From IMG/VR virus record IMGVR_UViG_3300025098_000348, positions 1 to 20,763 of that record: 20,763 nt of DNA. One strand, written 5' to 3'. Positions within the stretch are counted from its first letter, which is position 1; each line of letters begins with the position of its first letter. The translations under genes and the position numbers were made by a program. Positions 1-20,763 of the stretch are shown one piece after another. The notes beneath the pieces were generated by a model. The model was not told where the DNA came from. It made no database searches and worked only from the letters and a program-made list of their open reading frames with translations. Source of the DNA: a virus.

Positions 1-879
1 CAAATTTGTGTTGAAACTGGTAATGACGGATATATTCGCCACGGAACTGCGGCAGCGGTAAGGTCATTTATCAATGTAGCCAATGGTGCTAACAACTATT
101 CGTTACCAGCAGGATCTAGCTCGACACGGGGTGGTTTCAAGATTGGGTTTAGCGAGAGTGGTAAGTATTACCCTGTCGAAACCTCTTCAGAAAAAATGTT
201 TGTTCATGTCCCTTGGACAGACACTAACACGGATACCAATACAACGTATAGTGCGGGCAGAGGTTTAGATCTAAGCGGAACTCAATTCTTACTAGAGACT
301 GACCTTAGAGATAGTATCAGTCACATTGGTTACGATAGTAATGATTATGTCCAATGGTCAAACAACTCTTACTTTAGATCGGTAGTAAACGGATCAGAGA
401 GATTTAGGGTTAATACTTCTGGAATCGATGTCACAGGGAGTGCTACTGCTAACTTCTTTAGAACTGATACTGGCAATACTGATTATAGTTCCCTCACCCG
501 AAACAGCGCAAACAACGCAGTGTTGTATGTTCAGTCTGCTAACACAAATACTAATCAGCCAATTGCGTACTTCAGTTACGGGAGTACTACAGCAGCTGCG
601 GGTAATAAAGTATTAGTTGTTAGAAAGGATAATACTTACTTTACCAATACCAAGGTTGGAGTCGGTACGACGAGTCCAAGTACAGCTCTTCATGTGGACG
701 GAACTATTACACAAACAATTTATTATCCTAGTTCCTTTCCGTCTGCTTCTCCAGCAGGTCAAAGAGCGTTTGCTTACAGCTTCTATCCTTTAGCGACTTC
801 TCACGGATCTGTTGTAAGTACAAACGGTAGTTATGTAATACCAGTTTACTCTGACGGTTCTTCGTGGAGAGCTGGTTAA
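1..879 (+). CDS. Tail-fibre-like virion structural protein, 5' truncated
   Basis: The frame is open from the first base, so the gene starts upstream of the window; 292 residues are visible before TAA. The protein is rich in Ser, Thr, Asn and Gly, with short beta-strand-like stretches, no Cys-rich or enzymatic motif and no membrane segment. It contains the pattern VGVGTTSPSTALHVDGTI, often found in trimeric phage fibre proteins just before a C-terminal tip. The last ~60 residues (PSASPAGQRAF ... VIPVYSDGSSWRAG) look like the small C-terminal tip domain of fibres from marine T4-like phages. No S74 intramolecular chaperone domain follows. Position upstream of the neck genes fits the fibre/whisker region of T4-like genomes. 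Role as a receptor-binding or fibre component is inferred from composition and position. The ATG at 196 is internal, not the start. Confidence 0.7.
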   Translation, partial: QICVETGNDGYIRHGTAAAVRSFINVANGANNYSLPAGSSSTRGGFKIGFSESGKYYPVETSSEKMFVHVPWTDTNTDTNTTYSAGRGLDLSGTQFLLETDLRDSISHIGYDSNDYVQWSNNSYFRSVVNGSERFRVNTSGIDVTGSATANFFRTDTGNTDYSSLTRNSANNAVLYVQSANTNTNQPIAYFSYGSTTAAAGNKVLVVRKDNTYFTNTKVGVGTTSPSTALHVDGTITQTIYYPSSFPSASPAGQRAFAYSFYPLATSHGSVVSTNGSYVIPVYSDGSSWRAG

Positions 880-908
880 TAAAGAAAATTTAAAACAAAT
901 ATAAAAAT

Positions 909-1253
909 ATGCCAATTATAAAAGAAACTCCATTAGTTATACCAGCGAAAGCTGAAAAAACTCTTCCGCATACATGGTTGTCGGAACTTGTTGTTAATGC
1001 TCCTAACGCTTCAGATGGTTACATGAGCTTAAAGCTTACTGCATTTGATTCAGATTCTGATGAAGACCCAAATCCTGAAAATTCAGAAATGCTTCATTTG
1101 GACTTCTGGGAAGTTGTAACTAACGTTCCAGAAGCAGCTGCGGCGATGCAATCTGTATTTGATGCGATACCAGCTATTGAATCATACTACAAAGAAGGAA
1201 TCTTAGAAGAAGTTCCTGTTGAAGAAGATGTCGAAGAAGAGGCCGGTGATTAA
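909..1253 (+). CDS. Small acidic hypothetical protein (114 aa)
   Basis: I do not recognise this protein. It is 114 residues, starts MPIIKETPLVIPAK and ends in a strongly acidic tail (EEVPVEEDVEEEAGD). There is no signal peptide or membrane helix. It lies 29 bases after the fibre-like gene, and its 3' end overlaps the next gene by 26 bases, so the three are probably co-transcribed. No clear Shine-Dalgarno is visible upstream (AT-rich leader). Its position directly after a fibre gene suggests a fibre-associated or structural accessory role, but that rests on position only. The reading frame is credible because it is tightly placed and conserves codon-like base usage throughout. Confidence 0.65.
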   Translation: MPIIKETPLVIPAKAEKTLPHTWLSELVVNAPNASDGYMSLKLTAFDSDSDEDPNPENSEMLHLDFWEVVTNVPEAAAAMQSVFDAIPAIESYYKEGILEEVPVEEDVEEEAGD

Positions 1254-1965
1254 TTATTATTTTATGGTTTGTGAAGCTCTTCATGAGAAGAGGACTAAAC
1301 CATTGTATAATACAGTCATAAGAAGAATCAAAGAGTGTGGAGATAATTTTTATCTTCTTGGAGGCTTTGAGCCAATTGATGAACTTCCAGTAATAAAAGT
1401 TTGTGATTTTGATGACTATCACTCTTGTGTTGAAAAAATAGAATCAGTATTTAAGAAAGATTGGAATGATGCTGATTGGCATATAATTTGTGACGATGAT
1501 ACCTTTGTGCATACTGAGAATTTAAATTTGTTTATAAGCAAATTATCCAAAGATAATTTAAGAATATATTGCTCTCAGCTTTACGAAGATAGTGTCGGTA
1601 TATTCGGAGGAGCTGGCATTTTAATGAATGATAAAACTTTTAAATTGATACAGAAATTTGTAATAGAAAATGGGTGGAAAGAGAATAGACATTTTCAAAG
1701 CCATTCTGACATAGCATTATCAAAAATTTGTGGTCGTTTAAATAGAAAATTGAAAATAGCTAATAAAGAAAATGATAAAATACGTGTTAGCAACCCTAAA
1801 ACAATGTATTCTTTTAATCATGACACAATGAAGAAAAGTCAAAATTTAATTAATATAAAGGGTGATCTTATAACCGCACACATTAAAGATATGCAATATG
1901 TTTGGACTGACTTCTATGAACAAGAATGCCCCTATCAATCTTTAGAAAATGCCTTTTGTAGATAA
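1228..1965 (+). CDS. Fringe-like GT31-type glycosyltransferase
   Basis: A 245-residue protein when started at ATG 1228. A TTG at 1219 and an ATG at 1264 are alternatives; I prefer 1228 because PVINYYFMVCEAL (residues 6-18) looks like the first beta strand. The metal-binding motif DDDTFV is at residues 89-94 after a strand DWHII. FGGAGILM at 126-133 matches the GGAG donor-site motif of Fringe and beta-1,3-galactosyltransferases, and SDIALS at 160-165 sits where the family has its (S/D)D-V-x-L helix with the catalytic acid. These three motifs in this order are characteristic of GT31-type enzymes, which transfer a hexose or HexNAc from a nucleotide sugar. Exact sugar and acceptor are unknown. 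The gene overlaps both neighbours (26 and 17 bases), so it belongs to the same operon as the sulfotransferases. Confidence 0.72.
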   Translation: MSKKRPVINYYFMVCEALHEKRTKPLYNTVIRRIKECGDNFYLLGGFEPIDELPVIKVCDFDDYHSCVEKIESVFKKDWNDADWHIICDDDTFVHTENLNLFISKLSKDNLRIYCSQLYEDSVGIFGGAGILMNDKTFKLIQKFVIENGWKENRHFQSHSDIALSKICGRLNRKLKIANKENDKIRVSNPKTMYSFNHDTMKKSQNLINIKGDLITAHIKDMQYVWTDFYEQECPYQSLENAFCR

Positions 1966-2542
1966 TAAAAATAAATTTGCTTTTATTCATATTCCTAAAT
2001 GCGGAGGAAGATCTATTAAAAAGGTATTCGATCTTAAACGTCACGACCACTATGGGATATCTAAATTAGTTTTTAATTACACTGATGATTGCCCTCAATT
2101 AGACGTAGAGGGTTTATTCAAATTCGCGTTTGTTCGAAATCCTTGGGATAGATTTGTGAGTGCTTATGAGTATTTAAAAAGAGGTGGTATACCACTTTAT
2201 GACAGACCTATGACATTAGACATTAAGAAAGAATATTCAGATTTTAAGGATTTTATATTTGCGAAACATGTTTGGGAAAAGTGGATTTATTTTCGTCCAC
2301 AATTAGATTTCATCACTGTAGATGGATCAATTAAAACAGATTTTGTGGGCAGGTTTGAAAATTTTCAAAATGATTTTGATTTTGTTTGTGATCAAGTCGA
2401 TACTCCTAGAGTAAAACTTCCTCATGTAAACGCAACAAAACACACTCATTATACTGAATATTATGATAATCAATCAATTAAGTTTATTGGGCGAACCTTC
2501 GAAGAAGATATAGATACATTTAAATATAGATTTGGAGAATAG
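1949..2542 (+). CDS. PAPS-dependent sulfotransferase (first of a tandem pair)
   Basis: A 197-residue protein. The 5'-phosphosulfate-binding loop is FIHIPKCGGRSI (residues 12-23) with the expected catalytic Lys17. The 3'-phosphate-binding segment is FAFVRNPWDRFVSAY (59-73) with Arg63 and Ser71. This is the standard signature of carbohydrate sulfotransferases of the Sulfotransfer_2 type, which move sulfate from PAPS to a sugar hydroxyl. The length is short for the family but both co-substrate motifs are intact. The C-terminal third carries GRFENFQ and LPHVNATKHTHYTEYYD, shared almost unchanged with the next gene, so the two are paralogues. It overlaps the upstream glycosyltransferase by 17 bases. 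The acceptor is probably a glycan made by the neighbouring glycosyltransferases (inference). Confidence 0.88.
   Translation: MPFVDNKNKFAFIHIPKCGGRSIKKVFDLKRHDHYGISKLVFNYTDDCPQLDVEGLFKFAFVRNPWDRFVSAYEYLKRGGIPLYDRPMTLDIKKEYSDFKDFIFAKHVWEKWIYFRPQLDFITVDGSIKTDFVGRFENFQNDFDFVCDQVDTPRVKLPHVNATKHTHYTEYYDNQSIKFIGRTFEEDIDTFKYRFGE
2534..2537 (+). promoter_or_regulatory. Shine-Dalgarno inside the preceding gene's last codons
   Basis: GGAG lies 8 bases before the ATG of the second sulfotransferase and is made by the codons for the terminal Phe-Gly-Glu of the first. The same arrangement recurs at 3092-3095. Confidence 0.65.
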
Positions 2543-2545
2543 ATT

Positions 2546-3100
2546 ATGATGTGTCACAAAAACAAGTTTATCTTTATACACATAAACAAAACTGGTGGCA
2601 CTAGTATTACTAAGCTTCTAGTGAACGCTGAGAATCCTCCGCAGAAGCATAAGTGGGCTTGGTGGTACAAAAAGTATGAGCCCGAGGCATTTAATACTTA
2701 TTTTAAATTCTCTATCATACGTAATCCTTGGGATAAATTACTGTCTCAGTATTTCTTTAGAGTTAAAGATGATACTCAACATGGATATATAGAAAGTGCT
2801 AAAGGCTTGAGCTTCTTGGATTTTTTATTAAATCCATTTCCTGCAAAGCATAAATTACAGCATAGTAAACTATTTGAAGGTGACGTATGCTTAGTCGATT
2901 TTATTGGTAGGTTTGAAAATCTTCAGGAAGACTTTAATACTATTTGCGACAAAATTGGAGTTCCGCAACAAAAACTTCCTCACGTAAACAAAACAAAACA
3001 TAAGCATTACGCCGAATACTACGATGAAGAAACAAAACAAATTGTTGCGGAAAAATATGCAAAGGACATTGAGTATTTCGGATACAAATTTGGAGAATAA
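2546..3100 (+). CDS. PAPS-dependent sulfotransferase (second of a tandem pair)
   Basis: A 184-residue protein. The PAPS 5'-loop reads FIHINKTGGTSI (residues 10-21, Lys15) and the 3'-phosphate motif is FSIIRNPWDKLLSQYF (55-70, Arg59, Ser67). The C-terminal half repeats elements of the preceding gene: FIGRFENLQEDFNTICD, KLPHVNKTKHKHYAEYYD and a terminal YKFGE. It therefore arose by duplication of its neighbour or a shared ancestor. The middle acceptor-facing part (residues 25-50 and 75-110) differs strongly, which would fit a different acceptor position or sugar. The ATG at 2546 is followed by a second ATG; a good Shine-Dalgarno at 2534 supports either. Three bases separate it from the upstream stop, so the pair is translated from one mRNA. 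Confidence 0.88.
   Translation: MMCHKNKFIFIHINKTGGTSITKLLVNAENPPQKHKWAWWYKKYEPEAFNTYFKFSIIRNPWDKLLSQYFFRVKDDTQHGYIESAKGLSFLDFLLNPFPAKHKLQHSKLFEGDVCLVDFIGRFENLQEDFNTICDKIGVPQQKLPHVNKTKHKHYAEYYDEETKQIVAEKYAKDIEYFGYKFGE
3092..3095 (+). promoter_or_regulatory. Shine-Dalgarno for GTG-started GT25 gene
   Basis: GGAG sits 8 bases before the GTG at 3104, inside the codons for the terminal Phe-Gly-Glu of the second sulfotransferase. It decides the GTG start of the next gene. Confidence 0.65.
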
Positions 3101-3103
3101 GAA

Positions 3104-3751
3104 GTGAAAGTATTTTATATCAATTTAAAAAAACGCAAGGATAGAAAACACCACATGGAAGAGATGTTGTCTAATCTAAATCTTAGTTATGAGAGATTTG
3201 AGGCGATCTGTCCTACTATTAATGAAATAAAGTTTGGGAAGTATAAAAATTTTTATAATAAAGCATCCCCACGATTTAAACAATATATTAACTTAGAAAA
3301 GTATCACCCAAGAGGAATTGGAGTGTTTGGGGTCTATTTATCACATTTTAATATACATAAAAGTCAACTCGGAAATTCTAAACCATATATAATATTAGAG
3401 GATGATATTGCTATTACGGCAAAAACATTATCACAACTTAATCATTTTATTTTAAATAAAACGTATAAAGATTGGGACATTATTAGAAGTATGTGGGGAT
3501 CTAAGAAATGGATTAACAAAATTGAAGGAGTTCACACTGAATCTAAATTTGCTGACCAAAATGAAACTCATCAAAGGTTTGGTGGAGCACATTTTAGTGT
3601 CTTTAAAAATGCTAAAAAAATTATGGATTATCTGTCATCTGAAAATTTAATAGCAATTGATGCATTATACACCACAAGTTTACTAAATGTTTACCATTCT
3701 AAATTTGGTGTAAATTTATGTGAGTTTGGATCAGACATTCCTAAAATATAA
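3104..3751 (+). CDS. Glycosyltransferase family 25 protein
   Basis: A 215-residue protein that starts at GTG, with a well-placed GGAG 8 bases upstream. The N-terminus MKVFYINLKKRKDRK matches the first strand of GT25 (LPS glycosyltransferase) proteins. GVFGVYLSHFNIHK (residues 73-86) is the family's conserved G-x-x-x-YLSH helix, and PYIILEDDIAI (94-104) is the strand ending in the metal-binding ED-D motif (Glu99-Asp101). GT25 enzymes typically add galactose or glucose to lipooligosaccharide or glycoprotein acceptors. Its neighbours are two sulfotransferases and a UDP-galactopyranose mutase, pointing to one glycan pathway. It is slightly short for the family but looks complete. The base composition is very AT-rich (about one quarter G+C in places). 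Confidence 0.85.
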   Translation: MKVFYINLKKRKDRKHHMEEMLSNLNLSYERFEAICPTINEIKFGKYKNFYNKASPRFKQYINLEKYHPRGIGVFGVYLSHFNIHKSQLGNSKPYIILEDDIAITAKTLSQLNHFILNKTYKDWDIIRSMWGSKKWINKIEGVHTESKFADQNETHQRFGGAHFSVFKNAKKIMDYLSSENLIAIDALYTTSLLNVYHSKFGVNLCEFGSDIPKI

Positions 3752-3754
3752 ATA
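3747..3754 (+). promoter_or_regulatory. T4-type late promoter octamer upstream of glf
   Basis: An exact TATAAATA overlaps the stop codon of the GT25 gene. It matches the sigma-gp55 late -10 element of T4-like phages and would give a leader of about 40 bases before glf at 3802. Confidence 0.6.
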
Positions 3755-3801
3755 ATAAATCACAAAAACAAAAGTAAGAGCATGAAAATGCATTTTAATA
3801 T

Positions 3802-4791
3802 ATGAAGTTTGTTATTGTTGGTTGTGGCTTAAGTGGGATAACTGCAGCTCGTTTGCTAAAAGACAAAGGGCATGAAGTTAAGATTTATGAGTCTCGGAAT
3901 CATATTGGAGGTAATTGCTATGATAGTAATGTCTGCGGAACTAATATGCACAACTATGGGCCTCATATTTTTCATACTGATGATGAAGAAGTTTTTGCAT
4001 TTTTATCCAAATACACAGAATGGACTCCATTGCATTATAGACCAATAGGTCGAACAATACTTGGTGATATACCTCTTCCTTATAATGATAAAGGTTGTGA
4101 GAAAGCTATTGGTTTTAAGCTTACAGAAAAAGAAATTATTGATCTTGTCTTCTGTGATTATAGCGAAAAGCAATGGGGAGTTCCATTCAATGAGATTCCA
4201 TCAACCATTACAAATAGAATCCCTAAGACTAAAGACTGCGATAATCCAACATGGTTTGAAGGGCAAAAATATCAATGTGTACCAAAAGAAGGATACACAA
4301 AAATGTTTGAGAAAATGCTTAATGGCATTGAGGTTGTTTTAGGTTGCTCTCAAGATGATTGGAAAAATTCTTCTTATGATAAGCTAATTTACACTGGGAA
4401 GATAGACGAATATTTTAATGATTGTTATGGCACTCTTCCATATAGAACACTTGACTTTGAACACAAAGTAACTTCAAAGAAACAAGATACCTTAGTTTAT
4501 AATGAATGCAATTATACTAATTCATGGACTCGTCAATATGATCATTCGTATTTTACACCGGGTCATAAAGGACTAACTGTCATAACACGTGAGTATTCAA
4601 GAGATGCTGAAGGAGATGATATTCCGTTTTATCCCATTCCTTGGGGAAAATTGCATGAAGCATATAAGAAGTATAAAGTATTAGCTGATAACGAAAAAAA
4701 TACAATCTTTTTAGGCAGATTAGCACAGTACAAATATTTAGATATGTGGATGGTAATAAAACACGCATTTCTAAAACTAAAAAACGTATAA
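3802..4791 (+). CDS. glf: UDP-galactopyranose mutase
   Basis: A 329-residue flavoenzyme that interconverts UDP-galactopyranose and UDP-galactofuranose, the donor for galactofuranose in surface glycans. The FAD dinucleotide fold is at the N-terminus: VGCGLSG (residues 6-12) and the ribose-binding Glu in IYESRNHIGGNCYD (28-41). NYGPHIFHTDD (51-61) is a diagnostic Glf signature. PKEGYTKMFEKML, the tyrosine/arginine segment TNSWTRQYDHSYF and the C-terminal GRLAQYKYLDMWMVIKHA also match Glf in the expected order. Length is a little below that of bacterial enzymes (about 360-390), with no obvious missing motif. A late-promoter octamer lies 47 bases upstream. Phage copies are uncommon; this one completes the accessory glycan module. 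Confidence 0.93.
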   Translation: MKFVIVGCGLSGITAARLLKDKGHEVKIYESRNHIGGNCYDSNVCGTNMHNYGPHIFHTDDEEVFAFLSKYTEWTPLHYRPIGRTILGDIPLPYNDKGCEKAIGFKLTEKEIIDLVFCDYSEKQWGVPFNEIPSTITNRIPKTKDCDNPTWFEGQKYQCVPKEGYTKMFEKMLNGIEVVLGCSQDDWKNSSYDKLIYTGKIDEYFNDCYGTLPYRTLDFEHKVTSKKQDTLVYNECNYTNSWTRQYDHSYFTPGHKGLTVITREYSRDAEGDDIPFYPIPWGKLHEAYKKYKVLADNEKNTIFLGRLAQYKYLDMWMVIKHAFLKLKNV

Positions 4792-4794
4792 ATA
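4787..4794 (+). promoter_or_regulatory. T4-type late promoter octamer upstream of the 59-aa gene
   Basis: An exact TATAAATA overlaps the stop codon of glf and precedes the small gene at 4847 by 52 bases. It is a candidate late promoter for the small gene and possibly the neck cluster. Confidence 0.5.
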
Positions 4795-4798
4795 AATT

Positions 4799-4828
4799 TT
4801 GCACAGCGGGAGTTGTGTGCTATATAAT
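4799..4828 (+). promoter_or_regulatory. Possible sigma-70-type promoter
   Basis: TTGCAC (4799-4804) and TATAAT (4823-4828) are separated by 18 bases. The -10 is perfect and the -35 is weak. It could give middle or early transcription of the 59-aa gene, independent of the late octamer just upstream. Confidence 0.3.
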
Positions 4829-4846
4829 TAAAACAGTATTAAAAAC

Positions 4847-5026
4847 ATGAATGAAATTAAACTATCATTGCAGGAAAACGAACTTAACGCGCTTTTACAA
4901 CTCATTGATATAGCAGTTAAATCAGAAGGCCTACAGGTTGCTGAACCTGCATCTATTATTGCGAATAAGATTCAAGATCAGAGTAAAGAGCAATTAGGTC
5001 CTCCTAAAGAAGAGAAAGCGAAGTAG
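4847..5026 (+). CDS. Small conserved-type phage protein (59 aa)
   Basis: The ATG at 4847 opens a 59-residue frame ending at TAG 5024-5026. The sequence begins MNEIKLSLQENELNALLQL, with alternating polar and hydrophobic residues (a short beta strand followed by an amphipathic helix), then IDIAVKSEGLQVAEPASIIANKIQD and a charged tail KEEKAK. Similar tiny proteins with a 'leucine-rich helix, then GLQVAEPA' layout occur in marine T4-like genomes, but I know no function. It sits alone between glf and the neck cluster with its own promoter-like sequences, which supports it being a real gene. There is no membrane segment. A role in host take-over would be speculation. Confidence 0.65.
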   Translation: MNEIKLSLQENELNALLQLIDIAVKSEGLQVAEPASIIANKIQDQSKEQLGPPKEEKAK

Positions 5027-5096
5027 TAAAATATTTAAATAAGAGGCGTTTTAGAACAAACACTTGATGTTTTGTCAATTGTTGTTGTTAAAATAT

Positions 5097-5104
5097 TATA
5101 AATA
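5097..5104 (+). promoter_or_regulatory. Late promoter for the neck/terminase cluster
   Basis: An exact TATAAATA has only 6 bases between its end and the ATG of gene 13. Initiation about 6 bases after the octamer would put the transcript start at or next to the start codon. Confidence 0.75.
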
Positions 5105-5110
5105 GACAAT

Positions 5111-5869
5111 ATGGCTATACCGAATACAAGACAAAAACTTATCGATTATTGCTTGAGGGCATTAGGCCATCCTGTTATCGAAATAAACGTTGATGATGAT
5201 CAAATTGAAGATCGCGTTGATGAGGCAATTCAATTTTATCAAGAATTTCACAGTGACGCGGTGGTGCGCAATCTTCTTAAGCACCAAGTGACTCAAACTG
5301 ATATTGATAATGGGTATATTTCTCTAGCAGCTGGAGCGAATATCTTATCGATTAATAACGTATTTAATATAAGCAACACCAATTCTGGAACATCCCTTTT
5401 TTCTGTAGACTACCAGTTACACATGAATGACATATTCGACTTGAATGGTTCATTCGGTGGTATCGTTAACTATGAGTTGACTAAACAATATCTTTCGCTG
5501 ATAGATCGTAACGTAAATGGCGTTTACGAAATGATTCAGTACAGCAGACACAAAAGCAGAGTAAACTTTCATACAGATACTTTAAAAGATCTCGGAGTAG
5601 GAAACTATGTTGTGTTTGATGGATATAGCTCAGTCGATCCAGAAGCATTTACTGCAGTATATAACGACATGTTTCTTAAAAAGTACTCGACTGCTCTTGT
5701 CAAACGTCAATGGGGAATAAACCTTATTAAGTTCGAAGGTATGGTTTTACCTGGAGGCGTTACAATGAATGGCCGTGCTATTTACGATGATGCAATTGCA
5801 GATATCGAGAAATTAGAAGAAAAAATTCGTCTTGAGCACGAATTACCACCACTAGATTTTATAGGATAA
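5111..5869 (+). CDS. 13: Neck protein gp13
   Basis: A 252-residue T4 gp13 homologue; gp13 with gp14 completes the head after DNA packaging and forms the neck that joins head to tail. The N-terminus MAIPNTRQKLIDYCLRALGHPVIEINVDDDQIEDRVDEAIQ (positions 1-41) is the highly conserved gp13 start of marine T4-like phages. The C-terminus has RQWGINLIKFEGMVLPGGVTMNG and the helix IADIEKLEEKIRLEHELPP, also typical. T4 gp13 is longer (about 309 aa); the middle is shortened, as in exo-T-even relatives. It opens a five-gene cluster (13 to 17) with almost no intergenic space and is preceded directly by a late octamer without a Shine-Dalgarno. Confidence 0.92.
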   Translation: MAIPNTRQKLIDYCLRALGHPVIEINVDDDQIEDRVDEAIQFYQEFHSDAVVRNLLKHQVTQTDIDNGYISLAAGANILSINNVFNISNTNSGTSLFSVDYQLHMNDIFDLNGSFGGIVNYELTKQYLSLIDRNVNGVYEMIQYSRHKSRVNFHTDTLKDLGVGNYVVFDGYSSVDPEAFTAVYNDMFLKKYSTALVKRQWGINLIKFEGMVLPGGVTMNGRAIYDDAIADIEKLEEKIRLEHELPPLDFIG

Positions 5870-5870
5870 A

Positions 5871-6773
5871 ATGCCAAGGAACGTATATTTTAGTCAAGGA
5901 GCAACTTCTGAAAAGAGGCTTTATGAAGACATCACTATAGAAGCTCTTAAGATTTATGGTCATGATGTTTTCTATATTCCTAGGAGTATCGTAAACACTG
6001 ATTCTATCTTTAACGAAGATGCTCTTTCTAAATTTGGTGAAGCTTACCAGATTGAAATGTATGTTGAAAACACTGATGGATTTGGCGGTGAGGGAGACCT
6101 ACTTTCAAAGTTTGGTGTAGAAATACGAGATAGTGTAAATCTTATTGTTTCGGACAGGAGATGGCAACAACTAGTTTCGCGTTTTCAAGATCCAACAGAG
6201 GTTCGTCCTCAAGAAGGTGACCTAATATTCTTTCCTCTTGTTAATGGTTTATTTGAAATTAATTATGTTGAAGACGAAACTCCTTTTTATCAGTTGCAGA
6301 ACATCCCTACATTTAAACTTGCTTGTCAGCAATTTGAGTACAACAATCAAGAGATTGATACTGGAGTTGCAGAGGTAGACAAATTCGAGTTAAATTTTGC
6401 TATACGCACTCGCTTAAACTTAGGAAGTGGCAGCGGGACATTTGTAATTGGTGAAGATGTTACACAAACTGATGGCACAACTATTATTAGTGGAGAAGTT
6501 GCCAATATTGGAACTAACTATATCGACGTTATTAATCAAAGGGCAAACGATAATACTAATACAGGATTTGTTAAAACCGAAGGAAGCTGGGGAAATGTTA
6601 TAGGATTAGAAAACACTCCTAATCCTTCTTACGCAATTACAACAATTGATTCCTTTAATACTATTGATGATAACGATCCATACGCCGATAACCCGGATTT
6701 TGAATTAGAAGGTAATTCATTTATTGACTTTACTATTACTAATCCTTTTGGTATGCCAAATATAACTACTTAG
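5871..6773 (+). CDS. 14: Neck protein gp14
   Basis: A 300-residue protein matching gp14, the partner of gp13 in the neck. The conserved start MPRNVYFSQGATSEKRLYED is followed by a helix and IYGHDVFYIPRSIVN, then the DRRWQQLV segment and PQEGDLIFFPL. These are gp14 hallmarks in T4-like phages. The protein ends ITNPFGMPN, another conserved gp14 ending. It is longer than T4 gp14 (about 256 aa), the extra length lying in the polar middle (residues 185-245). Only one base separates it from gene 13's stop; AGGA at 5863-5866 gives a close Shine-Dalgarno. Confidence 0.92.
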   Translation: MPRNVYFSQGATSEKRLYEDITIEALKIYGHDVFYIPRSIVNTDSIFNEDALSKFGEAYQIEMYVENTDGFGGEGDLLSKFGVEIRDSVNLIVSDRRWQQLVSRFQDPTEVRPQEGDLIFFPLVNGLFEINYVEDETPFYQLQNIPTFKLACQQFEYNNQEIDTGVAEVDKFELNFAIRTRLNLGSGSGTFVIGEDVTQTDGTTIISGEVANIGTNYIDVINQRANDNTNTGFVKTEGSWGNVIGLENTPNPSYAITTIDSFNTIDDNDPYADNPDFELEGNSFIDFTITNPFGMPNITT

Positions 6774-6777
6774 CCAT

Positions 6778-7554
6778 ATGCTATCAGGAACACACTTTTA
6801 TAATAAAACTGTCAGAAAAACTGTTGCAGTTTTTGGTACAATATTCAACAATATAAAAATATTAAGACCCGGGGCGACTGAAGAAAAGGTTCCTATTTCT
6901 TACGGTCCTAGAAAGAAATTTTTAGCTCGTATTCAATCTGATACATCAGGATCCACGGCTGAAACAATCGCTATTAAACTTCCCAGAATAAGTTTTGAGC
7001 TTACTTCTATGGAGTACGACAATGAAACTAAACTCAATAAGTTTAACAAAAGGAATGTTCCTATAAGTGGAGATAACAAAAATGCAAATATTGTTTATCA
7101 AAGTGTTCCTTATATTTTAGGAATGCAATTAAACATTTACGCGTTAAACCAAGATGAAGCTTTACAAATAGTTGAACAAATTCTTCCAACGTTTTCTCCA
7201 GAATATACAGTAACAATAAAAGATTTAGAAGGTGAAGGCACAAAAACTGATGTACCTATTATACTTAATGCAGTTGGATTTAATGATGACTATGAAGGAG
7301 ACTTTGAAACTCGAAGAGCAATAGTGTATTCATTAGATTTTACAATTAAAGTCAAATTTTCTGGAGGAGTTTCGAAAGAAAGCCTTATTAGAACTGTTGA
7401 TACATTCTTATTCAACGATGTCAACACTAATTTAAAAACAAATCTGCCTTATGGCATTGACAACGTCAGAGTGGAAGTTGACGCGAATGATTCTCACCCT
7501 CTTGATAACAGTGACACGATAACTACAACATACGGTTTTGATCATAATGAATGA
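6778..7554 (+). CDS. 15: Tail sheath stabiliser / tail terminator gp15
   Basis: A 258-residue gp15 homologue. In T4, gp15 forms a hexamer capping the finished tail and connects it to the gp13/gp14 neck. MLSGTHFYNKTVRKTVAVFGTIFNNIKI at the N-terminus is the family signature (FYN-x-T-x-R-K-x-V-x-x-FGTIFN). RISFELTSMEYDNETKLNKFNK and the later YSLDFTIKVKF segment are also characteristic. It begins 4 bases after gene 14 and overlaps the small terminase by 8 bases, so translational coupling is likely. No independent promoter is seen. Confidence 0.93.
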   Translation: MLSGTHFYNKTVRKTVAVFGTIFNNIKILRPGATEEKVPISYGPRKKFLARIQSDTSGSTAETIAIKLPRISFELTSMEYDNETKLNKFNKRNVPISGDNKNANIVYQSVPYILGMQLNIYALNQDEALQIVEQILPTFSPEYTVTIKDLEGEGTKTDVPIILNAVGFNDDYEGDFETRRAIVYSLDFTIKVKFSGGVSKESLIRTVDTFLFNDVNTNLKTNLPYGIDNVRVEVDANDSHPLDNSDTITTTYGFDHNE

Positions 7555-7945
7555 CGATGAAAATAGTGAAATTGAAGAAGAAAAGTTTGAAATAGCAGAA
7601 GTTTCTAAATCTCAGATTGTTAATGATGCTGAGACCGATATCGAGTATTCAAGAGATAAGATGAAATCTCTTATTGATCAATCATGCGAAGCTATTAACC
7701 AAATGATGTGTTTAGCTTCTGATTCAGAACATCCTAGAGCATTCGAAGTTTTATCTACAATGATAAAACACACCAGCGAAATGACTCAGGATTTAGTTAA
7801 GTTGCAGAAGACAAGAAAGGACATTACTCAAGATAAAAATGCGCCTGCCAGCAGCACTACAAACAATTCTATTTTTGTAGGTTCAACTACTGAATTGCAA
7901 AAGTTTCTTAAAGGCAAAAAGGAAGATAGCCCAATAGATGTCTGA
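7547..7945 (+). CDS. 16: Terminase small subunit gp16
   Basis: A 132-residue protein when started at ATG 7547; an in-frame TTG at 7538 is less likely. It sits between gp15 and the large terminase, exactly where T4-like phages carry gp16. A central helical region (IEYSRDKMKSLIDQSCEAI and HPRAFEVLSTMIKHTSEMTQDLVKLQK) fits the gp16 coiled-coil core that forms the oligomeric ring recognising viral DNA and stimulating gp17. The N-terminus is very acidic and the C-terminus (SIFVGSTTELQKFLKG) carries the conserved STTELQ-L tail seen in marine relatives. It is shorter than T4 gp16 (164 aa). It overlaps gene 15 by 8 bases and gene 17 by 8 bases. Confidence 0.88.
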   Translation: MNDDENSEIEEEKFEIAEVSKSQIVNDAETDIEYSRDKMKSLIDQSCEAINQMMCLASDSEHPRAFEVLSTMIKHTSEMTQDLVKLQKTRKDITQDKNAPASSTTNNSIFVGSTTELQKFLKGKKEDSPIDV

Positions 7946-9530
7946 TTTAGTAAATGGCAAACAAGGTTACATGGGTAACCCTTTAGTGAAAAAAGATGGA
8001 CTTCAAACTTCATTCTCTAGCGAAGAGGTTGAAGAATATATGAAGTGCATGCATGATCCTATTCATTTTGCAGAAAAATATGTAAAGGTTATATCACTCG
8101 ATGACGGATTAGTACAATTTAAACCTTATGAGTATCAGAAAAAGATGTTCAAACAGTTTAACGAAAATCGGTTTAATATAGTTCTTGCATGTCGGCAGTC
8201 TGGAAAATCTATTTCATCAGTGATCTACATTTTGTGGTATGTAATTTTCAATTCAGAAAAGACTGTAGCAATTTTAGCAAACAAAGGATCAACTGCTAGA
8301 GAAATGCTAAGTCGTATTACTCTTGCACTAGAAAACTTACCTTTCTTTTTACAACCAGGTTGTAAAGCTCTTAATAAAGGATCAATTGAATTTTCAAATA
8401 ATTCTAAAATTGTTGCTTCGGCCACATCAGGTAGTTCTATTCGAGGATTGTCTGTTAACCTTCTTTTTCTTGATGAGTTTGCGTTTGTAGAAAATGCAAA
8501 CGAATTTTATACATCTACATATCCTGTTGTTTCTGCTGGTAAAGAAACAAAAGTAATTATTACTTCCACTGCTAATGGTATTGGCAACATTTTCTGTGGA
8601 TTGTGGGAAGGCGCACAGAAAAAGAAGAACGAATTTTCACCTTTTAGAGTTGACTGGTATGACGTTCCTGGGAGGGATGAAGCGTGGAAAGCAATGACAA
8701 TTGCTAATACTTCTGAATTACAATTTGAACAAGAATTTGGAAATAGTTTTATTGGAACATCAAATACACTCATTTCATCTAATGCTCTTCTAGGATTGCA
8801 AATGCACACGCCTGATAAACGTTTTAGAGGAGTCAAGTATTACGAAGATCCACAATTAGATCACCAATATATTATAACTGTAGACGTTTCTAAAGGGCGC
8901 GGTCAAGATTATTCGACATTTACAGTTATAGACGTCACCTTTGGACATTTTAAACAGGTGGCTACTTATAGAGATAACATGATATCGCCTATGATTTTTG
9001 GTGATATTATTGTTAGAGTAGGTAGAGAATACAACGAAGCGATGTTAATTGTTGAAAACAACGATGCAGGTATGGTTGTTTGTAATGACATTTATTATGA
9101 GCATGAATACGAAAATATGTTTGTTGAGTCTAGCGTTCGTAAAAATGGCATCGGTGTTATGATGACAAAAAAAATAAAAAGAATTGGTTGTTCAAACTTA
9201 AAAGATTTAATTGAGCTCGGTAAACTATCAGTCATTGATGAAAATACTATTAACGAGCTTTCAACATTTGAAGTTAAAGGTGCGTCTTATGAAGCATCTG
9301 CAGGTAACCATGACGATTTAGTTATGAATCTTGTTATGTTTGCATGGTTTGTTTCTTCTGAAGCATTTGGTGACATATCAACTGTTGACTTAAAAGAAAT
9401 GTTGTTTAGAGAAAAGATGGATCAAATAGAAAACGATGTTCCTCCGTTTGGAATTATTACTGACGGTCAAGAATTTCAAAATAAGCATGAAGCTATTGCA
9501 GAAGAGGTGAGGGCATGGCATGATCTCTAA
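7938..9530 (+). CDS. 17: Terminase large subunit gp17 (packaging ATPase and nuclease)
   Basis: A 530-residue DNA packaging motor. Near residues 64-70 is the adenine-binding Q segment (YEYQKKM). The Walker A is ACRQSGKS (84-91), the Walker B with catalytic Glu is LLFLDEFAFV (175-184) and the coupling motif is TSTANG (209-214). The C-terminal RNase H-like nuclease shows its three acidic sites: VDVSKGRGQDYSTF (Asp near 315), MLIVENNDAG (Glu near 372) and GNHDDLVMN (Asp near 458). All catalytic residues appear intact. T4 gp17 is 610 aa; the difference lies at the termini. GGAAGA about 12 bases before the ATG may act as Shine-Dalgarno inside gene 16. It closes the neck/terminase cluster. Confidence 0.96.
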   Translation: MSDLVNGKQGYMGNPLVKKDGLQTSFSSEEVEEYMKCMHDPIHFAEKYVKVISLDDGLVQFKPYEYQKKMFKQFNENRFNIVLACRQSGKSISSVIYILWYVIFNSEKTVAILANKGSTAREMLSRITLALENLPFFLQPGCKALNKGSIEFSNNSKIVASATSGSSIRGLSVNLLFLDEFAFVENANEFYTSTYPVVSAGKETKVIITSTANGIGNIFCGLWEGAQKKKNEFSPFRVDWYDVPGRDEAWKAMTIANTSELQFEQEFGNSFIGTSNTLISSNALLGLQMHTPDKRFRGVKYYEDPQLDHQYIITVDVSKGRGQDYSTFTVIDVTFGHFKQVATYRDNMISPMIFGDIIVRVGREYNEAMLIVENNDAGMVVCNDIYYEHEYENMFVESSVRKNGIGVMMTKKIKRIGCSNLKDLIELGKLSVIDENTINELSTFEVKGASYEASAGNHDDLVMNLVMFAWFVSSEAFGDISTVDLKEMLFREKMDQIENDVPPFGIITDGQEFQNKHEAIAEEVRAWHDL

Positions 9531-9541
9531 ATAGATTTTAG

Positions 9542-9549
9542 TATAAATA
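9542..9549 (+). promoter_or_regulatory. Late promoter for tail sheath gene 18
   Basis: An exact TATAAATA, 65 bases before the gene 18 start. Unlike other late promoters here it leaves a leader of about 60 bases. Confidence 0.7.
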
Positions 9550-9600
9550 GAAATATTGAAACAATCTTGTAATGAATAAACTTATTAATAACACATTGAA

Positions 9601-9604
9601 AGGA
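9601..9604 (+). promoter_or_regulatory. Shine-Dalgarno of gene 18
   Basis: AGGA (within GAAAGGAAAA) lies 10 bases before the ATG at 9615. It is one of the few clear ribosome sites after a late promoter in the window. Confidence 0.6.
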
Positions 9605-9614
9605 AAAAACTAAT

Positions 9615-11747
9615 ATGGCATTTCAGGTATCACCCGGAGTAGAAGTCAAGGAAGTAGACTTGACTAATGTGATCCCCGCAGTATCGACATCGATCGGTGC
9701 TTTCGCAGGTCACTTCAGCTGGGGCCCTGTAGAAGAAGTTAAGCTAGTTTCCTCTGAAAAGGAACTTGCTGCAGAATTTGGAACACCCAATGATACAATT
9801 GGTGGTGCTTCATATGATAATTACACTTCTTTTTTACAGGCTTCTAGCTTTTTAAAATACGGAAACGCATTGCGAATTTCTCGTGCATGTTCATCTACGG
9901 CTAGAAACGCCGCAGGGGGCCGCTTCGGAGAATCAGTAAGCGTTGTAAAAATTAACAACCAAGAACACTTTGACACACTTGGTAGTTTTGGCGCAGACGA
10001 AGGAGTTGTTCAAGCTCGTTGTCCTGGTAAACAAGGTAACAGCCTTAAGGTTTTCCTTGCTTCTCCAGTTCTTGCACCAACTTCCAGCCAAAGTGTAGGG
10101 AAGTTTTCTGAATCTGCATACGATTCGCTCGTAAATGGTGTAGCTGGAACAACTGATTGGGCTGCGAAAAATGTAGCTTTAGGGTATACTGATACATCGG
10201 GCGACATTGGTGCTAATGATGAAATTCATGCTGTAGTAGTTGACCAAGATGGTTTATTTACCGGTGTTCCAGGGACAGTTCTTGAAGTATTTGAAGGTCT
10301 TTCTTTATACTCAGATGCTTCCAAGGGTGGCGGAACAAATTACTATAAAACAGTTATTAATAGAGATTCTGAGTATATTTTTATTAACGAAGCTGAGTTT
10401 AAAAATTCATTTAGATCTAACGTAAGTGGTGTTAGTTATGCTGTGCCAGGAAACGCTTCATCTACAGGAAATTTATTTAGTTCTTCAGCAGTCGCTGTTG
10501 GATCTTCTATTAAAACTATTGCGACGCCTACTGCCTTTAATTTTGATTCACCGAACGACGTTGTAGATGGAACATATATTGTATCTTCAGAAGATGCTGG
10601 GGTTACAAAGACTGGCACCGGAGTTGGTGCTAAATTCCAAATTGTTATTAGTGGTGCTCGAGAAGGTACTGCAATCGCAGCTGTAACTCTTTTACATGGA
10701 GGATTTGGTTTTGCTGCTACTAATATCATCACTATACCTGAAGAACTTATGAGGACAGGTAATGACTATCAGGGGGCTAATGATAGTCCAGATGCATCTC
10801 TTAGGATTACAGTTGCTACTGTTTCAAATGATAATTTATTTGACTATGAGCTATTTAACGGAACTGATGGAATTAGTGCTCCAAACGCAGGTGACATTAT
10901 TACTGCTCTTGGCGAGTTCTCTAATCCTGAAAAGATTGACATTAGTCTTCTTTTTGCTGAAGGCGTAGACAGCGATAGTTCAATTCACAATGAAATAGTG
11001 CGTATTGCAGGCACTGCACGTAAAGATTGTGTTGGGTTTTTATCACCAGATATAGTATCTAATAGTACGGGTGAGGTTAAAGTCAATCTTGATTACAATA
11101 GTTCTTACGTTGTACAAGATTCTTCTGCAGTTTACGTGTATAATAAGTATAATGATACTTATCGTTACATTCCTGCAAATGGTCACATTGCTGGTCTTTG
11201 TGCAAGGACTGACGATACTAACGATCCTTGGTTTTCGCCAGCTGGTTATAACCGAGGAAACCTTCTTGGAGTAACTAAGCTTAAGTGGAACCCGAATAAA
11301 GCTGAGAGAGACGAACTCTATAAAGCAGGAATTAATCCAATTATTTCTGAACCAGGACAAGGAATTCTCCTTTTCGGCGATAAGACTGCACAAAGTAAAC
11401 CATCTGCATTTGATCGTATTAATGTTCGCAGATTGTTTATTGTTCTTCAAAAAGCAGTCTCCACAGCATCTAAATTCCAACTCTTTGAGCTGAATGATGA
11501 GTTTACAAGAGCGATGTTTAGAAACATGACAGAACCATTCCTCAGGGATGTTAAAGGACGGCGAGGTATTACTGACTTTTTAGTTGTTTGTGACGAAACA
11601 AACAACACCGGAGAAGTTATTGATACTAATAGGTTTGTTGCAGATATTTACATTAAACCTGCTCGCTCAATTAACTTCATTACTCTTAACTTTATTGCTA
11701 CGAGAACTGGGGTTGAATTCTCTGAAATCGTTGGAACTGGAAACTAA
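9615..11747 (+). CDS. 18: Contractile tail sheath protein gp18
   Basis: A 710-residue sheath protein that wraps the tail tube and contracts on infection. The N-terminus MAFQVSPGVEVKEVDLTNVI followed by STSIGAFAGHFSWGPVEE is the canonical gp18 start. Residues near 525-580 (IAGLCARTD, then LLGVTKLKWNPNKAERD) and the C-terminal region (FTRAMFRNMTEPFLRDVKGRRG, then FVADIYIKPARSINFITLNF) are the conserved core that binds the tube and links neighbouring subunits. It is longer than T4 gp18 (659 aa). The variable insertion around residues 150-420 is probably surface exposed. It has its own late promoter and ribosome site, consistent with high expression. Confidence 0.96.
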   Translation: MAFQVSPGVEVKEVDLTNVIPAVSTSIGAFAGHFSWGPVEEVKLVSSEKELAAEFGTPNDTIGGASYDNYTSFLQASSFLKYGNALRISRACSSTARNAAGGRFGESVSVVKINNQEHFDTLGSFGADEGVVQARCPGKQGNSLKVFLASPVLAPTSSQSVGKFSESAYDSLVNGVAGTTDWAAKNVALGYTDTSGDIGANDEIHAVVVDQDGLFTGVPGTVLEVFEGLSLYSDASKGGGTNYYKTVINRDSEYIFINEAEFKNSFRSNVSGVSYAVPGNASSTGNLFSSSAVAVGSSIKTIATPTAFNFDSPNDVVDGTYIVSSEDAGVTKTGTGVGAKFQIVISGAREGTAIAAVTLLHGGFGFAATNIITIPEELMRTGNDYQGANDSPDASLRITVATVSNDNLFDYELFNGTDGISAPNAGDIITALGEFSNPEKIDISLLFAEGVDSDSSIHNEIVRIAGTARKDCVGFLSPDIVSNSTGEVKVNLDYNSSYVVQDSSAVYVYNKYNDTYRYIPANGHIAGLCARTDDTNDPWFSPAGYNRGNLLGVTKLKWNPNKAERDELYKAGINPIISEPGQGILLFGDKTAQSKPSAFDRINVRRLFIVLQKAVSTASKFQLFELNDEFTRAMFRNMTEPFLRDVKGRRGITDFLVVCDETNNTGEVIDTNRFVADIYIKPARSINFITLNFIATRTGVEFSEIVGTGN

Positions 11748-11753
11748 TAAATA
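11746..11753 (+). promoter_or_regulatory. Possible late promoter for tail tube gene 19
   Basis: AATAAATA matches the relaxed NATAAATA late motif described for marine T4-like phages. It overlaps the gene 18 stop and lies 19 bases before the gene 19 start. Confidence 0.45.
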
Positions 11754-11772
11754 ACAAATAGAAAAAAGAATT

Positions 11773-12294
11773 ATGGCAACAGTAGACGATTTTAAAGCAA
11801 AGCTTATTGGTGGAGGTGCGAGAGCAAACCTATTTAAGGCTACCATCACATTCCCCGCTTATGCTGGAGGAGATAGCGAGCTTGCGCAATTTATGTGTAA
11901 AGCAGCTCAACTTCCTGCAAGCGTTGTTGGTCAAATTGATGTCCCATATCGCGGCCGTCAAATGAAAATAGCCGGTGATCGAACATACGAAAACTGGTCA
12001 GTAACAATTATTAATGATACAGGATTTGAAATCCGAGATGCTATGGAGCGTTGGCAAAATGGCATTGGATCACACACATCAAATGGTGGTTTAACAAACC
12101 CATCAGATTACCAAACAGATCTTGCTGTTGATCAGCTTGATAAAGAAGGTAACGTAATCAAATCATACGTTTTCAGAGGCTCTTGGCCGGTGAATGTATC
12201 TGCAATTGATGTAAGTAACGAATCCGCCGATACTATTGAAGAATTCACAGTTGAATTTGCATATCAGTATTGGGAGTCAAACACCACAACTTAA
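11773..12294 (+). CDS. 19: Tail tube protein gp19
   Basis: A 173-residue tail tube subunit; stacked hexamers form the channel for DNA passage. The sequence MATVDDFKAKLIGGGARANLF with PYRGRQMKIAGDRTYENWSVTIINDTGFEIRD in the middle is the hallmark of gp19 in T4-like phages, as is the C-terminal FTVEFAYQYWE strand. The length is close to T4 gp19 (163 aa). It lies 25 bases after the sheath gene, as in all T4-like genomes, and a strong intrinsic terminator follows 12 bases after its stop, insulating it from the portal gene. Confidence 0.96.
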   Translation: MATVDDFKAKLIGGGARANLFKATITFPAYAGGDSELAQFMCKAAQLPASVVGQIDVPYRGRQMKIAGDRTYENWSVTIINDTGFEIRDAMERWQNGIGSHTSNGGLTNPSDYQTDLAVDQLDKEGNVIKSYVFRGSWPVNVSAIDVSNESADTIEEFTVEFAYQYWESNTTT

Positions 12295-12305
12295 AAAAAC
12301 AATAG

Positions 12306-12339
12306 AACTAGGGAGGTCCAAACCCTCCCTAGTTTTTTT
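12306..12339 (+). terminator. Intrinsic terminator after gene 19
   Basis: A perfect 10-bp stem (ACTAGGGAGG pairing with CCTCCCTAGT) with a 7-base loop, followed by seven T residues. The next late promoter begins within three bases of the T-run's end. Confidence 0.92.
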
Positions 12340-12341
12340 AT

Positions 12342-12349
12342 TATAAATA
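12342..12349 (+). promoter_or_regulatory. Late promoter for portal gene 20
   Basis: An exact TATAAATA begins just after the T-tract of the gene 19 terminator. Only 7 bases lie between it and the ATG of gene 20, and no Shine-Dalgarno is present. Confidence 0.78.
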
Positions 12350-12356
12350 ATATATT

Positions 12357-13868
12357 ATGGCGATAAATTTATTTGGATTTGAAATCAGCAAAAAGGTTTC
12401 AGCACAACAAACCGTTGAACCAGTATCACCTATTCCTAAACCTAATGATGAATCTGCATCAACGGTGGCGGTTGGAGGAGGCTACTATGGTCAGTATGTA
12501 GATCTTTCAAATACCGATACAGTTTCAGACCACGAACTAATTCGCAAATATCGTGAAGCAGCGATGCAACCTGAATGTGATGCTGCTGTTTCTGACATTG
12601 TAGATGGAGCTATTGCGTCATCAGAAGAATCTGCTCCGGTCGATTTGACTATGCACGATTTAGATCTACCTAATAATGTAAAGAAACAAATAATTAATGA
12701 GTTTAACCGAGTGTTGAAACTCTATAAATTTAATAGAAATGCCTCAGAGTATTTTCGTAATTGGTATGTTGATGGTAAAGCATACTTTAATGTAATCATC
12801 GATCCTAATAATCCTCAGAAAGGTATTGTAGAACTTCGGCCTGTTGAATCAACACACATCAATAAAGTTAAAGAAGTAAAACAAGAAACTGATAAAAACA
12901 CAGGATTAGAATATGAAAAGGTTGTAGACGAATATTACGTCTATTCTCCTGACCTCGGAAATAATGGTGTTGATAAATTAAACGGAATTAGGTTCGCAAC
13001 AGATGCAATTATTCAAGTTAATTCTGGAATAATGGATCCTGATAAAATACGAACAGTTGGCCATCTTCATAAAGCGATGAAGCTTGTTAATCAGCTTCGC
13101 TATATGGAAGATTCTTTGGTTGTTTATCGTGTTTCACGAGCTCCGGAAAGAAGAATTTTTTATATTGATGTTGGTAACCTTCCAAAAGGTAAGGCTGAAG
13201 AATATGTTCAGCAGGTTGTTTCTCGTTATAGAAATAAGCTTGTGTATGATGCAAATACCGGAAATATCAGCGATGATCGTAGACACATGTCAATGCTTGA
13301 AGATTTTTATCTTCCTAGACGAGAAGGTGGACGAGGAACTGAGATTACTACACTTGGTGGTGGAGAAAACTTAGGTCAGATTGAAGACGTACAGTTTTTC
13401 CAACGTAAACTATACCGTGCTCTTAATGTACCCGTTGCAAGGTTAGAACAAGACACAGCATTTAGTGTTGGACGTGCAAGTGAAGTTTCAAGGGAAGAAG
13501 TCAAATTTCAAAAGTTTATTGATCGTTTAAGAAAGAAGTTTTCTTTCATGTTGATGGACGCTTTGAGAATACAGCTCATCCTTAAAGGTGTTATTACTGA
13601 AAAAGATTGGGGTGACATTGAAGAATCTATTAACATTAACTTCCTTGAAGATAACTATTTTGCTGAACTAAAAGAATTTGAAATCCTTAGAGAACGTTTG
13701 GAAATGTCACAAATGCTTGAAGATATTGTTGGTAAGTATATCTCTGATAAGTATGTACGCACAGTCATACTTAAACAATCAGATGAAGATATTATGCGTC
13801 TTGATAAAGAAATTGAAGAAGAAGGTTCAGGAGATGAAGGTGATGAATTTGAAGATGAAGATATTTAA
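12357..13868 (+). CDS. 20: Portal vertex protein gp20
   Basis: A 503-residue portal protein: a 12-mer at one capsid vertex that initiates head assembly and through which gp17 packages DNA. After a short N-terminus (MAINLFGFEISKK) come the conserved segments YREAAMQPECDAAVSDIVDGAI, EYFRNWYVDGKAYFNVIID, ELRPVESTHINKVKEV, RAPERRIFYIDVGNLPKGKAEEY and LNVPVARLEQDTAF; these run in the order found in T4-like gp20. The C-terminus is strongly acidic (EEEGSGDEGDEFEDEDI). It is slightly shorter than T4 gp20 (524 aa). It heads the head-gene block and is preceded by an almost leaderless late promoter. Confidence 0.96.
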   Translation: MAINLFGFEISKKVSAQQTVEPVSPIPKPNDESASTVAVGGGYYGQYVDLSNTDTVSDHELIRKYREAAMQPECDAAVSDIVDGAIASSEESAPVDLTMHDLDLPNNVKKQIINEFNRVLKLYKFNRNASEYFRNWYVDGKAYFNVIIDPNNPQKGIVELRPVESTHINKVKEVKQETDKNTGLEYEKVVDEYYVYSPDLGNNGVDKLNGIRFATDAIIQVNSGIMDPDKIRTVGHLHKAMKLVNQLRYMEDSLVVYRVSRAPERRIFYIDVGNLPKGKAEEYVQQVVSRYRNKLVYDANTGNISDDRRHMSMLEDFYLPRREGGRGTEITTLGGGENLGQIEDVQFFQRKLYRALNVPVARLEQDTAFSVGRASEVSREEVKFQKFIDRLRKKFSFMLMDALRIQLILKGVITEKDWGDIEESININFLEDNYFAELKEFEILRERLEMSQMLEDIVGKYISDKYVRTVILKQSDEDIMRLDKEIEEEGSGDEGDEFEDEDI

Positions 13869-13887
13869 ATCTCTAAAACAAAAAAAT

Positions 13888-13895
13888 TATAAATA
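13888..13895 (+). promoter_or_regulatory. Late promoter for the core/protease/scaffold/capsid operon
   Basis: An exact TATAAATA, 11 bases before the ATG at 13907. It is the only octamer seen between gene 20 and the gene 23 terminator, so it may drive four genes. Confidence 0.75.
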
Positions 13896-13906
13896 GTATT
13901 AATAAC

Positions 13907-14965
13907 ATGAGTGATATTGCTAAAGAATTATTTAAAAGTATTGTTACCGATACGGCTTCACAAGAAGATTTTGGTAGCGCAATAAAGCAGAAAATGGATC
14001 AAGCTCTGGATGTTCGTAGAGCCGGTATTACCGCAGATATTTACAATAAACAAGTTCCAAGCTCTGAAACTGTCGTTGAAGAATCAACTGATCTTGATGA
14101 AGCAACTGTTAATGTTGAGATTCCAGATCCGTTTTTTTTAAGAGGGTCGCGCGCCGGTTGGCCGGCCGGTTCTTATGATGAGAAAGATCTGTTCTCTCGT
14201 AATTTCAATAAGCTTCTTAAAAAGTATCGTGTTAAAGGGGAACTCCTCGGCGAGCCACGCGGGAAGGATATGCCAGAAGTTCAACTTACTGGTAAAAAGA
14301 AAGATCTAGAACGCATTTTGGCTGATCCTGATGGTTGGGATGATGATGGGTGGCGTGCAGACGGTATTAAAGAATCAGCAAATCTTGAAGAAGCTAAGAT
14401 GTCGCCTGAAGATGCTGAGATTGCACAGGAAATTATCAGGAGCGAAGATGAAAAAGTCAGCGTTGCGTATGGCCAAAAACTAAAAGTAGCTCGACAAAAG
14501 CTTATTAAAAAATATGGTAAAGGATGGGCCAAAATGGTTGAGTCTAACCTTGAAGAAGCTAAAATACCAAGTTCTAATATATCTATATTTTCAGATCCTA
14601 AACTCGCGAAGAGTGCTGCTTCTAAGCAGAAATATAAAACTCAAGTATTTGTGGGCGATGATGGTAAATTTTTAGTTCCTTCAACAAATAAAGAAGCGGG
14701 ACAGTTGAAAAAAGATGGGTACAAAGTATACGAATCAACTGATCTTGAAGAAGCTTCGAGCGGAGACATTTCTAAGCTTTTAAAATTTGTAGCTAAAAAC
14801 GGTGCAAAAGTTAAAGGTAACGTTGCAGATTTTGGTGGCTCTAAAATCGAGTTTAGTTTTGATAAAGGAAAAATTAAGTTTGATGGAGGCAAAGATTCAG
14901 GAGTAGAATATTTCGACAACCTTCGAGATGCTATCTCTGCACTATCAATAGCGATGGAAGACTAA
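13907..14965 (+). CDS. Prohead core protein with multiple protease-site repeats (possible polyprotein)
   Basis: A 352-residue protein located where T4 has the small core genes 67 and 68. Residues 1-60 (MSDIAKELFKSIVTDTASQE, then IKQKMDQALDVRRAGITADIY) resemble the short helical core proteins of T4-like phages. Downstream the protein is divided by four related segments: ESTDLDEA (59-66), ESANLEEA (156-163), ESNLEEA (212-218) and ESTDLEEA (276-283). Each fits the L-x-E/A cut preferred by gp21-type prohead protease. Cutting would yield pieces of about 65, 97, 55, 65 and 70 residues. The second is rich in basic and Gly residues, and the last has an FGGSKIEF-SFDKGKIKFDGG beta-like core. I do not recognise folds for the later pieces. 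It is encoded directly upstream of the protease (4-base gap), supporting a role as substrate. Cleavage itself is inferred. Confidence 0.72.
   Translation: MSDIAKELFKSIVTDTASQEDFGSAIKQKMDQALDVRRAGITADIYNKQVPSSETVVEESTDLDEATVNVEIPDPFFLRGSRAGWPAGSYDEKDLFSRNFNKLLKKYRVKGELLGEPRGKDMPEVQLTGKKKDLERILADPDGWDDDGWRADGIKESANLEEAKMSPEDAEIAQEIIRSEDEKVSVAYGQKLKVARQKLIKKYGKGWAKMVESNLEEAKIPSSNISIFSDPKLAKSAASKQKYKTQVFVGDDGKFLVPSTNKEAGQLKKDGYKVYESTDLEEASSGDISKLLKFVAKNGAKVKGNVADFGGSKIEFSFDKGKIKFDGGKDSGVEYFDNLRDAISALSIAMED
14081..14755 (+). repeat. Four dispersed ESxxLxEA-coding repeats
   Basis: Copies lie at 14081-14104, 14372-14395, 14540-14560 and 14732-14755. The nucleotide core is GAATC-(A/T)...CTTGA(A/T)GAAGC. 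The spacing is uneven (291, 168, 192 bases), which fits linkers between distinct domains rather than a simple tandem repeat. Confidence 0.8.
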
Positions 14966-14969
14966 AACT

Positions 14970-15614
14970 ATGAAATTAATTACGGAACATTTAGATCAGC
15001 TTGAGTATATTACTGAAGCAAAAGATAACGGTGAAAAGAACGTTTTCATCGAAGGAATTTTTATGCAAGCGGAGCAACAAAACCGCAATAAACGAATCTA
15101 TCCTAAAGCAGTTTTAAAGGCTGCTTGTGAAAGATACGTTAAAGAACAAGTTAAAACAGGTCGTGCTTGTGGTGAGTTAAATCACCCCGAAGGACCAGCG
15201 ATTAACTTAGATAAAGTTTCACACAGAATTACCGAACTCAAATGGGAAGGTAATAATGTTGTTGGAAAGGCACTTGTACTTGATACACCAATGGGCAAAA
15301 TCGTGAAAGGTCTCGTTGAAGGTGGATGCAAGTTAGGTGTCTCTAGCCGTGGTATGGGTACTGTTGAGCAAAAGGAAGGCAAAACATATGTTAAGGACGA
15401 TTTCGTTCTTTCTACTGTGGATATTGTCCAAGATCCTTCTGCTCCTTCCGCCTTCGTTGAAGGTATTATGGAAGGTGTTGAATGGATTTGGGAGAATGGT
15501 CTTCTCAAACCTCAGCAAATTGAAGAATATGAGACTGAAATTAATAAAGTTCCACTTGGGCGCGTAAGCGAAGCTCAGGAACGGATCTTCAATGATTTCC
15601 TCTCCAAACTCTAA
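14970..15614 (+). CDS. 21: Prohead core protease gp21
   Basis: A 214-residue serine protease of the herpesvirus-assemblin-like group that matures the T4 prohead by cutting scaffold, core and capsid proteins after Glu. Conserved blocks are FIEGIFMQAEQQNRNKRIYP (26-45), ACGELNHPEGP (67-77, catalytic His72), the strand WEGNNVVGKALVLDTPMGKI and LGVSSRGMGT (122-131, with the nucleophilic Ser). The length equals T4 gp21 (212 aa). Near the N-terminus YITEAKD (13-19) contains an I-T-E/A site suited to self-processing, as known for T4 gp21. It begins 4 bases after the core protein and 17 bases before the scaffold gene. Confidence 0.95.
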   Translation: MKLITEHLDQLEYITEAKDNGEKNVFIEGIFMQAEQQNRNKRIYPKAVLKAACERYVKEQVKTGRACGELNHPEGPAINLDKVSHRITELKWEGNNVVGKALVLDTPMGKIVKGLVEGGCKLGVSSRGMGTVEQKEGKTYVKDDFVLSTVDIVQDPSAPSAFVEGIMEGVEWIWENGLLKPQQIEEYETEINKVPLGRVSEAQERIFNDFLSKL

Positions 15615-15631
15615 ATTCAAAATAAGAATAT

Positions 15632-17029
15632 ATGTCAGACGAAAACCAAATTATCGAAGACGTCGAGGAAGTTGATCTTGTTGAGAACCAGGAGCTTGTG
15701 CAGGATATTCCTGAAGAAGTTGCTGAGGACACAAGTCAAACTTTATCTCAAGCCGTCGTAGACGCGCTTCTTGGCGAAGCTAAGAAGAATGAATCCGAAG
15801 AAGAGTCAGATGATGACGATTCTAAAGATGAAGAAGAAGAAATGGAAGAAGCTAAAGCTAAGACCGAAGAAGATGATTCCGAGGAAGTGGAAGAAGCTAA
15901 AGCCAAGACTGAAGAAGAAGATCCTGAAAAAGAGGAAGAAGTAGAAGAATCTGCTGAAGAAGATGAAGAGGTAGAAGAATCTGCTGAAGACTCTGATGAA
16001 GTAGAAGAAGTTAGCCTTCCAGATGTTAAGACTAAAGCAGGTTATCTTGCTGCAAGTTTTGATGCTCTTAAGGGAATGAAGAAATCACAACTCGTTAATG
16101 CTTATAAAGGTATTAATGTGAGTGAAGATGAAGGTGAAGTAGAAGTGCCAAAAACGAAGGCAGACATCATCAACGCAATGTATGGCCAACTTAAGGCTAT
16201 GAAAAAGGATCAATTGACTGCCTCTTATAAGGCTATTCAAGATTCTTGCGCTGGGATGCATGAGGAACTTGAGACTGAAAGCTATGCTGAAGATCTTAAG
16301 ATTCTTGCCGACTCTGAGCAGGAATTAACCGAAGGCTTTAGGGCTAAGGTTGGTACTCTGTTTGAAGGTGCTGTTGCAAACCGTGTTGTCGAGATCAAAG
16401 AATCTCTTGAAGCTCAATATGATAATGATCTTCAAGAAGAAGTAGGCTACATTCGTGAGTCTCTCGTCACTAAGATTGATGATTATCTTTCTTATGTGGT
16501 AGAAACTTGGATCGAAGAAAACCAGGAGTTTGTTGATAACAAGCTTCGCACTGACATCACAGAAAACTTCATGAAGGCTCTTCAAGGTGTGTTCACAGAA
16601 CACTATATTGAAGTACCTGATTCTAAGGTTGATCTTGTTGATCAACTTTCTGATGAAGTGAAAAGCATTGAAGAAACCCTCACAGCAGTTGAAGAAAAGA
16701 ATATTTCTCTTTCTGAAGAAGTTGAAAAACTCTATCGTGAGAAAATTGTTTCTGAAGCTACTGCTGATTTAGCATCTACTCAAGCTGCTAAACTTAACTC
16801 TCTTCTTGAAGATGTCGATTTTGTAGATGCTGAAACATTTACTGAAAAAGTCGATGTCATTAAAGAAGGATTCTTCTCAGATTCTGATTCAAAAGAAAAA
16901 GAAGAAGTCATTACTGAATCATCCGATTCAACTAACGTAAAAACAATCGTCGAGGGAGAAATTGATCCTAATAGCAAGTTGTCTGGTGACATGCAACGCT
17001 ATATTTCAACTCTTTCTCGCTTCAAATAA
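15632..17029 (+). CDS. 22: Prohead scaffolding core protein gp22, enlarged
   Basis: A 465-residue main scaffold protein around which gp23 assembles; gp21 later degrades it. Residues ~220-400 match T4 gp22: the helix RAKVGTLFEGAVANRVVE, KIDDYLSYVVETWIEENQ, GVFTEHYIEVPDSKVDLV and the coiled coil LTAVEEKNISLSEEVEKL. T4 gp22 is only 269 aa. The extra N-terminal ~200 residues consist of an extremely acidic zone (50-128) with repeated MEEAKAKTEE / VEEAKAKTEE and twice VEESAE. A duplicated helical motif KTKA-x5-M/F-x3-LKxMKKxQL-x3-YKxI follows (133-161 and 174-202). Several L/I-x-E sites (LGE/A at 47-50, LTE/G at 232-235) would permit gp21 cutting. It is followed 33 bases later by gene 23. Confidence 0.92.
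   Translation: MSDENQIIEDVEEVDLVENQELVQDIPEEVAEDTSQTLSQAVVDALLGEAKKNESEEESDDDDSKDEEEEMEEAKAKTEEDDSEEVEEAKAKTEEEDPEKEEEVEESAEEDEEVEESAEDSDEVEEVSLPDVKTKAGYLAASFDALKGMKKSQLVNAYKGINVSEDEGEVEVPKTKADIINAMYGQLKAMKKDQLTASYKAIQDSCAGMHEELETESYAEDLKILADSEQELTEGFRAKVGTLFEGAVANRVVEIKESLEAQYDNDLQEEVGYIRESLVTKIDDYLSYVVETWIEENQEFVDNKLRTDITENFMKALQGVFTEHYIEVPDSKVDLVDQLSDEVKSIEETLTAVEEKNISLSEEVEKLYREKIVSEATADLASTQAAKLNSLLEDVDFVDAETFTEKVDVIKEGFFSDSDSKEKEEVITESSDSTNVKTIVEGEIDPNSKLSGDMQRYISTLSRFK
15845..15990 (+). repeat. Acidic coding repeats in gene 22
   Basis: Two copies of a ~30-base GAAGAAGCTAAAGC unit start at 15845 and 15890. An identical 20-base unit (GTAGAAGAAT + CTGCTGAAGA) occurs at 15941-15960 and 15971-15990, a 30-base period. 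They encode Glu-rich repeats and look like recent slippage expansion. Confidence 0.8.
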
Positions 17030-17062
17030 CCCAACCAAACAACAAAAGAAAGAAAAACTATT

Positions 17063-18337
17063 ATGCTAAACGCAGAAAAAGAACTACAAAAATGGGCTCC
17101 CGTGCTTGAGCACGCTGACGCTCCCGCTATCACTGATAGCTATAAGAAGGCTGTTACAGCCAAATTGCTCGAAAACACCGAAGTTGCTCTCCGTGAGGAG
17201 GCTCACGCATCTTCGTTCAATTCGTTGAATGAGACAAGTAACCAGACGACATCTAATGAATATTCAGATCCAGTCCTTATTTCTCTTGTCCGCCGGGCAA
17301 TGCCAAACCTCATCGCTTATGATGTCGCAGGTGTCCAGCCTATGTCTGGTCCTACTGGCCTCATTTTCGCGATGAAGTCTCGTTTCAATACCGCGAGTCC
17401 TGCCACTAAAGTAACCACCGCTGATCCTGAAGCTCTCTTTAATGAGGCTGACACAGACTTCTCTGGTGCTGGTGGAAATGTTCACACCAAAGGACTCTTT
17501 GATTCTCCGACTGAGCCTACAGTTGCTCAGACAGGAACTGGTGTTGCTACTGCTACTGGTGAAACTTCAGATGCACTTGCTGAAATGGGTTTCACTATCG
17601 AAAAGTGCACTGTTACTGCTAAGACTCGTCAGCTTAAAGCTGAGTACACCATGGAGCTTGCTCAAGACCTCAAAGCTGTTCACGGCCTTGATGCTGAGTC
17701 TGAGCTTGCTAACATCCTTTCTGGTGAAATCCTTGCTGAAATCAACCGTGAGGTGATTCGTAGCTTGGTTGTTACTGGTAAGCGTGGTGGAATTGGATCT
17801 ACTGAGGGATTTGACCTTAAGACTGATGCTGATGGCCGTTGGGCTGTTGAGAAATTCCAGTCTTTGATCTTCCAACTCGAGCAGGAAGCCAACAATATTG
17901 CAATCGACACACGTCGTGGTAAGGGTAACTTCGTTATCTGCTCAAGCAACGTTGCTTCTGCACTTGCTGCAGCTGGTAGCCTTAAGTTCGGTGGAGAAGG
18001 TGAAATTGCTGTTGATGCCACTGGTAATACATTTGCTGGTACTCTCAATGGACGCCTTAAGGTATATGTTGATCCATATGCTTCAACTGACTATGCTACT
18101 GTTGGTTATAAGGGTGCTTCCCCATATGACGCTGGCCTGTTTTACGCACCTTATGTGCCTCTTACAATGGTTCGCGCTGTTGGAGAGCAGACCTTCCAGC
18201 CTAAGATTGCATTCAAGACACGTTACGGTCTTACTGCTAACCCAATTACTGGCGTAGTTGATGGATCTATCGGTGCTTCCGGTAGCAACCCATACTACCG
18301 CACCTTCCGTGTTAAGAACATTAACATTGGCGGATAA
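17063..18337 (+). CDS. 23: Major capsid protein gp23
   Basis: A 424-residue HK97-fold capsid protein, shorter than T4's 521 aa but typical of marine T4-like phages. LISLVRRAMPNLIAYDVAGVQPMSGPTGLIFAMKSR (positions 72-107) is the most conserved gp23 block. Other hallmarks are AEYTMELAQDLKAVHGLDAESELANILS, the FVICSSNVASALAAAG segment and YVDPYASTDYATVGYKG. The first ~57 residues form the head-targeting propeptide. The cut by gp21 is probably at FNSLNE/TSN (after Glu57), aligning with T4's FLTE/A site. Codon choice is markedly more G+C-rich (about 45% locally) than the glycan genes. There is no late octamer in the 33-base gap; the leader is purine-rich (AAAGAAAGAAAAAC). A strong terminator follows. 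Confidence 0.97.
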   Translation: MLNAEKELQKWAPVLEHADAPAITDSYKKAVTAKLLENTEVALREEAHASSFNSLNETSNQTTSNEYSDPVLISLVRRAMPNLIAYDVAGVQPMSGPTGLIFAMKSRFNTASPATKVTTADPEALFNEADTDFSGAGGNVHTKGLFDSPTEPTVAQTGTGVATATGETSDALAEMGFTIEKCTVTAKTRQLKAEYTMELAQDLKAVHGLDAESELANILSGEILAEINREVIRSLVVTGKRGGIGSTEGFDLKTDADGRWAVEKFQSLIFQLEQEANNIAIDTRRGKGNFVICSSNVASALAAAGSLKFGGEGEIAVDATGNTFAGTLNGRLKVYVDPYASTDYATVGYKGASPYDAGLFYAPYVPLTMVRAVGEQTFQPKIAFKTRYGLTANPITGVVDGSIGASGSNPYYRTFRVKNINIGG

Positions 18338-18364
18338 TTGTAATAGGGTTTAAAACCTAAATTT

Positions 18365-18396
18365 AAGAGGGTCCTCGAAAGGGGGCCCTCTTTTTT
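18365..18396 (+). terminator. Intrinsic terminator after gene 23
   Basis: A 12-bp stem (AAGAGGGTCCTC with GGGGGCCCTCTT, two G-U wobbles) capped by a GAAA tetraloop and followed by a T-run. The last T is also the first base of the next late promoter. Confidence 0.93.
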
Positions 18397-18403
18397 ATAA
18401 ATA
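18396..18403 (+). promoter_or_regulatory. Late promoter overlapping the gene 23 terminator
   Basis: An exact TATAAATA whose first base ends the terminator T-run. Only 5 bases separate it from the ATG at 18409, so the predicted transcript start falls on the start codon. Confidence 0.78.
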
Positions 18404-18408
18404 GAATT

Positions 18409-18876
18409 ATGGCTGAAAATAATCTAACTACAAACACTAATCTTTTATCTCCTATAGGATTTAAGCTTACGATTAACAGACAAAAATACGCAAACACCGA
18501 ATATTTTATTACGAGTTTTTCAATTCCTGAAATTACGGCCGGTGAAATTGCAATGGCGTTTCGTGGAGGAATAGCATTTCAATCAAGTGAAAGTCGCCAA
18601 TTTGGTTCATTGAATCTTAGATTTGCTATTGACGAAGATATGAAAAACTACACCGAAATTTATAATTGGATTAAAGAAAACACTGAAAAGTATGAAGCGG
18701 CCGATATGATTCTTTCCGTGATGTCAAGTCATAGCACACTTAATAAACAATTTCAATTTAAAAATGCGTTCCCAACATCGTTAAGCGGAGTTGAGTTTAA
18801 CACACAAGCTAATGACGTTACCTATGTTCAAGGAGAAGTTACATTTCGATACGACGAATTTTTAATAATAAGATAG
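18409..18876 (+). CDS. Tail-tube-fold virion structural protein (putative)
   Basis: A 155-residue protein between the capsid gene and uvsY. The pattern NLLSPIGFKLTINRQKYAN, then FITSFSIPEIT, then FGSLNLRFAIDEDMKNYTEIYNWI and a final VTFRYDEFLIIR strand resembles the tail-tube-like proteins of T4-like phages (the gp19/gp54 fold: two beta layers with one helix, in which the 'DED-x-x-NY-x-EIYNWI' helix is typical). It has no membrane segment or signal. Its length suits a tube, tube-initiator or tube-terminator component. In T4 this position would hold gp24 (vertex); this protein does not resemble gp24. A precise gene number cannot be given. Its own late promoter supports a virion role. Confidence 0.6.
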   Translation: MAENNLTTNTNLLSPIGFKLTINRQKYANTEYFITSFSIPEITAGEIAMAFRGGIAFQSSESRQFGSLNLRFAIDEDMKNYTEIYNWIKENTEKYEAADMILSVMSSHSTLNKQFQFKNAFPTSLSGVEFNTQANDVTYVQGEVTFRYDEFLIIR

Positions 18877-18877
18877 T

Positions 18878-18885
18878 TATAAATA
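18878..18885 (+). promoter_or_regulatory. Late promoter octamer upstream of uvsY
   Basis: An exact TATAAATA just after the preceding stop and 12 bases before the uvsY ATG. It gives a leader of roughly 7 bases with no Shine-Dalgarno. Confidence 0.65.
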
Positions 18886-18897
18886 AATTTGTACATT

Positions 18898-19344
18898 ATG
18901 GATTTGAATGATATTTTAACTATGTGGAAAAAAGACGTTATTATTGATGACGTATGTTTAGATGAAGAAACACTAAAATCTTCAAAGCTTCACGCTAAAT
19001 ATTTGGAGCTCTTTTCTATGGCAAAATTAATGCTAAAGAAAAAGGAAATGGAGTATGAGTCAATGAGGAAAGACAAATGGCTCTACTATAATGGTAAAAT
19101 GACTAAAGATGATATGGATAGTCGCAAATGGAGATATGACCCATTTGATGGTATGACTAAACCTATGAAATCTGATATGGATATGTATTACTCAACTGAT
19201 AACGATCTTGTAAAAATAAAAGCACAGATTGATTATCAAAAAACGATCATTACTACTCTCGAAGAAATCATGGGAAATATCCGATGGAGACATACTCACG
19301 TAAAAAACATCTTAGAATTTAAGAAGTTTACGTCTGGAATGTAA
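18898..19344 (+). CDS. uvsY: Recombination mediator UvsY
   Basis: A 148-residue UvsY homologue (T4: 137 aa), which loads the UvsX recombinase onto gp32-coated single-stranded DNA. The N-terminus MDLNDILTMWKKDVIIDDVCLDEETLKSSKLHAKYLEL (1-38) follows the T4 layout (xLEDLQEELKKDVFID, then a helix with KWL). It is followed by a Lys/Met-rich helix (KLMLKKKEMEYESMRKDKWLYYNGKM), and the C-terminal helix IRWRHTHVKNILEFKKFTSG matches T4's IKHIQDMRAFEAG. A start at TTG 18889 is possible but ATG 18898 fits the family. Its stop codon shares a base with the uvsW start (TAATG), which also supports the assignment because uvsY-uvsW adjacency is common in marine T4-like phages. Confidence 0.92.
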   Translation: MDLNDILTMWKKDVIIDDVCLDEETLKSSKLHAKYLELFSMAKLMLKKKEMEYESMRKDKWLYYNGKMTKDDMDSRKWRYDPFDGMTKPMKSDMDMYYSTDNDLVKIKAQIDYQKTIITTLEEIMGNIRWRHTHVKNILEFKKFTSGM

Positions 19345-20763
19345 TGATAACTGCGTATAAAAAAGACGAAGCAAAAGCTTTTCTTAGATCAGATGATTCT
19401 GGTCTTCTTATGGAATTGTCTGAATACTTTACTTTTTACGCAGAAGGCTATAAGTTTATGCCTGCTTATAGAAATAAACTATGGGATGGTAAGATACGTC
19501 TATTTGATTCTAGATCACAGACTATACCATTTGGTTTGATGAAACGTGTAGCTGAGTTTTGCCAAGAACGAGGATATAAACTTGTATATGATGAGTCGAT
19601 GAAAACTAATAAGTTTTTCGAAAAAAACGATTTAGAAAAATTTATTAATGATTCTACAATAAGTCTTGGAGATAAATTAATTGAGCCGAGAAATTATCAG
19701 TTCGACGCATTTACACATGGTATACAAAATAGACGAGCAATACTTATATCGCCGACTGGATCAGGAAAATCATTAATCATATACATGATGATGAGACATT
19801 ATCTAAGTCATGAAATGGACAAAAAGGTTTTGGTTGTTGTTCCTACTACATCACTAGTTGAACAAATGTATAAAGATTTCGAATCATACTCGCATAAAGA
19901 TGATTCATTTGATGTGCAGGAAGATGTGCATAAAATTTATTCAGGTAAAGATAAAGTCGGTTTTGACGCGTCAGTTGTTGTAACAACATGGCAGAGCGCA
20001 ATTAAACTGCCACAATCATGGTTTCAACCATATGGAATGGTTATAGGTGATGAAGCACATACATTTAAAGCTAAATCTCTGACCACAATCATGAATCGGC
20101 TCGTGAATGCAGGCTTTAGAATTGGCACAACAGGGACGATTGATAACGCTCTTGCGAATCAGATGACTCTTGAAGGTAATTTTGGACCAGTGTATAGAGT
20201 AACATCTACTAAAGAATTAATCGAATCAGAGACTTTAGCGCAACTATCGATTGAATGTTTAGTGTTAAAGTATTCTGAAGAAGAAAGAAAGCTTTGTAAA
20301 AATCTTAAATACCAAGACGAAATTGACCACATTGTTTCGCATAAAAAAAGAAATAGATTTATTGTTAATCTTACGTGTGATCAAAAAGGCAACTCACTAG
20401 TTCTATACAATTTAGTGCAAAAACACGGAAAGCCTCTTTATGATGCGTTTATTGAAAATCTTAAAGGTACTAACCGAAAAGTATTTTTTGTGTCAGGCGC
20501 AGTAAACGCAGAAGAAAGAGAAAAAATTCGTGAGATTACAGAAAAAGAAAAAAACGCAATTATCGTAGCGAGTGTAGGCACCTTTTCGACAGGTATAAAT
20601 ATAGTTAACCTGCACAACATCGTGTTTGCCTCTCCTACGAAGTCACAAATTCGTGTATTGCAATCGATTGGGAGAGGGTTAAGAAAAACTAACGATGGGC
20701 GAGGTACTACAATTTATGATTTGGCAGATGATTTATCATGGAAAAGAAAAAAGAATTACACAC
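19344..20763 (+). CDS. uvsW: UvsW helicase, 3' truncated by the window
   Basis: 473 residues are visible; T4 UvsW has 503, so about the last 30 are missing. UvsW is a superfamily 2 helicase that unwinds branched DNA and R-loops, shifting T4 from origin-dependent to recombination-dependent replication. The N-terminal UvsW domain includes FMPAYRNKLWDGKIRLFD (38-55). Helicase motifs follow: EPRNYQFDA (Q-like, 114-122), motif I SPTGSGKS (136-143), motif Ia VVVPTTSL, motif II GDEAH (235-239), motif III TTGT (262-265), the motif V region ASVGTFSTGINI and motif VI QSIGRGLRK. All catalytic residues are present. The start overlaps the uvsY stop by one base. Confidence 0.95.
   Translation, partial: MITAYKKDEAKAFLRSDDSGLLMELSEYFTFYAEGYKFMPAYRNKLWDGKIRLFDSRSQTIPFGLMKRVAEFCQERGYKLVYDESMKTNKFFEKNDLEKFINDSTISLGDKLIEPRNYQFDAFTHGIQNRRAILISPTGSGKSLIIYMMMRHYLSHEMDKKVLVVVPTTSLVEQMYKDFESYSHKDDSFDVQEDVHKIYSGKDKVGFDASVVVTTWQSAIKLPQSWFQPYGMVIGDEAHTFKAKSLTTIMNRLVNAGFRIGTTGTIDNALANQMTLEGNFGPVYRVTSTKELIESETLAQLSIECLVLKYSEEERKLCKNLKYQDEIDHIVSHKKRNRFIVNLTCDQKGNSLVLYNLVQKHGKPLYDAFIENLKGTNRKVFFVSGAVNAEEREKIREITEKEKNAIIVASVGTFSTGINIVNLHNIVFASPTKSQIRVLQSIGRGLRKTNDGRGTTIYDLADDLSWKRKKNYT

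Follow-up and report, generated by a model that had tools for sequence, protein, structure and literature searches.

In this work, a 20,763-nt stretch of DNA (the window) was analysed. It covers the head block of a T4-like phage that is uncultured and of marine origin, with 36% G+C. The genes follow in the order small terminase, gp17, gp18, gp19, gp20, a putative polyprotein ORF, gp21, gp22, and gp23, and a second tail-tube-like protein, UvsY, and a helicase-like ORF are encoded 3' of gp23. From gp20 to gp23, all features described below lie on the + strand. The polyprotein ORF (13907..14965, ATG start, 352 aa) is located between the portal protein gene gp20 (12357..13868) and the prohead protease gene gp21 (14970..15614), and its stop ends 4 nt 5' of the latter. 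The neighbouring gene, which the original prediction had taken for the protease, is indeed gp21 (Peptidase_S77, E=1.5e-43), and its product carries its own N-terminal site YITE/A (here and below, the slash marks a predicted cut). The scaffold gp22 (15632..17029) and the major capsid protein gp23 (17063..18337) follow. In related contigs L004-L014, a 95-aa gene (MKIEPLTVAA..., e.g. L004 5015-5302) lies between the polyprotein gene and gp21; it is absent from the window and has a weak match to a PHROG family with no assigned function. A group of sugar genes is located directly upstream of the neck genes (1949-4791) and consists of two adjacent Sulfotransfer_2 genes (1949-2542 and 2546-3100), a GT25 glycosyltransferase (3104-3751), and a UDP-galactopyranose mutase (3802-4791). 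It is possibly a surface-sugar or fibre-modification cassette.

The 352-aa protein contains the pattern ES(x)(x)L(D/E)EA four times, at exactly the residues given by the original prediction: linker 1, ESTDLDE/A (residues 59-66, 14081..14104); linker 2, ESANLEE/A (residues 156-163, 14372..14395); linker 3, ESNLEE/A (residues 212-218, 14540..14560); and linker 4, ESTDLEE/A (residues 276-283, 14732..14755). When the residues of the protein were shuffled 20,000 times, the strict linker expression occurred 0.037 times on average and no shuffle reached the four observed, while the plain [LI]xEA motif was expected 0.32 times in residue shuffles against four observed (P=0.0002). At the DNA level the linkers are near-identical repeats of 20-28 nt from site to site. 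The protease gp21 cuts after Glu in (L/I)-x-E (PMC9026906), and all four linkers are predicted gp21 sites, having (L/I)-x-E with the small residue that usually comes next. Across the whole set of 211 sites collected in this study, the P3 position was L in 140, I in 43, V in 23, and F in 5 (the search pattern being restricted to these four), and P1' was A, S, or G in 174.

The linkers divide the protein into five pieces of 65, 97, 55, 65, and 70 residues, an architecture derived from comparison with relatives. Piece 1 (residues 1-65, 13907..14101) resembles, by HMM, the acidic core protein gp67 of T4 and has two helices. It is followed by bead A (residues 66-162, 14102..14392), the helical bead B (residues 163-217, 14393..14557), bead C of family F09 (residues 218-282, 14558..14752), and bead D of family F02 (residues 283-352, 14753..14962). 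The pI values of the pieces are 4.3, 5.1, 8.2, 8.9, and 6.5, and therefore the claim that their compositions are unlike holds. Among the sequences compared, beads A and B occur only in the window and the near-identical contig L003, and neither has an independent relative; bead A is weakly similar to family F14 (hhalign E=0.001, probability 22%). Bead C was found in 16 proteins, next to members of 10 families on the left and 7 on the right. Bead D was found in 19; it is the last bead in the window and an internal one in L174, L180, and L183. The AlphaFold2 model of the window protein (28 sequences; mean pLDDT 61, pTM 0.30) shows small separate secondary-structure units for the five pieces and is too weak to prove separate domains. 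Bead D is the best-modelled bead, with pLDDT of ~79-89. The values fall below 50 in segments 40-64, 139-163, and 212-222, which cover most or all of linkers 1-3, and linker 4 lies outside the disordered segments and is modelled with moderate confidence. Within the limits of this weak model, the linkers do not appear inside a single fold, an outcome that would have spoken against the original prediction. Foldseek with the window model gave nothing at E of 0.001 or better, and KH-like matches of the beads were discarded at E of 0.1 or more. The beads had no significant Pfam, PHROG, PDB-sequence, or Foldseek match and hence no known function, and no significant Pfam domain was detected in the window chain (P0001) or the larger chains P0002-P0005 described below.

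An HMM of the marine N-terminal pieces matched T4 gp67 with E=1e-6, whereas none of 1,571 decoys scored better than 0.62. With an HMM from the window's subclade alone, gp67 was not reached (E=5.4) and intermediates were. The gene order in T4 is 20-67-68-21, so gp67 occupies the same slot as the window ORF, and a gp67-family ORF was present in 95 of the 95 distinct gp20-gp21 intervals collected. The best such ORF had at most 85 aa in 58 intervals and was longer in the other 37. The 58 include L175, L178, and L234, which encode a free gp67 and, next to it, the chain as a gp67-headed gene of its own; many relatives are without any bead. By profile homology and gene position, piece 1 can thus be assigned as a homologue of the T4 core protein gp67, in agreement with the core role first proposed for it, and membership in the gp67 family applies to this piece only. 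In T4, gp67 is cut to fragments by gp21, and 139 copies of a 3.9 kDa fragment remain in the head (PMC9026906). According to a 2010 review, gp67 is missing from all cyanophages (PMC2984593). The present comparisons correct the view that these phages (Kyanoviridae) lack it: judged from sequence, gp67 is present but diverged, at least in the phages examined. In L175 (2857-3966), a gp67-headed chain that includes a truncated second copy of bead C stands together with a free gp67-like gene of 63 aa, so this contig has one carrier copy and one plain copy of gp67. Bead D was also considered as a homologue of the free-standing genes of the gp68 slot (MKTFKELR... type) and rejected (hhalign probability 1%); small gp68-slot genes of other marine phages have capsid-targeting-like starts.

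Relatives of the window ORF were drawn from IMG/VR. Contig L003 is 99.94% identical to the window over 4,673 bp with the same layout, N-A-B-C-D, where N is piece 1; owing to this identity it probably belongs to the same population. In the relatives the flanking DNA on both sides is 90-97% identical to the window (99.9% in L003), and the first piece N and the last piece D are constant, while the middle pieces differ, are absent, or are reordered. The layouts are N-E-F-C-D in L004, N-F-C-D in L005, N-C-F-D with C and F reversed in L006, N-G-D in L007, and N-D with no middle bead in L008, L009, and L011-L014. The same linkers around different inserts, which had been proposed as a check, are thus found in L004-L007. 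An assembly chimera is unlikely, as L003 repeats the window layout and L004-L007 have related ones. By comparing the window with L004-L007 by BLASTN, DNA breakpoints (in window coordinates) were located at 14083, 14103, 14105, and 14107 for linker 1; at 14549, 14553, and 14553 for linker 3 (L004, L005, and L006); and at 14738, 14743, and 14752 for linker 4 (L006 and L007). Every one of them is inside linker 1, 3, or 4 or at most 3 bp away. Together with the near-identical linker DNA, these positions point to recombination at the linkers as the natural shuffling mechanism, which would add, remove, and reorder beads.

The N-D relatives keep one junction site, LEE/A, INE/A, ITE/A, or VNE/A. The rest of the linker varies there and [LIV]-x-E/A is retained, so no homologue was met that lacks the motif at the junctions. 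A junction site of this kind, altered in sequence but not in type, would be expected under selection for cutting. This bears on the alternative that the 39-kDa protein acts uncut in the core or head, with the linkers as flexible hinges and recombination points. Charged linkers of a similar kind are common in multidomain proteins, and linker 4 is modelled with moderate confidence. Against it, P3 (L, I, or V), P1 (E), and P1' (A, S, or G) fit gp21 specificity, the cut motif is kept at the N-D junction while its surroundings drift, and the gene adjoins gp21, which cuts its T4 relative gp67 (PMC9026906). We therefore consider the intact protein improbable, and it is very probable that gp21 cuts the predicted linker sites.

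Scans with beads C, W, and H revealed other, larger chains: L174 (637 aa), L180 (649 aa), L182 (746 aa), L183 (880 aa), and L239 (902 aa, ~12 pieces). In the de-duplicated set there are 38 ORFs with at least two strict linkers and up to 902 aa, a count that leaves out gp22 and includes the window chain via its near-identical copy L003/L096. When the multi-linker ORFs and their BLAST relatives were cut at the linkers, 82 bead families were obtained, 39 of them with three or more members; the beads are mostly of 45-110 aa. Bead W (F00) is flanked by 18 different families on its left-hand side and by 13 on its right-hand side. In a test in which the linker was not used to define beads, and which included a few gp22 scaffolds (taken out for the later family count), 524 of 1,235 ends of homologous segments (42%) were near a strict linker (-12 to +8 residues), compared with 163-181 (13-15%) expected. 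Same-family beads are repeated within L183 (174-2816, two copies of bead D) and L192 (3606-5642, two tandem copies of bead W), which indicates that beads also duplicate. In L266 (46971-48092, C48C1 CDS_0095) the linkers are followed by Gln, Ser, and Arg (ESTDLEE/Q, ESVQE/S, and ESVELEE/R), and this chain possibly has a different P1' tolerance. The window chain had no match among phage isolates, and matches of the larger chains to isolates were limited to a bead-C-like stretch in Pseudomonas and Stutzerimonas phages. Free-standing bead relatives are few. One is a 70-aa gene of Pseudomonas phage ZQG1 (WID41987.1, L189 5977-6189), ~39% identical to bead C, so this domain also occurs as a separate protein in an unrelated phage (Mesyanzhinovviridae). 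Bead W, searched as a host clue, had no match in bacterial genomes.

The existence of these chains also refines the original prediction, in that the design is not limited to the window ORF: larger chains occur at a second locus beside a cytidylyltransferase gene (phrog_3041/395), which several of them follow. This cytidylyltransferase starts with MKSFKQFTE/A or similar and has beads at its own C-terminus; such bead-fused, tagged forms were observed in L179, L181, L190, L195, L196, L204-L207, and others. The second-locus chains have short capsid-targeting-like N-termini, e.g. MFTFLQYLKE/A and ..EKFISE/A. The cytidylyltransferase orthologue of cyanophage S-SM1 starts with MKKFSAFLNE/A and was detected in purified virions (T4-GC190, PMC3037559). 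This detection is the sole finding that ties the wider system directly to the virion; for the window chain, the connection is indirect.

The beads are under purifying selection. Compared with relatives, dN/dS was ~0.08-0.3, well below 1 for beads C, D, F, and W and for the N-piece, and therefore the ORF is under protein-level constraint. The linkers, being near-identical DNA repeats, could promote illegitimate recombination with the beads as functionless passengers, and the partial bead C duplicate in L175 would suit such selfish or neutral shuffling. The dN/dS values speak against it, as do the reading frame, which is open in the relatives examined, and the recurrence of the same bead families in divergent phages, so this explanation is very improbable.

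We hypothesize that the window ORF encodes a modular gp67-anchored polyprotein, cut by gp21, with four exchangeable small domains. Taken as a whole this is the best explanation, with a probability of roughly three in four (about 0.77). The gp67-type piece would recruit the whole chain into the prohead core, and during prohead maturation gp21 would cut the linkers, ES-x-x-L-x-E/A, freeing the gp67 piece and also about four internal proteins of roughly 6-11 kDa. The beads-on-a-string precursor of the original prediction thus stands as an architecture, with a gp67-like first piece and linkers that are of the gp21 L/I-x-E type and are at the same time evolutionary module borders. The fate of the beads after cutting is less certain. 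Most fragments of T4 gp67 and gp22 leave the head, and for this reason the beads might be lost too. The chain could then be a disposable core filler, its beads adding bulk or charge and its fragments exiting before packaging, so that nothing is delivered. In favour of a filler, the anchor gp67 is a core protein, most T4 core fragments exit the head (PMC9026906, PMC7411985), the order and number of beads vary without apparent harm, and many relatives are beadless. On the other hand, the beads are under purifying selection, look folded, and belong to specific recurring families, of which 27 of 39 are basic (pI >8.5 after linker removal), unlike the acidic core proteins. Moreover, the bead-bearing cytidylyltransferase family is present in virions (PMC3037559). 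The disposable filler is accordingly considered unlikely, and under the polyprotein reading the beads would probably stay in the mature head like the T4 internal proteins. Some of them may be injected and act in the host, which we propose only tentatively. T4 IP1, IP2, and IP3 inhibit three different type IV restriction enzymes, one each, and are variable among phages (PMC12373910), so a fast-changing head cargo would fit an arms race; this is the weakest step of the argument. Even more speculatively, the chain could be a cassette platform of T4-like marine phages, in which sets of small anti-host or anti-defence proteins are loaded into the head as a single polyprotein, set free jointly by the prohead protease, and renewed fast by recombination at repeated cut sites, giving a lineage-specific injected arsenal. 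In practical terms, the linker offers an easy sequence signature by which many uncharacterized phage head proteins could be located, and the proteins found in this way are candidates for injected anti-defence proteins like those of T4.

No account of a prohead protease processing a multi-cargo polyprotein was found in the literature searched, which did not cover many subscription papers. To our knowledge, processed polyproteins are textbook for animal RNA viruses and not for tailed phages, whose head cargo is thought to be made as one gene with one tag. The closest relative of the window chain is T4 gp67 (PIP), with which it shares the slot between gp20 and gp21 and the HMM homology of piece 1; however, T4 gp67, of 80 aa, has an acidic tail and is not fused to other domains, whereas the gp67 piece of the window heads up to four further domains. 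The T4 gp22 scaffold and the long propeptides of phiKZ and SPN3US also have several prohead-protease sites per chain (PMC9026906, PMC10052503), those of the window being predicted, but the regions cut there are lost from the head as scaffold or propeptide and are not folded exchangeable domains. Polyvalent proteins, encoded by phages and conjugative elements, combine many effector-like domains in one chain, which is delivered along with the DNA and for which proteolytic release was proposed (Iyer et al., 2017; PMC5512222). They differ in being large, with enzyme domains and often an embedded metallopeptidase, while the beads are small and their predicted cutter is the prohead protease; by Pfam, polyvalent domains and an embedded metallopeptidase were absent from P0001 and P0002-P0005. 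Finally, the T4 internal proteins IPI-IPIII are likewise small, tied to the core, and variable between phages, and they have a tag ending in (L/I)-x-E/A; after injection they block type IV restriction enzymes (PMC9026906, PMC12373910). The second-locus tag MFTFLQYLKE/A resembles MKTYQEFIAE/A of IPII/IPIII, and the window chain has a whole gp67 domain instead of a short N-terminal capsid targeting sequence (~10-19 residues). In T4 each internal protein has one gene and one tag, whereas the window chain has several domains behind one tag on one mRNA, with its predicted cut sites between the domains. It would mean that, if the chain is cut, several proteins are loaded in fixed ratios via one targeting domain and the cargo is swapped by recombination at the cut sites, a multi-cargo design that T4 does not have.
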